Source: Neglectibacter sp. X58 (GTDB lineage Bacteria; Bacillota; Clostridia; Oscillospirales; Acutalibacteraceae). From it: a stretch of 64,000 nt of DNA. Numbering within the stretch: position 1 is the first letter of the stretch; each line of letters opens with the position of its first letter. Shown piece after piece: positions 1 through 64,000 of this stretch. The stretch is from contig NZ_QWEO01000001.1 in assembly GCF_009936035.1 (NCBI RefSeq), positions 124,001 through 188,000 of the forward strand, written 5' to 3'. The notes below the pieces were generated by a model. It was given only the letters and a program-made list of their open reading frames with translations. It did no database searches and was not told where the DNA came from. Both the position numbers and the translations under genes were made by a program.

Positions 1-333
1 GAGCACCGGGTATTTGCCGTCCCTGTCCTTGAAATTCTCATCGTAGGCGCAGCCGAAAAAGGCGGAGATGGGAGCCTCTACAGAAGGGGCCTCCTGGCCC
101 TCCCAGTATACCCGCAGGACAAAAGAATGGCCGATATACCCGGTAAACCACATGTGGGTGATCATTCCCGGGCCGTCTGTATCGCACAGGGTAACAGTCT
201 CTCCCGGCGCAATCTGGATGCAGGGCCGCAGCTTTTCGCAGTCCCTGCCCCGGGTGCCGCCGGCGTGGGTTCCGGTGGGATTTTCAGCGGAAAAGCCAAA
301 GCTTTCCCTTGCTTGGATTTCAAAGACAGACAT
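1..333 (-). CDS. GH172 / DUF2961 family glycoside hydrolase, 5' part only
   Basis: This reading frame stays open for 111 codons and leaves the window at its left edge, so only the N-terminal part of the protein is seen. An AGGAGG ribosome site lies 7 nt before the ATG. The peptide begins MSVFEIQARESFGFSAENPT, and later shows a GETVTL..DGPGMITHMWFT stretch and LRVYWEGQEAPSVEAPISAFFG. These match the DUF2961 family, now glycoside hydrolase family 172 (for example difructose-dianhydride and arabinofuranose-acting enzymes), in which the core is a jelly-roll that trimerises. The substrate cannot be read from this fragment. No signal peptide is visible, so a cytoplasmic enzyme is likely. Confidence 0.75.
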   Translation of the reverse strand, partial: MSVFEIQARESFGFSAENPTGTHAGGTRGRDCEKLRPCIQIAPGETVTLCDTDGPGMITHMWFTGYIGHSFVLRVYWEGQEAPSVEAPISAFFGCAYDENFKDRDGKYPVL

Positions 334-431
334 ATGGGTTCCTCCTCGCGTTTTTTCCAGTATATCCCATCCGCTCCCAAAGTGCAACCCTGTCCCGCCA
401 AAAGATTTCATAAAAGCTTTGCGCTTCCCTG

Positions 432-986
432 TTAAAAGAATTTGGCCATGGCATACACGTCCCGGTAACTGCCGTCAGCCAGCTTACCCTCTTTGCACAG
501 CTTCCCCTCCACCTGGAAGCCCAGGGACAGATACAGCCCCAGCGCGCGGGTGTTCAGGGTGTCCACTGTCAGCTTTAATTTTTCAATCTGGTGCTCCCGG
601 CACCAGTCCAGTTGGATGGACATCATCCTGCGTCCCAGGCCCATGCGCCAGAAGTCCTGCCGGACGGAAACCGCGATTTCCCCTATGTGCCTGGCCCGCC
701 TGCGCCCTTTGGAATAGAAGCAGCCGCAGGTGGCGGCAATTTCCCCAGCCTCCGTCTCGGCAATGAGGAACAGCTTTTCGTCCCCTTCGGCCCAGCGCCT
801 CAGAAGCTCTTCCTCCTGCTCCAGGGTATAGCTTTCCGCAAATTCCCCCGGCTCCCTTGCCAGAAAGACTGTCTCCCGGTCTACATGATCCATGTACGTA
901 AACAGCCTGGGGGCATCTGTGCTTTCCGCGCTGCGGATGATGAAGCGCCCACCCTTTCCCTCAAAAACTTCCCTATACCGTGACAT
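432..986 (-). CDS. GNAT family N-acetyltransferase
   Basis: A 184-residue GNAT-fold acetyltransferase that would transfer an acetyl group from acetyl-CoA to an unknown amine or protein N-terminus. The acetyl-CoA binding motif A is seen around residues 109-121 (RQDFWRMGLGRRM), followed by the usual ..LGLYLSLGFQVEGK.. motif B. A longer start 11 codons upstream (position 1019) is open, but it would lie in the -10/transcription-start area of the promoter at 1021-1050. The start at 986, preceded by an AAAGGGG site, is therefore preferred. It stands alone between the GH172 gene and the S1-domain gene. Confidence 0.8.
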   Translation of the reverse strand: MSRYREVFEGKGGRFIIRSAESTDAPRLFTYMDHVDRETVFLAREPGEFAESYTLEQEEELLRRWAEGDEKLFLIAETEAGEIAATCGCFYSKGRRRARHIGEIAVSVRQDFWRMGLGRRMMSIQLDWCREHQIEKLKLTVDTLNTRALGLYLSLGFQVEGKLCKEGKLADGSYRDVYAMAKFF

Positions 987-1020
987 GCTTTCAGCGCCCC
1001 TTTCAAAAATAAATTGCAAT

Positions 1021-1050
1021 ATTATACCATGGGGCGGGAAAGCGTGTCAA
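1021..1050 (-). promoter_or_regulatory. Sigma-A promoter of the GNAT gene
   Basis: On the minus strand TTGACA (1045-1050) and TATAAT (1021-1026) are separated by 18 nt. This gives a transcription start near 1013 and a leader of about 27 nt before the ATG at 986, which supports the shorter start. Confidence 0.7.
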
Positions 1051-1117
1051 GGCTGGAGCCTGGAAGGGAATGTCCAAAACGAGTATTTTAAAGAATGAAG
1101 AAACAATAAAGTTTCGT

Positions 1118-1163
1118 CCACCTTTTCAAAGGTGGTGGGGTATTTAGGGGCGAAGCCCCTAAA
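1118..1163. repeat. Paired intergenic hairpins, repeat-like
   Basis: Two perfect stem-loops lie 7 nt apart: CCACCTTT/AAAGGTGG (1118-1125 with 1128-1135) and TTTAGGGGC/GCCCCTAAA (1143-1151 with 1155-1163). They are followed by a GC-rich CGCCGGAGGC stretch. No T-run follows either stem, so they are not ordinary terminators. The layout resembles short intergenic palindromic repeats, but no second copy is seen in this window. Confidence 0.45.
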
Positions 1164-1206
1164 CCGCCGGAGGCATAAAACGCGTAGTTTAGACACTCCC
1201 GCCTGG

Positions 1207-1249
1207 AAAAACAGGATATGCCCCTTCTGCGCGGAGGGGGCATATCCTG
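1207..1249 (-). terminator. Rho-independent terminator of the S1-domain gene
   Basis: A 13-bp perfect stem (1212-1224 with 1237-1249) lies just past the stop of the minus-strand gene and is followed on that strand by TTTTT (complement of 1207-1211). Confidence 0.85.
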
Positions 1250-1264
1250 CAAAGCTATGGCTTC

Positions 1265-2191
1265 TCAGTCGTGGAACCTTGTTACAATATGCTTTTCGCT
1301 GTTTTCCGGGGAATAGGCAAACTCCTCCATATGCGCGCCCTTGAAAAAGTAAACGGGCTTTGCGGGCTTTGCAGAGGGGCCTTCAAAAGTTTCGATGATA
1401 ATCAGCTTGATTTTCATGCGGCTGGGCAGGATGCTCTTAATAAACACGCTGGCCTGCTGCCCGGGGAAGATGTTTTCCTTCAGTTCCGCAAGGCCCGCCA
1501 GGTTAGGGGCAAGCTCCACGAACACGCCGTAATTTTCAATGCTGCGTATGACGCCTCCCACAGTTTCCCCAGCCCGGAAGGACTGGACGTTTTCCTCCCA
1601 GGTGCCTAAAAGCTCTTTATGGGTCAGGGTGATGCGCTGGTTTTCCCGGGATTTCACCACAGCCCGGATGTCCATCCCCGGCAGGAAGCGCTCCCTGGGG
1701 TGCTCAATGCGGGAAACAGAGATGGAGTCGATGGGCAGCAGGGACACAATGCCGCAGCCGATATCGGCAAACACCCCAAAAGGCTCAATATGGGTGACCC
1801 GGGCGTCTATCACGTCTCCAGGGACAAGGCCAGCTATGTATTCGTCCCGGCACTTCTCCTGGGCGGCCCGGCGGGAGAGCAGGGCTGTGACGCGGCCCTG
1901 GCTGTCCCGGATAAAGTCCTGCACCAGAAAGCACACAGGGCGGTTCACCCGGGATATTACGGCAATATCCCGCACTGTGCCCTCCCGTATGCCCAAGGCC
2001 CCCTCCTCCCGGGGGATGACGCCTTTCATAAATTTGAAGTCCACAATCAAGTCATGGGAGCTGTCGCACATCACAGCCCTGGCTTCCAGTATTTTTCCCT
2101 CCCGCATGGCCTCCGACAGGGAGGCTGGGGAACTTAGGGCGGTTTTATTTTCAAAGCTGTCCAGTAAATAGCCTTCCGGATAAAATTTCAT
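1265..2191 (-). CDS. S1 RNA-binding domain protein, two S1 repeats
   Basis: A 308-residue protein of a clostridial family with a conserved N-terminal part (about residues 1-115, containing MCDSSHDLIVDF and the GVIPREEG, VISRVNRPVCF motifs) followed by two S1 domains (about 125-192 and 208-270; PFGVFADIG and NYGVFVELA). S1 domains bind single-stranded RNA, so a role in translation or RNA handling is likely, but the exact function is unknown. The frame stays open upstream to 2437; the start at 2191 was chosen because family similarity begins at MKFYPEGYLL. The ribosome site before it is weak, so the true start could be a non-ATG codon slightly upstream. Confidence 0.75.
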   Translation of the reverse strand: MKFYPEGYLLDSFENKTALSSPASLSEAMREGKILEARAVMCDSSHDLIVDFKFMKGVIPREEGALGIREGTVRDIAVISRVNRPVCFLVQDFIRDSQGRVTALLSRRAAQEKCRDEYIAGLVPGDVIDARVTHIEPFGVFADIGCGIVSLLPIDSISVSRIEHPRERFLPGMDIRAVVKSRENQRITLTHKELLGTWEENVQSFRAGETVGGVIRSIENYGVFVELAPNLAGLAELKENIFPGQQASVFIKSILPSRMKIKLIIIETFEGPSAKPAKPVYFFKGAHMEEFAYSPENSEKHIVTRFHD

Positions 2192-2431
2192 GTTTTCTGC
2201 CAAAAGATACGGGCTGTATGCACCACGGTATCGGTCCTTTCTTTTAGTATTTTCACGTGCGTCCGGCTGCAGGACAACCCTTTCCCGGCCTGCCCTCCTT
2301 TTTTCTGATACAGGGAAACTATATGCGGCAAAGGCGCAAAAAATGCGCCGGAAAGAGGGGGAATGAAAAGATGCGGCAGGGAACGGCGGGCGGAAAACCC
2401 CGGAACAAAGGCCCTGCCCGGCAGATAGGGC
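2192..2431. other. Intergenic region without a supported gene
   Basis: This stretch separates the divergent S1-domain and cyclophilin genes. A 66-codon plus-strand frame (2257-2457) has no plausible ribosome site and no recognisable product, and it runs into the cyclophilin promoter. No further structure is seen. Confidence 0.5.
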
Positions 2432-2460
2432 TTGCATATTTCCCTGAGATGCGCTAAAAT
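2432..2460 (+). promoter_or_regulatory. Sigma-A promoter of the cyclophilin gene
   Basis: TTGCAT (2432-2437), 17-nt spacer, TAAAAT (2455-2460). Transcription would begin near 2467, just before the AGGAGG site at 2481-2486. Confidence 0.6.
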
Positions 2461-2493
2461 AAAGGACAAACTATGCTATAAGGAGGAATTTTT

Positions 2494-3372
2494 TTGCGAA
2501 AAATTCTTTGCGGGCTGATGGCCCTTGTTTTTGTTTTGACCATGGCTTCCTGCGGCAGCGCCCCCCAGGAAGCGTCCTCTTCCGGGGAAAGCTCCAGCCC
2601 GGCCCCCTCAAAGGCGGCAAAGGTGATAGACAGCGGGGATGAGCTGGTGGGCATGGAGGAATTGACCCCGGCTGAGACAGGCCAAAAGCCCGGCTTCCAG
2701 CTTGAGCTGCCGGAGAAAGGGGAGGAGATCGCTGTTATCACCATGAAAAGCGGCGAGGTTATCAAGCTGCGCTTTTTCCCCAATGAGGCCCCGAAAGCTG
2801 TTTACAGCTTTAAAAAGCACGCCTTAGACGGTTATTACGATGGCCTTACCTTCCACCGGGTTATCGAAAACTTCATGGTGCAGGGGGGCGATCCCACCGG
2901 CACAGGCTATGCCGGGGAAAGCGTGTGGGAAGAGGCTTTCCCGGATGAGTTCAGCCCTAACCTTTTGAATATTGACGGATCTGTGTCTATGGCAAACAGC
3001 GGGCCGAACACCAATGGCAGCCAGTTCTTCATCAACTGCACCCAGGGTGCGGCTATCGACTGGGACAGCTACCAGCAGGGCTTTGAGGTCTACAAGCAGG
3101 ATCCGGATGCCTTTAAGGTCATGTACAGCAGCAAATGGGTGGATATGGATCTGGTGACAGACGATATGAAAAACTTGTATACGGAGAATGGCGGGAACCT
3201 TCATCTGGACGGCTACTATTCCACAGACAAAACAGGCCACACAGTGTTTGCCCAGGTGTTTGAAGGCATGGACGGGGTGGAGGCCCTCTCCAAAGCGCCG
3301 GTGGATCCCCAAAGCAGCAAGCCTTTGGAAGATATGGTGATGGAAAAGGTGGAGATTGTGGCCTACGAATAA
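2494..3372 (+). CDS. Cyclophilin-type peptidyl-prolyl cis-trans isomerase, lipoprotein
   Basis: A 292-residue secreted lipoprotein. It starts at a TTG behind AAGGAGG, has a signal peptide with lipobox TMASC (Cys about residue 20), a Ser/Ala/Pro-rich linker, then a cyclophilin domain. The core motifs [19 protein letters not shown] and GSQFFINC are present, so proline isomerase activity on exported proteins is plausible. Between GSQFFI and the closing [12 protein letters not shown] strand there is an insertion of roughly 60 residues that small bacterial cyclophilins lack. It is transcribed from its own promoter and is followed by the small exporter gene. Confidence 0.88.
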
Positions 3373-3423
3373 GGCCGCTGCCCCAAGTCCTGTGAAATCC
3401 TGTGGGATTGAAAATGTTTAAAG

Positions 3424-3478
3424 AAAGGAGGGGCGCTGGAGGCCTGGTTTCTGCGTCCAGCGCCCCATGGCGATTCAA
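3424..3478 (+). promoter_or_regulatory. SD-hairpin-ATGGCGATT start module, copy A
   Basis: AAAGGAGG (3424-3431) runs into an 11-bp perfect stem, GGGGCGCTGGA (3430-3440) with TCCAGCGCCCC (3456-3466), loop 15 nt. The ATG at 3467 follows the stem directly and reads ATG GCG ATT CAA before a second ATG at 3479. In linear sequence the SD is about 35 nt from the start, far beyond normal spacing; folding of the stem would bring it next to the ATG. No other ribosome site is seen near either ATG. Confidence 0.65.
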
Positions 3479-3973
3479 ATGGAGCATATTGTCACGTCCC
3501 TGGTGAATTTTTTCAGCCAGACCATCCCCGGGGAGCTAACCGTCTTTCTGCTGTCCCTGATGCCCGTTATTGAACTGCGGGGCGGGATTTTGGCGGCAAA
3601 GCTTCTGCATCTGGAGATGCTGCCCGCCTTTTTCATCTGCTTTGTGGGCACCATCCTGCCCACCCCTTTTATCCTGCTGTTTATCAACAAGATTTTTGAC
3701 TGGATGCGCAACACCCGCCTGGTGAAGCTTGTCAACCGCATGGAGGAAAAGGGCCGCAGCAAGTTTGACAAGATAAACCGCTATAAGACCCTGGGCCTGC
3801 TGATTTTCGTGGCGATCCCCCTGCCGGGCACAGGGGCGTGGACAGGCTCCCTGGCGGCGGCGCTGATGAAAATGGACTTTAAGTCCGCCATGATTTCCGT
3901 GGTGGGAGGCACCCTGGTGGCGGATGTTATCATGTGCCTGCTGTCCTATGGCCTTTTAGGACTGGTGGTATAG
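3467..3973 (+). CDS. Small multidrug-export family membrane protein (COG2426)
   Basis: A 168-residue polytopic membrane protein of the small multidrug-export family (PF06695, COG2426). Hydrophobic segments lie around residues 18-50, 50-70 and at the C-terminus, and it has the family's PVIELRGGI and PLPGTGAWTGSLAA stretches. The transport substrate is not established for the family. The first ATG gives an N-terminal MAIQ extension; the family-typical start would be the ATG at 3479 (MEHIVTSL). Only a hairpin-separated ribosome site serves either. The next gene begins 8 nt after its stop, so it probably heads an operon with the two flavoproteins. Confidence 0.8.
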   Translation: MAIQMEHIVTSLVNFFSQTIPGELTVFLLSLMPVIELRGGILAAKLLHLEMLPAFFICFVGTILPTPFILLFINKIFDWMRNTRLVKLVNRMEEKGRSKFDKINRYKTLGLLIFVAIPLPGTGAWTGSLAAALMKMDFKSAMISVVGGTLVADVIMCLLSYGLLGLVV

Positions 3974-3981
3974 GCGCGGCG

Positions 3982-5205
3982 ATGAAAATGAAGCGTTATA
4001 AGCTGGCTGTCGTAGGCGCGGGGGCCGCCGGGCTGATGGCTGCCTGCCAGGCAGGAAAAGCTTTGGGGCCGGAGGCTGTGGCCCTTCTGGAGGGAAACCC
4101 CAAGCCCGGGAAAAAGCTTTTGGCAACAGGGAACGGCCGGTGCAACCTGACAAACCTCCATATAAGTTCTGCCCGCTATCATGGGGATGTTTCCCTGGCA
4201 AAGCCCCTCCTTTCAGCCTGCCCGCCGGAAAGGGTGCTGAAGGCTTTTTCCGCCTTGGGACTGCACACCCGGGCAGACGGGGAAGGCCGGGTGTATCCTT
4301 ATGGCCTTCAGGCAGCGGCAGTGCTGCAGGCGCTGCGGGGAAGCTGCGAAGAGGGGGGAGCCTCCCTTTTCGCGGGCTTTCCCGTTACAGCCATTGCCCC
4401 CCGGCAAGGGGGCTTTTTGTTACAGTCCCCGGAGGGGGCGGAGCTGTGGGCGGAAAAATGCCTGCTTGCCTGCGGAGGCGCGGCCTCTCCCAGGCATAGC
4501 TGCCAGGAGGGCGGATATGCCCTGGCAAAGCGCCTGGGCCACAGTCTCACCCCTTTGCGCCCGGGCCTTACGCCCCTTGCCTGCCCTAAAAAGCTTACTT
4601 CCCCTTTAAAGGGGATGCGCTGCAAGGCCAGGGCGGCTTTATGGATACAGGGCCGGGAGGTGTACGCGGAAAGCGGCGAGGTACTTTTTGGGGAGGGGAG
4701 CCTTTCCGGCATCTGCATTTTTAACCTCTCCTTAAGGCTTTCCGCCGGGCAGGGGGAAGTGGCCCTGGACTTGCTGGAGGGCATGGAAGAAAAGGCGCTT
4801 CTCGCCTATTTGGAGAATCTCCGCAGCGGACGGCCCCGCCTGCCGACCCGGGAGATTTTCTCCGGGCTGGTAAACCTGCGGGTGGGCCAGCAGATTGCCA
4901 AAAGCCTGGGCTTCACAGGGGAAAAACAGATTTCCGCCCTGTCCCGGGAGGATTTGCGGCGCGCGGCAAGGGCTGTGAAGGACTGGCGCCTGCCGGTATC
5001 CCCCTGGGAGGGCTGGGACAGCGCCCAAATAACGGCAGGGGGCGTGCCCTTGTCAGAAGTGAATATGAAAACCATGGAATCCCGCAGGCAGCCGGGGCTG
5101 TATCTGGCGGGGGAGCTTTTAAACCTGCATGGAGACTGCGGCGGGTATAACCTGCACTGGGCCTGGGCCACGGGAATGACGGCAGGGCTTGCGGCGGGAA
5201 GATGA
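3982..5205 (+). CDS. NAD(P)/FAD-dependent oxidoreductase, HI0933/YhiN family
   Basis: A 407-residue flavoprotein of the HI0933-like family (also annotated as aminoacetone-oxidase-type or BaiN-like). The dinucleotide site VVGAGAAGLMAACQAG is at about residues 8-23, followed by the family signature KPGKKLLATGNGRCNLTN (about 37-54). The C-terminus holds the second FAD contact GELLNLHGDCGGYNLHWAWATG. Physiological substrates are uncertain. The start at 3982 was taken over longer open frame because similarity begins there; a second ATG lies 6 nt later. It sits between an exporter and a second flavoprotein, all on the same strand with short gaps. Confidence 0.85.
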   Translation: MKMKRYKLAVVGAGAAGLMAACQAGKALGPEAVALLEGNPKPGKKLLATGNGRCNLTNLHISSARYHGDVSLAKPLLSACPPERVLKAFSALGLHTRADGEGRVYPYGLQAAAVLQALRGSCEEGGASLFAGFPVTAIAPRQGGFLLQSPEGAELWAEKCLLACGGAASPRHSCQEGGYALAKRLGHSLTPLRPGLTPLACPKKLTSPLKGMRCKARAALWIQGREVYAESGEVLFGEGSLSGICIFNLSLRLSAGQGEVALDLLEGMEEKALLAYLENLRSGRPRLPTREIFSGLVNLRVGQQIAKSLGFTGEKQISALSREDLRRAARAVKDWRLPVSPWEGWDSAQITAGGVPLSEVNMKTMESRRQPGLYLAGELLNLHGDCGGYNLHWAWATGMTAGLAAGR

Positions 5206-5230
5206 ATTTTGCGACAGAGGGGGAAGCAGG

Positions 5231-6829
5231 ATGCTGAAGGTTTCCGGCCTGCACCTGGGCCTGGATTTCACAGAACAGGAGCTGCGCCGCGCTGCCGCCA
5301 GAAAGCTGAAGGTGCCGGAAAGCGCTTTGGGAGAAGTGCGCCTTTGGAAAAAATCGGTGGACGCCCGGAAAAAGGACAAGGTACACTTTGTCTGCGCGGC
5401 AGAGGTGCAGGCGGAAAATGAAAACCGCCTGCTGGCAAAATGTCGGGACAGCAGTGTGCAGAAGGTTATCCCTTACCGCTATGAGCCGCCCAGGGTGTCT
5501 AAGCCCCTGGAGCCGCGCCCGGTTGTGGTAGGCTTAGGCCCGGCGGGGCTTTTTGCGGCCCTGCTTCTGGCCCAGTGCGGGCAGCGCCCCCTTGTGCTGG
5601 AGCGGGGCCTGCCGGTAGAAGAGCGCCAGAAATCTGTAGAGGCCTTTTGGCGCACCGGGGTGCTGAACCCGGAATCCAACATCCAGTTTGGAGAGGGCGG
5701 GGCCGGGGCCTTTTCCGACGGGAAGCTGACAACCGGCACCGGAGACGGGCGCGTCCGCAAGGTGCTGGAAGAACTGGCAGTGGCAGGGGCGCCGGCGGAA
5801 ATCCTCACAGAGGCAAAGCCCCATATCGGTACAGACCGGCTGCCGGAAGTGGTGGGACATATCCGGCGGCAGATTGAAGCCCTGGGAGGCCAGGTGCTTT
5901 TTGGGGCAAAGCTTGCGGAAATAACCCTTAAAGACAACGCCCTTCAAAGCGTCACCTACATCTGCCGGGACAGACGGGAAACCCTGCCCTGCCAAAGCTG
6001 TATCCTGGCAGTGGGCCACAGCGCCAGGGATGTTTTTGAGCTGCTCCAGCAAAAAGGCCTGCCCCTTGCCCCCAAGGCTTTTTCCCTGGGCGCGCGCATT
6101 GAGCACCCTGCCGCCCTTATCGACCAGGCGCAGTATGGAAGCTTTGCGGGCCATCCGGCCCTGGGCGCGGCAGATTACAAGCTTTCCTGCCACCTGCCTG
6201 ACGGCAGGGGTGTGTACACCTTCTGCATGTGCCCTGGCGGCACAGTCACCGGGGCGGCTTCAGAGCCGGGAGGCGTGGTGACAAACGGCATGAGTCCCTG
6301 GCTGCGGGATGGGGAGAACAGCAACGCCGCCCTTTTGGTGGGGGTAACACCGGAGGATTTCGGCAGCGGCAGCCCCCTTGCGGGTATATATCTCCAGCGG
6401 GAAATTGAACAGGCCGCCTATAGAGCAGGGGGCGGCGCCTACAAGGCCCCTGCCCAGCGGGTGGAGGATTTCCTCCAAAACCGCCCCACCAAAACCTTTC
6501 AAGGCGTTTGTCCCACCTATCAGCCGGGGGTTTCGCCTGCCGCCCTGGCAGGCTGCCTGCCGGACTATGTGGTGCGTTCCATGCAGGCAGCTTTGCCTGT
6601 CCTGGGGCAAAGGCTACGGGGCTTTGACTATCCGGATGCCATCCTCACAGCTCCGGAAACCCGCAGTTCGTGCCCTGTGCGCGTCCTCCGGGACGACACC
6701 CTCCAGTCTCCTCTGGCCCGGGGGGTGTACCCCTGCGGCGAAGGGGCTGGCTATGCGGGAGGCATTGTGTCCGCCGCTGTAGACGGCCTGCGCTGTGCCG
6801 AGGCCCTGCTGCTGGCGGGGTGCTCTTAA
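5231..6829 (+). CDS. FAD-dependent dehydrogenase, COG2509 family
   Basis: A 532-residue flavoprotein of the COG2509 family. It has an N-terminal lead of about 90 residues (LHLGLDFTEQELRRAAARKL..), then a dinucleotide-binding segment VVVGLGPAGLFAALLLAQCG (about residues 97-116), the family block NIQFGEGGAGAFSDGKLTT, and a C-terminal YPCGEGAGYAGGIVSAAVDG. The reaction is not known; relatives are described only as uncharacterised FAD-dependent dehydrogenases. The start at 5231 has a GAGGGGG site 7 nt upstream. It is 25 nt behind the HI0933-like gene and almost certainly co-transcribed, then closed by a terminator. Confidence 0.85.
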   Translation: MLKVSGLHLGLDFTEQELRRAAARKLKVPESALGEVRLWKKSVDARKKDKVHFVCAAEVQAENENRLLAKCRDSSVQKVIPYRYEPPRVSKPLEPRPVVVGLGPAGLFAALLLAQCGQRPLVLERGLPVEERQKSVEAFWRTGVLNPESNIQFGEGGAGAFSDGKLTTGTGDGRVRKVLEELAVAGAPAEILTEAKPHIGTDRLPEVVGHIRRQIEALGGQVLFGAKLAEITLKDNALQSVTYICRDRRETLPCQSCILAVGHSARDVFELLQQKGLPLAPKAFSLGARIEHPAALIDQAQYGSFAGHPALGAADYKLSCHLPDGRGVYTFCMCPGGTVTGAASEPGGVVTNGMSPWLRDGENSNAALLVGVTPEDFGSGSPLAGIYLQREIEQAAYRAGGGAYKAPAQRVEDFLQNRPTKTFQGVCPTYQPGVSPAALAGCLPDYVVRSMQAALPVLGQRLRGFDYPDAILTAPETRSSCPVRVLRDDTLQSPLARGVYPCGEGAGYAGGIVSAAVDGLRCAEALLLAGCS

Positions 6830-6836
6830 AAACGTA

Positions 6837-6877
6837 AAGCCATGCTTCCCAGCATAACTGGTGAAGCATGGCTTTTG
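6837..6877. terminator. Bidirectional terminator between convergent genes
   Basis: A 12-bp stem (6837-6848 with 6863-6874), with T-rich sequence following on both strands, sits between the flavoprotein gene and the convergent acetyltransferase gene. Confidence 0.75.
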
Positions 6878-6897
6878 GTTTATGTATTTAGCGGCAT

Positions 6898-7494
6898 TTA
6901 CAGGTAGTGGGTCTGCCCGGATTTTTTCCGTTTGTCTGTGGGCAGCAGGGAATACAGGCTTAAATCCACAATCCCCTTGTCAGGCCACAAAAATCCCTCC
7001 CGGATTGTCCCCTCCTTTAAAAAGCCGCAGCGCTCCAGCACCAGCACGCCCCGGTAGTTGGTGGGGAGGACATAGGCCTGGATGCGGTGAACGCCGATGG
7101 TGCTCATCAGGTATTCTGCTGTGGCCCGCACAGCAGAGGAGGCATAGCCCATGCCTGTGCATTCCCGGTGGAGGGTGAAACGGATGGTGGCAGCCTGCAC
7201 ATGGGGGTCAATGCCATAAATTTCAAAAAAGCCAGCCAGCCGATTTTCCTCTTCTCCGTTGGGATAGATGCCCAGGGTGATGGCGGCCCTGTCCCGGAAA
7301 AGGGCTTCAATCTGCCGCAGCTTTAAAACGCATTCCGCCGGAGAGCGCAGGGCGGCGGTGGGGGCGAAGCGGTAGTTGTCGTCGTCCCCCATAATCTCCC
7401 ACATGGCGTTTAAGTCCAGTTCCGTCATGCGCGTCAGGGTAACCTTTTCGCTGGCGATAAAGGGGAAGCTGGAAAACAACAGGCTGGTTTTCAT
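6898..7494 (-). CDS. GNAT acetyltransferase, RimJ/RimL-like
   Basis: A 198-residue acetyltransferase resembling the RimJ/RimL group that N-acetylates ribosomal proteins or small molecules. Recognisable blocks are the substrate-side GIYPNGEEENRLAGFFEIYGID, the acetyl-CoA loop HRECTGMGYASSAVRATAEYLM (about residues 118-139) and the closing NYRGVLVLERCGFLKEGTIREGF typical of RimJ/RimL enzymes. The true substrate cannot be told from sequence. It is a stand-alone minus-strand gene. Confidence 0.82.
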   Translation of the reverse strand: MKTSLLFSSFPFIASEKVTLTRMTELDLNAMWEIMGDDDNYRFAPTAALRSPAECVLKLRQIEALFRDRAAITLGIYPNGEEENRLAGFFEIYGIDPHVQAATIRFTLHRECTGMGYASSAVRATAEYLMSTIGVHRIQAYVLPTNYRGVLVLERCGFLKEGTIREGFLWPDKGIVDLSLYSLLPTDKRKKSGQTHYL

Positions 7495-7569
7495 AGGCGG
7501 GAATGTGTCTCCTTTCCGGGAAGAATGAAGCTCAATTGACTGAATAAGTCATGTTGGTTTGCCCTGGCG

Positions 7570-7605
7570 GGCAGACCAATCAGCAGGATATTCTGCTGAT
7601 TGAAA
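7570..7605. repeat. Short inverted repeat downstream of the HAD gene
   Basis: A perfect 10-bp inverted repeat (CAATCAGCAG .. CTGCTGATTG) with a 6-nt loop lies between the two minus-strand genes. It lacks a clear T-run on either side and could be a weak terminator or a binding site. Confidence 0.4.
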
Positions 7606-7615
7606 AATGGCAGTT

Positions 7616-8254
7616 TCAAGTTAAGCGGCTATACTGCAAAAGAGCCGGCAGTTCCAGGGGCTTCTGGATGCTGGGAACGCCCTTCACCTTGCCGAAGCCG
7701 TAGGCTGCGTGGATAAAGGGTATGCCGGCGGCTTTGGCGGCTTCATAATCCAGAGCCGTGTCGCCTACGTATACAGGGGCCTGCAGGCCCAGGCGCTCTG
7801 CCACCAGCTTGATGTTTTCCCCCTTGGGCAGGCCGGTGCGCCCGCTGCACTCCCAGTCGGCAAAATATTTTTCCAGGCCATGGGCCTTTAAAAAGCAGGG
7901 GGCATATTCGGTGTTGCAGTTGCTGACAATGGCCAGGGGCACTTCCTTGGAAAGCGTCTCCAAAAGCGTCTCTATGCCCTCATAGAGCCTGCCGCCGTGT
8001 TGGAGCAGATATTCATTTTCCACCTCGCAGCAGCGGGCAAAAAGCTCGGCCCCCCGCTCTTTGGTGATGTGGGGAAAGAGGGCCGCCATCAGTTGTTCCG
8101 CTGTCATGCCCATCACGCCCTCCAGTTCCCGCACCGTTGGCGGCCGCGGGATATCCGGTGCGTCCCGCAGGGCCATCTCCCAGGAAACCGCAATGGCCTC
8201 CGTGGCATTCCACAGGGTGCCGTCTAGGTCGAACAAAACGCCGTCGTATTTCAT
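7616..8254 (-). CDS. HAD-superfamily hydrolase, phosphoglycolate-phosphatase-like
   Basis: A 212-residue HAD subfamily IA phosphatase. Motif I FDLDGTLWN is at about residues 8-16 with its nucleophilic Asp, motif II is IVSNCNT, and motif IV is VYVGDTALDYEAAKAAG. The alpha-helical cap between motifs I and II is of the small C1 type. The substrate is unknown; phosphoglycolate or other small phosphate esters are possible. It is transcribed from its own promoter, divergently from the MATE exporter. Confidence 0.82.
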   Translation of the reverse strand: MKYDGVLFDLDGTLWNATEAIAVSWEMALRDAPDIPRPPTVRELEGVMGMTAEQLMAALFPHITKERGAELFARCCEVENEYLLQHGGRLYEGIETLLETLSKEVPLAIVSNCNTEYAPCFLKAHGLEKYFADWECSGRTGLPKGENIKLVAERLGLQAPVYVGDTALDYEAAKAAGIPFIHAAYGFGKVKGVPSIQKPLELPALLQYSRLT

Positions 8255-8293
8255 ATTCTAACTGCCTTTCTGTTTTTCTTCTTTCCTGTCCCT

Positions 8294-8322
8294 ATTATAG
8301 CGGGAACGGCAGGGAAAATCAA
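8294..8322 (-). promoter_or_regulatory. Sigma-A promoter of the HAD gene
   Basis: On the minus strand TTGATT (8317-8322), 17-nt spacer, TATAAT (8294-8299). It is back-to-back with the MATE promoter. Confidence 0.7.
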
Positions 8323-8353
8323 GGCGGCAGGGAAAGTTTGGGCGCGCTCCCCC

Positions 8354-8382
8354 TTGCGCGGGGCAGGGGCCTGTGCTATAAT
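8354..8382 (+). promoter_or_regulatory. Sigma-A promoter of the first MATE gene
   Basis: TTGCGC (8354-8359), 17-nt spacer, TATAAT (8377-8382). Confidence 0.65.
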
Positions 8383-8434
8383 AGTTGCAAATGATACTAT
8401 ACGGGTTTGCAAAACAATAGGGAGGATGGGAAAA

Positions 8435-9811
8435 TTGGAAGGAAAGCAAAGCCTCCTGCAAAGGATGAAGCCCTATTTAGGGGACAAAGCATTTTACAGG
8501 CAGGTGGTGGCAATTGCCCTGCCTATCTCCCTGCAAAGCCTCATTACCATCGGCGTGAACATGATGGACACCATTATGCTGGGAAGGCTGGGAGAAACGG
8601 CCCTGTCCGCCTCCTCCCTGGCAAACGATTTTATCAACCTGTTCCACATCTGCTGTATGGGCATGGGCATGGGGGCTTCTGTGCTCACCTCCCGCTTCTG
8701 GGGCATGCAGGATAAGGCTTCCCTGCGCAAGGCCATCACCATTATGCTGCGGCTGTGCTTTTCCGTTGGCCTGCTGTTCACCCTGGCCACCATCATTGCC
8801 CCGGAAAGCCTTATGCGCATTTACACAGGAGAGGAAATCATTATCCAGGCCGGAGCAGCCTATTTCCGCTGGTCCATCCCCTGCTACTGGCTTTTAGGCT
8901 TTTCCCTCACCTGCACCATTGTCCTGCGCAGCGTGGGGCAGGTGACTTTGCCCCTTATCAGCTCCATAGCGGCCTTTTTCATAAACATATTTTTTAACTA
9001 TATGTTTATTTTCGGCAAATTCGGCGCCCCGGCTATGGGAATAGAGGGCGCAGCCCTGGGCACGCTTATCTCCCGCGTCTTTGAATTTGCCTTTATCTGC
9101 GGCTATTTCTTCTTCTTCGATAAAAAGATTGGATACCGCATGAAGCACCTTCTGATGAAATGCGGGGATCTGCTGAAGGATTATCTGCGCATCAGCATCC
9201 CTGTGCTTGTAAGCGACGCGCTGCTGGCCTTTGGCAATACGGCTGTTACCATGGTTACAGGGCGTTTGGGCGCAAGCTTTGTTTCCGCTAATGCCATTAC
9301 CATGGTGACCCAGCGGCTGAGCACTGTGTTCATCCAGGGCATTTCCAACGCAAGCTCCATTATCACAGGCCACACCCTGGGCAAGGGAGAGACGGACAAA
9401 GCCCAGAAACAGGGCGTCACTTTCCTGGGTCTGGGTACGGTTATCGGCATTCTCGCAGGGGGGCTGATTATCGCCATCAGCGATCTGGTTATCAGTGCCT
9501 ACAATATTAGCGCCGAAACCCAGGCTATTGCCCAGCAGCTTATGATGGCGGTGGGCGTAATCGTCATCTTCCAGTCCATGAACTCTATCCTGACAAAAGG
9601 GGTGCTCCGGGGCGGCGGGGACACGAAATTCCTGATGCTGGCAGATATCCTGTTTTTATGGGTGGCCTCCATCCCCCTGGGGTATCTGGCGGGCCTGGTG
9701 TGGCACCTGCCCGCTTTCTGGATTTACACCTTCCTGAAAATCGACCAGTTTATCAAGGCTGTCTGGTGCGTGTTCCGCTTAAGCAGCAAGAAGTGGATCA
9801 AGCGGATTTAA
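8435..9811 (+). CDS. MATE family multidrug/cation antiporter (first copy)
   Basis: A 458-residue membrane protein of the MATE family with about 12 hydrophobic segments in two six-helix halves. Typical family blocks are ALPISLQSLITIGVNMMDTIMLGRLGE near the start and GSATSASSIITGHTLGKG-like sequence (SNASSIITGHTLGKG) in the second half. It would export organic cations or drugs using a Na+ or H+ gradient; the substrate is unknown. The TTG at 8435 was chosen because GGAGG lies 8 nt before it; the ATG at 8426 would overlap that site. Confidence 0.85.
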   Translation: MEGKQSLLQRMKPYLGDKAFYRQVVAIALPISLQSLITIGVNMMDTIMLGRLGETALSASSLANDFINLFHICCMGMGMGASVLTSRFWGMQDKASLRKAITIMLRLCFSVGLLFTLATIIAPESLMRIYTGEEIIIQAGAAYFRWSIPCYWLLGFSLTCTIVLRSVGQVTLPLISSIAAFFINIFFNYMFIFGKFGAPAMGIEGAALGTLISRVFEFAFICGYFFFFDKKIGYRMKHLLMKCGDLLKDYLRISIPVLVSDALLAFGNTAVTMVTGRLGASFVSANAITMVTQRLSTVFIQGISNASSIITGHTLGKGETDKAQKQGVTFLGLGTVIGILAGGLIIAISDLVISAYNISAETQAIAQQLMMAVGVIVIFQSMNSILTKGVLRGGGDTKFLMLADILFLWVASIPLGYLAGLVWHLPAFWIYTFLKIDQFIKAVWCVFRLSSKKWIKRI

Positions 9812-9847
9812 CAGCCATTGCAAAGCCTGCTCAGCATGGAAAACATC

Positions 9848-9876
9848 TTGCAAATTTATGCAGGATCCTGTATAAT
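9848..9876 (+). promoter_or_regulatory. Sigma-A promoter of the 111-residue gene
   Basis: TTGCAA (9848-9853), 17-nt spacer, TATAAT (9871-9876). Confidence 0.65.
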
Positions 9877-9915
9877 AAAGACAGGCAGAACATTACAGAA
9901 AAGGGGTCGGTTCAC

Positions 9916-10251
9916 TTGGCGCGTACCATTACAGATTTTCAGACCGCCCGCCCTGACGAACAGGTGCGGCAGATTGTTATGGACTACATGAAGAACGAAG
10001 GCTTTTCCTACACCACTGTGAAAGGTGAGCCTGTGTGGAAGAAAGGGGTGGGTGCCCTGACAGCGCCGCAGTTTATGAAGGTGGAATGCCAGAACGGGCA
10101 TGTCCACATGGAAGCGTGGATTAAGTATGCCCTGCTCCCCGGCGTATACGTGGGGGAGATGGCTTTGAAAGGTTTTTTCGGCATTGCCGTGAAAAAGCCT
10201 TTGAAAAAACGGATGGAGCTGCTTACCCAAATCCTCAACCAGCAGGCGTGA
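9916..10251 (+). CDS. Uncharacterised 111-residue protein
   Basis: A small protein beginning LARTITDFQTARPDEQVRQI (initiator TTG read as Met) behind an AAAGGGG site, with a convincing promoter 40 nt upstream and a hairpin terminator directly after. The sequence looks like an alpha/beta protein with a conserved-looking central part (PVWKKGVGALTAPQFMKVECQNGHVHMEAW) and an amphipathic or hydrophobic stretch LLPGVYVGEMALKGFFGIAVKKPLKKR near the C-terminus. I do not recognise a named domain. The start is set by the promoter and ribosome site; the open frame extends further upstream through the MATE gene. Confidence 0.7.
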   Translation: MARTITDFQTARPDEQVRQIVMDYMKNEGFSYTTVKGEPVWKKGVGALTAPQFMKVECQNGHVHMEAWIKYALLPGVYVGEMALKGFFGIAVKKPLKKRMELLTQILNQQA

Positions 10252-10253
10252 AA

Positions 10254-10285
10254 AAAGCCGGCACGCTCTTTTGCGCGCCGGCTTT
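10254..10285 (+). terminator. Terminator after the 111-residue gene
   Basis: A 13-bp stem with one mismatch (10254-10266 with 10273-10285) ends in TTT immediately after the stop codon. Confidence 0.7.
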
Positions 10286-10355
10286 CCATACGGCAATACC
10301 GTACAACTCGCGGCCGCAGCCTTAAACAGTATCTCACAGGCGATTCTTTCCGTCA

Positions 10356-10462
10356 TATAGTTAACGCAGTTCAAAAGAGGCAGAATGTCTCTTTTGAACC
10401 AGGCGGTAAAGCCGCCTGGCTTAAAAATTGGGATGTACCGATTTTTAAGTGCGTTTACTATA
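10356..10462. other. Compact cloverleaf: closing stem with three abutting hairpins
   Basis: A closing helix (10356-10368 with 10450-10462; 12 of 13 pairs) encloses three perfect or near-perfect hairpins with almost no unpaired bases between them: 10369-10379/10389-10399 (11 bp), 10400-10406/10412-10418 (7 bp) and 10420-10431/10438-10449 (12 bp with one G.U). Another hairpin, GCCTGT/ACAGGC, follows at 10472-10486. The whole gap from 10286 to 10569 has no supported gene. It could be a non-coding RNA on either strand or a small non-autonomous mobile repeat. Confidence 0.6.
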
Positions 10463-10569
10463 GCACACAAAGCCTGTTTGACAGGCGCCAGCCTGCCTGC
10501 TCATCCTTTATGCACTCTGACGAAAAAATCTCTGCCGTGATATACTGCTTAGATTTATGCGGTATTGCC

Positions 10570-11751
10570 TTATCGGAATTTTTCCAGCAGGAACCGTCTG
10601 GCGTCCATAAGGCTTTCAAAGGGAGGCAGGCCCTCCCGCAGGGGCGCGTCCCGAAGCATGTGTGCGCCGAAATCGTGCAGGGACACCGCGTCCAGCACCT
10701 GTTCCACAAAGTTTTCCTTGTCCTCTCCGGCGAAAAGCCGCAGAAGCCCTTCCCGGCACTGGAAAAGCTCAAAGACAATGGGAGCAAGCTCATAGAAGGC
10801 AGGGGCCAGGCAGGCGTCGGCGCAGTCGATAAGGGTCAGCTTTCCCTCTGCGTCCACCAGCAGGTTTTCCCCTGTGAGATCTCCATGCACCAGCACAGAA
10901 GGGCGCAGGTTAAGCCCTTTGGCCCGTTGGGCCATTTCCTCCCGCAGATTGGGAGGCAGGGCCTGCAGCCGGGGATTTTCCACAGCCCTTTTCAGAAGAT
11001 CCACAGGAGGAATCAGCCCTTCCGCAGGCTGGTTCAGCTTTGCAAGCAGGCTTTTCAACTGCCCCACAAAGGCTTCCTGCTCTTTAGAAGAAGCGGACGC
11101 AAGCCAGGGGCCAGCCTCTTTTCCAGGGAAAAACCGGGTAATCAGATAGTAAAAGGTGTAGGCGTCCTCTATAACGCCCTGGGCCGCAAGAGCTGGGGTG
11201 GGAACGCCCTGCTGGGCCAGCCTGCCGCAGACAGTTGCCTCGTTCTCAAAGTCCGGACGGGGATCCGGGCCTGCCTCTTTTGGGAAAAAGATTTTTACCA
11301 CATAAGGCCCGCTGCGGAAAACCCCGTTTGTGCCAGGGGTCAGGCTTGTGAGGGGCGCAAAGGGCAGGCCCTCCCGGCGGAAAATTTCCCGGGCAAGGGG
11401 CGCGAAAGCTTCTTTCGACTGGAATACCCGGCCCCAGTCCTCCCAGTTTTCAACAGCCTCCTGAAAGAGAGGGGCCTTTTCTCCAGGTTTATCCTGGCTT
11501 TTCAGGGAATCGGAAAAGGCTTTCAATTCCTTTTTCCGGCTTTCCGAAAGGCTGTCAAAGGGCAAATGGCACACAGCGCCTTCCAGCGCGTATAAATGCA
11601 CCAGGCAAACTTGCGGATAGCGGGCTTTCAGCTTTGCAAAAGCCGCCTCGGCTCCCAGGGCTTTCAGGCTTTCCCCTGAATCAATCCCAATGGCGGCCAG
11701 CTTTTCTGACATTCCCCGGCCAATGTTTTCCATGGATGTCAGCTTTTCCAT
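10570..11751 (-). CDS. TfoX C-terminal domain fused to an aminoglycoside-phosphotransferase-like kinase
   Basis: A 393-residue two-domain protein. Residues 1-80 match the TfoX C-terminal helical domain (MENIGRGMSEKLAAIGIDSG, ALGAEAAFAKL, LYALEGAV). Residues about 110-390 form an APH/choline-kinase-like fold: nucleotide Lys in GPYVVKIFF (about 149-155), Brenner motif HGDLTGEN (289-296) with catalytic Asp, and LIDCADA (307-313) as the metal-binding motif. The kinase substrate is unknown; relatives phosphorylate antibiotics, choline or homoserine. AGGAGG lies 5 nt before the ATG. The neighbouring MBL gene is divergent and only 47 nt away. Confidence 0.8.
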   Translation of the reverse strand: MEKLTSMENIGRGMSEKLAAIGIDSGESLKALGAEAAFAKLKARYPQVCLVHLYALEGAVCHLPFDSLSESRKKELKAFSDSLKSQDKPGEKAPLFQEAVENWEDWGRVFQSKEAFAPLAREIFRREGLPFAPLTSLTPGTNGVFRSGPYVVKIFFPKEAGPDPRPDFENEATVCGRLAQQGVPTPALAAQGVIEDAYTFYYLITRFFPGKEAGPWLASASSKEQEAFVGQLKSLLAKLNQPAEGLIPPVDLLKRAVENPRLQALPPNLREEMAQRAKGLNLRPSVLVHGDLTGENLLVDAEGKLTLIDCADACLAPAFYELAPIVFELFQCREGLLRLFAGEDKENFVEQVLDAVSLHDFGAHMLRDAPLREGLPPFESLMDARRFLLEKFR

Positions 11752-11798
11752 ACGTTTCCTCCTATGATAAATAAAATTCTGCGAAAGAAGGTTTCCCT

Positions 11799-12584
11799 AT
11801 GATTCTGCACATATTGGGCAGTTGTTCCGGCACAGAGCCTTACCCCAACCGCCACCACACCAGCGTGGCCCTGGAAACAGAAGGCGGGCTGTACTTTTTT
11901 GACGCTGGGGAAAACTGCTGCCACGCTTCCTATAACCTGGGCCTGGACCAGCTTTGCACCCAGGGGATTTTCATCTCCCACACCCATATGGATCACGTGG
12001 GAGGGCTGCCCCACCTGCTGTGGAACCTGCGCAAGCTCTGCACCCTTTCCCCGGAAAACCAGGAGAGGATGGCAGGCCGGAGAATCCCTGTGTACATCCC
12101 GGATTTGGCGGTGTTTCAGGGGATTTATCAGATGCTTCAGGGCAGCGAAGGGCATTATGAAACGGTTTTTTCCCTGGAACCCCGTCTGGTGGCAGACGGC
12201 ACCCTCTGCCAAGGGGCGCTCCGGGTGGAAGCCTTTCACAACCTCCATCTGGGAACCCCGGCGGCTGGGGAGCCTTGGAAAAGCTTTTCCTTCACAGCAG
12301 AGGCGGAAGGGAAAAAGCTGCTCTATTCCGGGGACTTCGGGCAGCTTCCGGAGCTTTTGCCCCATGCCTCCCATGCCGATCTGGTTTTCCTGGAAACAGG
12401 CCACCACAGGGCCTGCGATCTGTGCCGGGAACTGCTGGAATCCGGCATAGATTTCGGGCAGGCGGTGTTCTACCACCATGGCGTGGAAATCCTCCGGGAT
12501 TATGAAGGGGAACTGGCCCTGGCAAAAGAAGTGCTGGGGGACAGGGTGGTTTTCACAAATGACGGCTCCCGCATTGAGTTGTAG
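11799..12584 (+). CDS. MBL-fold metallohydrolase
   Basis: A 261-residue metallo-beta-lactamase-fold enzyme. The metal signature HTHMDHVGG is at about residues 61-69, and further ligands are plausible in the SGDFGQL segment (Asp) and the late YHHG segment (His). The N-terminus MILHILGSCSGTEPYPNRHHTS resembles the tRNase Z/phosphodiesterase branch (the family G-S/T-G-x..P..R..S pattern), but it lacks a clear exosite, so it should not be named as RNase Z. The substrate is unknown. A ribosome site AAAGAAGG precedes the ATG. Confidence 0.8.
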   Translation: MILHILGSCSGTEPYPNRHHTSVALETEGGLYFFDAGENCCHASYNLGLDQLCTQGIFISHTHMDHVGGLPHLLWNLRKLCTLSPENQERMAGRRIPVYIPDLAVFQGIYQMLQGSEGHYETVFSLEPRLVADGTLCQGALRVEAFHNLHLGTPAAGEPWKSFSFTAEAEGKKLLYSGDFGQLPELLPHASHADLVFLETGHHRACDLCRELLESGIDFGQAVFYHHGVEILRDYEGELALAKEVLGDRVVFTNDGSRIEL

Positions 12585-12596
12585 GAATACACTGAA

Positions 12597-12635
12597 AAGG
12601 GCCTTCCGGCGTGTACGCGCCAGGAGGCCCTTGGC
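12597..12635 (-). terminator. Terminator of the MFS gene
   Basis: Nested stems AGGGCCT/AGGCCCT (12598-12604 with 12625-12631) and GGCG/CGCC (12608-12611 with 12618-12621) are followed on the minus strand by TTTT, just past the MFS stop codon. Confidence 0.7.
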
Positions 12636-12648
12636 GTTGCGGGGGCGG

Positions 12649-13875
12649 TTAAGCAGCCCTGCGCCTGCCCATCTGGTAAAGCGCCGCCAGCATGGCCAGG
12701 TTTGCCGCCTGTATAACAATGGAGCCAATAAGCACAGGATTGCAGCTTCCTGTTAAATCGTACACCAGTCCAATGATGGTCAGGGCCAGGGCGCTGCCGC
12801 CGTTAGCGAAAATCTGCACAATGGAGAAGGCAGCCGTATACTGCTCCCGCCCGAATACCCGCTGGGTGAGCAGGGGAATGCCCGCTGCGCCCACAGAGTA
12901 GATGGCCCCAAAGAAAAACGCGGTTCCAACAGCGGCGGGGGCGTTGGCAGGAAGCCGGAGCAGCACTGCCATGGCGGCCCCGTTAATGGCTATCATGCAG
13001 GCATTGGCAAAAAAGGGGCCTTTGTGGTCGCTGAGCAGCCCAATAATCAGCTTTGAGATAATGTTGCCCACCATGCCGGCGGAAACCATCATGGCCCCCA
13101 CCTGAGCGGACAGGCCAGCGGCCTCCGCAACTGTGGGGAAATGCTGCCCCACGCTGGTGATGGCGCAGGCCAGAACAGAAAAACCGCAGGTAAGCGCCAA
13201 AGCGGGCAGGTAAAGCTTTGCCTTGGAAACGCCTGCTTTCTGCTGGGACGTGGGCAGGCTTACCGGCGCGCCGCCGCCGTATGGGGAGAGGGAAACCTCC
13301 TGGGGCGCAAGCCGCAGGGTGAACACGCCGGGCAGGGCCAGGATAAGGGAAAAGACCGCCATGCAGATAAATGCGGCCTGCCAGCCGGCGCTTTCTATGA
13401 TAAAGGAAAACAAGGGGCTGAAAACAGCGCCGCAAAGCCCACTGAAAGAGAGGGCCAGCCCCACCGCCAGGCCATGACTTTTAAGAAACCAGTTGCTGAT
13501 AATGGAGGTGACGGGTATCACGCCAAAGAAAGCAACGCCGATGCCTTTTATCACGCCTAAAACATAAAATGCCCAGATATTGCGGGAGAAAGCCAGAAGC
13601 AGGGTGGAGCCTGCCCCCAGCAGAACGCCCGCGCTCAGATACAGCCGCAGGGGGATGCGCTGCAAAAGCTTCGCCGCCAGGGGAGAGAGAAGGGCGATGG
13701 ACAGCATAGCCAGGGTGGCGTGGGTGGCGATGGCCCCCCGGCCCACCCCCAGGCTTGTGGAAACAGAGGCATAAAACACGCCAAAGGAATTTGTCAGAAT
13801 GCCGATGGAACTGCCGGTAAGGCCGCAGCAGGAGGCCACTGTCAGCAGGTAGCGGAATTTTGATTTTTGACCCAT
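12649..13875 (-). CDS. MFS transporter, OFA/monocarboxylate-like
   Basis: A 408-residue major-facilitator protein with about 12 hydrophobic segments and a central loop (after APQEVSLSPYGGG). The opening FGVFYASVSTSLGVGRGAIA and the block GVIPVTSIISNWFLKSHGLAVGLALSFSGLCG resemble the oxalate/formate and monocarboxylate porter branch, which suggests an organic anion as substrate; this is inference only. The start at 13875 has a GAGGATG site; the longer frame to 13953 would begin almost at the predicted transcription start. It is divergent from ldh, which makes lactate or a related acid an obvious candidate substrate. Confidence 0.78.
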   Translation of the reverse strand: MGQKSKFRYLLTVASCCGLTGSSIGILTNSFGVFYASVSTSLGVGRGAIATHATLAMLSIALLSPLAAKLLQRIPLRLYLSAGVLLGAGSTLLLAFSRNIWAFYVLGVIKGIGVAFFGVIPVTSIISNWFLKSHGLAVGLALSFSGLCGAVFSPLFSFIIESAGWQAAFICMAVFSLILALPGVFTLRLAPQEVSLSPYGGGAPVSLPTSQQKAGVSKAKLYLPALALTCGFSVLACAITSVGQHFPTVAEAAGLSAQVGAMMVSAGMVGNIISKLIIGLLSDHKGPFFANACMIAINGAAMAVLLRLPANAPAAVGTAFFFGAIYSVGAAGIPLLTQRVFGREQYTAAFSIVQIFANGGSALALTIIGLVYDLTGSCNPVLIGSIVIQAANLAMLAALYQMGRRRAA

Positions 13876-13968
13876 ACCCAAAACATCCTCACTGGGATAT
13901 CCCCGAGCCGGAGGAAATGGCATAAAAAAATCTCCAGAACAGGCATTTCCCATTTTTTATTCTCCACA

Positions 13969-13998
13969 ATCATAGCATATTTTGGGAGAAACTGTCAA
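13969..13998 (-). promoter_or_regulatory. Sigma-A promoter of the MFS gene
   Basis: On the minus strand TTGACA (13993-13998), 18-nt spacer, TATGAT (13969-13974). Confidence 0.65.
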
Positions 13999-14120
13999 AT
14001 ATTCTTCTGGGTTGCAGAAAAAATAGAGCCTTTTCCAAAATGGGGATAGAGCGGCAAAGCAGAGGCACAATAGAGTAGGGCTTGTTTGAAAAATCGAATT
14101 TTAGAAAGAGGGGAATGCGC

Positions 14121-15071
14121 ATGTGTTTAAATAAAAGGAAAATCGTGCTGGTGGGCACAGGCATGGTGGGCATGAGCTTTGCCTATTCCGCTTTAAACCA
14201 GGACTTGTGCGACGAGCTGGTGCTGGTGGACATCGACAAAAAGCGGGCCGAAGGGGAGGCCATGGATTTGAACCACGGCCTGGCTTTTTCCGGGGCCAGC
14301 ATGAAAATCTATGCCGGGGAATACGGGGACTGCGCCGACGCGGACATTGTGGTGCTGTGCGCCGGGGTAAGCCAGAAGCCGGGAGAGTCCCGCCTGGATC
14401 TGCTGCGGCGCAACGCCAAGGTGTTCCAGTCCATTGTAGGCCCTGTGGTGCAGTCAGGGTTCGGGGGCATCTTCCTGGTGGCTACAAACCCTGTGGACAT
14501 TATGACCCGGGTCACCTATGAGCTTTCCGGCTTTAACTCCGCCCGTGTGCTGGGCACAGGCACCACCCTGGACACCGCTCGGCTGCGCTATCTCTTAGGG
14601 GAATATTTTTCCGTTGACCCCCGGAACGTCCACGCCTATGTAATCGGCGAGCATGGGGACAGCGAATTCGTCCCCTGGAGCCAGGCCATGCTGGCCACAA
14701 AGCCTGTCACCGCCATCTGCGAGCATTCCGGTGGCAGGTTCAGCCTGGAGGAGGTGCAGGGACTGAGCTGCCAGGTGCGGGACGCGGCACAGCAGATTAT
14801 CGCGGCGAAAAACGCCACCTATTATGGCATCGGCATGGCCCTGGTGCGCATTGCCCGGGCCATCCTCTCCAATGAAAACAGCGTGCTCACTGTCTCCGCC
14901 CGGCTGTGGGGGGAATATGGGCAGAAGGACGTATATGCCGGCGTGCCCTGCATCGTAAACCAGGGAGGCGTGGACAGGGTGCTGGAGCTGTGCCTGAACG
15001 AAAAGGAGCAGGAAAGCTTCCGCGCTTCCTGCAGCGTCCTGCTGGAAAGCTATGAGGGGCTGAAGCTGTAA
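14121..15071 (+). CDS. ldh: L-lactate dehydrogenase
   Basis: A 316-residue NAD-dependent L-lactate dehydrogenase that reduces pyruvate to L-lactate and regenerates NAD+. The NAD site VGTGMVGMSFAYS begins at about residue 10, the VATNPVDIMT loop is present, and the catalytic His lies in IGEHGDSE. The substrate-side Arg in QKPGESRLDLLRRN supports lactate or malate specificity, and NVHAYVIGEHGDSE fits lactate dehydrogenase. The ATG at 14121 is 8 nt after GAGGGGA; another ATG lies 6 nt upstream. No full Rex operator was recognised in the leader although rex is in this window. Confidence 0.9.
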   Translation: MCLNKRKIVLVGTGMVGMSFAYSALNQDLCDELVLVDIDKKRAEGEAMDLNHGLAFSGASMKIYAGEYGDCADADIVVLCAGVSQKPGESRLDLLRRNAKVFQSIVGPVVQSGFGGIFLVATNPVDIMTRVTYELSGFNSARVLGTGTTLDTARLRYLLGEYFSVDPRNVHAYVIGEHGDSEFVPWSQAMLATKPVTAICEHSGGRFSLEEVQGLSCQVRDAAQQIIAAKNATYYGIGMALVRIARAILSNENSVLTVSARLWGEYGQKDVYAGVPCIVNQGGVDRVLELCLNEKEQESFRASCSVLLESYEGLKL

Positions 15072-15080
15072 GGCAGCAGG

Positions 15081-16262
15081 CTATGCCTTTATCACACCCT
15101 GCCGCTGCAAGCGCCCGCAGGGCTGGGGCACAGGGGTGGCGAGGGCATACAGATCGTCTGCCCGGGCTTCCAGGGCATAAAGGGCCTGGGCCGCAGGAGG
15201 CAGGGCAGAAACGTCCCCTGGCCGGGCCATTACAGGCAGGGAGGCCCCCTTCAGCAGCCCCGCGCCTTTTTCTGTCATGCCCAAAACGTGGAGATAGGGG
15301 GGCAGGGCAGGCCGCTCTTTGGGGATCCCCAAAAAGGCTGAAAGCACCAGCCTGCGCAGCCGGGCATGGGTGTACCGCTTGGTTTTCAGAAGGGTATACA
15401 GCCCCTCTAGGGAGACGGCCTGCCGGGAAGCCTTGTACAGCCGGTTTTCCAGACCCTCGCTGATGTCCGGCAGGCAGGCGAAGCCGGCACAGGACATGGC
15501 CCGCAGTCGGGAGAGGATGGGGCGCTCCAGAAAAGCCAGGGAGGCAGGGCAGCGGCCCGCCTCCTTTTCCTTTTGGACAGCCTCCAGGGTGCAGGGGGGG
15601 GCAAGGCCGGAAATGTCCTCTCCAGCAGTTATCATAGCCCGAAGCTGGCTGGCGGAAAGGGTTTGGCCGGAAGCGGCGGGCGCGTCGTGGCCAGCGCCTG
15701 TCCGCGGGAAGGGCGCTGGGGCAATAGGGAGCTTTTGCTCCAGCAGCGCCTTGCAGTATTCCACCCCCAAAGCGGCATTGGGCTGCCGGAGCAGGGCGGC
15801 CTTTTCCCCGATAAGCTCTGTCAGGGCCTGCTGCCTGCGGCGGGCAAAGGTGGAGCCATCCTGGGGCAGGCGGGAAAGGGCGGCGGAAAATTCCGGGGAG
15901 AGAAGGGCCTCAGCCGCCTGGGTGATGGCCCCGGCGTCCGGCATTTCGCTGCCAAAGGCCAGAACGCCCACTGCCGGAAGGCTTCCCGCCAGGGCTGCGC
16001 CGCCCCGGGCAAAGGCTTCGGCCCCGGCGCAGGCCCAGGGCAGGGGCAGTTCAATTACCAAATCGGCCCCGGCGGCAAGGGCCAAACGGGTGCGGGTCCA
16101 TTTGTCCAGGATGGCAGGCTCCCCCCGCTGGACAAAATTGCCGCTTAGAATGCAGACAATCCCAGCCCAGCGGCGGCCCATGGCGGCAAGCAGGGACAAA
16201 TGCCCCCAGTGCAGGGGGTTAAACTCACAGATAACAGCGGAAAATAGGTTTTTCTCAGGCAT
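15081..16262 (-). CDS. tmcAL: tRNA(Met) cytidine acetate ligase
   Basis: A 393-residue homologue of B. subtilis YlbM/TmcAL, which activates acetate with ATP to form N4-acetylcytidine at the wobble base of elongator tRNA(Met). The nucleotidyltransferase-like core is at the N-terminus: AVICEFNPLHWGHLSLL (about residues 8-24, HxGH-type), GNFVQRGEPA, and ADLVIELPLPWACAGAEAFARGG. The start at 16262 follows AAGGAG at 11 nt. It is convergent with ldh (9-nt gap) and divergent from ackA; an acetate-using enzyme beside acetate kinase is suggestive but may be chance. Confidence 0.88.
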   Translation of the reverse strand: MPEKNLFSAVICEFNPLHWGHLSLLAAMGRRWAGIVCILSGNFVQRGEPAILDKWTRTRLALAAGADLVIELPLPWACAGAEAFARGGAALAGSLPAVGVLAFGSEMPDAGAITQAAEALLSPEFSAALSRLPQDGSTFARRRQQALTELIGEKAALLRQPNAALGVEYCKALLEQKLPIAPAPFPRTGAGHDAPAASGQTLSASQLRAMITAGEDISGLAPPCTLEAVQKEKEAGRCPASLAFLERPILSRLRAMSCAGFACLPDISEGLENRLYKASRQAVSLEGLYTLLKTKRYTHARLRRLVLSAFLGIPKERPALPPYLHVLGMTEKGAGLLKGASLPVMARPGDVSALPPAAQALYALEARADDLYALATPVPQPCGRLQRQGVIKA

Positions 16263-16277
16263 TTTTAAGGAAACTCC

Positions 16278-16306
16278 TTGCAATCAACAGGAAAGTGTAT
16301 TAAAAT
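16278..16306 (+). promoter_or_regulatory. Sigma-A promoter of ackA
   Basis: TTGCAA (16278-16283), 17-nt spacer, TAAAAT (16301-16306). It gives a leader of about 138 nt before ackA. Confidence 0.6.
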
Positions 16307-16315
16307 AATGACGAA

Positions 16316-16436
16316 CAGCCCTTCGGGGCCGTATCCCAACTCAATTGTACAGCACCGGCCTTGGTTCTGGCAAGGCCCAAGCTTAAAAAAACTCATGCGG
16401 GGCCGCTTTTTCCAGATTGCGCAGGCCCCAGCGGAA
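16316..16436 (+). promoter_or_regulatory. Structured leader of ackA
   Basis: Three stems lie in series between promoter and ribosome site: GCCC/GGGC with a TTCG loop (near 16319-16330), GGCCTTG/CAAGGCC with a 7-nt loop (near 16366-16386), and GGGGCC/GGCCCC (near 16398-16430). No known riboswitch consensus was recognised and there is no T-run after the last stem. Confidence 0.4.
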
Positions 16437-16450
16437 AGGAAAAAAGAGTT

Positions 16451-17659
16451 ATGAAAATTCTTGTTATCAACGCAGGCAGCTCCTCCCTCAAGTACCAGCT
16501 TATCGACATGGACAACGAGGAGATGCTCTGCAAGGGCAACTGCGAGCGCATCGGCATTCCCGGCGGCATCTTCACCCACAAGACCGCAGACGGGCGGGCG
16601 CTGGACAAAAAGGTGAATATGCTGGATCACACAGCCGCTTTCACCCAGGTGAAGGACGCTTTGCTGGATCCGGAGTTTGGCGTAATCAAAAGCCTAGACG
16701 AAATTTCCGCCGTAGGCCACCGGGTGGTGCAGGGCGGCGCCATTTTCAGCAAGTCCGAGCTGGTGACGGAAAAGGTCATTGAGGATATCGAGAGCCTTAT
16801 CCCCTTAGCCCCCTTACATAACAAGGCCCATGTCCAGGGCATCCGGGCCTGCCGGGATCTTTTCGGCACCGAATTGCCTGAGGCTGTGGTGTTCGATACC
16901 TCCTTCCACGCCACCATGCCCGAAAAGGCTTATATTTACAGCATTCCCTATGAGTATTATGAAAAATACGCTGTGCGCCGCTATGGCGCCCATGGCACCT
17001 CCCACCGCTATGTAAGCGCCCGCTGCGCCGAGCTGATGGGGCAGGACATTAAGGATCTGAAGATTATCACCTGCCACCTGGGCAATGGCTCCTCCATCAC
17101 CGCAGTGGAGGGCGGCAAGTGCATTGACACCAGCATGGGCCTCACCCCCCTGGACGGCTTTATGATGGGCACCCGCTCCGGGACGCTGGATCCCTCTGTG
17201 GTTACTTTCATTATGGAGAAGGAACACCTGACCCCCAGTGAGATGGATCAGGTGCTCAACAAGAAGTCCGGCCTTCTGGGTGTTTCCGGCGTCTCCAGCG
17301 ATGACCGGGACGTGACCACCGCCCGCCAGGAGGGCAATGCCCGGGCCAAGCTTGCCCAGGATATTCTGGAGTATCAGGTAAGCAAGTTTGTAGGCAGCTA
17401 TATGGTTTCCCTGGGCGGCTGCGATGCCATTGTCTTTACGGCTGGCGTAGGCGAGAACCAGACTGCCCACCGGGCTGAAATCTGCAAGTATCTGGAGTTT
17501 GCCGGCGTAAAGCTGGATCCCCAGAAGAACGAGGAGATGACCCTCGGCAAAGAAGGGGAAATCTCCGCGCCGGACAGCAAGATCAAGGTGTTCGTCATTC
17601 CCACAAACGAGGAGCTTGTCATTGCCCGGGATACCAAAGCCTTGGTAGAGGCGCTGTAA
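16451..17659 (+). CDS. ackA: Acetate kinase
   Basis: A 402-residue acetate kinase making ATP and acetate from acetyl phosphate, the last step of acetate fermentation. Signature 1 VINAGSSSLKYQ is at about residues 5-16. The active-site blocks are DTSFHATMPEKAYIYSIP, HLGNGSSITAVEGGKCIDTSMG and MMGTRSGTLDPSVV, and the C-terminal VFTAGVGENQ is intact. The start at 16451 follows AAAGGAAAAAAG. No phosphotransacetylase gene is adjacent, unlike many bacteria, so it appears to be monocistronic with its own structured leader and terminator. Confidence 0.95.
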   Translation: MKILVINAGSSSLKYQLIDMDNEEMLCKGNCERIGIPGGIFTHKTADGRALDKKVNMLDHTAAFTQVKDALLDPEFGVIKSLDEISAVGHRVVQGGAIFSKSELVTEKVIEDIESLIPLAPLHNKAHVQGIRACRDLFGTELPEAVVFDTSFHATMPEKAYIYSIPYEYYEKYAVRRYGAHGTSHRYVSARCAELMGQDIKDLKIITCHLGNGSSITAVEGGKCIDTSMGLTPLDGFMMGTRSGTLDPSVVTFIMEKEHLTPSEMDQVLNKKSGLLGVSGVSSDDRDVTTARQEGNARAKLAQDILEYQVSKFVGSYMVSLGGCDAIVFTAGVGENQTAHRAEICKYLEFAGVKLDPQKNEEMTLGKEGEISAPDSKIKVFVIPTNEELVIARDTKALVEAL

Positions 17660-17724
17660 GGCCCCTTCCGGCAGGCGGCGTTTTGGGAGGGTTTCCTTCC
17701 CATAAGCTTTCAATAAATTTACAG

Positions 17725-17765
17725 AAAAGCGGGAACCATTGGGGTTCCCGCTTTTCCTTTTTCCT
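17725..17765. terminator. Bidirectional terminator between ackA and the GHL10 gene
   Basis: A perfect 13-bp stem (17725-17737 with 17743-17755), 5-nt loop, ends in TTTT and a further T-run on the plus strand. It can also serve the convergent minus-strand gene. Confidence 0.85.
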
Positions 17766-17836
17766 GATATAGTCACGTAACTTGAAAAAATGAATTTTCA
17801 AGTTATAGGATATCGCAAAGATACATTCCCCCTGGT

Positions 17837-19105
17837 TTACGGTTTTTCTTTTTCGGTATTTTCCCAGAAGGGCAGGTTTGCCACCTCCGCCTGGGTCTGC
17901 TCTGTATGCAGGTACTGGGAAGAATAGAGCACCACGCCGCTGCACTGGGAGGCCCGGGCCGCCTCAATCTGTCGGCGGATAATGTCATCTGACAGCAGCC
18001 AGGTGCCCCCGTCTGCGTCTGTCCCGGCCTTATACAGGGCCAGGCCCGCATAAAGCGCCAAATTTTCATGGCGGGGCAGGGCCTGCCACTGGGCAAGGGC
18101 TTCGGCATAGCCCAGGGCTTCGTTTTCAAAGCTATAGTAAAGCTGGGGGCAGATATAGTCCACATATCCAGGGCTGGCGCACCAGGCCTGCACGTCCGCG
18201 CCTATATTCTTATCGTTTTCTATGTTCCCCTGGGGGGAGATGCCGAAAACCGCCTGGGGCCTAGCCTTCTTTACCTTTGCGTAGACCTCTGCCACCAGGG
18301 CGCTGATGTTGGCCCTGCGCCACTCCAAAAGGGGCAAGGGTGTCTCCACAGTTTCCATATAAAGGGCATAGGCTTCGCTGTCCAGGGAGGCGTCCTCCGC
18401 AGGATAGAAGTAGTCGTCAAAGTGGACGCCGTCCACCTCATATTTTTCCGCGATTTCCGCTGCCCCGTCGGCTATCAGGCTCCGCACATAGGGGTAAGCC
18501 GGGTCCAGATACACGCCGCCCTCCCATTCCATAAAGTAATAGGGGCAGTCGGCCTGGAGGACGCTGTAAGGGTTGTTTGCCGCCAGTGCCTTGGGGGTTT
18601 CGGCAGTCTTTACCCGCAAAGGGTTTATCCAGGCGTGAAATTCCAACCCCAGGCTGTGGGCGCAGTCCACCATAAAGGCCAGAGGGTCAAAGCCTGGGTT
18701 CTTCCCCTGTTCCCCGGTAAGCAGGTGTGACCAGGGGAACAGGGCAGAGGGGTAGAGTGCGTCGCTAAAGGGCCGCACATGGACAAAAAGGGCGTTTAAG
18801 CCCATTTCCTTTGCTTCCCGGGCAATGCTTTGAAAGTTTTCCTCAAAGGCCTTCTGGGTGTGATCTGCTGTGTCCAGGGACATATAGGGCACCCACACCC
18901 CGGCAAGCTCTTTTTCCTGCGCCATATCTTCCGCCTCCAACTGGATTTTCCCTCCCGCAGCCGCCCCGGCCTGCAAATCCGGCAGGAAGGGGGGCAGCGC
19001 CTGTTCTGCCTGCCGCCCGCCCAAAAGCCACACTGCGCCCACTGCCAGGGCCAGGAAGAACCACAACAGGATGTAACAATGCTTTCTCAGATTCAGCCGT
19101 CTCAT
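17837..19105 (-). CDS. GHL10/DUF187 family glycoside hydrolase-like protein, membrane-anchored
   Basis: A 422-residue extracytoplasmic protein with a single N-terminal hydrophobic segment (about residues 11-29) not followed by a clear lipobox, so a membrane anchor or signal peptide. The rest is a TIM-barrel of the family 10 glycosylhydrolase-like type (YngK/FenI, DUF187): GVWVPYMSL, LNALFVHVRPFSDALYPS, HAWINPLRV, and a likely acid/base region DGVHFDDYFYP. The family acts on cell-wall or surface polysaccharide by inference, with no defined substrate. A GGAGGGC site precedes the ATG. Confidence 0.82.
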   Translation of the reverse strand: MRRLNLRKHCYILLWFFLALAVGAVWLLGGRQAEQALPPFLPDLQAGAAAGGKIQLEAEDMAQEKELAGVWVPYMSLDTADHTQKAFEENFQSIAREAKEMGLNALFVHVRPFSDALYPSALFPWSHLLTGEQGKNPGFDPLAFMVDCAHSLGLEFHAWINPLRVKTAETPKALAANNPYSVLQADCPYYFMEWEGGVYLDPAYPYVRSLIADGAAEIAEKYEVDGVHFDDYFYPAEDASLDSEAYALYMETVETPLPLLEWRRANISALVAEVYAKVKKARPQAVFGISPQGNIENDKNIGADVQAWCASPGYVDYICPQLYYSFENEALGYAEALAQWQALPRHENLALYAGLALYKAGTDADGGTWLLSDDIIRRQIEAARASQCSGVVLYSSQYLHTEQTQAEVANLPFWENTEKEKP

Positions 19106-19115
19106 ATGCCCTCCA

Positions 19116-19144
19116 TTGACAGTGGAAAAATTTTGAAGTACAAT
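19116..19144 (+). promoter_or_regulatory. Near-consensus promoter driving the structured leader
   Basis: TTGACA (19116-19121), 17-nt spacer, TACAAT (19139-19144), pointing into the folded region at 19147-19265 and the HAD gene. Confidence 0.7.
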
Positions 19145-19146
19145 GG

Positions 19147-19265
19147 GCGTATGCTCTATAAGGGCCTGTCCCTATCCTACCACATCTGCGGCCCCGGCGC
19201 AACAGGGTGGCGCCCTTTGCGTGATGGGATGCCTGCCGCAGCGCCCGTCTCTATATAGTATGCGC
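19147..19265 (+). ncRNA. Candidate structured RNA with a pseudoknot (leader or small RNA)
   Basis: Helices that can form: P1 19147-19160 with 19252-19265 (13 of 14 pairs, two of them G.U), continued by GGGC/GCCC (19162-19165 with 19243-19246); P2 CTGCGGC/GCCGCAG (19186-19192 with 19235-19241); P3 GGCGC/GCGCC (19196-19200 with 19210-19214); and P4 19174-19183 with 19221-19230 (9 of 10 pairs, one G.U). P4 crosses P2, so the two form a pseudoknot or are alternatives. Two small hairpins follow before the ribosome site. It could be a riboswitch-like leader of the downstream HAD gene or a separate RNA. I did not match it to SRP RNA, 6S RNA or a named riboswitch. Confidence 0.4.
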
Positions 19266-19325
19266 AAACAACAGGGGACATGCATCCCCGCTGAGGGCTT
19301 TTCCCAGCCAAGAAAGGAGACACCA

Positions 19326-20024
19326 ATGGAATACCGCACCCTGCTTTTAGATGCCGACGGCACCCTGCTGGATTTTCCCCAGGACATGGAAAACGCCTTC
19401 CTTTCCCTGTATAAGGATTTTTTTGCCTCCCAGCGGCCCTACAGCCTGGAATATTTGGCATGTTACGACCGCTGCAACGCCGCCTGGTGGGCAAAGCTGG
19501 AGCGGGGAGAGTGTACAAAGCCCCAGCTTTATGTGGGCCGCTTTGTCGATTTCCTCCGGGAAACCGGCCTTACAGGCACGCCTGAAAGGCTGACAGAGGA
19601 ATATTTCCTCCGCCTGGGCCAGGGGGGCGCGGTGTATCCCGGGGCGCTGGAGCTGGTGGAGCGGCTTGCGGGGAAATACAGCCTGTATATTGTCACAAAT
19701 GGCAACGCCTCCACCCAAAAGACCCGCCTGCAAAATTCCGGCCTGCTGTCCTTTATAAAGGATTATTTTGTGTCAGAGGATGCGGGGGCCGCAAAGCCAG
19801 ATCCCCGGTATTTCGACTATGTGTTCTCCCGCCTGCCGGAAGCGGACAGGGAAACCTCCCTGGTTATCGGGGATTCCCTCACCTCCGACATACAGGGGGC
19901 GGTAAACGCCGGGCTTCACTCCCTCTATTACCACCCGGAAGGCTCTGCGTCCTTGGAGGGCTGCCCTCCCTATACCTATGAGGCCGCAAGCTATGAGGAG
20001 ATAGCGGGGATTTTAGGCGTATGA
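19326..20024 (+). CDS. HAD-superfamily hydrolase, YjjG-like
   Basis: A 232-residue HAD phosphatase with motif I LLDADGTLLDF at about residues 6-16, motif II IVTNGNAS and motif IV LVIGDSLTSDIQGAVNAG. The overall pattern resembles the YjjG/YfnB group of (non-canonical) pyrimidine nucleotidases, so dUMP/dTMP-type phosphatase activity is plausible but not proven. GAAAGGAG lies 6 nt before the ATG. Its stop overlaps the response-regulator start by 4 nt (ATGA), so the HAD gene and the two-component genes are translationally coupled, all behind the structured leader. Confidence 0.83.
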   Translation: MEYRTLLLDADGTLLDFPQDMENAFLSLYKDFFASQRPYSLEYLACYDRCNAAWWAKLERGECTKPQLYVGRFVDFLRETGLTGTPERLTEEYFLRLGQGGAVYPGALELVERLAGKYSLYIVTNGNASTQKTRLQNSGLLSFIKDYFVSEDAGAAKPDPRYFDYVFSRLPEADRETSLVIGDSLTSDIQGAVNAGLHSLYYHPEGSASLEGCPPYTYEAASYEEIAGILGV

Positions 20025-20704
20025 CATACAGGGTGTTTCTGGTGGAGGATGACCCGGTAATCGCGGAAGCAGTGCGGGCGCACCTGGTTATGTGGGGGTA
20101 TGAGGTGCAGGCGGCAGAGGATTTCTGCCATGTGCTGGAGGAGTTCTCCGCCTTCCAGCCCCACTTGGTGCTTTTGGATATCGGCCTGCCCCACAAAAGC
20201 GGCTATGAGTGGTGCCGGGAGATACGCAGGCAGTCCACAGCCCCGGTGGTGTTCCTGTCCAGCGCCTCCGACAACATGAATATTATCACAGCCATGAACC
20301 TGGGCGGGGATGACTTTATCCCCAAGCCCTTCGACCTTTCCGTGCTTACGGTAAAGGTGCAGGCGGTGCTGCGCCGGGCTTATGATTTCGGCAAAAGCAC
20401 CAGCCAGGTGGAATATGGCGGCATACAGGTGGACTTGGCCTCAGCAATCCTTACAGGGCCTTTGGGAAAAAGCGAGCTGACAAAAAATGAATTGCGCATC
20501 ATCCAGGTGCTTCTGGAAAACGGCGGGCATCTGGTGTCCCGCCAGAAACTGATGGAGCGGCTGTGGGAAAGCGAAAGCTTTGTGGATGACAACACCCTGA
20601 CGGTGAACATTTCCCGCCTGCGGAAAAAGCTGGAGAAAGCGGGCCTGCCCGGTATGCTGGCAACCCGCAAGGGCCTGGGATATATCATAGAGGAAAAGCC
20701 ATGA
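20021..20704 (+). CDS. OmpR-family response regulator, BceR/GraR-like
   Basis: A 227-residue two-component regulator. The receiver domain (residues 1-115) has the acidic pair ED (9-10), phosphoacceptor Asp53 (LLDIGLP) and the conserved Lys in IPKPFDL. The C-terminal winged helix (about 125-225) ends with VNISRLRKKLEKAGLPG and RKGLGYII, typical of OmpR/PhoB regulators. It overlaps the HAD gene upstream and the kinase gene downstream by 4 nt each. Close relatives respond to cell-wall-active peptides. Confidence 0.9.
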   Translation: MTYRVFLVEDDPVIAEAVRAHLVMWGYEVQAAEDFCHVLEEFSAFQPHLVLLDIGLPHKSGYEWCREIRRQSTAPVVFLSSASDNMNIITAMNLGGDDFIPKPFDLSVLTVKVQAVLRRAYDFGKSTSQVEYGGIQVDLASAILTGPLGKSELTKNELRIIQVLLENGGHLVSRQKLMERLWESESFVDDNTLTVNISRLRKKLEKAGLPGMLATRKGLGYIIEEKP

Positions 20705-21690
20705 AGCTGGCGGCGTCTTATGTGAAAGAGAGGCTGCGGGCAGTGCTGGCGGCCCTTCTGCTGGGGGCAGCGGCAGCCGGCCTGTTCTGGCTGTTTAACC
20801 TGCCCCTTGCTGTGCTGGCCTATATCCTGCTGGTGGCAGGGACGTTGTGGCTGCTGTTCTTCATTATCCCCGGCTTTGTGCAGTATGCCCGCCGGGTGGG
20901 AAAGCTGCGGGAGCTTCAGGAAAACGTAACGGCCCTTCTGCCGGATCTGGAGCCTTCCGGGCCGCTGCCGGAAGCGCTGCTGCTGGAAAGCCTGAACACC
21001 CTTTGCAGGCAGTCCCGGCAAAAGCAGGAGCTTCATGCCCAGCGCCAGGAGGACATGCTGGCCTATTACACCTTGTGGGTACACCAGATTAAAACACCCA
21101 TTGCCGCCATGCGGCTGATTCTGCAGTCCCAGCCAAGCCCGGGCGGGGAGGCTTTGGGCCAGGAGCTTTTTAAAATTGAGCGCTATGTGGAGATGGTGCT
21201 GGGATACCAGCGCCTGGAAACCATCTCCCAAGACCTTTGCCTGGAGCCTTGCGCCCTGCGGCCCATTGCCGCCCGGGCCGCGAAGAAGTTTGCCCCCCAG
21301 TTTATCTATAAAAAGCTGTTCCTGCACCTGGAGGATTTTGAGCTGGAAGCAGTGACAGATGAAAAGTGGATGCTCTTTGTGCTGGAGCAGCTTTTGTCAA
21401 ACGCCGTGAAATATACCCACAGCGGCGGCGTGGAGGTGTTTGCGGAGGGTGCTGTGCTGGTTATCAGGGACACAGGCGTGGGCATATCCCCGGAGGACTT
21501 GCCCCGGGTGTTCCAGCGGGGCTTTACCGGGCGCACCGGGCGGCGGGAAAGCGCCTCCACAGGCCTGGGGCTGCACCTGGTAAAGCGGGTGCTGAACACC
21601 CTGCAAATTCCCGTTGAAATCCGGTCGGTCTTGGGAAAAGGCACCCAGGTGCGGCTGGATCTGCGCCAAACCCCCGCGCCCCGGGACTAA
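20701..21690 (+). CDS. Sensor histidine kinase, BceS-like (intramembrane-sensing)
   Basis: A 329-residue kinase with two N-terminal membrane helices (about residues 13-33 and 37-59) joined by a loop of only a few residues, the layout of intramembrane-sensing BceS/GraS kinases. The H-box HQIKTPIAAM has His128. The ATPase part has an N-box (LLSNAVKY), G1 DTGVGIS and G2 STGLGLHL. BceS-type kinases usually sense through a neighbouring BceAB-type ABC transporter; none is encoded in this window next to the pair. It overlaps its regulator by 4 nt. Confidence 0.9.
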   Translation: MKLAASYVKERLRAVLAALLLGAAAAGLFWLFNLPLAVLAYILLVAGTLWLLFFIIPGFVQYARRVGKLRELQENVTALLPDLEPSGPLPEALLLESLNTLCRQSRQKQELHAQRQEDMLAYYTLWVHQIKTPIAAMRLILQSQPSPGGEALGQELFKIERYVEMVLGYQRLETISQDLCLEPCALRPIAARAAKKFAPQFIYKKLFLHLEDFELEAVTDEKWMLFVLEQLLSNAVKYTHSGGVEVFAEGAVLVIRDTGVGISPEDLPRVFQRGFTGRTGRRESASTGLGLHLVKRVLNTLQIPVEIRSVLGKGTQVRLDLRQTPAPRD

Positions 21691-21693
21691 GAA

Positions 21694-21722
21694 GTCCCAG
21701 CCCCCCTTGCCGGGGGCGGGAC
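21694..21722 (+). terminator. Hairpin after the two-component genes
   Basis: A GC-rich stem of GTCCC/GGGAC and GCCCCC/GGGGGC with one bulged base lies 4 nt after the kinase stop; only a short T-stretch follows. Confidence 0.5.
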
Positions 21723-21730
21723 ATTTCCCA

Positions 21731-21760
21731 TTGAAATGGCGGGCGGGTTTGTGGTATACT
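21731..21760 (+). promoter_or_regulatory. Sigma-A promoter of the sugar isomerase operon
   Basis: TTGAAA (21731-21736), 18-nt spacer, TATACT (21755-21760). Confidence 0.55.
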
Positions 21761-21835
21761 ATACTGCAAAGCGGCAGGCATTTTCCAGAAGCGCTGTCCG
21801 GCTGGCCTTACTATAGAGAGGAGTACAGAAGGAAT

Positions 21836-22639
21836 ATGGGATATGGTGTGCAGATATTTGGATGCCTGAGGGATTTCCGCAAGGATCCGGCAGGCTTTTT
21901 CGCAAGGCTTGCCCAGGCAGGCTATCAGCAGGTAGAGCCTTGTGTGCTCTTTGGAGATGCTTCCGGCTATCCGGCAGCCCTCAGGGAACTGGTCTGGAAG
22001 CCCCAGGAGGTGCCGGGCTTTCAGGAAATGATGGAGGGGCAGGGCCTCAGCCTCCGCTCCTGCCACGTGTTCTCCCGGGATGTGCTGGGTGCGGCGGGGG
22101 AAATGGCAGAGCTTGCCCAAAAAACCTCCATTGACGCCTATGTGGTGAACTGTCCCCCGGACATCGCAAAGGTATACAGGGATTTCGCCAGGGACTGCCG
22201 CGCCCTGGCAGAAAAGCTGGCGGAAAGCGGCACAGCCCTGTGGCTTCACAACAACGCACCGGAGATAGCGGCCCGGGTGCAGGGGGAAGCGGGGGAAACC
22301 ACGGTGATGGAGGCCATCCTCCAGGAAGCGGGGGAGGGCCTGGGCGCCCAGGTGGATACAGGCTGGGTGCTTTACGGCGGGATAGATCCGGCGGCGTTCC
22401 TGAAGCGGCTGGGAAGCCGCCTGCGCTCTGTACATTTTAAAGACATGGCGGAAAACTGCCAGTCTCTTTCCGGCCTGGATCGTTTTGCGGTGCTGGGCAG
22501 CGGGGTGACGGACATCCCCTCTGTAATGGCCCAGATTCCGGCGGGAATGCCTGTGCTGGTGGATCAGGATGCCACCCGGGGAGATTTCCTGGAGGACTTG
22601 TCCGCCTCCATTCAGGCGCTGCAGGCGGTGCGGCCATGA
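21836..22639 (+). CDS. Sugar phosphate isomerase/epimerase family TIM-barrel protein
   Basis: A 267-residue protein of the xylose-isomerase-like/AP endonuclease 2 superfamily. Recognisable barrel-strand segments are YQQVEPCVLFG, LSLRSCHVF, LWLHNNAPEI, AQVDTGWVLYGG and RLRSVHFKDMAE, which supply the usual metal-binding Glu/Asp/His residues. The sugar substrate is unknown. The start at 21836 has GAAGGAA 4 nt upstream and a second AGAGGAG further up. It overlaps the following HAD gene by 4 nt, so the two probably act together on a sugar phosphate. Confidence 0.78.
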   Translation: MGYGVQIFGCLRDFRKDPAGFFARLAQAGYQQVEPCVLFGDASGYPAALRELVWKPQEVPGFQEMMEGQGLSLRSCHVFSRDVLGAAGEMAELAQKTSIDAYVVNCPPDIAKVYRDFARDCRALAEKLAESGTALWLHNNAPEIAARVQGEAGETTVMEAILQEAGEGLGAQVDTGWVLYGGIDPAAFLKRLGSRLRSVHFKDMAENCQSLSGLDRFAVLGSGVTDIPSVMAQIPAGMPVLVDQDATRGDFLEDLSASIQALQAVRP

Positions 22640-23334
22640 TAAAATGCGCGATATTTGACGCGGACGGCACCTTGCTGGATTCCATGGGCATGTGGCGGGA
22701 TATCACCTATGAATACGCGGCGGAAAAGGGCGTGAAAGCTCCCGCCGATCTCCACCACACCATGAACCGGCTGAGCATGGAGCAGTGCGCGGACATGTAC
22801 CGGGCGTTGGGCGTGCCCGGAAGCACCGAAGAGGTGGTAAGGGAGCTTGCAGCCTGCGCCTTGGAAGGCTACCGCACCCGGGTGGGGGAAAAGCCCCGGG
22901 CCGGGGAATTTTTGCGGCTGCTGGCAGAAAACGGCGTGAAGGCGGCAGTGGCAACAGCCTCCCAGGCAGAGGGAGTGGGGGAGGCCCTAAAGCGGCTGGG
23001 GATGCTGCCTTATATCAGCCTGCTTGTAAGCTGCACGGAAATCGGCAAAAGCAAGGAGCACCCGGACATTTTCCTGGCCTGCGCGGAAAAATTCGGCGCG
23101 GCGCCTGGAGAGTGCGTAGTGTTTGAAGACTCTGCCTATGCCATGGAAACGGCGAAAAAAGCGGGTTTCCCGGTGGTGGCGGTGGAGGATGAAAGCGCCC
23201 TTCTGCTGAGGGAGCGCATAGAAAAAGCGGCAAACCGGCGCATTGCCGGCTTTGGCGAACTGATAGAAGAACTGCAGCCCGCCGGGGAAGCTTTGGGAGA
23301 GGCCCTGGAAGCCGGGCTTTGCAGCAAATTATAA
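22636..23334 (+). CDS. HAD hydrolase, beta-phosphoglucomutase-like
   Basis: A 232-residue HAD subfamily IA enzyme with motif I FDADGTLLDSMGMW (about residues 6-19), motif II VATASQ, the motif III Lys in GKSKEHPD, and motif IV VFEDSAYAMETAKKAGFPVVAVED. The D-x-D-G-T-L-x-D-S pattern and large helical cap resemble sugar-phosphate phosphatases and beta-phosphoglucomutases. ATGA overlap with the isomerase gene argues for a common pathway. The exact substrate is unknown. Confidence 0.82.
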   Translation: MIKCAIFDADGTLLDSMGMWRDITYEYAAEKGVKAPADLHHTMNRLSMEQCADMYRALGVPGSTEEVVRELAACALEGYRTRVGEKPRAGEFLRLLAENGVKAAVATASQAEGVGEALKRLGMLPYISLLVSCTEIGKSKEHPDIFLACAEKFGAAPGECVVFEDSAYAMETAKKAGFPVVAVEDESALLLRERIEKAANRRIAGFGELIEELQPAGEALGEALEAGLCSKL

Positions 23335-23354
23335 AGGAGTTTCATAGGAATTAT

Positions 23355-24761
23355 ATGTTTTCAAATTTCCGTAAACGTTATATAGGGGACAAGGGCTTTT
23401 ACATGGCGGTTATCGCCCTGATTATCCCCATGATCGTGCAGCAGGGCATCACCCAGTTTGTAAACCTGCTGGACAACGTGATGGTGGGCCGCCTGGGCAC
23501 AAACCCCATGTCCGGCGTGGCCATTGTCAACCAGCTTATCTTTATTTTCAACCTGACCATTTTCGGCGGGCTTTCCGGTGCCTCTATTTTCGGGGCGCAG
23601 TTTTACGGCAAAGGGGACGAGAGGGGCCTGCGCCATTCCTTCCGCTTCCGGCTGCTGTTCGGCTTGGGGGTGACAGCGCTGGGGCTGGCTGTTTTCCTGT
23701 TTTTTGGGGATCAGCTTTTCCATCTGTACTTGAATAAAGAGAACTCCAGCCCGGCGGATATAGCCGCCACCTTGGGGTATGCCAGGGAATACCTGCTGAT
23801 TATGCTGTGGGGGCTGTTCCCGTTTATGGTAATGCAGGTATATTCCAGCGCCCTGAAGGATATGCGGGAAACCTTTTCCCCCATGATGGCAAGCGTCATT
23901 TCCATTTCTGTGAACCTGGTGCTCAACTACCTGCTGATTTTCGGCAGCTTGGGCTTTCCGAAAATGGGCGTGCGGGGCGCGGCCTTGGCTACTGTGATAG
24001 CCCGGTATGTGGAGATGCTGTACCTGGTGGTATACGCCACCCGCCGGAAGAAAAAATTCACCTTCCTCCAGGGGGCCTTTAAGAGCATGCGGGTGCCCCT
24101 GCCCTTGGTGAAGAAAATCACCATCACCGGCACGCCCCTGCTGCTCAATGAAACCCTGTGGTCTATGGGCACCGCCATGATTAACATGTGCTATGCCACC
24201 CGGGGGCTTACCGCTGTGGCAGCCACCAATATTACAGGAACGGCGAATAACCTCTTTTCCATTATTATGATGACCATGGGCAATGCCATCGGCATTATGG
24301 CCGGGCAGCTTTTAGGGGCAAACGACATAGAAGGGGCTAAAGACACAGTGCGCAAGGTGATGTTTTTCAGCGTCTCCTGCTGTGTGGTAACCGGAGGCCT
24401 GCTGGTGGTCTGCGCTCCTTTTATCCCCTACATTTATAACACCGAGGAGGCAGTGCGGCAGATTGCCGCCCAGACTCTCATCATTTGCGGATGCTTCCAG
24501 CCTGTCCATGCTTTTGTAAACTGCGCTTACTTTACCATCCGCTCCGGCGGCAAAACCTTCATCACCTTCCTTTTCGACTGTGCTTTCACATGGGTCGTAT
24601 GCCTGCCCATTGCCTACTCTTTAAGCCATTTTACAGCCCTGAGCGTGGTGTGGGTGTTCTTCTTTGTGATGAGCGCGGATATTATCAAGGTGGTTATCGG
24701 GGCTTTTATGTTAAAATCCGGCATATGGGCCAAGAATGTAGTCAACGACACAGCAGCATAG
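23355..24761 (+). CDS. MATE family antiporter (second copy)
   Basis: A 468-residue, 12-helix MATE transporter that is only distantly like the one at 8435: ALIIPMIVQQGITQFVNLLDNVMVGRLGTNPMSG in the first half and ATNITGTANNLFSIIMMTMGNAIGIMAGQLLGA in the second. It would export cationic compounds with Na+ or H+ entry. The ATG at 23355 is preceded by AGGA at 8 nt and by a better AAAGGAG at 15 nt. It follows the HAD gene by 20 nt and ends at a hairpin terminator. Confidence 0.85.
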   Translation: MFSNFRKRYIGDKGFYMAVIALIIPMIVQQGITQFVNLLDNVMVGRLGTNPMSGVAIVNQLIFIFNLTIFGGLSGASIFGAQFYGKGDERGLRHSFRFRLLFGLGVTALGLAVFLFFGDQLFHLYLNKENSSPADIAATLGYAREYLLIMLWGLFPFMVMQVYSSALKDMRETFSPMMASVISISVNLVLNYLLIFGSLGFPKMGVRGAALATVIARYVEMLYLVVYATRRKKKFTFLQGAFKSMRVPLPLVKKITITGTPLLLNETLWSMGTAMINMCYATRGLTAVAATNITGTANNLFSIIMMTMGNAIGIMAGQLLGANDIEGAKDTVRKVMFFSVSCCVVTGGLLVVCAPFIPYIYNTEEAVRQIAAQTLIICGCFQPVHAFVNCAYFTIRSGGKTFITFLFDCAFTWVVCLPIAYSLSHFTALSVVWVFFFVMSADIIKVVIGAFMLKSGIWAKNVVNDTAA

Positions 24762-24762
24762 C

Positions 24763-24784
24763 AAAGGCCTGGAAGGCCTTTTTA
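24763..24784 (+). terminator. Terminator after the second MATE gene
   Basis: A short stem AAAGGCC/GGCCTTT (24763-24769 with 24775-24781) followed by TT starts 2 nt after the stop codon. Confidence 0.65.
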
Positions 24785-24807
24785 TGAGAGAGGAGCTGTA
24801 TACCATG

Positions 24808-25749
24808 AAAATCGTATTGCTGGGAGAGCCGATGGGCCTTTTTATGGCCAATGAAACAGGGGCAATCAGCGAGGTGAAAACCTTCACCGCTTCCATTGCA
24901 GGGGCGGAATACAACGTGGCAGTGGGCCTTGCCCGCCTGGGCCATACCCCGGCCTACTGCACCCGCTTAGGGTTTGATCCCATGAGGGAGAAAATCCTGA
25001 ACGGCCTGCGCCAAAACGGCATTTCCACAGACCTTGTCATGCAGGCGGAGGGGGAGCTTACAGGCCTGATGATGAAAAGCTCTACCCAGAAGGGCGACCC
25101 GGACATCGCCTATTACCGGAAAGGATCGGCTGCTTCTAAAATCAGCCCCCACGATATAGACGGCCTGGATTTATACGGCTGCGAACGGCTCCATGTGACG
25201 GGGATTTTCCCCGCTGTGTCGGAGAGCGCCCTTTCCGCCACCCGGCGGCTTATCAGCCGCGCCCAGGCTTTGGGCATTCCCTATTCCTTTGACCCCAACC
25301 TGCGCCCCCAGCTTTGGACGGACAAGGGGCAGATGGTGCAGATCCTGAACAGCCTGGCCCAGGGCGCGGAGACAGTGCTGCCCGGGATAGGGGAGGGCAA
25401 ACAGCTTACAGGCCAGGACAGCCCGGAGGGCATAGCAGATTTCTACCACGCCATGGGAGTGAAAAACGTGGTGGTAAAGCTGGGGGCAGACGGCGCGTTT
25501 TATTCTGAAAAGGACGGCGCCAAAGGCGTTTCCCCTGGCTTCCCGGTGGAAAAAATCGTGGACACTGTGGGTGCGGGAGACGGCTTTGCCGCCGGGGTGG
25601 TCAGCGCCCTGGCAGAGGGGGAAACCCTGGAGCAGGCAGCCTTCCGGGGCAACGTGATAGGGGCCGTGCAGATTACCCACAAAAGCGACAACGAGGGCCT
25701 GCCCACCCGGCAGCGCCTTTCGGAAATTATCCTGGCAGGAAAGGTATAG
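24808..25749 (+). CDS. PfkB-family sugar kinase, 2-keto-3-deoxygluconate kinase-like
   Basis: A 313-residue ribokinase-fold enzyme. The N-terminal GEPMGLFMANETG..FTASIAGAEYNVAVGLARLGH resembles KdgK-type kinases, and the C-terminal PfkB signature DTVGAGDGFAAGVVSAL (about residues 251-267) carries the catalytic Asp. KDG kinase activity, ATP + 2-keto-3-deoxygluconate to KDPG, is the best guess, but other keto-sugars are possible. The start at 24808 has GAGAGGAG 9 nt upstream; a second ATG at 24784 sits on the terminator. Cytidine deaminase follows after 4 nt. Confidence 0.8.
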   Translation, partial: KIVLLGEPMGLFMANETGAISEVKTFTASIAGAEYNVAVGLARLGHTPAYCTRLGFDPMREKILNGLRQNGISTDLVMQAEGELTGLMMKSSTQKGDPDIAYYRKGSAASKISPHDIDGLDLYGCERLHVTGIFPAVSESALSATRRLISRAQALGIPYSFDPNLRPQLWTDKGQMVQILNSLAQGAETVLPGIGEGKQLTGQDSPEGIADFYHAMGVKNVVVKLGADGAFYSEKDGAKGVSPGFPVEKIVDTVGAGDGFAAGVVSALAEGETLEQAAFRGNVIGAVQITHKSDNEGLPTRQRLSEIILAGKV

Positions 25750-25753
25750 GCAT

Positions 25754-26173
25754 ATGGAAAACGCTGCCATAAATTTTCAGGAACTGACAGAAATGGCCCT
25801 GCAAGCCCGGGAAAGGGCTTATGTGCCCTATTCCCATTTTGCTGTGGGCGCGGCACTGCTGTGTAAAGATGGCACAGTGTATCAGGGCTGCAACATAGAA
25901 AATGCCGCCTACCCCGCCACAAACTGCGCCGAGCGCACGGCTTTCTTCAAGGCTGTCAGTGAGGGCAGGCGGGACTTTGCCGCTATTGCCGTAGCAGGCG
26001 GCCCGGCAGGGGAAGCGCCCGCGGCCTTCTGCCCGCCCTGCGGGGTGTGCCGGCAGGTCATGCGGGAATTCTGCGGGACGGATTTCACCATCGTCCTTTC
26101 CGATGGCGGCAAGATACAGGCATACACCCTGGAGGAGCTGCTGCCCTGCTCCTTCGGGCCGGAAAACTTGTAA
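25754..26173 (+). CDS. cdd: Cytidine deaminase
   Basis: A 139-residue zinc enzyme deaminating cytidine and deoxycytidine to uridine forms in pyrimidine salvage. Diagnostic blocks are the substrate-binding GCNIENAAYPATNCAERTAFF (Cys zinc ligand followed by the catalytic Glu, as in homotetrameric CDAs) and the second zinc pair CPPCGVC. The length is typical for the tetrameric type. It sits 4 nt behind a sugar kinase and 31 nt before a dCMP deaminase, forming a small pyrimidine-salvage run. Confidence 0.93.
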   Translation: MENAAINFQELTEMALQARERAYVPYSHFAVGAALLCKDGTVYQGCNIENAAYPATNCAERTAFFKAVSEGRRDFAAIAVAGGPAGEAPAAFCPPCGVCRQVMREFCGTDFTIVLSDGGKIQAYTLEELLPCSFGPENL

Positions 26174-26204
26174 AACCATATGGGCAGGAGAGGGGAGAGG
26201 GCTT

Positions 26205-26729
26205 ATGGAACAACTGGAACGCAGGGATAAAGTGAACTATTATCTGGATTTGGCGGAAATCGTCTCCCAGCGGTGCACCTGTCTGCGCAGGCATTACGGG
26301 GCGGTGATTGTAAAAAACGACGAGGTAATCTCCACAGGCTATGTGGGCGCGCCCCGGGGCCGGGACAATTGTTCCGATTTAGGCTACTGCCTGCGGCATA
26401 AAATGGGCATTCCCCGGGGGGAACGGTACGAGCTGTGCCGCAGCGTCCACGCCGAGGCTAACGCCATTATCTGCGCCTCCCGCCGGGACATGATAGGCGC
26501 CACCTTATATCTGGTGGGCCGCACGGTAGAGCGGGACGAAGCCACAGGGGCGCTGCGCCAGGGCGCCTATATTGAAAACGCTGTGTGCTGCTCCATGTGC
26601 AAGCGCCTGGTGATAAACGCGGGCATTGCCCAAGTGGTGTGCCGGGATGACAAAGAGCATTACCGGGTGATCGACGTGAGCCAGTGGATAGTGGATGACG
26701 AATCCCTGCGGGGGGTGCTGGGGTATTGA
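26205..26729 (+). CDS. Deoxycytidylate (dCMP) deaminase, ComEB-like
   Basis: A 174-residue zinc-dependent deaminase that would convert dCMP to dUMP for dTMP synthesis. The zinc site is SVHAEANAIICA (His ligand with catalytic Glu) and the later CSMCKRLVINAGI (two Cys). The N-terminal RRHYGAVIVKNDEVISTGYVGAPRG is typical of the family. The start at 26205 follows GGAGAGGG by 3 nt. Its stop overlaps the TTG start of the acyltransferase by 4 nt. Grouping with cdd supports the nucleotide role. Confidence 0.9.
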   Translation: MEQLERRDKVNYYLDLAEIVSQRCTCLRRHYGAVIVKNDEVISTGYVGAPRGRDNCSDLGYCLRHKMGIPRGERYELCRSVHAEANAIICASRRDMIGATLYLVGRTVERDEATGALRQGAYIENAVCCSMCKRLVINAGIAQVVCRDDKEHYRVIDVSQWIVDDESLRGVLGY

Positions 26730-27472
26730 AACAGGGCCGCTACAACGCTCTGGACACCCTCCGAGGCCTGCTGCTCGTCAATATGGCAGGCTATCACGCC
26801 CTTTATGACGTGGTATTTATAAAAGGCATGCCTATAAGCTGGTATACCGGCCCCCTGGGCTATATATGGCAGCAGGGCATCTGTTGGGGGTTCATCTTTC
26901 TCTCCGGCTTCTGCTTCCGGTTTTCCCGCCATCCCCTGCGCCATGGGCTCACTGTGCTGGGGGCTGGCATCCTGGTAAGTTTGGTGACCACCCTTGCCAT
27001 GCCGTCAGAGCGCATCCTCTATGGCGTGCTGTTCCTGCTGGGAATGGTCGGGCTTATCCAGTGCGGGGTCTGGTGGCTGTGGAACAAGCTGAAGCTGCCC
27101 CCATATCCGGCATGGCTGGGGCTTGCGATTTTCATTTCCCTCTTTTTCCTTACCCGGGGCGTGCCTTACGGGTATCTGGGATTTGAAGGCATCCGCCTCT
27201 TGGAACTGCCCTCCTGGCTATATCAGAGCCAGTGGCTGGCTCCAGCGGGCCTGCCGGGGCCGGGCTTCTGGTCATCCGATTATTTCCCCCTAATCCCCTG
27301 GCTGTTTTTATATCTCTCCGGTTATTTTCTGTGGCGGCTGGTAGGCCACAACCCCCGGATTATGGAAAAGCTGAAGCCGGGCTTTCGCCCCCTGGCCTTT
27401 TTAGGGCGGCACAGCCTGCTTATTTATCTGGCCCACCAGCCTGTGCTTATGCTGGTTTTTATGCTGGTGTAG
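26726..27472 (+). CDS. HGSNAT-like acyltransferase membrane protein (DUF1624)
   Basis: A 248-residue integral membrane protein with about seven hydrophobic segments, matching the heparan-alpha-glucosaminide N-acetyltransferase catalytic domain (DUF1624, PF07786). It opens with YNALDTLRGLLLVNMAGYHALYD, the family's R-G-x-x-x-x-x-M..H pattern, and ends with FLGRHSLLIYLAHQPVL. It may transfer an acyl group across the membrane to a surface sugar; no substrate is known. It starts at a TTG overlapping the upstream stop (TTGA) behind GGGGGTG. Confidence 0.8.
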   Translation: MKQGRYNALDTLRGLLLVNMAGYHALYDVVFIKGMPISWYTGPLGYIWQQGICWGFIFLSGFCFRFSRHPLRHGLTVLGAGILVSLVTTLAMPSERILYGVLFLLGMVGLIQCGVWWLWNKLKLPPYPAWLGLAIFISLFFLTRGVPYGYLGFEGIRLLELPSWLYQSQWLAPAGLPGPGFWSSDYFPLIPWLFLYLSGYFLWRLVGHNPRIMEKLKPGFRPLAFLGRHSLLIYLAHQPVLMLVFMLV

Positions 27473-27482
27473 GAGGTGCGCT

Positions 27483-27758
27483 ATGCGGTTTAAACGGGAA
27501 GGCAGCGTGATGTCCGTGGATCTCCATGGCGCCTCTGTGGAAAACGCCCGGGATTTGCTTCTCACATGGCTTGACCATGCGCCCCAAAGCGTTACAGAGC
27601 TGCGGGTGATACACGGCTACAACCGGGGCACCCTTTTGCGGGACATGGTGCGGGAGGAGCTAAGCCATCCCCGGATAAAGGAAAAGCTTCCCGCCTTAAA
27701 CCCCGGCGAGACCCGGCTGGTGCTGCGGAATATGCAAAAAAAGACTGTGAAAGGATGA
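27483..27758 (+). CDS. Stand-alone Smr domain protein
   Basis: A 91-residue protein that is essentially one Smr (small MutS-related) domain: VDLHGASVENARDLLLTWL at about residues 12-30, and VIHGYNRGTLLRDMVREEL at about 43-61. The DLHG and HGxxxGxL motifs form the putative nuclease and nucleic-acid contact surface; stand-alone Smr proteins are linked to RNA cleavage or ribosome-collision rescue in some bacteria, but this is not established here. TAGGAGGTG precedes the ATG. argS follows after 6 nt. Confidence 0.85.
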   Translation: MRFKREGSVMSVDLHGASVENARDLLLTWLDHAPQSVTELRVIHGYNRGTLLRDMVREELSHPRIKEKLPALNPGETRLVLRNMQKKTVKG

Positions 27759-27764
27759 AAGTAT

Positions 27765-29456
27765 ATGTCAATGCTGGTTGCGAAAGCCACCTGCGAACTG
27801 CGGGCGGCAGTAGGGCAGGCTATAGAAAAGGCCCAGGCGGCAGGGGAGCTTCCCCAGGCCCAGGCCCCGGAAATCGCTTTGGAGGTGCCCGGCGACCGCG
27901 CCCATGGGGACTGGGCCTGTAACGCTGCCATGGCAGGAGCCAGGGCCTTTAAAATGCCTCCTCGGAAGATTGCGGAGGCCATCCAGAAAAACCTGGATCT
28001 TTCCGCTACCTGCTTTCAAAGCTGCGAAATTGCGGGGCCTGGGTTCTTAAATTTCACCTATGCCCCCCGGTTTTACGGGGAAGTGCTCCAGGATGTCCAC
28101 AAGCTGGGCCGGGCTTACGGCAGCAGCGCCATGGGAGAGGGGAAACGGGTGCTGGTGGAGTTTGTTTCCGCCAATCCCACCGGCCCTATGCATATCGGCA
28201 ATGCCCGGGGCGGCGTGCTGGGAGACGCCCTTGCCGCCACCTTGGAAACCGCAGGCTATCAGGTGGAGCGGGAGTTTTACGTCAATGACGCAGGCAACCA
28301 GGTGAACAAGTTTGCCTGCTCCCTGGAGGCCCGATATCTCCAGATATATAAGGGGGAGGACGCGGTGCCCTTCCCAGAGGACGGCTATCAGGGAGAGGAC
28401 ATTAAAGAGCACGCCAGAAGCTTTGCGGAGAAATACAGCGACCAGTATGTGGAAGCGCCGGAAAGCGACAGGCGGCAGGCACTGGTGGACTTCGCCCTGC
28501 CTCAGAACATCCAGGGCCTCCATGATGACCTGCTGCGCTACCGGGTGGAATATAATAACTGGTTTAGGGAATCCACCCTCCATGAAAACGGCGCTGTAGG
28601 CCGGGTGGTAGAGCTGTTAAAGGAAAAAGGGGCCACCTATGAAAAGGAAGGGGCCGTCTGGTTTAAGGGGGAAGCATACGGCAGCGAGGACTTTGTGCTG
28701 GTGCGCGGGAATGGTGTGCCCACCTACGTGGTGCCGGACATCGCCTACCACTATGATAAACTGGTCACCCGGAACTTTGACATAGCCATTGACGTGCTGG
28801 GGGCTGACCACCATGGCTACGTGCCCCGGTTAAAGGCTGCCCTCACCGCCTTGGGTGTGGATGCTTCCCGCCTGCAAATTGTGCTGATGCAGATGGTGCG
28901 CCTGGTGCGGGACGGGGAGATTGTCAAGGCCAGCAAGCGCAGCGGCAAGGCCATCACCCTGGTAACCCTGCTGGAAGAGGTGCCTGTAGACGCGGCCCGG
29001 TTCCTCTTTAACTCTTACGAGCCTAACACCCGCATTGACTTCGATTTAGATTTGGCTGTCCAGCAGGACTCCCAGAATCCTGTATACTATGTGCAGTATG
29101 CCCACGCCCGGGTGTGCAGCATTTTGCGGAATCTGGCTGCCGACGGCGTCACCCCCCGGGAATGCGCCCTGGAGGAGTTGGGCCTGCTCACTGCCCCGGA
29201 AGAAGCAGAGTTAATCCGCCAGATTTCCGCCTATACAAGCGAGGTGGAGGGAGCGGCAAAGGCCATGGATCCGGCCCGCATCACCCGGTACGTTATGGCT
29301 CTGTCCACCCTGTTCCACAAATTCTACAATGCCTGCCGGGTGAAGGGGGATAATCCCGCCCTCACTGCCGCTAGGCTGTACCTCTGCACCGCTTTTAAGC
29401 AGGTGCTGGAAAACGGCCTGAGCCTGTTCAAGGTGACGGCTCCTGAAAGCATGTAA
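27765..29456 (+). CDS. argS: Arginyl-tRNA synthetase
   Basis: A 563-residue class I synthetase that charges tRNA(Arg). The Add-1 domain is N-terminal (about residues 1-100), the HIGH motif appears in SANPTGPMHIGNARGG (about 130-145), the KMSKS-loop region appears as VKASKRSGKAITL, and the C-terminal DALR anticodon-binding domain runs from about residue 435 (YAHARVCSILRNL). The length is normal. It closes a six-gene run of short intergenic gaps and is followed by a clear terminator. Confidence 0.95.
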   Translation: MSMLVAKATCELRAAVGQAIEKAQAAGELPQAQAPEIALEVPGDRAHGDWACNAAMAGARAFKMPPRKIAEAIQKNLDLSATCFQSCEIAGPGFLNFTYAPRFYGEVLQDVHKLGRAYGSSAMGEGKRVLVEFVSANPTGPMHIGNARGGVLGDALAATLETAGYQVEREFYVNDAGNQVNKFACSLEARYLQIYKGEDAVPFPEDGYQGEDIKEHARSFAEKYSDQYVEAPESDRRQALVDFALPQNIQGLHDDLLRYRVEYNNWFRESTLHENGAVGRVVELLKEKGATYEKEGAVWFKGEAYGSEDFVLVRGNGVPTYVVPDIAYHYDKLVTRNFDIAIDVLGADHHGYVPRLKAALTALGVDASRLQIVLMQMVRLVRDGEIVKASKRSGKAITLVTLLEEVPVDAARFLFNSYEPNTRIDFDLDLAVQQDSQNPVYYVQYAHARVCSILRNLAADGVTPRECALEELGLLTAPEEAELIRQISAYTSEVEGAAKAMDPARITRYVMALSTLFHKFYNACRVKGDNPALTAARLYLCTAFKQVLENGLSLFKVTAPESM

Positions 29457-29537
29457 ATGGTCATGGGATACAGGCTTCCCACGCAAAGCCGTGAAAAAGC
29501 GCCGCTTTGCGTCCGGTATCTTGTTTTTCATACCCTG

Positions 29538-29563
29538 CCCCAGCCAGACTGGCTGGGGTTTTG
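29538..29563 (+). terminator. Terminator after argS
   Basis: A perfect 8-bp stem CCCCAGCC/GGCTGGGG (29538-29545 with 29551-29558), 5-nt loop, followed by TTTT. Confidence 0.85.
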
Positions 29564-29592
29564 CCGTCCCGGAAAGTTTATCGTTTGTTAAT

Positions 29593-29621
29593 TTGACTGC
29601 CCGCGCAGAATTTGGTATAAT
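29593..29621 (+). promoter_or_regulatory. Sigma-A promoter of secA
   Basis: TTGACT (29593-29598), 17-nt spacer, TATAAT (29616-29621). Confidence 0.75.
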
Positions 29622-29684
29622 AACAAGATAGAGCCTGCTGTCTCAAGCAGGTCCCAGGCAGAAACAGAAAGGTATGAGAATAGA

Positions 29685-32432
29685 TTGGCGAATAATATTC
29701 TGACAAAGCTGTTTGGCAATTACAGCAAACGGGAGTTAAAACGTGTACAGCCGCTGGTGAACAAGGTGCTGGGGCTGGAGAATGCCTATAAAGCCATGGA
29801 TGACGCAGAGCTGAAAGCCCAGACTGGCCTGCTGAAGGAGCGGCTGGGAAAAGGGGAAACCCTGGATGACATCCTCCCAGAAGCCTTTGCCGCCTGCCGG
29901 GAGGCCATGGACCGGGTGCTTTCCCTGCGGCTGTTTCCAGTGCAGGTGCAGGGCGGCATTATCCTGCACCAGGGCCGTATTGCGGAAATGAAAACAGGCG
30001 AAGGGAAAACCTTCACCCTGGCCCTGCCCGCCTTTTTAAACGCCCTGACAGGCCAGGGGGTTCACATTGTCACTGTAAACGAATATTTGGCAAAATACCA
30101 GGGAGAGATGATGGCCCGCGTTTTTAACTTCATGGGCCTTACAGTAGGCCTTGCTTTAACGGGCATGTCCAGCGCGGAGAAGCGGGAGGCTTATGCCTGC
30201 GACATCACCTATGCCACCAATAACGAGCTGGGCTTTGACTACCTGCGGGACAACATGGTTATCCGCAAGGAGGATAAAGTGCAGCGGGGCCACCATTACG
30301 CCGTTGTGGACGAGGTGGACTCCATCCTCATTGACGAGGCCCGCACCCCCCTGATTATCTCCGGGCATGGTGATGAAGCGGATATCCTTTACCAGCGGGC
30401 AAATTCCCTGGCTAAAACCTTGAAGCCTATCCGGGTAAAGGAAACTGACGAAAAGCAGGACAATGACGAGCTGTATAACGAATATGATTATATTATCAAC
30501 GAGAAGCTCAAAACCTGTTCCCTCACCCGCCGGGGCGTAAAAAAAGCGGAAAACTATTTTGACATTGAAAACCTGACCGACTCTGACAATATCCGCATCC
30601 AGCACCATGTAAACCAGGCTATCCGGGCCTGGGGCATTATGCACAAGGATCAGGACTATGTGGTGAAGGATGGCGAGGTGATTATCGTTGACGAATTTAC
30701 CGGGCGCCTGATGTTCGGGCGGCGGTATAACGAAGGCCTGCACCAGGCCATTGAGGCCAAGGAAGGGGTGGAGGTCGCCCGGGAGAGCAAAACCCTTGCC
30801 ACTATCACCTTCCAGAACTATTTCCGCCAGTATGAGAAGCTTTCCGGCATGACGGGCACCGCCATGACGGAGCAGGAGGAATTTTCCGAAATATACAGGC
30901 TGGACGTGGTGGAAATCCCCACCAACCGCCCTATGATCCGGGAGGACTGCCCGGACGTGGTGTATAAGACTGTGGCGGCCAAGTTCCAGGCCGTGATTGA
31001 TGACATTGCGAAACATCACGAAAAAGGCCAGCCTGTGCTGGTGGGCACCATCACCATTGAGAAGTCTGAAGAGCTTAGCAAAATGCTGCGCCAGCGGGGC
31101 ATCAAGCATCAAGTGCTAAACGCCAAGTTCCATGAAAAGGAAGCCCAGATAGTGGCTCAGGCGGGCCGGAAAGGGGCTGTCACCATTGCCACCAACATGG
31201 CTGGACGTGGTACGGATATCCTCTTGGGCGGCAACGCAGAATTTATGGCAAAGGCCGAAATGCGTAAAATGGGCTATGCCGAGGAGCTTCTGGTGGAGGC
31301 CACCGCCTACAGCCACACCCAGGATGAGGCCATCCTGGAGGCCAGGGAAACATTTGCAAGGCTGAACCAGAAATACAAGGAGGAAATTGCGCCGGAGGCA
31401 GAAGAGGTGAAAGCCCTGGGCGGGCTTTACATCATTGGCACAGAGCGCCATGAGTCCCGCCGTATTGACAACCAGCTCCGGGGCCGCGCGGGCCGCCAGG
31501 GGGATCCGGGCAAAAGCCGGTTCTATATTTCCCTGGAGGACGATTTAATGCGCCTGTTCGGCGGGGAGCGCCTGTCCGCTATCATGGATAGGATGAAGAT
31601 TGACGATGACATGCCTATTGAAACGGGCATGGTGTCAAACGCCATTGAAAGCGCCCAGCGCCGGGTGGAAAGCCGGAACTTCGGCATCCGCAAGAACGTG
31701 CTGCAATATGACGAGGTGATGAACAGCCAGCGCCAGATTATCTATGGGCAGCGGGATCAGGTGTTGAACGGCGAGGACATGCAGGAGCCTATCCTGAAGA
31801 TGATAAACGAAGATCTGGAAGAAAAGGTAAAAGCCGCCATGCCGGAGGAAATACAGCGGGATATCTGGGACTTGCCCGGCCTGTGCAAGGACTACGACTG
31901 GCTGATACAGGAAGGGGATCTGCGCTATACGCCGGATGAACTGGAAACCCTCCAGCAGGAGGATGTGCTGGAGCTTCTGAAAAAGCGGGCCGCCGACATG
32001 TATGCCCAGCGGGAGAAGAAGTTCACGCCCCAGCGGATGCGCATTCTGGAGCGGGTGAAGCTGCTGGAGACAGTTGACGAAAAGTGGATGGATCACATTG
32101 ACGCCATGGAGCAGTTGCAGGAGGGCATCCGCCTGCGAGCCTATGCCCAGCATGATCCGGTGGTGGAATACCGGCTGGAAGGCTTTGAAATGTTTGATAA
32201 AATGATTTCCGCCATCCGGGAGGACACTGCCAAGCTGGTGCTTACCTGGGAGCCAAAGAGCGAGGAAGCGCCGAAGCCCCAGCAGCGCGTTAAGATTATA
32301 AGCGCCGGCTTAGCCGGGGACAATACGGTGAAAAAGCAGCCTGTGCGCAAGCAGAAGAAGCCAGGGCGCAACGAGTTGTGCCCCTGCGGTAGCGGTAAAA
32401 AGTATAAAAAGTGCTGCGGGCGGGACGAATAA
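29685..32432 (+). CDS. secA: Preprotein translocase ATPase SecA
   Basis: A 915-residue SecA, the ATPase that drives preproteins through SecYEG. It starts at a TTG after GAAAGG. Helicase motifs include MKTGEGKTF (Walker A), VDEVDSILIDEARTPLIIS (Walker B region), TNMAGRGTDILLGG and QLRGRAGRQGDPGKSRF. The wing/scaffold domain follows, and the C-terminal zinc-binding CPCGSGKKYKKCCG (SEC-C) is intact. The length is normal for a full SecA1. A promoter and a 63-nt leader precede it; the lipoprotein gene begins 14 nt after its stop. Confidence 0.97.
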   Translation: MANNILTKLFGNYSKRELKRVQPLVNKVLGLENAYKAMDDAELKAQTGLLKERLGKGETLDDILPEAFAACREAMDRVLSLRLFPVQVQGGIILHQGRIAEMKTGEGKTFTLALPAFLNALTGQGVHIVTVNEYLAKYQGEMMARVFNFMGLTVGLALTGMSSAEKREAYACDITYATNNELGFDYLRDNMVIRKEDKVQRGHHYAVVDEVDSILIDEARTPLIISGHGDEADILYQRANSLAKTLKPIRVKETDEKQDNDELYNEYDYIINEKLKTCSLTRRGVKKAENYFDIENLTDSDNIRIQHHVNQAIRAWGIMHKDQDYVVKDGEVIIVDEFTGRLMFGRRYNEGLHQAIEAKEGVEVARESKTLATITFQNYFRQYEKLSGMTGTAMTEQEEFSEIYRLDVVEIPTNRPMIREDCPDVVYKTVAAKFQAVIDDIAKHHEKGQPVLVGTITIEKSEELSKMLRQRGIKHQVLNAKFHEKEAQIVAQAGRKGAVTIATNMAGRGTDILLGGNAEFMAKAEMRKMGYAEELLVEATAYSHTQDEAILEARETFARLNQKYKEEIAPEAEEVKALGGLYIIGTERHESRRIDNQLRGRAGRQGDPGKSRFYISLEDDLMRLFGGERLSAIMDRMKIDDDMPIETGMVSNAIESAQRRVESRNFGIRKNVLQYDEVMNSQRQIIYGQRDQVLNGEDMQEPILKMINEDLEEKVKAAMPEEIQRDIWDLPGLCKDYDWLIQEGDLRYTPDELETLQQEDVLELLKKRAADMYAQREKKFTPQRMRILERVKLLETVDEKWMDHIDAMEQLQEGIRLRAYAQHDPVVEYRLEGFEMFDKMISAIREDTAKLVLTWEPKSEEAPKPQQRVKIISAGLAGDNTVKKQPVRKQKKPGRNELCPCGSGKKYKKCCGRDE

Positions 32433-32446
32433 GGAGGAGAAGCCCC

Positions 32447-33235
32447 ATGAAGAAAAAGATAAAAGCGTGGGGGCTTCTGGTGCTGGCAGCCCTGCTGGCC
32501 TTCGCCCTGTCCGGATGCGATATCCCGATGCCCGGCTTTGCCGACTATGATGTTTCCGGGTATATCCAGGCCTTGCTTGACAGCAGCTATCACAATTCCC
32601 ACGACAGCTTCATTGTGGTGGCCCAGACTACAGAGGAGGCTGCCCGGGAAAGCCACGCCACCACCATAGAAAACATGGTGATAAATTTCTGCAATACCTA
32701 TGGCGTAAATCCCTCGGAAGAGCAGCTTTCCCAGCTTACAGAAATTTTCTCCCAGCTTCTCCAGCACGCCAAGTATACAGTGCGGGAGGAGCAGAAGGTA
32801 GATACAGGCTATTATATTGAGGTGGAAGTCACGCCCATTGTGAATTTCAGCGACTGTTCCGCCCAACTGGAGGCCCTGCGCCAGCAGGCCCAGGAGGAGG
32901 CCGACGCTCTGAACACGCCCAGCCCCAGCCCGGAGCCAGAGGAGGATGAGGACGGGGATGGAGGGGAAGACGATTGGGGAGAAGAGGAACGGGAAAACGA
33001 TGAAGAAGAAAGCCCCATTGCCACGCCCAAGCCGGTGACTACCCAGGTAAATCCCCAGGAGCTGTATATGGAAAAGGTGGTGGAATTCTGCCGCCAGCAG
33101 GCTGCCGCCATTGACTATGGGGTGGCACGCACCATGTCCCTGGACATCCGCCAGACAAATGAGGGAGAATTGCAGCTTGATTTAAACCAGATTGAAAATA
33201 TCGACCAAACAATACTGCAATTGACAGCAGGCTGA
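32447..33235 (+). CDS. Uncharacterised lipoprotein with an acidic low-complexity linker
   Basis: A 262-residue predicted lipoprotein. It has a signal peptide MKKKIKAWGLLVLAALLAF followed by the lipobox ALSGC (Cys about residue 24). The mature part has an alpha/beta-looking region (about 30-155), then a Pro/Ser and Asp/Glu-rich stretch (about 160-195), then a conserved-looking C-terminal segment. No named domain is recognised. AAGGAGG stands 9 nt before the ATG, and the gene is 14 nt behind secA, so it is most likely co-transcribed with it. Confidence 0.8.
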   Translation: MKKKIKAWGLLVLAALLAFALSGCDIPMPGFADYDVSGYIQALLDSSYHNSHDSFIVVAQTTEEAARESHATTIENMVINFCNTYGVNPSEEQLSQLTEIFSQLLQHAKYTVREEQKVDTGYYIEVEVTPIVNFSDCSAQLEALRQQAQEEADALNTPSPSPEPEEDEDGDGGEDDWGEEERENDEEESPIATPKPVTTQVNPQELYMEKVVEFCRQQAAAIDYGVARTMSLDIRQTNEGELQLDLNQIENIDQTILQLTAG

Positions 33236-33253
33236 AGAAAGGATGGCTGCCTT

Positions 33254-33925
33254 ATGGAATTGGAAGCTTTATGCACAAGCACGTTGTTTGATTTGTCCCA
33301 CACCGCTGCCCGCCCCTTGCTGGAGGGTACGGAATACCCCTGGCAGGCGCTGTCCGGCATTGGCGGCTTTATAAAAGAGCTGGGCGCTTCCCTGCCTGCC
33401 GGGGAATATGAGCAGAGGGGAGAGGACGTGTGGGTACACAAAACCGCCGTCATTTTCCCCCAGAACTATATTGCCGGGCCTTGCATTATCGGCCCGGAAA
33501 CCCAGGTGCGCCCTGGCGCGTTTATCCGGGGAAACGCCTTGGTAGGGGCAGGCTGCGTGGTGGGGAATTCCACGGAGCTGAAAAATGTCATCCTCTTTGA
33601 CCGGGTTCAGGTGCCCCACTATAACTATGTGGGGGACTCCATCCTGGGATATAAGGCCCACATGGGGGCAGGCTCCATCACCTCCAACGTGAAGTCAGAT
33701 AAAGCCCTGGTCACCGTCCGGATAGGCCAGAAGCGCATAGAGACAGGCCTGAAAAAGTTTGGTGCCATGCTGGGGGACGGGGTGGAAATCGGCTGCGGCA
33801 CAGTGCTCAATCCCGGCGCTGTGGTTGGAAAGGAAAGCCGTGTATACCCCCTCTCCTCGGTGCGGGGCTTTGTGCCCAGCCAGAGCATTTATAAAAACCA
33901 GGGGGAGGTTGTCCCCCAGCGTTAA
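33254..33925 (+). CDS. Left-handed beta-helix (hexapeptide-repeat) protein, GlmU-like
   Basis: A 223-residue protein made mostly of hexapeptide repeats (about residues 65-200: GPCIIGPETQVRPGAFIRGNALVGAGCVVGNS.., ..GDGVEIGCGTVLNPGAVVGKES..), the fold of GlmU C-terminal acetyltransferases and UDP-GlcNAc pyrophosphorylase-related proteins. The N-terminal 60 residues carry no nucleotidyltransferase motif, so it is not a complete GlmU. It may be an acyltransferase or a nucleotide-sugar-related protein in envelope synthesis. It lies between the lipoprotein and FHA-FtsW genes. Confidence 0.78.
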   Translation: MELEALCTSTLFDLSHTAARPLLEGTEYPWQALSGIGGFIKELGASLPAGEYEQRGEDVWVHKTAVIFPQNYIAGPCIIGPETQVRPGAFIRGNALVGAGCVVGNSTELKNVILFDRVQVPHYNYVGDSILGYKAHMGAGSITSNVKSDKALVTVRIGQKRIETGLKKFGAMLGDGVEIGCGTVLNPGAVVGKESRVYPLSSVRGFVPSQSIYKNQGEVVPQR

Positions 33926-33970
33926 AGGATCAGGACGGCTGCACAAGCCATGGAAAGGAGGGAAAGGCAA

Positions 33971-35902
33971 ATGGATATGGTGACAGATTTTCTGGAAACC
34001 GGGGTGCTGCCTACAGTATTGCTCCTTGTGCGGGCCATTGTGCCGGTTTTGGCGCTGTACGTGGTGTGGCGCAGCTACACTTCCTTTAAAAAGGGCCAGC
34101 GCCGCCGGGATCCGGTGGTCATGCTCTGCGATGAAAGCTCTGGCCTGCGCTTTCCTGTGCTGTACTGGGAAAATTCCATCGGGCGCAGCAAATCCTGCGA
34201 CATCTGCCTGCCAGACGCCACCATCTCCCGGGACCACGCGGTGCTCATGCGCCGGGAGGAGGGCTGGGTTATCTGCGACACAGGTTCTCATGCCGGGGTG
34301 CAGGTAAACGGCAAAAAGGTAAAGGGGCAGAAGCTTTTAAGCATTGGGGACGCTGTCACCCTGGGAGACGTGACCCTCACCCTGTGGAACGCGGACTCCC
34401 CGCCGGAAAAGCGCCGCCGCATTTTTACAGGCTTCTCCCGGGAAGCCGCCTCTCCCTTAAAGCTGATGATGACGGCAAGCCTCGTACACCTTTTGATGGC
34501 GCTACAGGCCTGCTTTATAGGGGGAAAGGCTGCCCCCATGCAGGCTGTGCCCACCCTGATAGCCATGGCCATAGGCTGGGGGCTGTATGTGTATTCCATT
34601 GGCATTCAGCACCGGGTCAGCTTTGAAATAGAAACCATTGCGTATCTCCTTTCCGGCATCGGCATCACCCTTCTTGCCGCCTGCGATATGGACGCCATCA
34701 AAACCCAGCTTGCCGCCATGTTCATCGGCGTCCTGCTGTTCTGCTTCCTGATTTGGTTCATGAACGATATGGACAGGGTGGCAAAGTTCCGCCTCTATAT
34801 CGGGGCCGGGGCCATCCTGCTTTTCATCATCAACCTGGTTTTCGGCAGGGAGCAGTATGGCTCGAAAAACTGGATTTTCATCGGGCCGGTAAGCGTCCAG
34901 CCCTCAGAGCTGATAAAAATCGCCTTTATTTTTGTAGGCACTTCCACCCTGGACAGGCTCCAGACCAAAAAGAATATTACGGAATTCCTGGTGTTCACAG
35001 GCGTCTGCATGGGATTTTTGGTGCTGATGAAAGACCTGGGCACTGCCGCTATTTTCTTTGCGTGCTTCCTCATCATCGCCTTTATGCGTTCCGGCAGCGT
35101 GCGTACCATCGCCCTGGTGCTGACAGGCGCGGGGCTGGGCGTGCTGCTGGCCCTGCAGTTTATGCCCCACATTGTCTCCCGCTTTCAGGGCTGGGGCCAT
35201 GTGTGGGAGCATATCAACGACCAAATGGGCTATTCCCAAACCCGGACGCTCACCTATATGGCAAGCGGGGGCCTGTTCGGCGTTGGCCTGGGGGATGGGA
35301 TGCTGGCAGGCTCCGGGGTGTTTGCGGCAGATAGCGACCTGGTTTTCGGCCTGCTCTGCGAGGAACAGGGACTGCTTTTGGGCCTTGTGGTGCTGATGGC
35401 TATTGCCATGTTCACCATCTATGCCCGCAGCGATGTCACCCGCAGCCGCTCCACCTTCTTTTCCATTGGAGCCTGCGCTGTGGCGGGAATGCTCCTGTTC
35501 CAGACCTGCCTGAACGTGTTCGGCGCAACAGACATCCTGCCCATGACAGGCGTTACCCTGCCTTTTATCAGCGCAGGCGGATCCAGCATGATGAGCGTGT
35601 GGGGGCTGATGGCCTTCCTGAAAGCTTCTGACGAGCGCACCTATGCTGCCCGGCGGGCCAGCAAAAACAGCAGCCGTCCAGCGGCGGCCCGGCCCGGGCG
35701 CGGCACCGAGGAGTTCGCGCCGCCCCGTCCCAGCCGCACTGCTGAAATGGATACAGGCTATACGCCCCGGCCTGCTCCCCGCCGCAAAAGCGGGGCAGGC
35801 AAGCGGTATGCAAGCCCGCCGGCCCGCCACAGCAATCCCAAAAGGCCGCCCCCGCCGCCTGGAGACAGCGGGGATATGGAAGATATCACAAGCTGGAGAT
35901 AA
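33971..35902 (+). CDS. FHA domain fused to an FtsW/RodA/SpoVE-family glycosyltransferase
   Basis: A 643-residue fusion. One N-terminal helix (about residues 10-32) is followed by a cytoplasmic FHA domain (about 50-115: IGRSKSCDICLP, TISRDHAVL, VQVNGKKV), which binds phosphothreonine peptides. Then come about ten helices of a SEDS peptidoglycan polymerase: LVFGREQYGSKNWIFIGPVSVQPSEL, MKDLGTA, and near the end TGVTLPFISAGGSSM. The last 75 residues are a Pro/Arg/Ser-rich tail. The start at 33971 follows AAGGAGGG. The next gene is its likely transpeptidase partner. Confidence 0.88.
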   Translation: MDMVTDFLETGVLPTVLLLVRAIVPVLALYVVWRSYTSFKKGQRRRDPVVMLCDESSGLRFPVLYWENSIGRSKSCDICLPDATISRDHAVLMRREEGWVICDTGSHAGVQVNGKKVKGQKLLSIGDAVTLGDVTLTLWNADSPPEKRRRIFTGFSREAASPLKLMMTASLVHLLMALQACFIGGKAAPMQAVPTLIAMAIGWGLYVYSIGIQHRVSFEIETIAYLLSGIGITLLAACDMDAIKTQLAAMFIGVLLFCFLIWFMNDMDRVAKFRLYIGAGAILLFIINLVFGREQYGSKNWIFIGPVSVQPSELIKIAFIFVGTSTLDRLQTKKNITEFLVFTGVCMGFLVLMKDLGTAAIFFACFLIIAFMRSGSVRTIALVLTGAGLGVLLALQFMPHIVSRFQGWGHVWEHINDQMGYSQTRTLTYMASGGLFGVGLGDGMLAGSGVFAADSDLVFGLLCEEQGLLLGLVVLMAIAMFTIYARSDVTRSRSTFFSIGACAVAGMLLFQTCLNVFGATDILPMTGVTLPFISAGGSSMMSVWGLMAFLKASDERTYAARRASKNSSRPAAARPGRGTEEFAPPRPSRTAEMDTGYTPRPAPRRKSGAGKRYASPPARHSNPKRPPPPPGDSGDMEDITSWR

Positions 35903-35932
35903 AGGAATCCCAAGGAGAAAGGGGATGGGTTT

Positions 35933-37282
35933 TTGAAAACAGTAGGCTTTCGGTCAATTGTTCTCTATATCCTGCTGGCTGTCTTTATAGGCGGGGTGGG
36001 ATACCTGGTTGCAAACATGTTTTTACATGGCAGGCAGTGGGTTATGCAGCCTTATAACGCCCACCTTTCCGGGCAGATGGGAGACATCAAGGACAGGGAC
36101 GGGAATCTTCTTGCCACCAGCCAGGACGGCGGGCGGGTTTACAGTGAAAATGACACAGTGCGCCGGGCCTTGCTTCATACTATCGGGGATACGGCGGGTT
36201 TTATCGGTACAGGGGTGCAGTCTGTCATGGGGGACAAGCTTACAGGCTATAACTTTATTACAGGGCTGAACGATACGGTCTTTTCCCGCATGGGCAGCGG
36301 CCTTACCCTAACAGTCAGCCAGGACGCCTGCACAGCCGCCTATAATGCCATGGCAGGCCGAAACGGCGCGGCAATCCTCTATAATTATGAAAACGGGGAT
36401 ATTCTGTGCAAGGTCAGCGCCCCCACCTTTGACCCCGCCTTTGTGCCCGAGGATATTGAGACAAATGACGCGTATAAGGGCGCTTATCTGGACAAGTCCT
36501 TGTCCGCAAGCTTTACCCCGGGCAGTATTTTCAAGATTATCACAGCCGCCGCTGCTATGGAAAAGTGGCCCGATTCCTGGAGCGAACGCACCTACGAGTG
36601 CTGGGGCGCGGAAAATATCGGCGGCAGCGATATCACCTGCCTGCACGGGGAGGCCCACGGCTCCCAGGACATGTTTGCCGCCATGGGCAATTCCTGCAAT
36701 ATTTATTTTGCCCATTTGGCAAACGATATCGGTGGCGGGGCCTTGCAGAAGAAAGCAGAGGAAATGGGCTTTAACCAGAGTTTTGACTTTAACGGCGTAA
36801 ATGTTACAAAAAGCACACTGGATCTCACAGGGGCAAATGCCAATCAGATAGGCTGGGCGGCAGTAGGCCAGTACACAGTGCTGGCAAATCCCTACCACAT
36901 GATGGCTCTTATGGGGGCTGTGGCCAAGGATGGTTCCTATACCCAGCCCCGCCTGACAGAAGGGGGAGACATCTTTTCCGGGCTGGCGGCATCCGGGGAC
37001 AGGAAGCTGATGAGCGCGGAAACCGCCCGACAGTTAAAAACCCTGCTGCGCGGCGACGTGGAAAATTACTATGGCGACTGGATGTTCCCCCAGGGCATGG
37101 CGGTCTGCGCCAAAACTGGCACAGGCGAAGTGGGGGAGGGCAAAGCCCCTAACTGCTGGATGGTAGGCTTTTGCGACAGCGCCCAGTATCCCTATGCGTT
37201 CGCGGTGGTTGTGGAAGAGGGCGAGGGCGGCATTGAGACGGCGGGAGTCCTTGTAAACGCCATGCTCCAGGCCTTGGCTTGA
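35933..37282 (+). CDS. Penicillin-binding protein, PbpA-like class B transpeptidase
   Basis: A 449-residue membrane-anchored transpeptidase that crosslinks peptidoglycan. It starts at a TTG; one membrane helix (about 8-30) is followed by a short dimerisation part (about 40-120) and the catalytic domain. The active-site Ser198 is in TPGSIFKI (SxxK), the second motif is NSCN (SxN), and the third is KTGTGE. The shortness resembles actinobacterial PbpA rather than clostridial PBP2. It follows the FHA-FtsW gene by 30 nt, the usual SEDS polymerase/class B PBP pairing. Confidence 0.88.
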   Translation: MKTVGFRSIVLYILLAVFIGGVGYLVANMFLHGRQWVMQPYNAHLSGQMGDIKDRDGNLLATSQDGGRVYSENDTVRRALLHTIGDTAGFIGTGVQSVMGDKLTGYNFITGLNDTVFSRMGSGLTLTVSQDACTAAYNAMAGRNGAAILYNYENGDILCKVSAPTFDPAFVPEDIETNDAYKGAYLDKSLSASFTPGSIFKIITAAAAMEKWPDSWSERTYECWGAENIGGSDITCLHGEAHGSQDMFAAMGNSCNIYFAHLANDIGGGALQKKAEEMGFNQSFDFNGVNVTKSTLDLTGANANQIGWAAVGQYTVLANPYHMMALMGAVAKDGSYTQPRLTEGGDIFSGLAASGDRKLMSAETARQLKTLLRGDVENYYGDWMFPQGMAVCAKTGTGEVGEGKAPNCWMVGFCDSAQYPYAFAVVVEEGEGGIETAGVLVNAMLQALA

Positions 37283-37298
37283 GGAAGGGGGAAGGAAA

Positions 37299-37757
37299 GT
37301 GGAAACCATTACCATCAAGCCCCACCATTTTATGGATATCATCAAGCTGTATGGCGCGGGTATAGAAAACTTTGTGCCGGACAAAAAGCTGGACCACGAT
37401 TTTTACCGTATCGGCAACCTGGTTTTGGCATGCCACACCCAGCCACTGCTCCTGACAATAGAAGGGGACGATATCTGCACGCCCTGCCGCCAGTACCGAG
37501 GCCTCTGCCAGGATGCTCTCGCAAACATCCCCGGCTTTACAGGCAAAAACGAGTATAACCGCGCCCTGGACAGCCGCATCCTTTCCCTGTATGGCTTAAG
37601 CGCGGGGCCATATCCGGCAGAGGAGCTGTGCGGGATTCTCTATCAGGGCCGGAAAAAAATCTTCCAGGTGTGGCAAGAGGAGGAAAACGCCCTCACCCAA
37701 AGGCGCTTTGATTTATTCACAGCCGGGGCTGAAAAATACCTGGGGTCGTATAAGTAA
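37299..37757 (+). CDS. DUF1284-like cysteine-containing protein
   Basis: A 152-residue protein starting at a GTG behind GGAAGG. The opening TITIKPHHFMDIIKLYGAGIENF resembles DUF1284 proteins, which begin IRxHHxxC and carry scattered cysteines that may bind a metal. Here the Cys residues are in LACHTQ, DDICTPCRQYRGLCQD and ELCGIL. The function is unknown. It closes the secA-to-PBP run and ends at a terminator. The family assignment is by pattern and should be checked. Confidence 0.65.
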   Translation: METITIKPHHFMDIIKLYGAGIENFVPDKKLDHDFYRIGNLVLACHTQPLLLTIEGDDICTPCRQYRGLCQDALANIPGFTGKNEYNRALDSRILSLYGLSAGPYPAEELCGILYQGRKKIFQVWQEEENALTQRRFDLFTAGAEKYLGSYK

Positions 37758-37765
37758 ACGCAGCA

Positions 37766-37800
37766 AAAAAGCCGTCTAGCGTTGTGCTGGGCGGCTTTTC
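37766..37800 (+). terminator. Terminator closing the secA-PBP run
   Basis: Stem AAAAGCCG/CGGCTTTT (37767-37774 with 37792-37799) with an inner AGC/GCT pair. Confidence 0.75.
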
Positions 37801-37814
37801 ACTGCTTTGCAGGC

Positions 37815-37997
37815 TCACCGCCTTTTAGGCCACACATACAGCCCATAGCCAATCAGGCACAGGGAGATAAGGATAGCGCTGCCCGCCGCGCCAATGGCAA
37901 TGGCGGTGTGGTTTAAAGGCCCTGCCACCATGCTGATAATCAAGGCGCAGGCGTCGGCAAACAATAAAAATTTGAAAAGGCTTTTTTCCGCGTTCAT
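37815..37997 (-). CDS. Small two-helix membrane protein
   Basis: A 60-residue protein with two hydrophobic segments (about residues 7-27 and 32-55) and a basic C-terminus WPKRR. No known family is recognised. The start at 37997 has AAAGGTA 8 nt upstream. The frame also stays open to an ATG at 38060, which would add 21 basic residues (MKERKKGRVPSLAG..); this cannot be excluded. It lies 66 nt downstream of ksgA on the same strand and may be a distal member of that operon. Confidence 0.55.
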   Translation of the reverse strand: MNAEKSLFKFLLFADACALIISMVAGPLNHTAIAIGAAGSAILISLCLIGYGLYVWPKRR

Positions 37998-38063
37998 GAG
38001 CGTACCTTTGGGTGACAGCCCTGCCAGGCTTGGCACCCTTCCTTTCTTTCTTTCTTTCATATT

Positions 38064-38954
38064 TCATATCCATTCTAAACGGCTCTCCCAAAGGGCGCTG
38101 CTGAAAGCCGCCAGCTTCTCCAAGGTAAGCTGCTCAGCCCGGGCGTTGGGCTGCGCGCCTGCACTGCGCAGGGCTTCTTCCACCAGGGGCTTCGGCGCTC
38201 CCAGCGCGGCAGAAACCGCATTTGCCGCTGTTTTCCGCCGCTGGGAAAAGGCTCCCCGGGCCACCCGAAAAAAGAACGCCTTGTCCGGCACCTCCACAGG
38301 CGGGCTTGTGCGGATTTCCATGTGCAGCACAGCGGAATCTACCTTAGGCGGCGGCATAAAGCTGCCCCGGCCCACCTCGAACAACAGCTTTGGCCTGCTG
38401 TGATACTGCACGCTAACGCTTACCGCCCCGCACTCCCGGCTGCCTGGCAGGGCGCACAGCCGCTGGGCGGCTTCCTTCTGCACCAGCACAGTGAGGGATT
38501 TCAGGGGAAGCCCTCCCTCCAGCAGGCCCATAATCACAGGGGAGGTGATATAATAGGGGAGGTTTGCGCATACGCATATAGGCTCCCCGCCGAATTTCTC
38601 CTGTATCAGGGCGGCTAAATCCAGCTTCAGCACGTCCCCCTGCACCAGTTCCACGTTCCCGCAGCCCGACAGGGTTTCCTCCAGCACCGGGAAAAGCCGG
38701 CTGTCCAGTTCAATGGACACCACTTTTTTAGCCGCCTGGGAAAGCTCCCGGGTGAGCACCCCCACCCCCGGCCCGATTTCCAGCACCCCGGCACATTCCT
38801 GCGCCCCGCAGGCCGCCGCCATGCGGGGGCACACGCTGGGGTTTATAAGGAAATTCTGCCCCATAGCCTTGGAAAACCGGAACCCATGGCGGCCCAGCAC
38901 CTCCCGGAGTACGCCGGGGTCAGCCAAGCTTCCCATAGTATCTTTTTCCATCAT
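38064..38954 (-). CDS. rsmA: 16S rRNA (adenine1518/1519-N6) dimethyltransferase
   Basis: A 296-residue KsgA/RsmA methyltransferase that dimethylates two adjacent adenines near the 3' end of 16S rRNA. Motifs: MGQNFLINPSVCPRM (about residues 30-44), SAM-binding VLEIGPGVGVLTREL (about 57-71), and the catalytic NLPYYITSPVIM. The length is typical. Its ATG overlaps the stop of the upstream large membrane protein (ATGA), behind GGAGGAGG within that gene, so the two are translationally coupled. Confidence 0.95.
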   Translation of the reverse strand: MMEKDTMGSLADPGVLREVLGRHGFRFSKAMGQNFLINPSVCPRMAAACGAQECAGVLEIGPGVGVLTRELSQAAKKVVSIELDSRLFPVLEETLSGCGNVELVQGDVLKLDLAALIQEKFGGEPICVCANLPYYITSPVIMGLLEGGLPLKSLTVLVQKEAAQRLCALPGSRECGAVSVSVQYHSRPKLLFEVGRGSFMPPPKVDSAVLHMEIRTSPPVEVPDKAFFFRVARGAFSQRRKTAANAVSAALGAPKPLVEEALRSAGAQPNARAEQLTLEKLAAFSSALWESRLEWI

Positions 38955-41062
38955 GCCTCCTCCAGTTCCACCTTGTATAAGATACGCACACCGTCGTCAT
39001 AAACCCGGGTGAACAGCCTGTCCAGCGCTTGGGCGTCCACCTGGTAAGAGCTGCTTTCAAAATCGCTATAGAGTACATAGCTTACATGGGTGCTGCTGTA
39101 AAAATTTAAAGATTCCGCAGGCTTTTCATACATTTCCCGCACAGCAAACTCCCTGCCGTAATAGGGCAGGCCATGATAAAACAGATAGCTGGGAGAGCCG
39201 CACACTACGTTGCGCCCGGCTAAGGCGCAGATTTCGTTGTTGTGCCGGGTGTCGGTAAGCACCACCGCGTCTGGCGGCAGGTTTTCCTCCACATAGGCGC
39301 ACAGGGACAGGGCGCCGTCCCCATAAATTTCATATTCAGACACCGCCTCCCGGCCCAGGGTCAGCACCGCCGGAAGGATGAGGAAAGCGGTAAGCCCTCC
39401 TGCCAAGACATTTCTTGCGCCCCTGCGCCTGATTTTGCACAGCATGTCCCAGAAAAACTCCGCCCCGCAGCAGCACAGCAGGGCATAGCCTACATACAGC
39501 AGCTTGTTGTTGTCATAGTCATTGGGTTGAAACTCCACAAATTCAGCAATCAGCCAAATCACCAGAGCCGGCACATACCGGGCAAAGCGATCCTTTTGGC
39601 AGGTTATCAGCCCGCAGAAGGCCAGCACGCCTGCAAGCCCCAGGTTTTTCAGGTAAAACCACAGGTAATTGTCCTCCCCGGTCACCCATCCAAAGTGCCC
39701 CCGCACAAACTGCCCCGCCCCTGCCTGCCGGAAAGTCCACACGAAAAGCTGGGGAAGGGCCAGCAGGCAGGCGGCAAGTGCCAGTATGCCCCAGGTGCGG
39801 GCAATTTCCCAAAGCATCCCCTGCCGCCAGGCAAAAGCCAGCAAAAACCCCAGCAGCACCAGGCACAGCAGTACCACCAGGCTGATAAAAACCAGCAGCC
39901 AGGGAGAATCTTCCAAGCCCCGGGTGCGGAGGAGATCCTTTAGCAGGCACATGACAGGCACTCCCGCCACCACCGCGCCCTTTCCCAGCAAAACGGCCCT
40001 GTCCAGCAGCCGGAGCCTTTTGCACAAATCCAGCACCAGCCATCCTCCGCACACCAGCGCCAAAGCCAGAAAGGAGTGGGTATGCACCATAGGCAGAGCG
40101 CCTGCCAGCACGCCTCCATAGAGAAAAAAACGCTTTTCCCCTTCAAAAACCCCCCGGTATAGCAGGTAGAGGGTGGGGAACAGTATGGCCCAGCCGAACA
40201 GGGTGGCCCGCTGGGGAAGCATCATGTCGGCTATCACGTTCACCCAGCGGATATTTTCCGCCACATAGTTTGTAGGCGTTTCATAAAATGCCGTGAAAAT
40301 CCGGGTGAAATTCTCCTTCCCGCCCCCTAAAAAGTAGAACACCCCCAGCCCGCCGTTGCAGAAAAACAGCAGGAAAGCCGTTGCCGTCTGGGCAGGCGAT
40401 CCCAGCATCCGGCGGAAAAAGAGATATGCCCCGAAAAAGACCTGGGCGCCTGCCGCGCACATGGGCAAAGCATAACTCAGCCGTAAAGGTGCGCCTAAAA
40501 GATAGAGGCTGGAGGAAATGCTGTCGGACAAAAAAGGATAGGAAAGCCGCACGCCGGGCAGCAGGGAATATTCGGGAGGAAAAACCTGCTGGCGGGCAAG
40601 GCTGGTGATAAAGCTCAGGTGCATGCTCATGTCCCCGTAGGTGGACTGGCAGCAGTATATCCGGTTGTTTTCAAAACGGAAGGAGTGGAACACTAAAAAA
40701 ATGAAGAAGCCACAAAAGAGCGGGACAAGTAGCAGGAATTTTTGCCGCCCAAAGGCCCCCAAAGCCTTTGGCAGAGAGGAAAAAGCAGGGAAATTTTTGG
40801 CGCGGCTTCCATACAGGCTGGCCCCGGCGCACCCCAAAGCCAGCAGCAGGGCCAGCAGATGGGCAGCAGGGGAAAAGCCAAAGCCAAAGGCAAACAGCGC
40901 CGGAAACCATTGGAGCATCAGGCTTCCCGCTACGCTGCCGAAAAGCAGCCGTACCCCGGCGCTTTCCTGGGGCAGCAGGGGAAAGGCCGCAGCCACACCG
41001 CAGATCTGGAAAGCTCCGAAAAGCAGTATAGCTGCCAAAGCGCCTTCTAAAGAGCCTTCCAT
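38951..41062 (-). CDS. Large polytopic membrane protein, GT-C-like
   Basis: A 703-residue protein with roughly 14 hydrophobic segments and a C-terminal soluble part of about 130 residues. After the first helices comes a hydrophilic loop with YGDMSMHLSFITSLARQ, and the end contains VVLTDTRHNNEICALAGRNVVCGSPSYLFYHGLPYYGRE. This layout (acidic first loop, many helices, extracytoplasmic C-terminus) is like GT-C lipid-linked sugar transferases, but no named family is certain. AAAGGAGG precedes the ATG. ksgA overlaps its stop by 4 nt. Confidence 0.75.
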   Translation of the reverse strand: MEGSLEGALAAILLFGAFQICGVAAAFPLLPQESAGVRLLFGSVAGSLMLQWFPALFAFGFGFSPAAHLLALLLALGCAGASLYGSRAKNFPAFSSLPKALGAFGRQKFLLLVPLFCGFFIFLVFHSFRFENNRIYCCQSTYGDMSMHLSFITSLARQQVFPPEYSLLPGVRLSYPFLSDSISSSLYLLGAPLRLSYALPMCAAGAQVFFGAYLFFRRMLGSPAQTATAFLLFFCNGGLGVFYFLGGGKENFTRIFTAFYETPTNYVAENIRWVNVIADMMLPQRATLFGWAILFPTLYLLYRGVFEGEKRFFLYGGVLAGALPMVHTHSFLALALVCGGWLVLDLCKRLRLLDRAVLLGKGAVVAGVPVMCLLKDLLRTRGLEDSPWLLVFISLVVLLCLVLLGFLLAFAWRQGMLWEIARTWGILALAACLLALPQLFVWTFRQAGAGQFVRGHFGWVTGEDNYLWFYLKNLGLAGVLAFCGLITCQKDRFARYVPALVIWLIAEFVEFQPNDYDNNKLLYVGYALLCCCGAEFFWDMLCKIRRRGARNVLAGGLTAFLILPAVLTLGREAVSEYEIYGDGALSLCAYVEENLPPDAVVLTDTRHNNEICALAGRNVVCGSPSYLFYHGLPYYGREFAVREMYEKPAESLNFYSSTHVSYVLYSDFESSSYQVDAQALDRLFTRVYDDGVRILYKVELEEA

Positions 41063-41201
41063 GCCGCCCCCTCCTTTTCCTGTATTTCTTTCATTATACT
41101 ACCATTTTTCACTGGAAAAGTAAAGTGGGAACAGCCCAAAGAGCATCTGCTTCAAAGATTTTATCCGCTGTAATAGGGGTAAAGGCGGGCTATAAATATG
41201 T

Positions 41202-41222
41202 AAAACCGCGGGAATCCCGCGG
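41202..41222 (-). terminator. Terminator of sigG
   Basis: Perfect stem CCGCGGG/CCCGCGG (41206-41212 with 41216-41222) with a 3-nt loop, followed on the minus strand by TTTT. Confidence 0.8.
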
Positions 41223-41250
41223 CCTTCAAATCCCCTGGCGCAAGCAAGCG

Positions 41251-42021
41251 TCAGGCCCGTATCTCTTTTTTTATTTTCCCCAGCGCGCCCTTTTCCAGCC
41301 GGGAAACCTGGGCCTGGGAAATGCCAACCTCTCCTGCCACCTCCATCTGGGTTTTGCCTTCCAGAAAGCGCAGGGAAAGGATGCGCTTTTCCCGGTCGCT
41401 CAAGCCCCGGATAGCCTGCTTGATGGCAATTTCCTCCAGCCAGTCCTGATCGTTGCCGTCGCCTACCTGATCCATAATATAGATGGTGTCGCCTCCGTCG
41501 GAAAACACAGGCTCGTACAGGGAAACCGGCTCCACAATGGCCTCCAGGGCCACCACCACATCCTCCCGCTTCATGGAAAGGGCCTGGGATATCTCCTCAA
41601 TGGTAGGCTCCTTCCCGCCCCGGGCGGTAAGCTGTTCCTTGCACTGAATGGCTTTGTAGGCCGTGTCCCGCATGCTCCGGCTGACCCGCACAGCGTTGTT
41701 GTCCCGGAGAAAGCGGCGCACTTCCCCAATAATCATGGGTACCCCATAGGTGGAAAACTGCACCCCTTGGCTCACATCAAAGTGGTCTATGGCCTTCATC
41801 AGCCCAATGCACCCCACCTGGAACAGATCATCCGGGTTTTCCCCCCGGTTGCCAAAGCGCTGAATCACGCTTAAAACCAGCCGCAGGTTTCCGGCAATCA
41901 GTTTTTCCCGGGCATCCTTGTCCCCGTCATGGCAGCGGATGAGCAGTTCCCGCATTTCATCGCTTTTCAGTACCTTCAGTTTGGACGTGTTCACCCCGCA
42001 TATTTCCACTTTCCCCTGCAT
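41251..42021 (-). CDS. sigG: RNA polymerase sporulation sigma factor SigG
   Basis: A 256-residue late forespore sigma factor. The N-terminal VEICGVNTSKLKVLKSDEMRELL is diagnostic of SigG. Region 2 contains GNLRLVLSVIQRF..DLFQVGCIGLMKAIDHFD, region 3 follows, and region 4 ends with SLRFLEGKTQMEVAGEVGISQAQVSRLEKGAL. It directs forespore gene expression after engulfment. GGAGGTACG precedes the ATG. It is not next to spoIIGA-sigE, its partner locus in Bacillus and many clostridia. An AAATACTA element lies 50 nt upstream, but no convincing SigF/SigG -35 was found. Confidence 0.95.
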   Translation of the reverse strand: MQGKVEICGVNTSKLKVLKSDEMRELLIRCHDGDKDAREKLIAGNLRLVLSVIQRFGNRGENPDDLFQVGCIGLMKAIDHFDVSQGVQFSTYGVPMIIGEVRRFLRDNNAVRVSRSMRDTAYKAIQCKEQLTARGGKEPTIEEISQALSMKREDVVVALEAIVEPVSLYEPVFSDGGDTIYIMDQVGDGNDQDWLEEIAIKQAIRGLSDREKRILSLRFLEGKTQMEVAGEVGISQAQVSRLEKGALGKIKKEIRA

Positions 42022-42120
42022 AACGTACCTCCGAAAAAGTTTCTTTCAAAGGTAGTATTTCCCCTTTCCAGCGGATTTATCGCTGCCGCACTTGAAAAAT
42101 ACAGTTTTTCACATGCACAG

Positions 42121-42165
42121 GCAAAGAGCGCCCCCCTGCCAACTAGGCAGAGGGGCGCTCTTTGC
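42121..42165 (-). terminator. Terminator of rex
   Basis: A 14-bp perfect stem (42121-42134 with 42152-42165) and an inner CTGCC/GGCAG stem (42136-42140 with 42146-42150) lie just past the rex stop. Confidence 0.75.
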
Positions 42166-42176
42166 GGGAAAAGGCT

Positions 42177-42824
42177 TTAGTTGGGAAGCCGGTCTTTTGC
42201 CGCCAGCTTATAGCAAAGGGTCATCATGCTGTCGTTCATGTGGACATTTTCCACAATAGCATCCGGGTGCTTCAGCGCGATATCATAATGCCCGAAGTTC
42301 CAAAAAGAGCGCATTCCCAACGTATAGAGATAATCGGTTATCTCTTCTACGTTTTCCTGTGGTACGCAGAGAATCGCCATGGAAGGGCAGTGTTCCTGAT
42401 AGAAAGCGCCAACCTTCCCATAAGGAAGTATCTCCTGCCCGCCAATCTTCTGGCCCACCACCTTGGGGGAGTTGTCGAACACGCCTACAAGCCGGAAGCC
42501 CAACTGCTCAAAGGGCATGTGCCCGGCAATAGCCTTCCCCAGGTTGCCCGCACCTATCAGAATACAGGGATATTTATGTTGCAGGCCCAGGATTTCCTCA
42601 ATGGCAGTGCGCAGTTGGGGTACATGATAGCCATAGCCCTGCTGCCCGAAACCGCCAAAGCAGTTAAAATCCTGCCGCACCTGGGAGGCAGTGAATCCCA
42701 TTTTTTCCGAAAGCTCCTTGGAAGAAATGCGGGTTACGCCGTTTTTGGAAAGCTCAGTTAAAAAGCGGTAATACCGGGGCAGGCGGCGGATAACGGACAT
42801 GGAAACTGAATTTTTCTTTTGCAA
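42177..42824 (-). CDS. rex: Redox-sensing transcriptional repressor Rex
   Basis: A 215-residue NADH/NAD+-responsive repressor. The N-terminal winged helix (about residues 1-75) shows VIRRLPRYYRFLTELSKNGVTRISSKELSEKMGFTASQVRQDF; the Rossmann domain contains LIGAGNLGKAIAGH (about 86-99), and the C-terminal domain-swap helix is present. Rex blocks fermentation and reoxidation genes when NADH is low. The TTG at 42824 is chosen because GGGAGGG is 7 nt upstream; a TTG at 42830 is nearer to that site. No clear Rex operator was spotted in this window. Confidence 0.92.
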   Translation of the reverse strand: MQKKNSVSMSVIRRLPRYYRFLTELSKNGVTRISSKELSEKMGFTASQVRQDFNCFGGFGQQGYGYHVPQLRTAIEEILGLQHKYPCILIGAGNLGKAIAGHMPFEQLGFRLVGVFDNSPKVVGQKIGGQEILPYGKVGAFYQEHCPSMAILCVPQENVEEITDYLYTLGMRSFWNFGHYDIALKHPDAIVENVHMNDSMMTLCYKLAAKDRLPN

Positions 42825-42859
42825 AGCCAATCCCTCCCCGACGTGTAAAATGAAGTGCC

Positions 42860-44077
42860 TTATAGGACTTTTTCCAGCCGTTCTTGAATAGCCTTCAAAA
42901 ATTCCTCTGTGCCCACCTTCTGAATGTTGGGCAGGGTAGACATAGCCGCCAAGTCCCCTGTCATCACGCCGTCCTCAATGGTGTCCAGAGCGGCTTTCTC
43001 CAGCTTGTCCGCAAAGTCTGCCAGTCGGCTGTTGCCGTCCAGCTCTCCCCGCTTGCGCAGGGCGCCTGTCCAGGCAAACAGGGTTGCCACAGAGTTTGTA
43101 GAGGTAGGCTCGCCCTTTAAATGCTTATAGTAGTGGCGCTGTACTGTGCCGTGGGCCGCCTCATATTCGCAGGTGCCGTCCGGGGCCACCAGCACAGAGG
43201 TCATCATGGCAAGGCTGCCAAAGGCTGTGGCCACCATGTCGCTCATCACGTCCCCGTCATAGTTTTTGCAGGCCCAGATATACCCGCCCTCGCTGCGCAC
43301 CACCCGGGCCACAGCGTCGTCTATGAGAGTGTAGAAGTATTCAATTCCCGCTTCCGCAAATTTCCGGGCATAGTCCTTATCGAAAACCTCCTGGAAAATG
43401 TCCTTAAAACGGTGGTCGTATTTCTTGGAGATGGTGTCCTTGGTGGCAAACCATAAGTCCTGCTTGGTGTCCAGGGCAAAGTTAAAGCAGGCCCGGGCAA
43501 AGCTTTCAATGCTCCCATCCAGGTTGTGCATTCCCTGCACCACCCCTGCGCTGTCTGCATAGTCGTGGATCAGGTGCTTTTCTTGGGTGCCGTCGGGCTT
43601 TGTGATAAGGATTTCCGCCTTCGAGCCTTTCTCCACTAAAGCCTCCGTGTTCTTATACACGTCCCCGTAAGCGTGGCGGGCAATGGTGATAGGCTTTTTC
43701 CAGGTGGGAATGTAGGGGGTAATGCCCTTTACTAAAATGGGCGCTCGGAACACGGTGCCGTCCAGGATGGCCCGGATGGTGCCGTTGGGAGACTTCCACA
43801 TCTCGTGCAGGTTATATTCCGTCATGCGGGCGGCGTTGGGGGTGATGGTGGCGCACTTTACCGCCACGCCATATTTTTTCGTAGCCATGGCAGAGTCCAC
43901 TGTCACCTGATCCCCGGTCTTGTCCCGGTTCTCCAGGCCCAGATCATAATACTCTGTGTTCAGGTCAATGTAAGGCGTAAGCAGGATATCCTTTATCATC
44001 TGCCAGATGATGCGGGTCATTTCGTCGCCGTCCATCTCCACTAAGGGTGTTTTCATCTGTATCTTTTCAAAAGCCAT
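42860..44077 (-). CDS. icd: NADP-dependent isocitrate dehydrogenase (eukaryote-like type)
   Basis: A 405-residue enzyme converting isocitrate to 2-oxoglutarate and CO2 with NADP+. The opening [29 protein letters not shown], the substrate Ser/Arg region [20 protein letters not shown] and the late [19 protein letters not shown] identify the homodimeric type also found in eukaryotes. AAGGAG is 5 nt before the ATG at 44077. It follows a Nudix gene and aconitase on the same strand, giving the oxidative half-branch toward glutamate. Confidence 0.94.
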
Positions 44078-44122
44078 AAGTTTCTCCTTGTCTTTATCTG
44101 CACATATTTTTTTGCACATATT

Positions 44123-44581
44123 TTAAGGGCGTGCCATCTGCATATATTTTTTAAGGACATCCTTCTCAGGCGGCGTTATGTTATCCGGCAGGGCCTCCAG
44201 CGGAAAGAAGCGAAGCTCGTCTACTTCTTCCTCCTGCCGCCGCAATGTGCCATGGTATTTCCGGCACAAATATACGGTCATAATAAGATGCACTTCATCG
44301 CCGTTTGGATATACATAGTGCTGGTTTTCCCCGGAGAATACGGAGAAAAGTTCCAGTTCGTCCGCCGCCAGCCCGGTTTCCTCCAGAAGCTCCCGCCGGG
44401 CTGCATCCTCTGTGCTTTCGCCCAACTCTACAGCGCCGCCCGATATGCCCCAGGTATGGTTGTCTGCCCGTAGCTGGAGCAGGATTTCCCCTTTTTCGTT
44501 TTCCACCAGAACGCCTGCGCTGCATAGCTGCACTGGCGCGTGGCCCACATGATCCCGCAGGAATTTCACATAGCCAGTCAT
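44123..44581 (-). CDS. Nudix hydrolase
   Basis: A 152-residue Nudix phosphohydrolase. The Nudix box GGAVELGESTEDAARRELLEETGLAADE covers about residues 48-75, with the metal-binding RELLEETG core intact. The N-terminal GHAPVQLCSAGVLVENEKGEILLQLRADNHTWG is common in ADP-ribose or dNTP-cleaving members, but the substrate is not clear. It lies 6 nt behind aconitase and 45 nt before icd, so it is transcribed with them. Confidence 0.85.
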   Translation of the reverse strand: MTGYVKFLRDHVGHAPVQLCSAGVLVENEKGEILLQLRADNHTWGISGGAVELGESTEDAARRELLEETGLAADELELFSVFSGENQHYVYPNGDEVHLIMTVYLCRKYHGTLRRQEEEVDELRFFPLEALPDNITPPEKDVLKKYMQMARP

Positions 44582-44587
44582 ATCCTG

Positions 44588-46525
44588 TTACTTCCTGCCA
44601 GCAGTCTTTGTATAGTTCAGCAGCCCGCCTGCCAGCACCATCTGCCGCTGCCGCTCTGTAAGCACAGCAGTAAGCTTATAGGATGTGCCCTTGGTCAGGT
44701 TCTCCATGGTAACGTCACAGCCCTTCTGGAGTTCCTCCTTGATATGGGGCAGGCACAAGTCGTCCATCTGGTCGATTTTGTCATAATCCGCTTCGTCTGT
44801 AAACTCCAGAGGGATAAGCCCAGCATTTGCCAGGTTCGCGCAGTGGATGCGGGCATAAGACTTTGCCACGACCGCCTTTATCCCCAGGTACAGGGGTACC
44901 AGGGCCGCGTGCTCCCGGGAAGAGCCCTGCCCGTAGTTGGAACCAGCAATGATAATGCCGCCCTCCTCCGCCTTGCAGCGCTGGGGGAACTCTTTGTCGC
45001 ATACCCCGAAGCAGAACTGGGAGAGATAGGGAATATTGGAGCGGTAGGGCAGGATTTTCGAACCCGCGGGCATAATGTGGTCAGTGGTGATATTGTCGCC
45101 CACCTTCAAAATGGCCTTTTTCTGAATGGAATCCTCCAAAGGCTTTGCGATGGGGAAGGGCTTGATGTTCGGCCCCCGCTGAATTTCCACCGTCTCCATC
45201 AAGGCCTCCTCAATGGGGGGCACAATCATGTTATCGTTTATCAGGAACTCCTTAGGCATCTCAATTTTTTCCCAGCCCCCCAGGGTGCGGGGATCCGTAA
45301 ACATGCCTGTGAGGGCGGAGGCTGCCGCCGTCTCCGGGCTGACCAGATATACCTGTCCGTCCGCCGTACCGCTGCGGCCTTCAAAATTCCGGTTGAAGGT
45401 GCGCAGGGAAACGCCGCCGGAGTTGGGAGACTGCCCCATGCCGATGCAGGGGCCGCAGGCGCACTCCAGCACCCGGGCGCCTGCCGCGATGATATCTGCC
45501 AAGGCACCATTTAAAGCCAGCATATTGTACACCTGCTTGGAGCCGCAGCCAATGGTCAGGCTCACATCCGGGTGTACGGTTTTGCCCTTTAAGATGGCGG
45601 CTACCCGCATCATGTCCAGATAGGAGGAATTGGTGCAGGAGCCGATGCACACCTGATCCACCTTGATGTCTGCCAGTTCCTCCACAGGCTTCACCGCGTC
45701 CGGGCTGTGGGGACAAGCTGCCAGGGGCACAAGGGTGGAAAGGTCGATGGTGAACTCCTCGTCGTATACAGCGTCCGGGTCAGATTTCAGCTCCACCCAC
45801 TGATCCCCCCGGCCCTGGGCCTCCAGGAATTCCCTTGTAATCTCGTCTGAGGGGAAGATGGAGGTGGTGGCTCCCAGCTCTGTGCCCATGTTGGTGATGG
45901 TGGCCCGCTCCGGCACAGTGAGGGTGCTGATGCCCTCCCCGCCGTATTCAATAATTTTGCCCACGCCGCCCTTTACGCTCATCTTCTGCAGCACTGCCAG
46001 AATCACGTCTTTGGCGGAAACCCAGGGGGACAGGCGGCCTGTCAGGTTGATTTTCGTCATTTTCGGCATGGAGATATGGTATTCCCCGCCGCCCATGGCC
46101 ACAGCCACGTCCAGGCCTCCCGCGCCGAAGGCCAGCATACCAATGCCGCCGCCGGTGGGGGTGTGGCTGTCAGAGCCAATCAGGGTTTTGCCGGGAATGC
46201 CGAAGCGCTCCAAATGAAGCTGGTGGCAGATGCCGTTGCCGGGCCGGGAGAAATAGATGCCATGCTTCTTGGCAATGGACTGGATAAACCGGTGGTCATC
46301 GGCGTTTTCAAAGCCGCTTTGCAAGGTGTTGTGGTCGATGTAGGCCACGCTTTTCTCGGTTTTCACCCGGGGCACGCCCATAGCCTCAAACTCCAGGTAC
46401 GCCATAGTGCCGGTGGCGTCCTGGGTCAGGGTCTGGTCGATTTTCAGGCCGATATCCGCCCCCGCCTGCATTTCACCGCTGAGGAGGTGCGCCTCCAGAA
46501 TCTTTTGTGCGATTGTTCTGCCCAT
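44588..46525 (-). CDS. Aconitate hydratase (645-residue type)
   Basis: A 645-residue 4Fe-4S hydratase converting citrate to isocitrate. The cluster ligands are seen in CIGSCTNSSYLDM and CACGPCIGMGQSPNSGG; substrate contacts are in SDSHTPTGGGIGMLAFG; the swivel domain at the C-terminus has GSNYGQGSSREHAALVP. It is shorter than AcnA/AcnB and belongs to the homoaconitase/LeuC-like single-chain type annotated as putative aconitate hydratase. GGAAGGAG precedes the ATG at 46525. It heads the acn-nudix-icd operon. Confidence 0.92.
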   Translation of the reverse strand: MGRTIAQKILEAHLLSGEMQAGADIGLKIDQTLTQDATGTMAYLEFEAMGVPRVKTEKSVAYIDHNTLQSGFENADDHRFIQSIAKKHGIYFSRPGNGICHQLHLERFGIPGKTLIGSDSHTPTGGGIGMLAFGAGGLDVAVAMGGGEYHISMPKMTKINLTGRLSPWVSAKDVILAVLQKMSVKGGVGKIIEYGGEGISTLTVPERATITNMGTELGATTSIFPSDEITREFLEAQGRGDQWVELKSDPDAVYDEEFTIDLSTLVPLAACPHSPDAVKPVEELADIKVDQVCIGSCTNSSYLDMMRVAAILKGKTVHPDVSLTIGCGSKQVYNMLALNGALADIIAAGARVLECACGPCIGMGQSPNSGGVSLRTFNRNFEGRSGTADGQVYLVSPETAAASALTGMFTDPRTLGGWEKIEMPKEFLINDNMIVPPIEEALMETVEIQRGPNIKPFPIAKPLEDSIQKKAILKVGDNITTDHIMPAGSKILPYRSNIPYLSQFCFGVCDKEFPQRCKAEEGGIIIAGSNYGQGSSREHAALVPLYLGIKAVVAKSYARIHCANLANAGLIPLEFTDEADYDKIDQMDDLCLPHIKEELQKGCDVTMENLTKGTSYKLTAVLTERQRQMVLAGGLLNYTKTAGRK

Positions 46526-46638
46526 ACATTTTCTCCTTCCTTGCAGGCAAAAAAAGCCTGCTTTCACAAGATTTCTCTATGCTGACGAAGCCTGCCCCAC
46601 ACTATATAGAGGCGGCCCATATTTTTAGCCATACTCCT

Positions 46639-46667
46639 ATTATCCCTGAAAAGCCTGTCCCTGTCAA
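46639..46667 (-). promoter_or_regulatory. Sigma-A promoter of the aconitase operon
   Basis: On the minus strand TTGACA (46662-46667), 17-nt spacer, GATAAT (46639-46644). Confidence 0.7.
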
Positions 46668-46682
46668 TGGCAGAAAGACAAA

Positions 46683-46714
46683 TTTTGCAAGTTCTGAAAA
46701 AGAAAATTGCAAAA
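46683..46714. promoter_or_regulatory. Inverted repeat upstream of the aconitase promoter
   Basis: TTTTGCAA (46683-46690) and TTGCAAAA (46707-46714) form an 8-bp inverted repeat with a 16-nt spacer, about 16 nt upstream of the -35 box. It is a possible site for an activator or repressor of the operon. Confidence 0.35.
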
Positions 46715-46734
46715 AGCGCGCTTTTCTCAAAAAA

Positions 46735-47475
46735 TCAGCCGCCACATGCCCCTAAAAATGCAGGCAGTTCCCGCCAGACCTGGACAGCCAAATAGGGAAA
46801 CGGCGCATCCCGCTGTTTTTTTCCTCCAAATGCCCCTTCGCAATACCAAACTGGGAACATCCCAGCATCATGGGAGCCACAGACATCTTTCTCCCAGTCA
46901 TCTCCGCAGAACCAGACGGCAGAAGCCAGCAGTCTGGCCTTTTTCAAAGCAATTTGAAACAGCATAGGGTCAGGCTTGCGTATGCCGTATTCGCTGGAAG
47001 CCAGAACAAAGCGGAATTTATGTAAAGGGAAAAGCTTTTCCAGGCGGTATGTAAGGGCTTGGCCCGACCATCCGATGTTGCTGACAACCCCTGTAGGAAT
47101 GCCCAGCCTGTCCAGGAAAGCCAGCAGTTCACCTATGTCGGGCATGGGCTTACAGAGGCTGGAATTCTCCATCAGCACACGTTCTATGCCGGAAAGGGGG
47201 AGGGCAGGTTCCAACCCTAGAACGTCCAGCACCGTCCGGAGCTGCTGCCACTCATGGGTTTCAAACCCGCCTTTGCGGGCGGCGGACAGGCTGCGGGACG
47301 CTGAAAAGCGCTGCCAAAGGCTGTCTGCCACCTGGCATGCCTGCTCGGGTGTAGCCCCGTCTGGATTCTTGTCAATATACTGGAACACGGCCCGCCATCC
47401 CCGCAGAAAATCCGGGGACGTTTCCTGCGCCAAAGTGCCGCCGTAGTCAAATAAAATCATTTCCGGTTTTTTCAT
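46735..47475 (-). CDS. HAD-superfamily hydrolase
   Basis: A 246-residue HAD subfamily IA enzyme. Motif I is FDYGGTLAQE (about residues 8-17), with Tyr-Gly in place of the common x-D-G; the nucleophile Asp is kept, but the usual acid/base Asp two positions later is Gly. Motif II is VVSNIGWSG and motif IV is WFCGDDWEKDVCGSHDAG. Loss of the second Asp is known in some HAD members with altered chemistry, so phosphatase activity is not certain. Its start follows the AEC transporter stop by 1 nt. Confidence 0.8.
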   Translation of the reverse strand: MKKPEMILFDYGGTLAQETSPDFLRGWRAVFQYIDKNPDGATPEQACQVADSLWQRFSASRSLSAARKGGFETHEWQQLRTVLDVLGLEPALPLSGIERVLMENSSLCKPMPDIGELLAFLDRLGIPTGVVSNIGWSGQALTYRLEKLFPLHKFRFVLASSEYGIRKPDPMLFQIALKKARLLASAVWFCGDDWEKDVCGSHDAGMFPVWYCEGAFGGKKQRDAPFPYLAVQVWRELPAFLGACGG

Positions 47476-47476
47476 T

Positions 47477-48415
47477 TTAGAAAAACGCCAGCTCCTTTAA
47501 CCCAAAAATGAACAGGAACATGGTAAATACGGACAGCAGGGAGCTGAACACGACAAGCTGTCCGGCCAGCTTGTCGTCGCCCCCCATCTGCTGGGCCATG
47601 GTAAAGGAGGATACGGCGATGGGAGAGCCGAACACGGTCAGCAGTACCGCCAGGTGAGCGTCCCTAAAGCCCATCAGAATTGCCAGGGCTATAAACAAGA
47701 GGGGATAGGTCACCAGCTTGGCACCCAAAGTAATGCACAAATCCCGCACGCAGCGGCCTGTCTCCCCAAAGCTGAAGGAGGCGCCCAAAATCACGAAGGC
47801 CAAAGGCGTGGCGATGATAGACAGGTCTGAAACGGTTTTATACAGCACCGTAGGCAGTGGAATATGGAACACCACGAAAAGGATGCCTGCGGCGGAAGCG
47901 ATAATCAAGGGGTTTGTGAGGATGCCCACCAGGATTTTCCACAGGCTGGGCTTTTTGCCGTTAAAAGATTCCAGGGAAATGACCGCCAGCATATTGTACA
48001 GGGGAATAATGACCGCTATCAGGATGGAGGCAAGCCCTGCGGCAGAGTCCCCAAACAGGGCTGTGCTGATGGGGATGCCGAACAGCACGAAATTGCTGCG
48101 GAACATGCCCTGGAGCATAACCCCCCGGCGGGCGTTGTCGTGCTCCAGGAGGATTACCAGGCACAGGGAGATAATGAATTGCAGCAGCACCCCCACCACC
48201 GCGAAGAGCAGCAGGCTCATATCAAAGCTGCTGGTAAGATCGGTTTTATAGATGTTGAAAAAAACCAGCAGGGGCAGGAACACTTTGAAAATCATATTGT
48301 TGGTCTGCCGCACAGAGGTTTCGTTCATAATTCCCGTCAGCTTAATACAATACCCCACTGCCAGCAGCAGGAACAGGGGCAGCACAATTTCCAGCGCAAT
48401 GCGCAGGCTTTCCAT
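47477..48415 (-). CDS. AEC-family transporter
   Basis: A 312-residue membrane protein with ten hydrophobic segments, matching the auxin efflux carrier family. Segments such as PLFLLLAVGYCIKLTGIMNETSVRQTNNMIFKVFLP at the N-terminus and FGSPIAVSSFTMAQQMGGDDKLAGQLVVFSSLLS near the C-terminus are typical. Bacterial members move small organic acids such as malonate or malate, but the substrate here is unknown. AAAGGAG is 9 nt before the ATG. The HAD gene follows after one base, so the two form an operon. Confidence 0.87.
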   Translation of the reverse strand: MESLRIALEIVLPLFLLLAVGYCIKLTGIMNETSVRQTNNMIFKVFLPLLVFFNIYKTDLTSSFDMSLLLFAVVGVLLQFIISLCLVILLEHDNARRGVMLQGMFRSNFVLFGIPISTALFGDSAAGLASILIAVIIPLYNMLAVISLESFNGKKPSLWKILVGILTNPLIIASAAGILFVVFHIPLPTVLYKTVSDLSIIATPLAFVILGASFSFGETGRCVRDLCITLGAKLVTYPLLFIALAILMGFRDAHLAVLLTVFGSPIAVSSFTMAQQMGGDDKLAGQLVVFSSLLSVFTMFLFIFGLKELAFF

Positions 48416-48550
48416 GGAAACAACTCCTTTTCATATCCCGGTAAAGTTTGGATCTATAGTATATAGTGTAAGTATACCACGAAACTGTCCGGCAGGCAAA
48501 CCTTTCTTTTCCGGAAAACGCCTGGCTTCCCCGGCTCGGCTTCTCAAAGC

Positions 48551-48600
48551 AAAACGCAGCGTGCAGGAGGGCTTTCCCGGTACACGCCGCGTTTTCCTTT
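48551..48600. terminator. Terminator between AEC and symporter genes
   Basis: Stem AAAACGC-a-GCGTG with CACGC-c-GCGTTTT (48551-48563 with 48583-48595) with T-rich ends on both strands. It most likely terminates the minus-strand symporter transcript. Confidence 0.75.
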
Positions 48601-48609
48601 TGCTCTTGT

Positions 48610-50100
48610 TTATTCCTCGGTTCCCGGGCTGTAGAATTTTTCGTTGGGCTGTGCGGACTTCCAATGGAAAACGCCCGCAATTTTGCTGCCTGCAAAGCAC
48701 AGCGCAAAAGAGAGAATCATGGCAAGGCAGGCGTAAAGGGGGCCGTCCGGGGTGGTGAAGCCGGAAAGGGCCGCCGGCAGGAAGGCTGTGAGAAAGCCCC
48801 CCAGCATGCCGGCCCAGGCCCCGGCCCGGTTGATACCCTTCCAGTACAGGGACAGCAGGTAGGGCGCCAGGAAGGAGCCGGAGATAATCCCCCAGGAGTA
48901 GGACATCATCTCCAGGATAGGGGTGGGGTAGTTGGCGATAACATAGCTGAGCACCACAAAGGCTAGGCACAAGATGCGGGTGAGGGCAGCCAGATTCCTG
49001 TCCTCCATTTTTTTTGCAAAGGTGGCCTTCACCAAATCCATGGAGACAGTGGTGCAGGCAGTCAGGGTAATGCTGGAAAGGGTGGAGACAGAGGCGGAAA
49101 TCAGCAGCACCAGAATCACGCCGATAAGCAGGTTGGGCAGTCCGGCAGAGTCCAGCATCAGGGGCACGATAAAATCCTTGCCCCCCTCGGGCATGGTTTC
49201 CCCGAAAAACAGATGGGACAAAGAGCCGATGAAATAGCCGCCCCCCGCCACCAGCAGGGCGAAAAAGGTGGAGATAATGGTGCCCCGCTTTACCTCCTTG
49301 CCGTCCCGGATGCCGTAATATTTATGTACCATCTGGGGCAGGCCCCAGGTGCCGAAGCTGGTCATCAGCAGGGTGGAAACCAGGGCCACAGCAGATTTCC
49401 CCGGCAGGGGCGCCATTTCGTGGGCTTTCATGTAGTCCGCCATGTTGGAAAGGCCCTGGTTCAGGCCGCCTACCTGGGGGGACAGCACCACCAGCACAAT
49501 CAGGGCGGTAACGCCAATCATCATCACAAAGCCCTGGACGAAATCCGCTTTCAGGGTAGCCATGTAGCCTCCCAGCACCAGCAGCAGGGCAGAAGCGATG
49601 GCAATAATAATCATACATACCTGTTCGTTAATGCCCAGAATAACAGAGCAGACACTTGTAAGCCCCTTATAAACAGAGGCGGAATAGGGGATAAGGAACA
49701 CAAAAATTACGATGCAGGAGAAAAGCCGTATGGCAGGGCTTTGAAAGCGCTTTTCAAAAAGCTGGGGCATGGATTTGATATCGTGCCGCCGGGTGATTTT
49801 CCGGGTACGGTTTGCCAGCACCAGCCAGGCCAGAAGGGAGCCGAAAACTGCGTTCCCAATGCCCACCAGCACGCTCCATAAGCCGTATGACCAGCCGGAT
49901 CCGCCGGAATAGCCGATGAACATAACAGCGGAAAAATAGGCCGTTCCATAGGACAGGGCGGAAATCCAGGCTCCTGCGCTGCGCCCGCCTACAGTAAAGC
50001 CCGCCATATCGCTGCCCTTGCGGGAATAAAGGATTCCAATTGCCAGCATAAAGACGGCGTATACGCCAATCACTAGCCATATAGTCATTTGCTTGTCCAT
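48610..50100 (-). CDS. Sodium:solute symporter family protein
   Basis: A 496-residue LeuT-fold transporter of the SSS family with about 13 membrane segments. The family block begins FTVGGRSAGAWISALSYGTAYFSAVMFIGYSGGSGWSYG (about residues 35-73) and continues with ATLKADFVQGFVMM, GTWGLPQMVHKYYGIRDGKEVKRGTIIST, and the Na+-site region ILVLLISASVSTLSSITLTACTT. Solute unknown; family members carry proline, pantothenate, sugars or monocarboxylates. GGAGGAG precedes the ATG. Transcription would begin within or beside a 42-bp palindrome. Confidence 0.9.
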   Translation of the reverse strand: MDKQMTIWLVIGVYAVFMLAIGILYSRKGSDMAGFTVGGRSAGAWISALSYGTAYFSAVMFIGYSGGSGWSYGLWSVLVGIGNAVFGSLLAWLVLANRTRKITRRHDIKSMPQLFEKRFQSPAIRLFSCIVIFVFLIPYSASVYKGLTSVCSVILGINEQVCMIIIAIASALLLVLGGYMATLKADFVQGFVMMIGVTALIVLVVLSPQVGGLNQGLSNMADYMKAHEMAPLPGKSAVALVSTLLMTSFGTWGLPQMVHKYYGIRDGKEVKRGTIISTFFALLVAGGGYFIGSLSHLFFGETMPEGGKDFIVPLMLDSAGLPNLLIGVILVLLISASVSTLSSITLTACTTVSMDLVKATFAKKMEDRNLAALTRILCLAFVVLSYVIANYPTPILEMMSYSWGIISGSFLAPYLLSLYWKGINRAGAWAGMLGGFLTAFLPAALSGFTTPDGPLYACLAMILSFALCFAGSKIAGVFHWKSAQPNEKFYSPGTEE

Positions 50101-50136
50101 AACATTGCTCCTCCGCCAAACATAACCGCTTTTTTG

Positions 50137-50178
50137 ATTTTATCAATTTAAAGCTTGCAAGCTTTAAATTGATAAAAT
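50137..50178. promoter_or_regulatory. Perfect 42-bp palindrome at the symporter promoter
   Basis: The sequence from 50137 to 50157 is the exact reverse complement of 50158 to 50178. It is AT-rich in a GC-rich region. It starts at the last two bases of the -10 box and covers the predicted transcription start and early leader of the symporter gene, where a repressor would act. No T-run follows on either strand, so it is not a standard terminator. No other structure is seen between 50206 and 50424. Confidence 0.7.
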
Positions 50179-50205
50179 GTTACCACATTTCCTGGAAAAC
50201 CGCAA
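50177..50205 (-). promoter_or_regulatory. Sigma-A promoter of the symporter
   Basis: On the minus strand TTGCGG (50200-50205), 17-nt spacer, TAACAT (50177-50182). The -10 box overlaps the palindrome by two bases. Confidence 0.55.
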
Positions 50206-50424
50206 GGAAAATTTTTTGATATTGGGCAGGCAAGGGGGCTTTCATGCGTTTAGAAGAAAAATGGGACATGAAGGGGAAGTTGCGGTGTGTTTTTGGATAC
50301 TAAAGCCCTGCGCATTCATAGTTTGTTCACAGTTGCGTTTTTCAGGTATACCCACGCAGCCTGCAAAAGCCTATTTTCTTAAGCCTCGCGATATTAAAGG
50401 CTGGCTTCCCCTTTCACGATTCCG

Positions 50425-50453
50425 TTGACGGGAAAAACGGAATTTGGTATAAT
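50425..50453 (+). promoter_or_regulatory. Sigma-A promoter of rapZ
   Basis: TTGACG (50425-50430), 17-nt spacer, TATAAT (50448-50453). Transcription would start near 50460, leaving a leader of about 115 nt that contains the start module. Confidence 0.75.
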
Positions 50454-50500
50454 GCTTACAATAGGGCATGCAAAGAGAATGCAGAATGAAAAATATGGAA

Positions 50501-50577
50501 GGAAGGAGCGATACCGGGCACAAAAGGCTGCACTAAGGCCTTTTGCGCACACCCTGTATCGTATGGCGATTTAAATG
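50501..50577 (+). promoter_or_regulatory. SD-hairpin-ATGGCGATT start module, copy B (rapZ)
   Basis: GGAAGGAG (50501-50508) is followed at once by a hairpin: CGATAC/GTATCG (50509-50514 with 50556-50561), GGG/CCC, and CAAAAGGC/GCCTTTTG (50521-50528 with 50538-50545), loop 9 nt. After one base comes ATG GCG ATT TAA (50563-50574), a three-codon frame whose stop abuts the rapZ ATG at 50575 in the same frame. No other ribosome site precedes rapZ. Confidence 0.7.
50563..50574 (+). CDS. Three-codon leader frame (Met-Ala-Ile) before rapZ
   Basis: ATG GCG ATT TAA lies directly after the hairpin and ends at the base before the rapZ ATG. The same three codons begin the other two module-bearing genes in frame. 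It may be translated and coupled to rapZ by reinitiation; this is inference from position only. Confidence 0.35.
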   Translation: MAI

Positions 50578-51432
50578 GAATTTGTAATTGTAACGGGCCT
50601 TTCTGGCGCTGGCAAAACCAGGGCCATGCACGCCATGGAGGACATTGGCTTTTACTGCGTGGACAATCTCCCGCCGGCAATGATTCCGGTTTTTTATGAT
50701 TTGTGTGAAAAGTCTGAAGGCCTGGGCCGGGCGGCTGTAGTGACGGATACCCGGGGCGGGGAAATGTTCATGTCCTTTTTTACAGCCACCGAGGCTTTGA
50801 AGCGGGACAAAAAGCCTTTCAAAATTTTATTCTTGGATTCTTCCGATCAGGTGCTGGTTCACCGCTTTAAGGAAACCCGCCGCAAGCACCCCCTTTCCGA
50901 TGACTTGAACGGCTCTTTGGAGCAGGCAGTAAAGCTGGAGCGAGATATGCTTAAACTGGCCAAGGAGAACGCTGATTTTGTCATGGACACCTCAGGATTC
51001 TCCCCGGCCCAACTGAAAAACCGCATTGCGGAGCTGTTCTTAAACAGCGCCGGCGACTCCCTCTCTGTACTGTGCATCAGCTTCGGCTTTAAATTTGGCA
51101 TCCCCATGGAGGCAGATTTGGTGTTCGACGTGCGCTGCCTGCCCAATCCCTTTTACGACGAAAACCTGCGCCCCAAAACAGGCCTTGACCCAGAGGTGCG
51201 GGACTACGTAATGGATAAAGAGGAAACCCAGGGCTTTGCCGCCCGGTTTACGGATATGATAGACTACCTTCTGCCCCTGTATGCCCGGGAGGGCAAAAGC
51301 CAGCTTGTAATAGCTGTGGGGTGTACCGGCGGGCACCACCGCTCGGTGGCCCTGGCCCAGTATATGTGCGACCATTTGATCTCCAAGGGCGTGAAGGCCA
51401 GCGCTGCCCACCGGGATATGCAGAAATTCTGA
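50575..51432 (+). CDS. rapZ: RNase adapter / nucleotide-binding protein RapZ
   Basis: A 285-residue member of the RapZ/YvcJ family. The Walker A motif GLSGAGKT is at about residues 7-14, followed by AMEDIGFYCVDNLPPAMIP and DTRGG; the C-terminal half has ISFGFKFGIP, DVRCLPNPFY and GCTGGHHRSV. In E. coli RapZ binds glucosamine-6-phosphate and controls the amino-sugar enzyme GlmS through small RNAs; in Firmicutes the role is less defined. MEFVIVTGLSGAG is the family-typical start. It is followed after 18 nt by a P-loop kinase rather than yvcK. Confidence 0.94.
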   Translation: MEFVIVTGLSGAGKTRAMHAMEDIGFYCVDNLPPAMIPVFYDLCEKSEGLGRAAVVTDTRGGEMFMSFFTATEALKRDKKPFKILFLDSSDQVLVHRFKETRRKHPLSDDLNGSLEQAVKLERDMLKLAKENADFVMDTSGFSPAQLKNRIAELFLNSAGDSLSVLCISFGFKFGIPMEADLVFDVRCLPNPFYDENLRPKTGLDPEVRDYVMDKEETQGFAARFTDMIDYLLPLYAREGKSQLVIAVGCTGGHHRSVALAQYMCDHLISKGVKASAAHRDMQKF

Positions 51433-51450
51433 AAGGGGAAGGTGACGGGC

Positions 51451-52041
51451 ATGGCATGCATATTGGTAGCGGGCCTGCCTGCGTCGGGTAAAAGCACCCT
51501 GGCGGCGGCACTTGCGAAAGAGCTTGGTTTTCCCATGTTCTCCAAGGACAGCATGAAGGAGCTGCTCTATGACTCTGTAGGCTTCCAGTGCAGGGCGGAA
51601 AAGGTGGCTTTGGGTGTGGGGGCTATGGATATCCTGTATTACTGCGCCGGGCAGGTGCTGTCTCTGGGACAGTCCGTCATACTGGAAAACAACTTTGAAA
51701 ACGCCAGCAAACCCGGGCTGCAGGCCCTGCTGGAAAAATACGCCTGCTCAGTGGTGACGGTTATGCTCACAGGAGATCCCCATGCCATTTACCGCCGCTT
51801 TTTGGAGCGGGACATGTCCCCCGGCCGCCATCGGGGCCATGTGGTGAACACTTGCTACCCAGAGCCGCTGGGAGAGCGCCCGCCTTATGTACCCCTTACC
51901 TTTGAGCAGTTTGTAGAAGGATTCCGGGCCAGGGGGATGGATGCCTTCGACGTGGGCGGCCCCCGGGTAACAGTAGATGTGACGGATTTTTCCCTGGTAG
52001 ACATAAAAGCGATAGCAGAGGAAGTAATATCCCTATTATAA
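51451..52041 (+). CDS. AAA-type P-loop kinase (small ATP-binding protein)
   Basis: A 196-residue P-loop protein. Walker A GLPASGKS is at about residues 7-14, with a kinase-like ..LGFPMFSKDSMKELLYD and SVILENNFEN (Walker B-like) and a lid region RFLERDMSPGRHRGH. It resembles small zeta-toxin-like or shikimate-kinase-like ATPases, such as those acting on nucleosides, sugars or antibiotics; the substrate is unknown. The start at 51451 lies 10 nt after GGGGAAGG; an in-frame GTG at 51442 is too close to that site. It occupies the place of yvcK between rapZ and whiA. Confidence 0.75.
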   Translation: MACILVAGLPASGKSTLAAALAKELGFPMFSKDSMKELLYDSVGFQCRAEKVALGVGAMDILYYCAGQVLSLGQSVILENNFENASKPGLQALLEKYACSVVTVMLTGDPHAIYRRFLERDMSPGRHRGHVVNTCYPEPLGERPPYVPLTFEQFVEGFRARGMDAFDVGGPRVTVDVTDFSLVDIKAIAEEVISLL

Positions 52042-52132
52042 CAGGGCAGGCAGGACAAAAAGGGGAGAACCCCTTTGGCAGAGTGTGGGGCAGGGCCTAT
52101 TGGCCTTGCCTGTAAAGGAGGTGGGACAGGGT

Positions 52133-53068
52133 ATGTCGTTTTCCGGCAAAATCAAGGCAGAACTGTGCAGGATAGAAATAAAGCGCCCCTGCTGCCTGGG
52201 AGCAGAGTGCTATGGGGCATGGCTTTTTTCCCGGTGCTTCACCCTGCGGGACAGCGCCTGGGTAACGGAAAGCGCCCCTGCCGCCAGAAGGGCCATGGAG
52301 CTTTGCGCCGCCGGGGCCGGGGTGTCTGCCCAGCTAAACTATGCGGTAAGCCGCCGGCAGAAGCCCGCCTACCGGGTCACACTGCCGGAGCTTTCCGCCC
52401 GCGCCCAGCTTTTGGAAGCTTTCGGGCACTCCGGGCAGGAAACCAGCCTGCGCATAAACCGCGCCCCTCTGGAGGAGGACTGCTGCGTGCAGGCCTTCCT
52501 GCGCGGGGCTTTCCTCACCTGCGGCACTGCTACGGATCCCAACAAGGGTTATCATCTGGAGTTTGCCGTGCCTTATAAGAACCTGGCAAAGGATCTCTAC
52601 ACCCTGCTGGGAGAGATTCCCGCCTTCCGGGCCGTTCCCGCCATTGTGCAGCGCAAGGGGGCCTATGCGGTATATTTAAAGGAGAGCGGGCAGATTGAAA
52701 ACATGCTGGCCTATTTGGGGGCCTCCGGGGCAGCCATGGAGCTGATGCAGGTGAAAATGTACAAGGAGGCCCGGAACAATATTAACCGCAAGACCAATTT
52801 TGAAACAGCCAACATGGACAAGACCTTTTCCGCCTCTGCCCGGCAGACAGCGGCCATTGCCATCATCAATGATACGGTGGGGCTGGACAGCCTGCCTTCC
52901 CATTTAGGGGATTTAGCCCGGCTGCGCCTTTCCTATCCGGACATGACCCTCCGGGAACTGGGGGAGCGGCTTCATATCAGCCGCAGCGGGGTGAACCACC
53001 GGCTCCAGCGGCTGCTGGAGATAGGGGAAGAGATATTGGAGGAAAGAGGGATGGAGAACATCCTCTAA
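52133..53068 (+). CDS. whiA: DNA-binding protein WhiA
   Basis: A 311-residue WhiA homologue, involved in cell division and sporulation control. The N-terminal MSFSGKIKAELCRIEIKRPCCLGAECYGAWLF begins a degenerate LAGLIDADG homing-endonuclease-like domain without catalytic function. The C-terminal helix-turn-helix (LRELGERLHISRSGVNHRLQRLLEIGE) is at about residues 275-302. AAAGGAGG lies 12 nt before the ATG. A small 7-bp hairpin (52059-52076) precedes the site. The neighbourhood rapZ-whiA-dnaE-pfkA is typical of Clostridia. Confidence 0.93.
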   Translation: MSFSGKIKAELCRIEIKRPCCLGAECYGAWLFSRCFTLRDSAWVTESAPAARRAMELCAAGAGVSAQLNYAVSRRQKPAYRVTLPELSARAQLLEAFGHSGQETSLRINRAPLEEDCCVQAFLRGAFLTCGTATDPNKGYHLEFAVPYKNLAKDLYTLLGEIPAFRAVPAIVQRKGAYAVYLKESGQIENMLAYLGASGAAMELMQVKMYKEARNNINRKTNFETANMDKTFSASARQTAAIAIINDTVGLDSLPSHLGDLARLRLSYPDMTLRELGERLHISRSGVNHRLQRLLEIGEEILEERGMENIL

Positions 53069-53092
53069 AACACGCAGAAAGGGGGAAAAACC

Positions 53093-53626
53093 ATGCGCCT
53101 GCGGGATGCCATATTACCCCATGGGAATTTTAAGGTAGAGGGCAGCGGCAAGCTGAAAGCCGCGGTATACGGTGGCGCTGCCGCCATGATGCTGGGGATT
53201 TTCGGCCTGCTGTATCTTCTGCTGGGCTGGGCAGGCAGCGGCCCGCCGGAGGTGGGGACAGTCACCCTCAGCAGCCTGGATGTGGCGGTACAGCCTTTGC
53301 AAAACGAGATATACACCACGGAGAAAGGGGTGCGCCGGGACAAGCGGCGGCTGGTGCCCGGGGAAATCGGGGGAAAGGCCCCTGTGGTGGAATACGACCA
53401 CTCCATCACCCTGCGCTTTGAGGGGAAAAGCGACAACGGGCCTTTTTATTTCGTGATTTATGACGAAAAGGAGCAGATATACTCGGAGAAAAAGGCAGAA
53501 TTTGAATGCCCCCAGGAGCCAGGGCGCTACCTGGTGTGCGAGGAAACGTATTGGGGGCAGGAGAAGGATAATATTGGCATGGAGTATTACTTTTGGATAG
53601 AGGTTGGCTTGGAGGACATCCACTGA
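53093..53626 (+). CDS. Uncharacterised membrane-anchored protein
   Basis: A 177-residue protein with a short N-terminal cytoplasmic part, one hydrophobic segment (about residues 25-47: AAVYGGAAAMMLGIFGLLYLLLGWAG) and a C-terminal extracellular domain rich in beta-strand-like sequence (YFVIYDEKEQIYSEKKAEFECPQEPGRYLVCEETYWG). The end of the protein suggests a compact beta-sandwich. No family is recognised. GAAAGGGGG precedes the ATG. It sits between whiA and dnaE with short gaps on both sides, so it is co-transcribed. Confidence 0.7.
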   Translation: MRLRDAILPHGNFKVEGSGKLKAAVYGGAAAMMLGIFGLLYLLLGWAGSGPPEVGTVTLSSLDVAVQPLQNEIYTTEKGVRRDKRRLVPGEIGGKAPVVEYDHSITLRFEGKSDNGPFYFVIYDEKEQIYSEKKAEFECPQEPGRYLVCEETYWGQEKDNIGMEYYFWIEVGLEDIH

Positions 53627-53645
53627 TTTTGGCAGGAGGGCGTTT

Positions 53646-56600
53646 ATGGGATTTGCACATCTGCACCTGCACACAGAATATAGCCTTTTGGACGGGGCCT
53701 GCCGGATAGAAAAGCTGCTGGATACAGCCCAGGCCATGGGCCACAAGGCGGTAGCCATTACAGACCATGGCTGCATGTACGGCGTGATTGACTTTTACAA
53801 AGCGGCAAAAAAGCGGGGGATTAAGCCCATCCTGGGGTGCGAAGTCTATGTGGCCAAGCGCACCCGGTTTGACAAAATCCATGAGCTGGACAGCGAAAAC
53901 CGCCATCTGGTGCTGCTGTGCGAGAATGAAGCCGGCTACCGCAACTTAATGGCCATGGTGTCCAAAAGCTATGTGGAAGGCTTTTATAACCGCCCCCGGG
54001 TAGACTACGATTTGCTGCGGGAATATCACGAGGGCCTTATCGCCCTGTCCGCCTGCGTGTCCGGGGAAATTCCCAGGGCCTTGCTGCGGGGGGACTACCA
54101 GGGCGCGAAAGGGGCGGCCCTGGGCCTGCGGGAAATTTTCGGGCCGGAGAATTTTTATCTGGAGCTGCAGGACCATGGCCTTTCCGATGAAAAAGTGGTC
54201 AGCCCCGGGCTGATCCGGATTTCCCAGGAGACGGGCATTCCCCTGGTGGTGACAAACGACTGCCATTATATTTCTGCCGGGGACGAGGAGATGCACCGGG
54301 TGCTCATGTGCATCCAGACAGGCCGCACTATAAACGAGGAGGGCGGGCTGGAGTTTGGCTCGGGAGAACTGTATTATAAAAGCGAGGAGCAGATGCGGGC
54401 TTTGTTCCCGGAATATCCGGAGGCTGCTGACAACACAGTGAAAATCGCCAAGCGCTGTCAGGTGGAGCTGGAATTCGGCAAGACAAAGCTGCCCCGCTTC
54501 ACCACCCCAGACGGCAGCGAAAACCTAGCCTTTTTCCAGCGCCTGTGCCGGGAAGGCCTTGAGAAGCGCTATGGCCCAAAGCCCGGGGAGGCTTTGGAGC
54601 GGCGGCTGCAATATGAGATTGACACCATCTCCCAGATGGGCTATGTGAACTACTATCTCATTGTGTGGGACTTTATCCGGTACGCCAAAAGCGTGGGGAT
54701 TCCTGTAGGGCCGGGCCGCGGTTCCGGGGCGGGGAGCCTGGCGGCATACTGCACCGGTATCACCAACGTGGATCCTATCCGGTACGGGCTGATTTTCGAG
54801 CGGTTTTTAAACCCGGAGCGGGTGAGCATGCCGGACTTTGACATCGACTTCAGCGACGAGCGCCGGGATGAAATCATTGCCTATGTGCTGGATAAGTACG
54901 GCGCGGATCACGTGGCCCAGATTGTCACCTTTGGCACCATGGCGGCCCGGGGGGCCATCCGGGACGTGGGCAGGGCCATGGGAATCCCCTATGGCACAGT
55001 AGATCAGGTGGCAAAGCTGGTGCCCATGGAGCTGGGCATGACCCTGGATAAAGCCCTGAAAGGCTCCAGGGCCTTTAAGGAAAAATATGATTCAGACAGC
55101 CAGGTGCGGGCATTGGTAAATATGGCCCGGAAGGTGGAGGGCATGCCCCGGCACACCAGCACCCACGCGGCGGGCGTGCTTATCACAGACAAGCCTGTGA
55201 TGGAATATGTGCCCCTGGCGAAAAACGACGACGTGGTAGTGACCCAGTTTACCATGACAGCCATAGAAGAACTGGGGCTTTTGAAAATGGACTTCTTAGG
55301 CCTTAGGAACCTTTCTGTCATTGAGAACGCGGAGAAGCTTATCCGCCGCCGGGAGCCGTCTTTTTCCATGGAACGCATTTCCTGGGACGACCGGGAGGTG
55401 TTCCGGATGCTGGCGGCAGGGGAATCTGTGGGGGTGTTCCAGTTTGAGTCGGCGGGCATGACGCGGCTGCTGGTGCAGTCCCGGGCAGAGGAGATAGAGG
55501 ATCTTATCGCCATTATCTCCCTGTACCGCCCGGGGCCTATGCAGTTTATCCCCATGTACCTGGAAAACAGGCGGGATCCGGGCAAAGTGCAATATAAGCA
55601 TAAGCTTTTAGAGCCTATTCTGGGGGTGACCTTTGGATGCATCATCTACCAGGAGCAGGTGATGCAGATTTTCCGGGATTTGGCGGGCTATTCCCTGGGA
55701 AGGGCGGATATTGTGCGCCGGGCCATGTCCAAGAAAAAGCATGATGTGCTGGAGCGGGAGCGGCAGGTGTTCCTCCATGGGCAGCAGGGGGAGGACGGCG
55801 CCTGGGAGGTGGAAGGCTGCCTGCGCCGGGGGGTGGACTTAGCCACAGCAGAGGAGCTTTTCAGGGAGATAGAGAACTTTGCCTCTTATGCCTTCAATAA
55901 GTCCCACGCGGCCTGCTATGCCATTGTGGCCTATGAAACCGCCTACCTGAAATGCCACTATCCCAAGGAGTATCTGGCGGCGCTGCTTTCTAGTGTCCTG
56001 GGCTGGGCCGGGAAGGTGGCGGAGTATACAGAGGAGTGCAGGCGGCTGGGCATCGCGGTGCTGGCCCCCCACGTGAACGAAAGCGACATGGGCTTTGCTG
56101 TGACGGAAAAGGGCATCCGCTTCGGGCTTCTGGCTGTGAAGAACCTGGGCCGGGGTGTGATTGCCCGGCTGGTGGAGGAGCGGGAAGCCCGGGGGCCATA
56201 TACCTCCTTTTATAATTTCTGCCGCCGCATGGCAGGCAAGGACCTGAACCGCCGGGCCATTGAAAGCCTGGTGAAATGCGGGGCCTTAGACGGCCTGGGC
56301 AATAACCGCAAGGAAATGCTCCTGGCTGTGGAACATGTGCTGGAGGCCCTGGACAGCGCAAAGCGCCGGAACATTGAGGGGCAGATGGGGTTCTTCGACA
56401 ACCCCCAGGCAGAGGATGGAGGGGATCCGCCCCTGACGCCAGCGGAGGACTTCTCCCACCTGGATAAGCTGACCATGGAAAAAGAGGTGACAGGGATGTA
56501 CCTTTCCGGCCACCCTATGGCAGCCTTTTCCGGGCACTATGGCAAAGGGATGTATGCCCGTACCGATCAGGTGCTGCAAAGCGCCCAGGCAGGGGAGGGG

Positions 56601-57143
56601 GAGGCCCCCTTGTACCAGGATGGGCAGCGGGTGAAGATGCTGGGCATTATCACAGGGGTGCGCCGGAAAAATACCCGTTCCGGGCAGACTATGGCCTTTA
56701 TCACCCTGGAGGATATGTACGGAGCCATTGTAGCCCTGGTGTTCCCCAAGGTGCTGGAGGGCTGCGGCATATTCCTGCAGGAAGGGGTTATAGTGGAGGC
56801 GGCGGGCCGGCTGAGCTTCCAGGAGGAAAAGGAGCCGGAGCTGGTGTGCATGGAACTGTCCCCTCCGCCGGAGGAGGGCGCAAAGCCACCAAGGCCGGGG
56901 CGGCAGGGGCTGTATCTCCGGATAGGCTCCCAACAAAGCCCTCTGTACCGTAAGGCCATGCAGTATCTTGCCATTTTTGATGAGGGGCAGACAGAGGTAT
57001 ACCTGCGGTTTGTGGACACAGGGAAGCTTGTGAAGGCTCCGCCACAATACAGGGCTTTTGTGAACCAGCCCCTGCTGCGGGCGCTGGAAAAGCTGCTGGG
57101 AGAGGAAAATGTGGTGTACCGCCCGCCTCAAAGAGGAAGCTGA
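53646..57143 (+). CDS. dnaE: DNA polymerase III alpha subunit
   Basis: A 1165-residue replicative polymerase. The PHP domain is at the N-terminus with FAHLHLHTEYSLLDG (about 3-17) and ITDHGCMYG. The C-family polymerase core carries the catalytic Asp pair in MPDFDIDFSDERRDE (about 395-409) and the fingers motif IYQEQVMQI. The tail includes helix-hairpin-helix segments and an OB fold (RVKMLGIITGVRRKNTRSGQTMAFITLEDMYG, about 995-1026). GCAGGAGGG precedes the ATG at 53646. It is a full-length DnaE. Confidence 0.96.
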   Translation: MGFAHLHLHTEYSLLDGACRIEKLLDTAQAMGHKAVAITDHGCMYGVIDFYKAAKKRGIKPILGCEVYVAKRTRFDKIHELDSENRHLVLLCENEAGYRNLMAMVSKSYVEGFYNRPRVDYDLLREYHEGLIALSACVSGEIPRALLRGDYQGAKGAALGLREIFGPENFYLELQDHGLSDEKVVSPGLIRISQETGIPLVVTNDCHYISAGDEEMHRVLMCIQTGRTINEEGGLEFGSGELYYKSEEQMRALFPEYPEAADNTVKIAKRCQVELEFGKTKLPRFTTPDGSENLAFFQRLCREGLEKRYGPKPGEALERRLQYEIDTISQMGYVNYYLIVWDFIRYAKSVGIPVGPGRGSGAGSLAAYCTGITNVDPIRYGLIFERFLNPERVSMPDFDIDFSDERRDEIIAYVLDKYGADHVAQIVTFGTMAARGAIRDVGRAMGIPYGTVDQVAKLVPMELGMTLDKALKGSRAFKEKYDSDSQVRALVNMARKVEGMPRHTSTHAAGVLITDKPVMEYVPLAKNDDVVVTQFTMTAIEELGLLKMDFLGLRNLSVIENAEKLIRRREPSFSMERISWDDREVFRMLAAGESVGVFQFESAGMTRLLVQSRAEEIEDLIAIISLYRPGPMQFIPMYLENRRDPGKVQYKHKLLEPILGVTFGCIIYQEQVMQIFRDLAGYSLGRADIVRRAMSKKKHDVLERERQVFLHGQQGEDGAWEVEGCLRRGVDLATAEELFREIENFASYAFNKSHAACYAIVAYETAYLKCHYPKEYLAALLSSVLGWAGKVAEYTEECRRLGIAVLAPHVNESDMGFAVTEKGIRFGLLAVKNLGRGVIARLVEEREARGPYTSFYNFCRRMAGKDLNRRAIESLVKCGALDGLGNNRKEMLLAVEHVLEALDSAKRRNIEGQMGFFDNPQAEDGGDPPLTPAEDFSHLDKLTMEKEVTGMYLSGHPMAAFSGHYGKGMYARTDQVLQSAQAGEGEAPLYQDGQRVKMLGIITGVRRKNTRSGQTMAFITLEDMYGAIVALVFPKVLEGCGIFLQEGVIVEAAGRLSFQEEKEPELVCMELSPPPEEGAKPPRPGRQGLYLRIGSQQSPLYRKAMQYLAIFDEGQTEVYLRFVDTGKLVKAPPQYRAFVNQPLLRALEKLLGEENVVYRPPQRGS

Positions 57144-57194
57144 AGGGGATGTCTGAAAAAATGGTACATTTGGGCAAAATCTTCCCGAACCCCC

Positions 57195-57222
57195 TTGATA
57201 AATTTCTGAAATTTGATATAAT
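57195..57222 (+). promoter_or_regulatory. Sigma-A promoter of pfkA
   Basis: TTGATA (57195-57200), 16-nt spacer, TATAAT (57217-57222); the pfkA ATG is about 62 nt after the predicted start. Confidence 0.7.
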
Positions 57223-57290
57223 AGACGTTGATAATATTTGCAAAGAGGGCGAACCAGCTTCGCTTCATTTTGCGTTGGAGGAAGATAGAA

Positions 57291-58259
57291 ATGGGTGCGA
57301 AAAGTATTGCAGTATTGACAAGCGGCGGGGATGCCCCCGGCATGAACGCTGCGGTGCGCGCGGTGGTGCGCTCCGCCCTGTCCTTTGATATGAAGGTGTA
57401 TGGCGTAATGCGCGGCTACAACGGCCTTTTGCATGGGGACGTGAAGGAGATGAGCATGCGCAGCGTCTCCGATATTATGCAGCACGGCGGCACAGCCCTG
57501 TTCACTGCCCGCAGCCCGGAGTTCAACACCCCTGAGGGCGTGAAAAAGGCTGCTGATAAATGCCGGGAGATGGGCATTGACGGCGTGGTGGTCATCGGCG
57601 GCGACGGCTCTTTCCGGGGCGCGCGGGATCTGACCGGGGAAGGCATTTTGTGCATCGGCGTGCCGGGCACCATTGACAACGATATCGCCTGCACAGATTA
57701 CACCATTGGCTATGATACCGCCCTGAACACAGCGATGGAAATGATCGACCGCATCCGCGACACCACAGAGTCTCACGACAGGTGCAGCGTGGTGGAGGTT
57801 ATGGGCCGCCGCTGCGGTGACATTGCCCTGAACACCGGTATTGCTGTAGGCGCTATTGCCACTTTGGTGCCGGAAGTGCCCTTTGATTTTGAGAAGGATA
57901 TTGTAGAGCGCATGAAGTTTGCCCAGAGCACTGGCAAGAAGCATTTTATTGTGGTGGTTGCCGAGGGCGTAGGCCACACCCAGGAGCTTACAGAGCGCAT
58001 TCAGGAGGCCACCGGTATTGAAAGCCGGGCCACTATCCTGGGCCATGTGCAGCGGGGCGGTTCCCCCACCCTGCGTGACCGGGTAGTTGCCAGCCGCATG
58101 GGGTATCATGCTGTGGAGCTGCTGCATAACGGCATGTCCAACCGGGTGGTTGCCCTGAAGGGCGAGCAGGTTGTAGACTTTGACATTACCGAGGCTTTGA
58201 ATATGCCCCGCGTCTTTGATGAAACCCTTTACCGGGTGTCTGCCCGGCTGTCCATCTAA
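57291..58259 (+). CDS. pfkA: ATP-dependent 6-phosphofructokinase
   Basis: A 322-residue glycolytic kinase phosphorylating fructose 6-phosphate. Motifs: SGGDAPGMNAAVRAVVRSAL (ATP site, about residues 11-30), VIGGDGSFRGA, catalytic GTIDNDIACTDYTIGYDTA (catalytic Asp of the TIDND motif), MGRRCGDIAL, and GHVQRGGSPTLRDR. The Gly in GGDGS indicates ATP rather than PPi use. The start at 57291 follows GGAGGAAG. It is separated from dnaE by its own promoter and closed by a strong terminator. Confidence 0.96.
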   Translation: MGAKSIAVLTSGGDAPGMNAAVRAVVRSALSFDMKVYGVMRGYNGLLHGDVKEMSMRSVSDIMQHGGTALFTARSPEFNTPEGVKKAADKCREMGIDGVVVIGGDGSFRGARDLTGEGILCIGVPGTIDNDIACTDYTIGYDTALNTAMEMIDRIRDTTESHDRCSVVEVMGRRCGDIALNTGIAVGAIATLVPEVPFDFEKDIVERMKFAQSTGKKHFIVVVAEGVGHTQELTERIQEATGIESRATILGHVQRGGSPTLRDRVVASRMGYHAVELLHNGMSNRVVALKGEQVVDFDITEALNMPRVFDETLYRVSARLSI

Positions 58260-58280
58260 ATAATTCTATACATATTCGGA

Positions 58281-58319
58281 AAACCTCCGCCGCTCCTGGC
58301 TGGGCGGCGGAGGTTTTCT
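58281..58319 (+). terminator. Terminator of pfkA
   Basis: A perfect 13-bp stem (58281-58293 with 58304-58316) with a 10-nt loop, followed by TTTTCT-like sequence. Confidence 0.85.
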
Positions 58320-58376
58320 GTGCTGTGCCGGTCTGTTTCCCTTTTAGAAGGTCCGGCTGTGCTGGAAAGGGGCCAT

Positions 58377-59600
58377 ATGGAAGAAAAGCTGCAATATGCC
58401 GCTCTCAGCGGGGAGCTGCAGGCGCGCATCCGCCAAGACAGGGAAAATCACTGGGAAAACCCCTGGCAGTGCCGGGAGGAGGCTGCCCTGCGCCGGGATA
58501 TGGAGCGGGACAAGGCCACCTTGTGGCGGCCTGCCTTTGTGCGGGACTCGGAAAAAATCATGCACCTGCCTCTATATAACCGCTATGCAGATAAAACCCA
58601 GGTTTTTTCCTTTTACGAAAATGACGATCTGACCCGCCGGGCGCTGCATGTGCAGCTTGTGTCCCGCATTGCCCGGAATATTGGCGCTGTGCTGGGGCTG
58701 AACCTGGATTTAATAGAGGCCATTGCCTTGGGCCACGATTTGGGCCACACTCCTTTCGGGCACGCTGGGGAGCGGTATTTAAGCGAGCTGCTGGAAGAAC
58801 ACACAGGCCGGTACTTCAACCACAACGTACACAGCGTGCGGGTGCTGGAGGGGATTTTCCACCGGAACGTGACCTTGCAGACACTGGACGGCATCCTCTG
58901 CCACAATGGAGAGTTTGCCCAGAAGGAATACAGGCCACAGCCTTTGGCAGGCTTTGAACCTTTTGATGAAAGCCTGGAGGCCTGCTGCACCCAAGGGGAG
59001 GAAGCTGTCAAAACGCTGGTGCCGGGCACCCTGGAGGGATGCGTGGTGCGGGTGTGCGACATGATTGCCTATTTGGGCAAGGACAGGCAGGACGCTGTGA
59101 CAGCCCGTATCATCTCTGAGGACACACCCTTTACCACCCAGGCCATTGGCGCACAGAATGCTGCCATTATCAACAACATGACAGTGGATATTCTGGAAAA
59201 CAGCTATGGGAGGGATTGCCTGCTTTTAAGCCCTCAGACCTATCAGGATTTAAAGACGGCTAAGGCGGAGAACTATGAGAAAATTTACCGGAATGAAAAG
59301 CTGAACGAGGCATATGAAACTTCTGTCAGGCCCATGTTCCGGGAGATTTTTGAAAAGCTGCTGGGAGATCTCCAAAAAGGGCAGAAGGCTTCTCCTGTTT
59401 TTCAGCATCACATCAGCTTTGTGCAGGAAAAGGTGAAATGGTATGGCGGCCCGGATTACCGGGAGGAGGATCCCTGCCAGATTGTTACAGATTATATTGC
59501 CAGCATGACAGACGATTATTTTCTGGCTCTGCACCATTTTCTTTTCCCCAAAAGCTCCCTGGGGATTCGCTATCACTCCTATTTTGCAGATTTGCAGTAA
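58377..59600 (+). CDS. dGTP/dNTP triphosphohydrolase (HD domain)
   Basis: A 407-residue HD-superfamily enzyme of the deoxyguanosinetriphosphate triphosphohydrolase type, which removes triphosphate from dNTPs and tunes nucleotide pools. The metal site is formed by R..H in VSRIARNIG.., HDLGHTPFGHAGER (about residues 122-135) and the later DMIAYLGKD. The length fits the DgtA-like group. The start at 58377 has GGAAAGGGG 8 nt upstream. It follows the pfkA terminator without a clear own promoter and ends at a bidirectional terminator. Confidence 0.88.
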   Translation: MEEKLQYAALSGELQARIRQDRENHWENPWQCREEAALRRDMERDKATLWRPAFVRDSEKIMHLPLYNRYADKTQVFSFYENDDLTRRALHVQLVSRIARNIGAVLGLNLDLIEAIALGHDLGHTPFGHAGERYLSELLEEHTGRYFNHNVHSVRVLEGIFHRNVTLQTLDGILCHNGEFAQKEYRPQPLAGFEPFDESLEACCTQGEEAVKTLVPGTLEGCVVRVCDMIAYLGKDRQDAVTARIISEDTPFTTQAIGAQNAAIINNMTVDILENSYGRDCLLLSPQTYQDLKTAKAENYEKIYRNEKLNEAYETSVRPMFREIFEKLLGDLQKGQKASPVFQHHISFVQEKVKWYGGPDYREEDPCQIVTDYIASMTDDYFLALHHFLFPKSSLGIRYHSYFADLQ

Positions 59601-59645
59601 AAAGAGGGATGGCTCCTGCCGTATGCAAGAGCCATCCCTTTAGAA
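59601..59645. terminator. Bidirectional terminator between dNTPase and BlaI genes
   Basis: An 11-bp stem AGGGATGGCTC/GAGCCATCCCT (59605-59615 with 59629-59639). On the minus strand it is followed by CTTTTT, on the plus strand by TT. Confidence 0.8.
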
Positions 59646-59670
59646 AGGTGATAGTGCGTTTATACACGTG

Positions 59671-60072
59671 TTACAGCTTTTTCTTTTTGTTCTGCACCAT
59701 TTCCTCCAACTGCTGGAGGATCTCCATACTTGTCACTTCCTCCAGCAGGGAGGATACCAGACTGGGAATGGAGTCCTGGCTGAACACGGGGCTGCTTTTT
59801 ACCTGCATAATGGCGTAAGCATCCGCCGTTACGCTGGGGATAAAGGTACGGGCATAGTTCTTAGTGCTCTGCACGAACCCAGCCACCTCAATAGCTTTTT
59901 TCTCCAGCATAGAGTTTAAAAGGATGTGGATGGACGCGGGCTTCCAGGTGCGATCAGGTGTCAGCTCAATGATCTCAGAGCGGGAGAGGGGCCTGTTTTC
60001 CTTCCACATCAGGTCCATAATCTCGTTTTCAGATTTGGTCAGCTTGAAATAGGACGTTTTTGTGTTTTTCAT
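59671..60072 (-). CDS. BlaI/MecI-family winged-helix repressor
   Basis: A 133-residue regulator. The winged helix (about residues 9-80: LTKSENEIMDLMWKENRPLSRSEIIELTPDRTWKPASIHILLNSMLEKK) matches BlaI/MecI/CopY-type repressors that are removed by proteolysis or metal. No BlaR1-like sensor protease or target gene is adjacent. The frame extends upstream to 60351, but the promoter at 60121-60149 shows that the ATG at 60072 is the sensible start. It is encoded in an AT-rich block that contrasts with its neighbours. Confidence 0.85.
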   Translation of the reverse strand: MKNTKTSYFKLTKSENEIMDLMWKENRPLSRSEIIELTPDRTWKPASIHILLNSMLEKKAIEVAGFVQSTKNYARTFIPSVTADAYAIMQVKSSPVFSQDSIPSLVSSLLEEVTSMEILQQLEEMVQNKKKKL

Positions 60073-60120
60073 ACGGAGCACCTTCGCTTTCTTAGGAAAC
60101 AGGAATTTACGATTTAAATA

Positions 60121-60149
60121 ATCATAGTTGATATTGGATAAATTGTCAA
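60121..60149 (-). promoter_or_regulatory. Sigma-A promoter of the BlaI-family gene
   Basis: On the minus strand TTGACA (60144-60149), 17-nt spacer, TATGAT (60121-60126). The predicted start near 60114 gives a leader of about 42 nt. Confidence 0.75.
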
Positions 60150-60202
60150 GAAACTTTTGGAAAAAAATTCGATTAAACCTAGGTTTTTTTGAAACAGTAC
60201 GA

Positions 60203-60213
60203 TACAATTTGTA
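60203..60213. promoter_or_regulatory. Dyad TACAA-T-TTGTA between BlaI and tex genes
   Basis: A perfect 11-base dyad in the AT-rich intergenic block, of the TACA..TGTA type bound by BlaI/MecI proteins. It lies upstream of both promoters rather than over them, so an operator role is uncertain. Confidence 0.3.
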
Positions 60214-60350
60214 AAATCTCATAGGTTTTTTCCAGAATGTTGAAAGTCCAGTTTGCACTAATTCATATTTTTTACGATTCTTGCGAAAAGAAATCTTGGA
60301 CATAAGATATAATATATTTGTACTTTTTTCAAACAGAAAGGAACCTGCCA

Positions 60351-62522
60351 ATGGATTTGCTGCTTACCACACTTGCACAGGAACTGCACGTAAAGCCCCA
60401 GCATGTACAGGCCGTTGTCTCCCTGCTGGACGAGGGCAACACAGTGCCTTTTATCGCCCGCTACCGCAAAGAACAGCATGGCGCTATGGATGATCAGACC
60501 ATCCGGCTGCTTTCCGACAGGCTCAGCTACCTGCGGGGGCTGGAGGCCCGGAAAGGGGAGGTGCTCGCCGCCATTGAGGGCCAGGGCAGGCTGACGGAGG
60601 AGCTGGCCCAGGCGGTTCGGAAGGCTGGAACCCTGGCGGAAGTAGAGGATTTATACCGTCCCTACAGGCCCAAGCGCCGCACCCGGGCTGGCATTGCCCG
60701 GGAAAAAGGCCTGGAGCCTTTGGCCCAGTTGCTGCTTGCCGGGAAGGATGAAAAAGGCAGGCCCCTCTCCCTCCCTGCGGAAGAGCTGTGCGGCCCGTTT
60801 ATAGATCCGGATAAAGGGGTGGAGACGGCGCAGGAGGCGCTGCAAGGCGCGCGGGACATCCTTGCCGAAGGTTTTTCCGATGATGCAGGCATCCGGCGCA
60901 GGCTGCGGGCGCAGTTACAGAAAAATGGCAGCCTCTGCTCTGCCGCCGCCTCAGAAGAAGATACAGTCTACAGGCTCTATTACGATTTTCAGGAGCCGCT
61001 GAAAAAGCTGCAGAGCCACCGGGTGCTTGCCATCAACCGGGGGGAGCGGGAGGGTGCCTTGAAGGTACACGTGCAGCCTGGAAGCTGGGACGCGCCAGGG
61101 CTTATCCTCCAGGAGGCGGCAAAGCCCCAGCACCCCTATTATGCCCTTTTGCAGGAGACGGCGGAAGATGCCTGGGACAGGCTGGTTTTTCCCTCTTTAG
61201 AGCGGGAGGTGCGGTCTGATCTCACAGATATGGCGAACGAGCAGGCCATCCGCACCTTTTCCCTGAACCTGCGGCCCCTGCTGATGCAGCCCCCGGTGAA
61301 AAACCAGGTTACCCTGGGCTTTGACCCCGCCTATCGCACAGGCTGCAAGCTGGCTGTAGTGGACGGCACCGGCAAGGTGCTGGAAACAGCGGTGATTTAT
61401 CCCACCAAGCCCCATAACAAAACAGAGGAAGGCAAGCAGGTACTGCGCAGGCTGTGCGACCGCCACGGCGTTTCCTGCATCGCCATTGGCAACGGCACTG
61501 CCAGCCGGGAATCGGAAATCTTTGTCAGTGAGTTCATCAAGGAGTATGGGGGAAAGGTTTCCTATATGGTGGTCAGCGAGGCCGGGGCCTCGGTATATTC
61601 TGCCTCCAAGCTGGGGGCGGAAGAGTTCCCGGACTTTGACGTGTCCCTTCGTTCGGCGGTGTCCATTGCCCGCCGCTTGCAGGATCCTCTGGCGGAACTT
61701 GTGAAAATTGATCCCAAGGCCATCGGCGTGGGCCAATACCAGCATGATATGCCCCAGGCCCAGCTTTCCCAGGCTTTGGATGGGGTGGTGGAGGACTGTG
61801 TAAACGCGGTGGGGGTGGACTTGAACACAGCTTCGCCCTCCCTGCTGAGCCGGGTGGCAGGGGTAAGCGCTGCGGTGGCAAAAAACGTCACCGCTTACCG
61901 GGAGGAAAAAGGCAGCTTCCGTACCCGCCGGGAGCTTTTGAAGGTGCCAAAGCTTGGCCCCAAGGCCTTTGAGCAGTGTGCGGGTTTTTTGCGGGTGCCG
62001 GAAAGCGAGAACGTGCTGGATCATACAGCGGTTCACCCGGAATCTTACAAGGCAGCGGAAATGCTTCTCAAGCTGTGCGGCTATGGGCTGAAGGATGTGG
62101 GCAGCCTTACGGAACTGGACAGCCGGCTGGGGGAATTGGGCCTGGAAAAGGCGGCCCAGGCTTGCGGGGTAGGGGTGCCCACCTTGCGGGACATCTGCGC
62201 AGAGCTGCAAAAACCGGGACGGGATCCCCGGGACGAGCTGCCCCCTCCGCTGCTGCGTACAGATGTAATGGGCATGGAAGATTTATCTCCTGGCATGCAG
62301 CTTATGGGCACAGTGCGAAACGTGGTAGATTTTGGCGCCTTTGTGGACATCGGCGTGCACCAGGACGGCCTGGTGCATGTCTCCCAGCTTACAGACCGGT
62401 TTATCCGCCACCCCTCCGAGGCTGTAGCGGTAGGAGATGTGGTAGAAGTATGGGTGCTGGAGGTGGATGCGGGCCGGGGGCGCATTTCCCTTACCATGAA
62501 GCCGCCAAAGGCTAAGGCGTAA
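60351..62522 (+). CDS. Tex-family transcription accessory protein
   Basis: A 723-residue RNA-binding protein of the Tex family, related to yeast Spt6. Order: N-terminal helical part (about 1-300), YqgF nuclease-like fold starting VTLGFDPAYRTGCKLAVVDGTGKVLE (about 322-347), helix-hairpin-helix region (VDLNTASPSLLSRVAGVSAAVAKN), and a C-terminal S1 domain (TVRNVVDFGAFVDIGVHQDGLVHVSQL, about 655-681). It is tied to transcription and stress in other bacteria. The start at 60351 follows AAAGGAA. A TATAAT box is seen at 60308-60313 with no good -35. Confidence 0.92.
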   Translation: MDLLLTTLAQELHVKPQHVQAVVSLLDEGNTVPFIARYRKEQHGAMDDQTIRLLSDRLSYLRGLEARKGEVLAAIEGQGRLTEELAQAVRKAGTLAEVEDLYRPYRPKRRTRAGIAREKGLEPLAQLLLAGKDEKGRPLSLPAEELCGPFIDPDKGVETAQEALQGARDILAEGFSDDAGIRRRLRAQLQKNGSLCSAAASEEDTVYRLYYDFQEPLKKLQSHRVLAINRGEREGALKVHVQPGSWDAPGLILQEAAKPQHPYYALLQETAEDAWDRLVFPSLEREVRSDLTDMANEQAIRTFSLNLRPLLMQPPVKNQVTLGFDPAYRTGCKLAVVDGTGKVLETAVIYPTKPHNKTEEGKQVLRRLCDRHGVSCIAIGNGTASRESEIFVSEFIKEYGGKVSYMVVSEAGASVYSASKLGAEEFPDFDVSLRSAVSIARRLQDPLAELVKIDPKAIGVGQYQHDMPQAQLSQALDGVVEDCVNAVGVDLNTASPSLLSRVAGVSAAVAKNVTAYREEKGSFRTRRELLKVPKLGPKAFEQCAGFLRVPESENVLDHTAVHPESYKAAEMLLKLCGYGLKDVGSLTELDSRLGELGLEKAAQACGVGVPTLRDICAELQKPGRDPRDELPPPLLRTDVMGMEDLSPGMQLMGTVRNVVDFGAFVDIGVHQDGLVHVSQLTDRFIRHPSEAVAVGDVVEVWVLEVDAGRGRISLTMKPPKAKA

Positions 62523-62621
62523 GATTTTCGTAAGGAAAAGGCTGTGTTTTTATGGAGGTTTTTCCTGTATGCTTTGGAATAGCCAGGGTATGGCGAATCC
62601 ACAATAAAAAGGGGAATCTTT

Positions 62622-62837
62622 ATGGAACAGAGAAGGCAGTATATCTGCCCTAAATGCGGCTGCCAGCAGTTTGAAAGCGATCAGTTTCAGGCCACAGGGG
62701 GCAATTTTTCCAAGATCTTTGACATACAGAACAAGAAGTTTACCACCATCACCTGCTGCCAGTGCGGATATACTGAGCTGTATAAATCCCAAGGCTCTAC
62801 TGGCTGGGATATACTGGATTTCCTGATAGGAAATTAA
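62622..62837 (+). CDS. Small zinc-ribbon nucleic-acid-binding protein
   Basis: A 71-residue protein with a single zinc ribbon made by CPKCGC (about residues 9-14) and CCQCGYTELY (about 45-54), the pattern of COG3478-type proteins. The end WDILDFLIGN is conserved in look. The function is unknown, with a nucleic-acid or protein contact role assumed from the fold. AAAGGGGAA lies 4 nt before the ATG. It follows tex by 99 nt and precedes the start module of nagA. Confidence 0.82.
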   Translation: MEQRRQYICPKCGCQQFESDQFQATGGNFSKIFDIQNKKFTTITCCQCGYTELYKSQGSTGWDILDFLIGN

Positions 62838-62884
62838 GGCAGGGGATATATGGAGAAAGGGCAGTTCGTGTGAAAAATACAAAG

Positions 62885-62963
62885 AAAGGAAGGATACCGG
62901 GCACAAAAGGCTGATAATTCCTCTCTTTTTGTGCGAATCCTGTATCGCATGGCAATTTTCATG
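62885..62963 (+). promoter_or_regulatory. SD-hairpin-ATGGCAATT start module, copy C (nagA)
   Basis: AAAGGAAGG (62885-62893) is followed by a hairpin: GATAC/GTATC (62893-62897 with 62942-62946), GG/CC, and GCACAAAA/TTTTGTGC (62901-62908 with 62927-62934). Two bases later ATG GCA ATT TTC (62949-62960) precedes the family-typical ATG at 62961. The 5' arm 62893-62913 is identical, base for base, to 50510-50530 upstream of rapZ, while the loops differ. No other ribosome site is present. Confidence 0.72.
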
Positions 62964-64000
62964 TTTCTCATAAATGCAGCGTACTATGATAAGAACTTTC
63001 AGCTTGCCCGGGGGGATATTGAGATAGAAAACGGGCGCATCCGACAGGTGGGGGAGAAGCTTCCCTACACCCAGAAGGATTTGGCTGTAGACTGCCAGGG
63101 CTACACCATCGTTCCCGGCTTTGTGGATATCCATATACATGGCTGCAATGGCGCGGACGCCTGTGACGGCACCCGGGAGTCCCTGGATATTATGGCGAAA
63201 TTCCTCCTCCAGCATGGGGTAACCTCTTTCTGCCCCACCACCATGACCACCGGGGAAGAAGTTATCCAAAAGGCCCTCCTTGCCGCAAAGGAATGTGCCG
63301 ATAAGCCTTTGGAGGACGGGGCAAGGGTTGTGGGTGTGAACATGGAAGGGCCTTTCATCTCTGTGGAAAAGAAGGGCGCCCAGAAGGCAGAGTACATTGT
63401 GCCTCCAGACTTTTCCCTGTTCGAGAAATATTTTGAACGGAGCGGCGGCCTTGTGCGGCTGGTGGACATTGCCCCGGAGCAGCCAGGGGGATATGACTTT
63501 GCCCAAAAGGCCAGCAGGCTGTGTACGGTTTCCATTGCCCACACCACAGCAGGCTTTGACGAAGCCAAGACTGCTTTTGACAGCGGCGTTACCCATGCCA
63601 CCCATCTTTTTAACGCCATGTCCGGCTTGAGCCACCGGGCCCCCGGGGTGGTAGGGGCTGTTTTGGCTGATTCCCGGGTGTGTGCAGAGCTTATCTGCGA
63701 CGGCATACACATCCATCCGGCTGTCCTGCAAACAGCCTTCCAGGTTTTAGGGAAGCGGGCCATTGTGATAAGCGATTCCATGCGGGCCAACGGCATGCCG
63801 GAGGGAGAGCCTTTTGACCTGGGGGGCCAGCAGGTCACAGTGCATGATGGCAAGGCAGTGCTGGCAGACGGCACCATTGCAGGGTCAGTGGCAAACCTCC
63901 ACCAGGAGGTAAAGAACCTGGTTTCCTGGGGCATTCCCCTGGGGCAGGCCCTGGAGGCCGCCACGCTGTCTCCGGCAAAGGCCATTGGGCTGGAAAAGGA
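62949..64000 (+). CDS. nagA: N-acetylglucosamine-6-phosphate deacetylase, 3' end outside the window
   Basis: The first 350 codons of an amidohydrolase that deacetylates GlcNAc-6-phosphate, the entry step of amino-sugar catabolism and cell-wall recycling. Metal and substrate motifs: GFVDIHIHGCNGADA, NMEGPFIS (metal Glu), SIAHTTAGF and THLFNAMSGL (metal His residues), DGIHIHP, and SDSMRANG with the catalytic Asp. Starting at the first ATG gives an N-terminal MAIF extension; the family-typical start would be MFLINAAYY at 62961. The gene continues past position 64000. Confidence 0.9.
   Translation, partial: MAIFMFLINAAYYDKNFQLARGDIEIENGRIRQVGEKLPYTQKDLAVDCQGYTIVPGFVDIHIHGCNGADACDGTRESLDIMAKFLLQHGVTSFCPTTMTTGEEVIQKALLAAKECADKPLEDGARVVGVNMEGPFISVEKKGAQKAEYIVPPDFSLFEKYFERSGGLVRLVDIAPEQPGGYDFAQKASRLCTVSIAHTTAGFDEAKTAFDSGVTHATHLFNAMSGLSHRAPGVVGAVLADSRVCAELICDGIHIHPAVLQTAFQVLGKRAIVISDSMRANGMPEGEPFDLGGQQVTVHDGKAVLADGTIAGSVANLHQEVKNLVSWGIPLGQALEAATLSPAKAIGLEK

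Follow-up and report, generated by a model that had tools for sequence, protein, structure and literature searches.

The repeat that immediately precedes rapZ in Neglectibacter sp. X58 belongs to a family of ~94 nt, of which at least 98 members were matched by a covariance model (R1, E ≤ 1) in the 3.36 Mb host genome, and we consider it, on balance, probable that the family consists of ~90-nt non-coding elements dispersed through the genome, each carrying a portable ribosome-binding site split by a hairpin. The members share an A-rich leader, a Shine-Dalgarno (SD) sequence AGAAAGGA, a hairpin, the motif RYGGYGRTT and, usually 3–4 nt further on, the true start codon. The first-pass annotation of the window (the whole stretch of 64,000 nt that was analysed; Table 1) had noticed an SD, a hairpin and ATGGCRATT in succession at rapZ, nagA and a small exporter gene, with a second ATG 12 nt after the first, and had taken this for a reusable module of the lineage. 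The layout was confirmed from the sequence at all three genes and the ATG spacing holds in 3/3, while the idea of a module is borne out by the matches in the host genome and by copies in related genomes.

Table 1. Element copies and associated genes in the window, with the basis of each assignment.
Feature	Position	Strand	Basis
Element copy before exporter gene, with unrelated 11-bp hairpin	3410..3481	+	Sequence, pattern; missed by R1
Small multidrug-export-like protein gene	3479..3973	+	PF06695; the name COG2426 comes from the first-pass annotation
Element copy with short hairpin before S1-domain gene (start at 2191)	2189..2255	-	R1 30.0 bits, sequence, PF00575
Decayed copy with weak SD, followed by a 46-codon ORF only	29450..29543	-	R1 48.3 bits
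Element copy before rapZ, A-rich leader through start codon	50487..50577	+	R1 87.6 bits, E 1.8e-16
SD of the rapZ copy itself, AAGGAAGGAG	50499..50508	+	Read from sequence
Hairpin of the rapZ copy	50509..50561	+	Fold, covariation over 103 copies
Conserved right-end block of the rapZ copy, ATGGCGATT	50563..50571	+	Sequence, column counts
rapZ, true start ATG at 50575	50575..51432	+	PF03668/PF22740, NF003828; 24 readable relatives start there
Element copy before nagA	62870..62963	+	R1 105.9 bits, sequence
nagA, start ATG at 62961, continuing past the window	62961..64000	+	TIGR00221

At rapZ the repeat begins at about 50487 and extends as far as the start codon (50575–50577), which takes it outside the 50501–50577 originally delimited. 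Its SD core AAGGAG lies at 50503–50508, the outer stem of the hairpin pairs CGATAC (50509–50514) with GTATCG (50556–50561), and the fold predicted for 50495–50595 has −29.6 kcal/mol (z −2.1). The nagA copy has its SD at 62885–62890, GATAC (62893–62897) paired with GTATC (62942–62946), and ATGs at 62949 and 62961. The exporter copy shares the flanks of these two, but its hairpin is wholly different: between the SD (3424–3430) and GGCGATT (3469–3475), GGGGCGCTGGA (3430–3440) pairs with TCCAGCGCCCC (3456–3466), and of the ATGs at 3467 and 3479 the latter is the start. The orthologue of the S1-domain gene in the related genome G001 likewise bears an element, as read by eye. Taken by itself ATGGCRATT occurs in the window in an unsurprising number, with 5 matches vs. 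2.0 expected and 6 of 100 shuffles reaching 5, and two of the five (41423 and 42372) lie inside long open reading frames (ORFs).

The module as a whole far exceeds chance, given the number of model matches and two pattern counts in the host genome, where AAAGGA-gap-CATGGCGATT matched 19 times vs. 0 for its reversed pattern and GGYGATTNNNATG 50 times vs. 0. Of the 19, C64:29803 does not resemble an element copy; 28 of the 50 coincide with model matches and 22 do not, and among 8 of these 22 that were read, 2 are element copies. R1 was built on an alignment (A1) of 30 copies and scored 150 of 2178 first-look candidates in the host; since three copies escape it (the exporter copy, C102:98534 and C138:9565), the true copy number is probably somewhat higher than 98. 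An 80-nt query returned 41 BLAST matches in the same genome (E ≤ 10, self included). For inspection, 93 of the 98 host copies were extracted and 3 further matches were read separately. A larger alignment (A2) comprises 103 copies, 91 host rows and 12 from relatives, drawn from 98 loci; it excludes L056, L162, L177 and L178, the relatives' L066–L071, L076, L078, L079, L081, L082 and L084, and also L001–L030, which duplicate host copies, host copies C101:10913 and C102:84317 being thus absent. In A2 the SD motif AAAGGA is exact in 75/103 copies, and the columns of the SD core AAGG carry one letter in 93–98% of the 103.

The first-pass annotation had let its proposal stand or fall with further copies in related genomes and with compensatory changes in the stem. 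Further copies were readily found: in a draw from the genus at least 11 of 29 genomes had matches, as compared with 0 of 31 other genomes, and a draw of 300 genomes from the family, with 14 candidates scored in each, yielded the element in at least 18 genomes and at least 12 of 135 genera. A pattern scan of named records returned 15 stretches, assigned to Oscillospiraceae, Ruminococcaceae, Clostridia/Clostridiales or Neglectibacter, and no element match was found in the phage and plasmid collections, so that carriage by either was rejected.

Most copies sit right at the start of a gene. In 74 of the 93 host copies an ORF of at least 60 aa (at least 100 aa in 71 of them) starts −2 to +6 nt after GGCGATT, compared with 16.3% of 20,000 positions drawn at random within these loci, for which, less strictly, any start was accepted. 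The gap between GGCGATT and the start could be counted in 81 of the 93 copies, the other 12 having no ORF of at least 60 aa nearby, and was 3 nt in 50 and 4 nt in 14. Likewise, in other genera of the family the 13 loci printed (of 15) all have an ORF starting at the expected place. Among the 19 host copies that lack an ORF in this position are the upstream copies of three tandem pairs (on C101, C32 and C161), as well as copies whose gene starts 22–37 nt later. The tandem pairs lie at C101:10913–11096, C32:28817–28994 and C161:70761–70956, the second copy in each being right at the start codon. At dapA and C57:3614 another SD follows the element, so the split ribosome-binding site is not needed there. 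There are 76 downstream proteins of at least 100 aa, and 25 of 30 that were scanned had a Pfam match; the genes carrying the element encode Lgt, TruB, DapA, a PRA-PH protein (HisE type), RapZ, an amidohydrolase (NagA), YceG, an RNB nuclease, FliS, a ParA-like protein, a hydrogenase and others. Among the carrying genes, which include lgt, truB, dapA, rapZ and the parA-like gene, some are usually essential, and translation presumably persists for that reason.

Comparison with relatives revealed many empty sites. At bcp the SD and the ATG are contiguous in all 13 of the other close loci, which come from 12 genomes of the genus, and in genome G027 AAAAGGAGGATGTTAGT is still there but is separated from the ATG by 91 nt of element; these are the 14 close matches that were read, 8 distant ones (E above 1e-6) being set aside. 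The rapZ element is absent in all 24 readable relatives (26 loci, 2 of them cut by contig ends). G001 lacks the element, as judged by eye, at 20 of the 22 host genes compared, which are gene pairs of at least 60% identity found in the 778 kb examined of its 3.8 Mb; a permissive regular expression flagged 3 of the 22 loci as element-like, one of which (C89:219405) is by eye an ordinary leader. Left flanks often still show the upstream SD, and they resemble the relative's own leader only modestly (7.4 vs. 6.1 of 22 positions, 16 pairs). The copies of G027 have the consensus GTGAAAAATACGCAGAAAGGAACGATACCGGGCACAAAA...TTTTGTGCGAATTCTGTATCGCATGGCGATTRAYATG, and six of them, of equal core length and at different genes, are 90–97% identical over 73 nt. 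From these comparisons the element behaves as an insertion that is absent from most relatives at the same genes, a feature missed by the first-pass annotation, and its many dispersed, short, non-coding copies with empty sites in relatives are those of a miniature inverted-repeat transposable element (MITE). Across 61 copies the left flank matched the right one no better than by chance, and no target-site duplication was seen; at the dapA locus TGACTGA stands on both sides of the element (by eye). Upstream of the G001 orthologue of C138:109476, GGTATGGGCGATTTTTTT follows the promoter and resembles, by eye, a right-end remnant without the hairpin.

In the reading that we favor, the elements would spread through the genome and land mostly between the SD of a gene and its start codon, oriented with the gene. 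With its native SD moved ~100 nt off, the gene should fall silent; it would stay active through the replacement that the element brings, namely an A-rich leader and an SD that complements the final 8 nt of 16S rRNA. The hairpin starts 1–2 nt after this SD, and its foot would bring SD and start codon to ~14 nt, as in genes 25 and 38 of phage T4.

The compensatory changes are indeed present in the stem. Over the 103 copies of A2, 91.7% of the 1617 cells in the 17 pairs of the hairpin are paired, as against 38–69% in controls with a slid register, and changes on both sides occur in 15/17 pairs, amounting to 72 cells vs. 28.5 in shuffles (0/500 as high), a comparison inflated by related copies in that the shuffles leave relatedness in place, and made on an alignment fitted to the model. 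For these reasons we relied also on copies whose stems are changed, as seen by eye in the exporter copy, C161:25223, C102:78703 and C150:109818; in addition, orthologous elements of the host and G001 (C89:282749 and L081) differ in their interiors and keep the outer stem. At the third pair from the foot, A-U occurs in 62 copies, G-C in 21, G-U in 18 and other combinations in 2. G-U cells number 211 vs. 256 under independence and A-C cells 51 vs. 87.5, and this lesser depletion of G-U suggests a modest signature of RNA read from the sense strand.

The evidence from stems and SD also bears on the possibility that we are dealing with an insertion element that prefers start codons, the hairpin and ends being DNA-level recognition sites for an enzyme and the SD-like sequence incidental. 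Such an element would have the defined ends, the patchy distribution with empty sites and the near-identity of G027 copies at different genes, and insertion specificity alone would give a constant distance from foot to start. We nonetheless regard it as unlikely: the exporter copy keeps SD, stem and spacing despite its wholly different hairpin, the SD core is nearly invariant, the G-U cells lean modestly toward RNA, and an insertion without a working ribosome-binding site would be expected to silence lgt and truB.

Apart from its outer stem the hairpin is variable, with an interior that differs in length and sequence and a loop that is not conserved, and this weighs against another alternative, a cis-regulatory RNA that would switch many genes together through protein binding to the hairpin or a condition-dependent change in it. 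The occurrence of the same structured leader at 74/93 loci would be in keeping with a regulon of this kind, as would a second small hairpin, ATCGC/GCGAT, overlapping the first. Covariation in the latter is weak (13 double-change cells vs. 7.0 shuffled, 3/500, and changed pairs, 3 vs. 3.2, not above the shuffle), and it was not retained. No common pathway was found among the 30 downstream genes scanned, orthologues are mostly without the element, and Rfam returned no match for the window at the gathering threshold; a regulon is thus, in our judgment, quite improbable. At E ≤ 1 the rapZ copy gave one chance match in Rfam, at 12.4 bits, to a lncRNA model with a cut-off of 45.

To return to the hairpin-split ribosome-binding site, the distances are in line with it. 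In 69 host copies the linear distance from SD to start is 34–73 nt (median 69), and across the foot of each copy's own predicted hairpin it is 12–17 nt in 51/69 (median 14), the 18 outliers ranging from 1 to 39 nt. When the consensus stem is imposed in fixed register, the distance becomes 14 nt in 48, 15 in 13 and 13 in 3 of the 69, which is not independent evidence because this value is set by the gap between GGCGATT and the start. Ordinary leaders measure ~10 nt in the same way (bcp, by eye), shorter than the 14 nt of the element. The spacer is more stably folded than shuffled versions of it (mean z −2.2; z below −1 in 53/69), and in the predicted folds at least 5/6 of the SD is unpaired in 43/69 copies; all three bases of the start codon are unpaired in only 22/69, which counts against a simple, always-open model. 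An SD too distant from its start, with a hairpin in between, is what defines the T4-type site, and the modeled distances and the covarying stem suggest the same arrangement here, so that the hairpin may shorten the distance from SD to start in vivo. The hairpin of T4 gene 38 cuts the distance between SD and AUG from 22 to 5 nt and that of gene 25 from 27 to 11 nt (PMC3014915), SD and AUG being too far apart, as in the element, and brought together by the intervening hairpin. In T4 each case is a single inherited leader and is supported by experiment, whereas the element has ~100 copies in one genome and is known from sequence; variable hairpins and evidence of insertion are peculiar to the element. 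Hairpin-split initiation sites previously came from single phage genes, and the ~100 natural variants in this one genome, with more in related genera, form a natural series in stem length, sequence and spacing with which to ask how much structure between SD and AUG the ribosome tolerates.

The 16S rRNA tail read in the host genome is GGATCACCTCCTTTCT, with AGAAAGGAGGTGATCC as its ideal mRNA partner. To the left of the hairpin, AGAAAGGA forms 8/8 pairs with this tail (G-U allowed) in 82/103 copies, and to the right of it GGYGAT forms at least 5/6 pairs in 72/103, with a mean for the right 6-mer of 4.75 in register vs. at most 3.21 at other offsets. The third base of GGCGAT is C in 81/103 copies, a mismatch to the tail, and T, which would pair, in 18/103. 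Judged by this complementarity, AGAAAGGA and GGYGAT would, without the hairpin, make a nearly perfect SD at normal spacing. The conserved GGYGAT may thus extend the pairing, the two parts being an approximately contiguous complement of the 16S tail AUCACCUCCUUUCU, and the hairpin-split pairing would then sit at the normal SD distance. Taken further, though only tentatively and as something that we hold less likely than not, the element could be a mobile DNA specialized for start codons, able to insert between SD and AUG because its hairpin splits a near-ideal SD and the 30S subunit reads past the hairpin at its foot; the SD/AUG sequence itself might serve as its target. It would then be the initiation-stage counterpart of mitochondrial bypassing elements (byps), which are spreading hairpin inserts passed over by the translation machinery; byps lie within coding regions, whereas the element lies before the start codon.

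Which ATG starts the gene was a point on which the first-pass annotation could not be followed. It had taken ATG-GCR-ATT as the start, with the Met-Ala-Ile codons as part of the module; the first ATG is often absent or out of frame, and at rapZ it runs into a stop (ATG GCG ATT TAA ATG). The relatives of rapZ begin at the second ATG, which by this comparison is the gene start. The first ATG is intact in 67/103 aligned copies, and of 69 host copies whose start is unambiguous, 34 have it in frame, 13 have it out of frame and 22 lack it. Nothing points to selection for keeping the first ATG in frame, since its place is in frame as often in copies without it (16/22) as in those that have it (34/47). 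The expected conservation of ATGGCRATT holds for the block as a whole, and the ATG is neither its best nor much its worst conserved part: the letters of ATGGCGATT are found in 76 (A), 84 (T), 100 (G), 95 (G), 81 (C), 86 (G), 81 (A), 88 (T) and 87 (T) of 103 copies, and these similar counts indicate that it is conserved as a unit, as the right end of the element. Gene finders may misplace starts (first ATG for second) and ribosome-binding sites at carrying genes.

The reading frames are informative about leader-peptide coupling as well, in which the native SD would initiate at the GTG that is the element's first codon and a leader of ~29 codons would stop on or close to the ATG of the gene (TGA-T-ATG or ATGA), followed by reinitiation. 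At bcp a GTG does sit at the native start position, and the G027 copies L071, L077 and L083 are open, by eye, from the GTG to a stop touching the gene ATG. A conserved leader frame was not found in 61 copies, the set also used for target duplication: element length modulo 3 is 1, 2 and 0 in 26, 24 and 11 of them, and stops near the start occur in 26, 6 and 20 in the three frames. The internal SD and the covarying stem would, moreover, be superfluous, and we give this coupling very little credence.

Our preferred reading, that of an interspersed repeat with its own initiation site, calls for comparison with known repeats. REP elements are short hairpin repeats mobilized by RAYT (Y1) transposases. 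The element resembles them in being a short hairpin repeat in a genome with Y1 transposase genes, but no element-like sequence lies beside the Y1 loci compared. A lookup of Y1 transposases in 11 genomes gave 13 matches, and the 10 loci compared with a typed consensus showed only chance-level matches of 9–11 nt; IS200/IS605-like ends were seen by eye at 2 of 6 printed loci, and an origin of the RAYT/REP kind was discarded. The host Y1 (IS200/IS605-type) transposase genes at L209, L213 and L215, two of them with internal stop codons, are unrelated to the element. No mobilizing enzyme was found in this search of the Y1 family. The pneumococcal BOX and RUP repeats (small interspersed repeats/MITEs) are, like the element, short, non-coding, multicopy and lineage-specific (PMC3049150); the element differs in occupying mostly one type of site (native SD/start codon, in sense), in having its own SD and in that no target duplication was found. 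The literature search retrieved no description of this family, subscription papers being thinly covered, so that the absence of one is unproven. If our reading is true, the family would be an interspersed repeat that spares its host by supplying a replacement translation start.

End patterns of the element occur in the host genome at 29 places (left end) and 27 places (right end); beyond the model list only one left end (C138:9565) and no right end remain, and a longer autonomous copy was therefore rejected as a candidate. In the copy at C138:9565 (L309, ~1566–1790) the loop holds a second insert, MITE-like and with TTAGGGCTTGTTTGAAAA...TTTTCAAACAAGCCCTAA as terminal inverted repeats, whose end sequence is also present just left of another copy in L311. 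In another Ruminococcaceae assembly (L114, reverse strand from 3437), a copy preceding a purD-like gene (by eye) contains ~180 extra nt in the hairpin loop, with both arms present.
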